A program made the position numbers and the translations under genes. Below, one piece after another: positions 1 through 6,186 of a stretch of 6,186 nucleotides of DNA; the stretch's first letter is position 1; each line of letters begins with the position of its first letter. The DNA comes from a bacterium. Its GTDB lineage: Bacteria > Bacillota_I > Bacilli_A > Mycoplasmatales > Mycoplasmoidaceae. Below the pieces are notes generated by a model. That model was not told the DNA's origin, searched no databases, and saw only the letters and a list, made by a program, of their open reading frames with translations. The stretch covers positions 1 through 6,186 of the forward strand of contig JAGBPV010000094.1 in NCBI GenBank assembly GCA_017633195.1, given 5' to 3'.

Positions 1-1
1 T

Positions 2-79
2 ATTTATTACTACAACAATGTACGGATTCAAAAAAAATTGAGCTGGATGACACCAGTTCAATATAAAAGTCAATCATAA
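2..79 (+). CDS. IS3-family transposase (OrfB), C-terminal end, 5' cut by window edge
   Basis: Only the last 25 residues and the TAA stop are in the window. They contain YYYNNVRIQKKL followed by a W-M-T-P-V-Q-Y segment, the usual end of the IS3/IS150-type rve integrase domain, whose common form is F/Y-YN-x-R-I-x-x-K-L-x-x-M-T-P-x-x-Y. This lies just after the catalytic glutamate of the DDE triad, which is outside the window. The enzyme would cut and join the ends of its own element. The fragment uses TGG for tryptophan and CGG for arginine, unlike most of the flanking genes, which fits a mobile origin but is a very small sample. The family call is firm; whether the transposase is intact cannot be judged. 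Confidence 0.85.
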   Translation: MYYYNNVRIQKKLSWMTPVQYKSQS

Positions 80-80
80 T

Positions 81-120
81 AAAAAAACATGAAATTTGAA
101 CTTTTGTCTAAATTTCATGT
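81..120 (-). terminator. Rho-independent terminator at the IS right end, acting on leftward transcripts
   Basis: A perfect 11-bp inverted repeat (ACATGAAATTT at 87-97, AAATTTCATGT at 110-120) encloses a 12-nt loop. Read on the minus strand, the stem is followed directly by six T residues (86-81), the classic intrinsic terminator layout. On the plus strand there is no T tract after the stem, so it is not a good terminator for the transposase itself. It is the first clear hairpin plus T tract I see downstream of ispG, about 280 bp past its stop. It could end ispG transcripts or shield the IS from outside transcription. The outer arm may also be part of the IS terminal repeat. Confidence 0.6.
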
Positions 121-130
121 CCAAGTTTAA

Positions 131-391
131 AAAGATTTTTTACAAATATTAAATAATCAAAATGGTATTAATTGTAAGTTAATAAATGTAATAAAGATTA
201 TTTCATTAATAAATAACAATAATCAAATAGAAGATTTAATTCTAAATAAATTAAAAAAATTAAAAGAATCTATTTATTATGGAAAATCAGGAAAAAATAT
301 ATATCATCCATGTAAACAAGCATGAAAAAATATCCTTAATTTTTTAGGAATGGAAGAAGAAAAAGAAGAATATAACTATGATTTAGATTAA
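131..391 (+). pseudogene. Unrecognised coding remnant, C-terminal part only
   Basis: An 86-codon open frame runs from just after an in-frame TAA (128-130) to TAA at 389-391, with TGA at 323-325 read as Trp. The product is Lys/Asn/Ile-rich, mostly helical in appearance, and contains YYGKSGKNIYHPCKQAW followed by an acidic tail rich in Glu. There is no ATG in frame before 350, no GTG or TTG, and no ribosome binding site, so it looks like the 3' end of a gene whose 5' part was lost when the adjacent IS inserted or by later decay. I do not recognise the family. It converges on ispG with only 9 bp between the two stop codons. Translation from a rare ATT/ATA start cannot be excluded. Confidence 0.5.
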
Positions 392-400
392 TAACAAAAA

Positions 401-1474
401 TTACTTATTTTGATATTGTATATAAGCTTCATCTATAAGTTTTTTTAATTCAGGAACTAATTCTTTTTCATCACAATTTTTATAAATTTTTCCTTTTTTA
501 AAAATAATTCCTTTCCCGTTTCCACCAGCAATTCCAATATCTGCTTCTTTTCCTTCACCAATTCCATTTACAATACAACCTAAAATTGCTATTTTTAAAG
601 GAAATTTCATACTCTTAGTATACTCTTCAATTTCTCTTACTACATTTCATAAATCATAATTAAGTCTTCCACAAGTAGGACAAGAAATTACATCAACTTG
701 ATTAGTTTCAACTCCAGTTGAATATAATAAAGCTTTTGCAACTTTTACTTCTTGCACTGGATCATCTGTTAGTGAAATGCGAATAGTATCACCAATTCCT
801 TTAATTAACAAACTGCTTAATCCAACACAACTTTTAACTGTACCATTCATAAAAGTCCCAGCTTCTGTAACTCCTAAATGCAATGGATAATCAAACATCA
901 AACTTGCTTTTTCATAAAGTTCAATAGTTCATAAAGGATTTGTTGCTTTCAAAGATAAAACTAAATTATAAAATCCATGTTTTTCAAATAGTTTCACTGC
1001 TCTATCTAATGCTTCTAACATTCCTTGAATTGTTGCACCATGATATTTATCAATTAAATCTAATGGAATTGATCCAGAATTTACTCCAATTCTTATGACA
1101 ACATTTTTTTCTTTTGCTGTATTTATTATTAATTTTAATTTTTCTTCATCAGTAATATTTCCTGGATTAATTCTGATTTTTTTAATTCCTAATTCCATTA
1201 CTTTTAAAGCATATAAATAACTAAAATGAATATCAGCTATTAATGGTACTGGTGAAAGTTTTATAAGTTCAGTTAAAGCATTAATATCATTATCATCTAA
1301 TACTGCAACTCTTACTAATTCACACCCTTCATTAACTAATGCATTAATTTGTTTTAAGGTTGCTTGTACATCATGAGTTTTTGTAGTAGTCATTGACTGA
1401 ATAACAACTTTATTTTGATGTCCTATTTGAACATTATCTACTTTTATTAATCTGGTTTTTTCTCTTTGTAACAT
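401..1474 (-). CDS. ispG: 4-hydroxy-3-methylbut-2-en-1-yl diphosphate synthase (IspG/GcpE), MEP pathway
   Basis: The 357-residue product matches bacterial IspG over its whole length. It catalyses the penultimate MEP-pathway step, reductive ring opening of MEcPP to HMBPP, in the cytoplasm with electrons from a ferredoxin or flavodoxin. The N-terminal TIM-barrel part carries [14 protein letters not shown] (about 23-36), ADIHF and KIRINPGN. The C-terminal part carries the [4Fe-4S] ligands: Cys265 and Cys268 in SCPTCGR, Cys300 in GCIVNGIGE, and Glu307. Spacing of these four residues equals that of the E. coli enzyme. Two TGA codons (W182 and W276) must be read as Trp. The usual NGPGE motif reads NGIGE here. 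The ATG at 1474 is supported by an AGGA 8 bp upstream and by alignment to the family N-terminus. The gene is divergent from mnmA. Its length is normal for the short bacterial form. Confidence 0.95.
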
Positions 1475-1482
1475 TTAAAAAA

Positions 1483-1486
1483 TCCT
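1483..1486 (-). promoter_or_regulatory. Ribosome binding site of ispG
   Basis: AGGA on the minus strand sits 8 bp before the ATG at 1474. It is the only recognisable Shine-Dalgarno-like element I found before the gene starts in this window, and it supports the chosen ispG start. Confidence 0.6.
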
Positions 1487-1500
1487 ATAAATGAGTTATT

Positions 1501-1506
1501 ATTATA
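1501..1506 (-). promoter_or_regulatory. Probable -10 box for ispG
   Basis: A consensus TATAAT on the minus strand lies 26 bp before the ispG ATG, giving a leader of about 20 nt that includes the AGGA site. No good -35 hexamer is visible at 16-19 bp spacing, which is common in mollicute promoters. In sequence this AT-rich the hexamer could occur by chance. Confidence 0.4.
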
Positions 1507-1576
1507 TTTTATTGTGTATTTATTTTATTAAATCTTGTTTAGTAAACATTTATATATAAATTAATGAATTTTATTT

Positions 1577-1582
1577 TATAAT
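1577..1582 (+). promoter_or_regulatory. Probable -10 box for mnmA
   Basis: A consensus TATAAT lies 41 bp before the mnmA ATG. Transcription starting about 7 bp downstream would begin at or near 1589, the first base of the stem-loop at 1589-1611. No convincing -35 element is visible. The AT-rich background limits confidence. Confidence 0.4.
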
Positions 1583-1588
1583 AATCGC

Positions 1589-1611
1589 AAATTCATTTAT
1601 TATATGAATTT
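1589..1611 (+). promoter_or_regulatory. Stem-loop in the mnmA 5' leader
   Basis: AAATTCAT (1589-1596) and ATGAATTT (1604-1611) form a perfect 8-bp inverted repeat around a 7-nt loop, ending 12 bp before the mnmA ATG. It could be an mRNA 5'-end hairpin, given that the predicted start point falls at its base, or a dyad operator for a regulator in the divergent spacer. No T tract suited to termination before the gene would make sense here. AT-rich chance pairing remains possible. Confidence 0.35.
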
Positions 1612-1623
1612 TTAATAATCTTT

Positions 1624-2766
1624 ATGTCTAAAAAAGTTGTAGTTGGTTTAAGTGGCGGAGTTGATTCTGCTGTTAGTGCTTATTTATTAAAAAAACAAGG
1701 ATATGATGTTATTGCAGTTTTTATGGAAAACTGGGATGATTATTTAAACAATGATATTTTAGGACATAAATTAGCTTATGAAAATAAAGGATGTAGTAGT
1801 AAACAAGATTTTATTGATGCTAGTAATGTTGCACAATTTTTAAATATTCCTATTTATAAAATTAATTTTGTAAAAGAATATTGAAATGATGTTTTTATAT
1901 CATTTTTAGAAGAATATAAAAAGGGAGTAACACCAAATCCTGATATTTTATGCAATAAATTTATAAAATTTGGAATTTTTAAAAAATATGTTTTAAAACA
2001 ATTTGAAGCTGATTTTATTGCTACTGGGCATTATGCAAATACTTATGTTGATGAAAATAATGTTGCTCATTTATTAAAAGCAAAAGATGAAAATAAAGAT
2101 CAAACCTATTTTTTGTGTGATTTAAACAATGAACAATTACATAATGTGATTTTTCCTTTAGCAAACTTATATAAAACTGAAGTTAGAAAAATTGCACAAG
2201 AAATTAATTTACCTGTATGAAATAAAAAAGATTCTACTGGAATATGTTTTATTGGAGAAAGACATTTTTCTTTGTTTTTAAAAAATTATTTAACATCAAA
2301 AATAGGAAACATTATAGATATTAAAACTAAAAAAATTTTAGGAACACATGAAGGAACATCATTTTATACCATTGGACAAAGAAATGGTTTAAATTTAGGT
2401 GGATTTCATACAAGATATTTTGTGTGTAAAAAAGATCTAAAGAATAATATTTTGTATGTAGCAAGTATTGAAGATGAAGAAAAGTATTTATTACATAAAT
2501 TTGTTTATATTAAAACATTGAATAAAATTAATATTGATAATTGAAATGATTTAAATTTATCTGTAAGATTTAGACATAGACAAAAACTTATTAAATGTAA
2601 AGTGATATTAGATGATTTAAAAAATAATTTAATAATTGAATGTGAAAATGAAGTTAGAGCAATAACTCCTGGACAATATGCTGTGTTTTATTTAGATGAT
2701 GAATGCATTGGGGGAGGAATTATTAATAATTCATCAAAGAATCTACAAAATAAACTAAATAAGTAA
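1624..2766 (+). CDS. mnmA: tRNA-specific 2-thiouridylase MnmA
   Basis: The 380-residue product transfers sulfur to C2 of the wobble uridine (U34) of tRNAs for Lys, Glu and Gln, using ATP to adenylate the base. The N-terminal PP-loop ATPase motif SGGVDS is at residues 10-15, followed by MENWDDY and GCSSKQDF. The two redox-active cysteines are present: Cys110 in TPNPDILCN and Cys208 in [16 protein letters not shown] (133-138), DQTYFL (159-164) and YTIGQRNGL, which marks the central domain, also match; the C-terminal beta-barrel ends with GGGII. Three tryptophans (W87, W199, W307) are TGA and W37 is TGG. The protein is slightly longer than the E. coli enzyme because of a 14-residue Asn/Lys-rich tail (367-380). 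That tail is exactly the part that overlaps the convergent gene. No Shine-Dalgarno sequence precedes the ATG; the start is fixed by the family N-terminus. Confidence 0.96.
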
Positions 2767-4603
2767 ATAAGATAATTATTAATTTAGTTGCATGTTCTTC
2801 ATTTATGTCTAATGATAAATCTGTTGAATCATATAATGAAGGATGAATATATTTATTTCTAATATTAAAACCATTAATATCAGATAAAAAGAAATATAAG
2901 CAATCAAAGAAAATCACATTTTCTTCATTACTTTTTTCACCTTTTTGTTTTATTAAATAAGTCTTGATTTTTTCAATTATATCTTTTAATTTTAATAAAT
3001 TATTTTCATCATTTTGAGTTGATTCAACTTTTATATCATCTTTATTAATAATATTATTTATAAGATAAATAAAAATGTTTTCAAATTGTGGTAAGAAAAT
3101 GTAAATAAAAGGTAAATAATTATTATCTTCAAAGTTACTTTTCATGCTTGCAATAGAATTTACAAAATGCGTATTTAATAATAATTTAAATGATGTATTG
3201 CTAATAATATTGTTTAATAAAATTTTTTTTGGAATTTTATCTAAACTATAAAATAAATCTTCTAATAAATTATTTAAAAGATTATTAAATAATTCTTTAG
3301 AAAATATATCAATTCTTTTATTATTTTTATCTTTTAGTATATATTGGATTGTGGAATCAATTGAATTTTTCTTTTTTCTTTGAGATAATATAAATTTAAA
3401 GAAAGGCATTACTTTTTTATCAACAAAATTTTTTACAATTTCTTCAGCTTCATTAATTGGAGAAATTAAAATATCTTTAATTAAAATTTGTTCATTACTT
3501 GCTACTTCAACTAAATCAATTTTAATAGGAACGATATTTAAATGATTATTAATAACAATACTAGAAGTTTCTTTAATTGACTCATCTTTTAATACGCTTC
3601 TAATAGTTGCAACATTATTTGAATTTAAATGATTAATTGATGCTTTATCAACTAATAAAGAATTTGTTTCTTTAGATTCTTCAACAACACTTCTAGTTGA
3701 AATTATTTGTGAACTAGAGTGATTTGAAACAGAAGTTTTAAATACATTACTGTTTAAGATAATTGTATTATCTTGTTCACTAAGTGTTGTTTTAATTAAA
3801 GATGAATAAGATTCTTTTTGAGTTTCATTGTGATTAAATTCAACTATAACTTCATCTGTATTTAATGATGAAGATGATAAATTGTTATTTAATGTAACAT
3901 TTTTATTATCCTTAATTAATTTATCTTGTAATTCTATAATTTTGTTGTTAATTCTTTTATTTTGTTTTGAAGATAAATTTCAATTTTTTACTATATTATT
4001 AAAAAGTTCAATAATTTGAGCTTGTATGTCAAATAATTGATACTTTATAAAAAATGAAGCATTAAAATTTAAGAAATCATCATTTTGATAATATGACCTA
4101 TTATTCTTTAAAAAATTGATTATTTCATCTAATAAAAAGTTTTGATTAGTTTCATCTAAAGAAATGAAAAAATCTTGATATTCTCATATTTTTGATTCAA
4201 AAAATAAATGAAACAATTTCTTGTCTTTAAAAAAATCAATCAGTTTATTAATGCATTTATTATAAATCTTGGTGTTAATAAAATTAGGTTGCTTTAAGAA
4301 CAAAAAACATAGTTTTTCTGTATAGTCTAATGGTAAAAAGTTTTTAATTTCATTTAAAACATTAATAAAACTTTTATAAAATTCATCAGAATTATTTTTA
4401 AAATCAGTGTACAAAAAATTACAAAGTAAATAATTAAAATACTTTTTAGGTTTCTTAATATCTTCTTTATATTTTAAAACTTCTTTAAATTCTTCATGAG
4501 TACTTAAGAAATTAGAAATGATGAGATGATCAAAATTTTTATCAAGAAATAATTTTGATAAATTTATGTATTCATCTATATCTTTTGTACTTACATCAGG
4601 CAT
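2723..4603 (-). CDS. Large helical protein with C-terminal HEPN-like R-x4-H motif (DUF4209-like); possible RNase or defence protein
   Basis: This is a 626-residue protein when TGA is read as Trp (W140, W208). ATG 4603 is the first start after an in-frame TAA at 4619-4621. Residues 1-210 look all-helical, with repeating Leu/Phe/Tyr patterns like TPR- or HEAT-type scaffolds. Residues 211-232 could form a short coiled coil. Residues 238-356 are a Ser/Asn/Thr-rich linker containing an imperfect two-copy repeat. Residues 370-626 are a second helical domain with FLPQFENIF (Glu508) and GFNIRNKYIH, where R582 and H587 fit the R-N-x3-H form of the HEPN active site. The last helix (about 608-623) is strongly hydrophobic and could be a buried helix or membrane contact. 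Known HEPN proteins are often metal-independent RNases in abortive-infection and toxin systems. Assignment to DUF4209 is from memory of its motifs. No signal peptide is seen. The C-terminus has a paralogue at 5923-6186. Function is inferred only. Confidence 0.6.
3536..3697 (-). repeat. Imperfect two-copy internal repeat in the linker of the HEPN-like protein
   Basis: Residues 303-327 (DNA 3623-3697) and 334-356 (DNA 3536-3604) share the pattern R-S-V-x-x-(E/D)-(E)-S-x-K-E-T-x-S ending in N-H-L-N. Copies begin TRSVVEESKET and IRSVLKDESIKET. The first copy is about two residues longer. The unit falls in the Ser-rich low-complexity linker between two helical regions, so it may set linker length or be a binding motif. 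Confidence 0.55.
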
Positions 4604-4626
4604 AATAATAAATAAACATTATTTAC

Positions 4627-4632
4627 ATTCTA
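4627..4632 (-). promoter_or_regulatory. Possible -10 box for the HEPN-like gene
   Basis: TAGAAT on the minus strand lies 23 bp before the ATG at 4603. At 18-bp spacing upstream is ATGAAA (4651-4656), a weak match to a -35 element. There is no Shine-Dalgarno sequence before this gene. The 185-bp gap to the glycosyltransferase and this element suggest the gene can be transcribed on its own. Chance occurrence is possible. Confidence 0.25.
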
Positions 4633-4707
4633 ACAAAATAAAACTTATATTTTCATAAATAATGATTTTAAATAAATTTTTAGAATAAAAAATGAACTAA
4701 TAAATTT

Positions 4708-4742
4708 AATAATATTTATAAAAAAACTTTTATTTTATTATT
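4708..4742 (-). terminator. Possible AT-only hairpin terminator after the glycosyltransferase
   Basis: AATAATA (4708-4714) pairs with TATTATT (4736-4742), and the inner bases pair further with mismatches to give an imperfect, purely A/T stem around a short A/C loop. It begins 46 bp past the glycosyltransferase stop on the minus strand. Rich T runs on both strands would allow action in either direction. The stem is weak and could be chance in this composition. Nothing else is visible in the 4604-4788 spacer apart from the possible promoter of the next gene. Confidence 0.25.
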
Positions 4743-4788
4743 TGTAAATTTTTATGTTATTAGAGATATTTATTAAGATTACTATTTT

Positions 4789-5913
4789 TTAATTATTATT
4801 TGAAATTAAAGCATTGATTACATTATTTCATTTATTTTCAAATTCATTTGTATTTAATTCTTTAATTGCAAATTGATAACAGTTATTAACTAATTTTTCA
4901 TAATCTTGGTAACTTATATTTTTAAATTCATTAATCATTAAACTTGCTTCTTTAGAACTATATTCTTTAGGAATTAATAAACCATTATTATAAGAAGTTA
5001 AATATCTTGCAGCAGGATAAGTGTTTCTAATAATTATTGGTGTACATAAAGAAATTGCTTCAACCAAAGAATAACTAAATCCTTCTGTTTTTGAAACTAA
5101 AATCATATACTTAGCTTCATTTAATTTTTGTATAACTTCACTACGATCTAATTTATTTTTATAATTTGATATTTTTATATCAGTTTCAATTGGCCCATAT
5201 ACATCAATATCTAATTGATATAAATCATTTAATTCATTAATAAAACTAATATTTTTTTGATAATCATTAATTCTGCCGATATAAATAATTTTATTTTTAT
5301 CAAACTTTTGTTTTAAGTTCTTTAAAGTATTCTTGTAATTTTGTTTAATAAAATCTAAATTATAACTACTTAATGGAATAAAAAAATATCTTTTATTTTC
5401 ATCATAATAATTTAATTCATATTCATCATATAAAACTAAATTTTTTGCAAATAAAAAAGGATTTTCATAACCAAAATCTTTTAAGATTTGATGTTCATAA
5501 AGTTTAGGTTCAAATTGTTGTACAAATAAATAATTATTTAATTGCATAACTTCTTTATCAAAATAATATGTGCAATCAATTATTAAATCATATTGAATTA
5601 AACGAACTTCTTTTAATAAAATTGCTCTTGTATTTTTAATATAATTAGTATTTAGCTTAATATTATTGAAATTAAACTCATTATTAGTAGCTTTTTCTAA
5701 TTCAATTTCTCTTTTCAAGCTTTTTAAATTTAAAAAATGTAAATGATCATTATTTAATTTTCTTTCAAAAAATAATTTATTTGATTCAAAAAAATAAAAT
5801 ACATCTACATCATGATTTTTATTTAATAAAAAATAACATAATTTATAAGCATAATTACTAGTTCCATTAATTTCAAAGATATGTTTTGGAACTAAGATTA
5901 AAATTTTGTACAT
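4789..5913 (-). CDS. Family 4-type (GT-B fold) glycosyltransferase, substrate unknown
   Basis: The 374-residue product has the two-lobe layout of GT4 retaining glycosyltransferases, which move a sugar from a nucleotide-sugar to a lipid or glycan acceptor at the inner face of the membrane. The N-terminal lobe starts KILILVPK, followed by a Gly-containing loop (INGTSNYAYKL, 15-25) typical of the acceptor side. The C-terminal lobe has IIYIGRINDYQKN (209-221, with G213 and R214), VYGP (238-241) and the donor-site E-x7-E motif in EGFSYSLVEA (E277 and E285). W362 is a TGA codon; without it the last 13 residues are lost. There is no signal peptide or membrane segment. Length is typical of the family. 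The ATG at 5913 follows the upstream paralogue's stop by 9 bp, so the two are probably cotranscribed. Mollicutes use such enzymes for glycolipids or capsule; which one applies here cannot be told. Confidence 0.85.
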
Positions 5914-5922
5914 TTTATTTAC

Positions 5923-6186
5923 TTAGTATTTTTGTATTTCTACAAAGAAATTTAATAAGTAAAATAATAGCACAATTAAAAATTTACTTGTATTATTTTC
6001 ATCAATTTCTCAATTAAATGTATATTTATAATTTTCTTCATGATTATATTTATTTCTTAAATTAAAACCTGCAGTTTCATAAAAACAAAACTTTAAAAAA
6101 TTTAAAAAATTAAGATATTTTTCTTTATTTTTATATTTTTCTTTTTTTAAAAAATCAGTAATTGTTTCAATTCGATTAATCATTGA
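5923..6186 (-). CDS. HEPN-like protein, C-terminal part (paralogue of the 2723-4603 product), 5' cut by window edge
   Basis: Eighty-seven residues and a TAA stop (5923-5925) are visible, in a frame open to the window edge, with one TGA read as Trp (59th visible residue). It contains AGFNLRNKYNH, the same R-x4-H motif (visible residues R44 and H49) as GFNIRNKYIH in the 626-residue protein. It ends in a similar hydrophobic helix (FLIVLLFYLLNFFVEI). The helix before the motif also aligns, with a pattern of Lys-rich sequence, then aromatic residues FxxFLKFCFYE. An ATG at 6181-6183 could start an 86-residue protein, but alignment to the paralogue continues to the edge, so a longer gene is more likely. 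It lies 9 bp upstream of the glycosyltransferase in the same direction. An RNase role is inferred from the motif only. Confidence 0.65.

Follow-up and report, generated by a model that had tools for sequence, protein, structure and literature searches.

The 6,186-nucleotide stretch of DNA analysed here (the window), whose open reading frames were read under genetic code 4 (table 4), carries two paralogous genes, A and B, on either side of a glycosyltransferase gene. In the sequences compared, paralogy of A and B, conservation of their motif and block mosaicism of B were observed. Judged by sequence, both proteins are HEPN/DUF4209-like, at a level short of filed DUF4209 membership. For their function, we give about an even chance to an auto-inhibited RNase pair of the solenoid-HEPN type (DUF4209/C6orf70), serving a phage or stress response as partners or in parallel.

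Gene Order in the Window

The window codes for IspG, MnmA, gene A, a GT4-type glycosyltransferase and the C-terminus of gene B. The order HEPN-like, glycosyltransferase, HEPN-like on one strand, which had been proposed in the sequence-only reading, was borne out by the open reading frames:

2723..4603, minus strand: gene A, HEPN/DUF4209-like protein of 626 aa (code 4 ORF; 8 database relatives; DUF4209 profile match)
4604..4788, minus strand: gap from the glycosyltransferase to A, 185 bp intergenic
4789..5913, minus strand: GT4-type glycosyltransferase of 374 aa (PF00534 match; database relatives)
5914..5922, minus strand: gap from the B stop to the glycosyltransferase start, 9 bp
5923..6186, minus strand: gene B, last 87 residues only (open frame leaving the window edge)
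3899..4471, minus strand: predicted alpha-solenoid of A, about residues 45-235
3452..3907, minus strand: linker of A, residues 233-384, predicted disordered (pLDDT < 50)
2726..3451, minus strand: C-terminal helical bundle of A, residues 385-626, HEPN-like (pLDDT mostly 74-92)
3080..3091, minus strand: PQFE of A, residues 505-508, in the helix preceding the motif helices (conserved acidic residue)
2843..2872, minus strand: GFNIRNKYIH of A, Rx4H motif
6040..6069, minus strand: GFNLRNKYNH of B, Rx4H motif

The short distance between the B stop and the glycosyltransferase start is consistent with co-transcription, and these two genes are probably co-transcribed. The GC3 of A (0.104) and of the glycosyltransferase (0.075) was like that of ispG (0.075) and mnmA (0.073), hence no sign of recent import was seen. 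Among the open reading frames and Pfam matches of the 6.2-kb window, nothing was recognised as a restriction gene, an antitoxin gene or a mobile gene; DUF4209 genes often, though not always, have restriction-modification neighbours. Among 47 mnmA loci found in genome contigs, the nearest was 54% identical (L001, Ureaplasma sp. Hg1).

Paralogy of A and B

Full-length B was taken from P0009 (518 aa), whose last 87 residues are those of the B piece in the window, and was compared with P0001, a full-length near-identical relative of A; untruncated B relatives measured 514-523 aa. The C-termini of A and B were 35% identical over 62 aa (E 1e-7), and matching stretches were found between P0009 and P0001 in both the N-terminal (E 2e-12) and the C-terminal part (E 5e-10). 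The comparison of the A-group and B-group profiles gave a probability of 99.6 and an E-value of 5.5e-25 over 496 columns. Over the full length, A and B were about 27-28% identical. Hence, the paralogy suggested earlier from the C-termini holds over the full length, and the case named against it, a similarity confined to the short motif, is contradicted by the N-terminal match.

At the DNA level, the segments coding for GFNIRNKYIH and GFNLRNKYNH differed at 3 of 30 bases, as had been claimed. This 27/30 match is weak by itself and near chance in AT-rich DNA: the best 30-mer match to B was 27/30 for A, 25/30 for mnmA and 23/30 for the glycosyltransferase, while codon-shuffled A reached 26/30 (27 was reached in 0 of 200 shuffles). 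On these values, DNA near-identity was rejected as evidence of recent copying. In the tree, in which P0016 formed a long branch, A and B lay on opposite sides of a branch with a support of 100/100 and second-lineage rows were placed on each side, a topology that rejected a recent tandem duplication. Since A and B each have a counterpart in the sister lineage, the duplication is old; expansion of the family by tandem duplication, as first proposed, therefore survives as an ancient event and fails as a recent one.

Architecture and Motif

The predicted architecture was the same in A and B: a helical solenoid is followed by a linker, and GFNxRNxYxH lies within a helical bundle at the C-terminus. 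In the bundle of A, most ten-residue blocks reached a pLDDT of 74-92, with dips at around 411-440, 521-540 and 591-600. The AF2 model of A placed the acidic residue in helix 497-519, the motif after helix 560-573 and the last helix at 602-625; this predicted order fits what is expected of a HEPN domain (acidic residue in helix 2, motif at the end of helix 3, all-alpha bundle), in a bundle that the structure searches barely tested.

In PMC3710099, HEPN domains are defined by an Rx4-6H motif, with a polar residue after R as the form of active domains. Of 16 sequences compared, all 15 that reach the motif (P0008 ends before it) carried Rx4H with the polar N after R, as RNKYIH, RNKYNH or RNIYNH. 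The R, N and H were invariant in these 15, though identity to A falls to 21-39% in the paralogs and in the second lineage. The FE of PQFE, which in A aligns with PQxE of DUF4209, was likewise kept in 15/15 sequences reaching it.

Relationship to DUF4209

A joint A+B profile was compared with a reference of 12 DUF4209 proteins, each matching PF13910 at E <= 0.01. The match scored 41.1 over 83 columns, with an E-value of 3.7e-4 for the pair and a probability of only 36.5; the reversed controls scored 20.0 and 18.1, and 60 block shuffles of A+B reached at most 29.7. In A, the DUF4209 profile match covered about residues 493-587. A alone gave an E-value of 5.3e-4, and B alone scored 30.5 (E 0.0062), barely above the best shuffle. 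The Pfam cut-off for DUF4209 (22.3 bits) was missed by A (12.7) and by the B piece (13.1), and in a full-length Pfam scan of P0009 and five relatives DUF4209 was not listed at E <= 1. When the A model was searched with Foldseek against the PDB and viral models, no match at E <= 0.001 was obtained; the C-terminal bundle was barely covered, so the absence of HEPN structures from the rows listed proves nothing. Among solved structures, sequence searches with A+B hit two rows at chance level, and those with the glycosyltransferase hit none. The earlier description of the genes as HEPN-like is thus supported by the motif, the predicted helix order and a profile match above its controls, and is weakened by scores below the Pfam cut-off and by the lack of a significant fold match.

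A and B resemble DUF4209 (PF13910)/C6orf70 proteins in length, at 518-638 aa against 562-584 aa or more for the DUF4209 set, and in running from a helical N-terminal region through a helix that carries a conserved E to [G]xNxRNxxxH and a C-terminal helix. They differ in the Ex3[KR] pattern, a second motif shared by many but not all HEPN families, of which the E is kept and the basic residue four positions later is absent in 15/15 sequences, whereas it is present in 5 of the 7 DUF4209 rows aligned. Moreover, the motif H is followed by P, E or N in A and B and often by G in DUF4209, A has a long disordered linker, and two paralogs surround a glycosyltransferase.

Glycosyltransferase and Probable Linkage in Relatives

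The best Pfam match of the glycosyltransferase was the general family PF00534 (Glycos_transf_1; 46.8 bits, cut-off 26.4), while the GT4-conflict family PF20706 remained below its cut-off in the window (24.0 vs 26 bits); PF20706 is named for 11 of 17 relatives in precomputed domain lists. The stretch EGFSYSLVE fits the EX7E pattern, which we take to be a GT4 glycosyltransferase motif.

The arrangement B-glycosyltransferase-A on one stretch was seen directly in the window only. In relatives, linkage was read from contigs of equal size, and the tables used seem to give the contigs of one representative. A and the glycosyltransferase shared a contig size in four cases (P0001/P0017, 57,860 bases; P0002/P0018, 62,643; P0003/P0019, 113,132; P0007/P0025, 9,663), A and B in one (P0005/P0011, 6,018), and B and the glycosyltransferase in two (P0010/P0026, 1,913, with the locus tags IIT97_02755 and IIT97_02750; P0016/P0024, 4,423). 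By this measure 5/8 rows of A, 3/8 of B and 6/17 of the glycosyltransferase were matched. The rows with no size partner were P0004, P0006 and P0008 for A, P0009, P0012, P0013, P0014 and P0015 for B, and 11 for the glycosyltransferase; three of these B rows lie on contigs of 15-44 kb, where an adjoining glycosyltransferase would be expected. A missing size match is neither counter-proof nor support for linkage. From the equal contig sizes, the sister lineage seems to keep each HEPN gene beside the same glycosyltransferase. The glycosyltransferase had been read either as caught between copies or as belonging to the unit, and this linkage favours the unit, as a statement about gene order and not about function.

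Divergence and Mosaic Alleles of B

Between the two lineages, the identity was 35% for A, 39% for B and 71-74% for the glycosyltransferase, and within the close group A was 93-99% identical to the window. Between strains, the alleles of B were built as mosaics of blocks, a pattern absent from the A pairs tested. Three of four B triples were mosaic at 0 of 5000 shuffles (the triples share rows, hence they are not independent), and the differences within four A pairs were unclustered (806-4127 of 5000 shuffles equally clustered). HEPN genes diverging faster than the glycosyltransferase, together with a mosaic B, are as expected in an arms race, but relaxed constraint could likewise account for both the divergence and the mosaicism.

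In our judgement, it is improbable that the B blocks are artefacts, formed when the assembly joined sequences of co-occurring strains into chimeras. Chimeras would suit the origin of the sequences, since the two sources named are MAGs and no isolate genome appears among the sources listed, and the sharpest mosaic (P0015) lies on a contig of 1,730 bases; the unclustered differences in A, the occurrence of P0013 on a 15,461-base contig and the three triples, which share rows, argue against them.

Distribution and Defence-Database Searches

Among genome contigs, 47 stretches fitted the pattern used for relatives of A and none was confirmed. The A profile found nothing in 11 genomes behind mnmA loci, and the A+B and glycosyltransferase profiles gave no match at E <= 0.1 in the open reading frames of 17 loci, of which 4 were DUF4209 stretches and 13 came from the 47 mnmA loci. 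In the order of genome G002, taken to be Mycoplasmatales, the A profile gave three matches of about 15 bits in 320 genomes (E 0.0015-0.0023), taken as chance, while in 317 genomes the A+B profile gave none at E <= 0.001 and the glycosyltransferase P0017 none at E <= 1e-40; for the A and A+B profiles, an empty answer that comes without a positive genome proves nothing. No relative of A was found in phages and plasmids, and in PHROGs only rows at E 0.06 were obtained for P0009 and P0007 and none for P0001.

In PADLOC, A and the glycosyltransferase of the window had no match, and the B piece matched only a homing endonuclease, at 15 bits (E 0.0046), which was put down to chance; full-length P0009, P0011, P0001, P0007 and the glycosyltransferase P0017 had none up to E 1. 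The suggestion that the locus is a defence or toxin locus was therefore not upheld by the defence families or by the gene content of the window, so that a defence role continues to draw on the HEPN literature.

Proposed Function

In the RNase-pair reading, A and B would descend from an ancient duplication, and each would join a helical solenoid at the N-terminus through a linker to a HEPN-like domain (DUF4209/C6orf70 type) at the C-terminus. They would be putative metal-independent endoribonucleases in which the R and H of RNxxxH are catalytic; the solenoid may keep the RNase inactive and sense a trigger (phage or stress). The two proteins might act as partners or in parallel, with the variable B as a changing recognition surface and A as a constant one, and the glycosyltransferase may be tied to the same pathway. 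TPR fusions are listed for the C6orf70/DUF4209 family in PMC3710099, and the predicted combination of a solenoid and a C-terminal HEPN would fit them, which counts for this explanation. A stress or anti-virus role of A and B is plausible. The further claim of a HEPN-GT4-HEPN immune cassette of a gut Mycoplasmataceae lineage, with a constant A, a recombining sensor/linker in B, a conserved RNase core and a GT4 enzyme that regulates the system or adds another effector to it, is in our view doubtful.

We hold it unlikely that A and B are housekeeping or stress RNases acting on the cell's own RNA, perhaps membrane-bound through the last helix, with no defence role. C6orf70/DUF4209 proteins, eukaryotic C6orf70 among them, are predicted to break down RNA at the membrane of the ER (PMC3710099), the last helix has a hydrophobic Kyte-Doolittle value (1.71 in P0001, 1.78 in P0009), A shows little variation in the close group and the GC3 of A and of the glycosyltransferase is like that of ispG and mnmA. 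Nevertheless, some ordinary DUF4209 proteins also have a hydrophobic last helix (2.31 in L052, 1.63 in L053, 0.58-1.4 in several others), so this is no special membrane evidence; the mosaicism of B and the lack of a convincing match in the 320 (A) or 317 (A+B) genomes, with the reservation given above, also speak against such a role. Catalytically silent RNA-binding or scaffold proteins, which kept a HEPN-like fold and lost the RNase function, would explain the lost basic residue of Ex3[KR] and the weak DUF4209 scores, but the invariance of R, N and H despite the low identity argues against them; we hold them less likely still.

A greater weight, only somewhat below an even chance, is given to an ordinary metabolic GT4 enzyme (e.g., in glycolipid synthesis) that the HEPN duplication bracketed by chance, the neighbours being unrelated. 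The general Pfam match, the 185 bp between A and the glycosyltransferase, and the 11 of 17 relatives with no size-matched A or B contig, including all those at 40-54% identity (P0028-P0033), agree with it; the 9 bp between B and the glycosyltransferase and a linkage, read from equal contig sizes, that persists where A and B have diverged so far do not. Furthermore, PMC8195603 describes GT4 and HEPN domains as alternative effectors of one type of predicted conflict operon. GT4 and HEPN-like domains occur in the window as well, but its genes lack the STAND NTPase of these STAND-based systems and its GT4 is a stand-alone enzyme.

To our knowledge, few defence or stress systems have been described for wall-less, reduced-genome gut mycoplasmas, and HEPN genes of these organisms were not found as a topic among the titles and opening parts of abstracts listed. 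If true, the pairing of a constant with a variable HEPN protein, together with a glycosyltransferase, would offer a compact case in which the sensor diversifies and the nuclease core does not, a reading directly testable through protein expression.

DUF4209 Genes in Other Genomes of the Order

Four DUF4209 genes (L051-L054) from other genomes of the order are, like A and B, stand-alone HEPN-type genes with NIRN motifs. Unlike A and B, they exceed the Pfam cut-off, and their four stretches, of 9-15 kb, showed neither a second copy nor a match to the window's glycosyltransferase. The reading frame stays open for about 570 codons in L052 and about 525 in L053; L051 and L054 appear to be disrupted. 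One of the four genes has an N6/N4 DNA methylase gene (L075) nearby.

Gene Content of the Window

The 6186-base window has a G+C content of 20%, and its genes stay open only if TGA is read as tryptophan (code 4). Under this code, the following ORFs were obtained:

401-1474, minus strand, ispG
1624-2766, plus strand, mnmA
2723-4603, minus strand, A (HEPN-like gene)
4789-5913, minus strand, glycosyltransferase
5923-6186, minus strand, B (paralog of A), C-terminal 87 residues

The family assignment was clear for ispG, mnmA, and the glycosyltransferase. B is separated from the glycosyltransferase by 9 bp and the latter from A by 185 bp, while the 3' ends of the convergent mnmA and A genes overlap by 44 bp (2723-2766). 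The nearest mnmA in the genome collection (47 loci) was 54% identical. Where the source of a database relative was named, it was a "Mycoplasmataceae bacterium" MAG (tags IIT97) or a "bacterium" (tags IKS57); judging by the style of such MAG records, the host is presumably a gut organism. The MEP isoprenoid pathway gene ispG is retained in this low-GC genome, and an open stretch on the plus strand at 1-391 (second frame, from a stop near 130 to one ending at about 391, without an early ATG) resembles the end of a gene that has decayed or undergone a frameshift.

A and B Are Full-Length Paralogs

The sequence-only reading had proposed that paralogous HEPN-like genes sharing a short motif bracket the glycosyltransferase. 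Both motif segments were found where it had placed them, differing at 3 of 30 bases. This agreement of 27/30 is close to chance in such AT-rich DNA: 25/30 was reached by mnmA against B and at most 26 by codon-shuffled A, with 27 attained in 0 of 200 shuffles. The paralogy was decided by protein evidence. A and the B piece were 35% identical over 62 residues (E 1e-7). The B piece, used as a query, retrieved eight relatives, and all of its 87 residues corresponded to the C-terminal end of one of them, P0009 (518 aa). The similarity beyond the short motif on which the proposal hinged was present: P0001, a relative of A, matched P0009 in two separate regions (N-terminal, E 2e-12; C-terminal, E 5e-10), and the profiles of both groups aligned over 496 columns (E 5.5e-25). 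These protein alignments indicated that A and B are full-length paralogs with about 27-28% identity.

In a tree of 15 sequences, the A and B rows were split by one branch with 100/100 support. Rows of a second, sister lineage fell on both sides, P0006 and P0007 with A and P0016, on a long branch, with B; the tags of P0006 and P0016 (IKS57_03810 and IKS57_03035) point to one source genome. Most likely, then, the gene was duplicated before the two lineages separated.

Affinity to HEPN/DUF4209 Proteins

DUF4209 was the sole family listed by Pfam, below its cut-off of 22.3 bits (A, 12.7; B piece, 13.1), and it was absent up to E 1 from the full-length P0009 and five other relatives. A reference set of 12 DUF4209 proteins was assembled from L052-L054 (stretches taken as Mycoplasmatales), L063, L065, L066, and six of 20 plasmid records (L067-L072), all 12 matching PF13910 at E up to 0.01. 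The A+B profile aligned to this set over 83 columns with a score of 41.1 (E 3.7e-4 for the pair, probability 36.5), compared with 20.0 and 18.1 for reversed controls and a mean of 21.2 (maximum 29.7) for 60 block shuffles of A+B. A by itself scored 39.1 (E 5.3e-4). B by itself scored 30.5 (E 0.0062), barely exceeding the best shuffle, so that assigning B to HEPN depends on the motif and on its relatedness to A. In a smaller comparison with seven DUF4209 rows (E 0.001, probability 21.6), the alignment was in register from upstream of PQFE through RNKYIH.

The excerpted text of PMC3710099 assigns DUF4209 to the HEPN superfamily (C6orf70 type) and describes for it an Rx4-6H motif, fusion to TPRs, and operons related to restriction. 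RNKYIH or RNKYNH/RNIYNH was present in all 15 sequences extending to the motif, as was FE in the preceding helix, whereas the basic residue of Ex3[KR], found in 5 of the 7 DUF4209 rows, occurred in none of the 15. The proposed HEPN affinity was thus upheld by a profile match above controls and the conserved motif, but not by the Pfam cut-off or the Ex3[KR] residue. A and B are HEPN/DUF4209-like and probably represent diverged members of the HEPN superfamily; they were not assigned to PF13910.

Linkage to the Glycosyltransferase

Outside the window, linkage of A, B, and the glycosyltransferase was inferred where database rows sat on contigs of equal size. Such contigs joined the glycosyltransferase to A four times and to B twice, and A to B once, involving 5 of 8 A, 3 of 8 B, and 6 of 17 glycosyltransferase rows. 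The second lineage was represented by P0007/P0025 and P0016/P0024, and two tags were neighbors (IIT97_02755, B; IIT97_02750, glycosyltransferase). On this basis, the arrangement would extend to relatives as pairwise linkage; the complete order B-glycosyltransferase-A was observed directly in the window only. Between the two lineages, identity was 71-74% for the glycosyltransferase, 35% for A, and 39% for B. Distant glycosyltransferase relatives (40-54% identity) had no A or B on an equal-sized contig.

Mosaic Variation in B

Within the close group of the window and its near relatives, A sequences showed little and even difference in the pairs tested: leaving out P0004, 806 to 4127 of 5000 shuffles were equally clustered in four pairs, and two triples were unremarkable (5 runs vs. 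6.5 expected and 13 vs. 11.2; 1329 and 4481 of 5000 shuffles). The identity of P0004 drops to 73-83% around a section of the linker that contains an insertion in both P0004 and P0005.

The differences in B sit in blocks. Of the 489 positions compared between P0009 and P0015, 26 differed, and a single 40-residue segment contained 21 of these differences (0/5000 shuffles). Clustering at 0/5000 was also obtained for P0009/P0013, P0009/P0011, and P0011/P0013, and none was detected for P0009/P0014 (775/5000). Such pairwise clustering can stem from uneven constraint along the protein alone; triples are better evidence for recombination. In the triple P0013, P0009, and P0011, P0013 switches from resembling mainly P0009 to resembling mainly P0011 (19 runs, 59.3 expected, 0/5000); overall, three of four triples gave 0/5000 and one 31/5000. 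Assembly chimerism is a possible source of these mosaics. By sliding identity, the most divergent blocks lay in the solenoid and linker, and the last ~120 residues were about 77-100% identical.

P0015 has an additional divergent block directly ahead of the HEPN core; by eye and by sliding identities, about 45 residues preceding IIAIFPRFE look unlike the other B sequences compared, suggesting that another, unsampled allele or copy exists. The P0014 and P0015 entries terminate at a position where the window has a TGA, a tryptophan codon under code 4; hence, the standard bacterial code was probably used to predict them.

Proposed Function and Genomic Context

On the favored reading, A and B form an auto-inhibited RNase pair, in which the solenoid would act as sensor, the linker as a flexible segment, and the C-terminal HEPN as nuclease. 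A constant RN...H core with varying sensor parts in B would be expected if selection on recognition keeps changing. Since HEPN and GT4 domains are both effectors in predicted conflict systems, and alternatives in one operon type, according to the excerpted text of PMC8195603, their association at this locus is suggestive. That the glycosyltransferase is a metabolic enzyme is about as likely, a reading favored by the score of PF20706 below its cut-off in this protein. PADLOC detected no known system in A, the full-length A/B relatives, or the glycosyltransferase, and titles and abstract openings on HEPN in mollicutes or on GT4, HEPN, and conflict systems held no description of a HEPN-glycosyltransferase-HEPN arrangement.

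Of 317 genomes in the order that includes G002, four had a PF13910 match above the cut-off (15/317 at E up to 0.01); at class level, the count was 4 of 296 (E up to 1e-6). No counterpart of the window glycosyltransferase was present in the four 9-15 kb stretches surrounding the first four PF13910 loci. The A profile gave three matches only, of ~15 bits, in 320 genomes, and the A+B profile gave 0/317; as neither set included a positive genome, such emptiness weighs little. The DUF4209 genes of two related genomes (L073:5451-6656 and L074:7319-8872) look broken, one consisting of two open pieces and the other stopping inside the RN...H motif. In one of the four stretches, a DUF4209 gene and an N6/N4 DNA methylase gene lie ~2 kb apart (the pair is at L075:4530-5339 and 7466-9172), separated by an ORF that we take to be ribosomal-protein-like.
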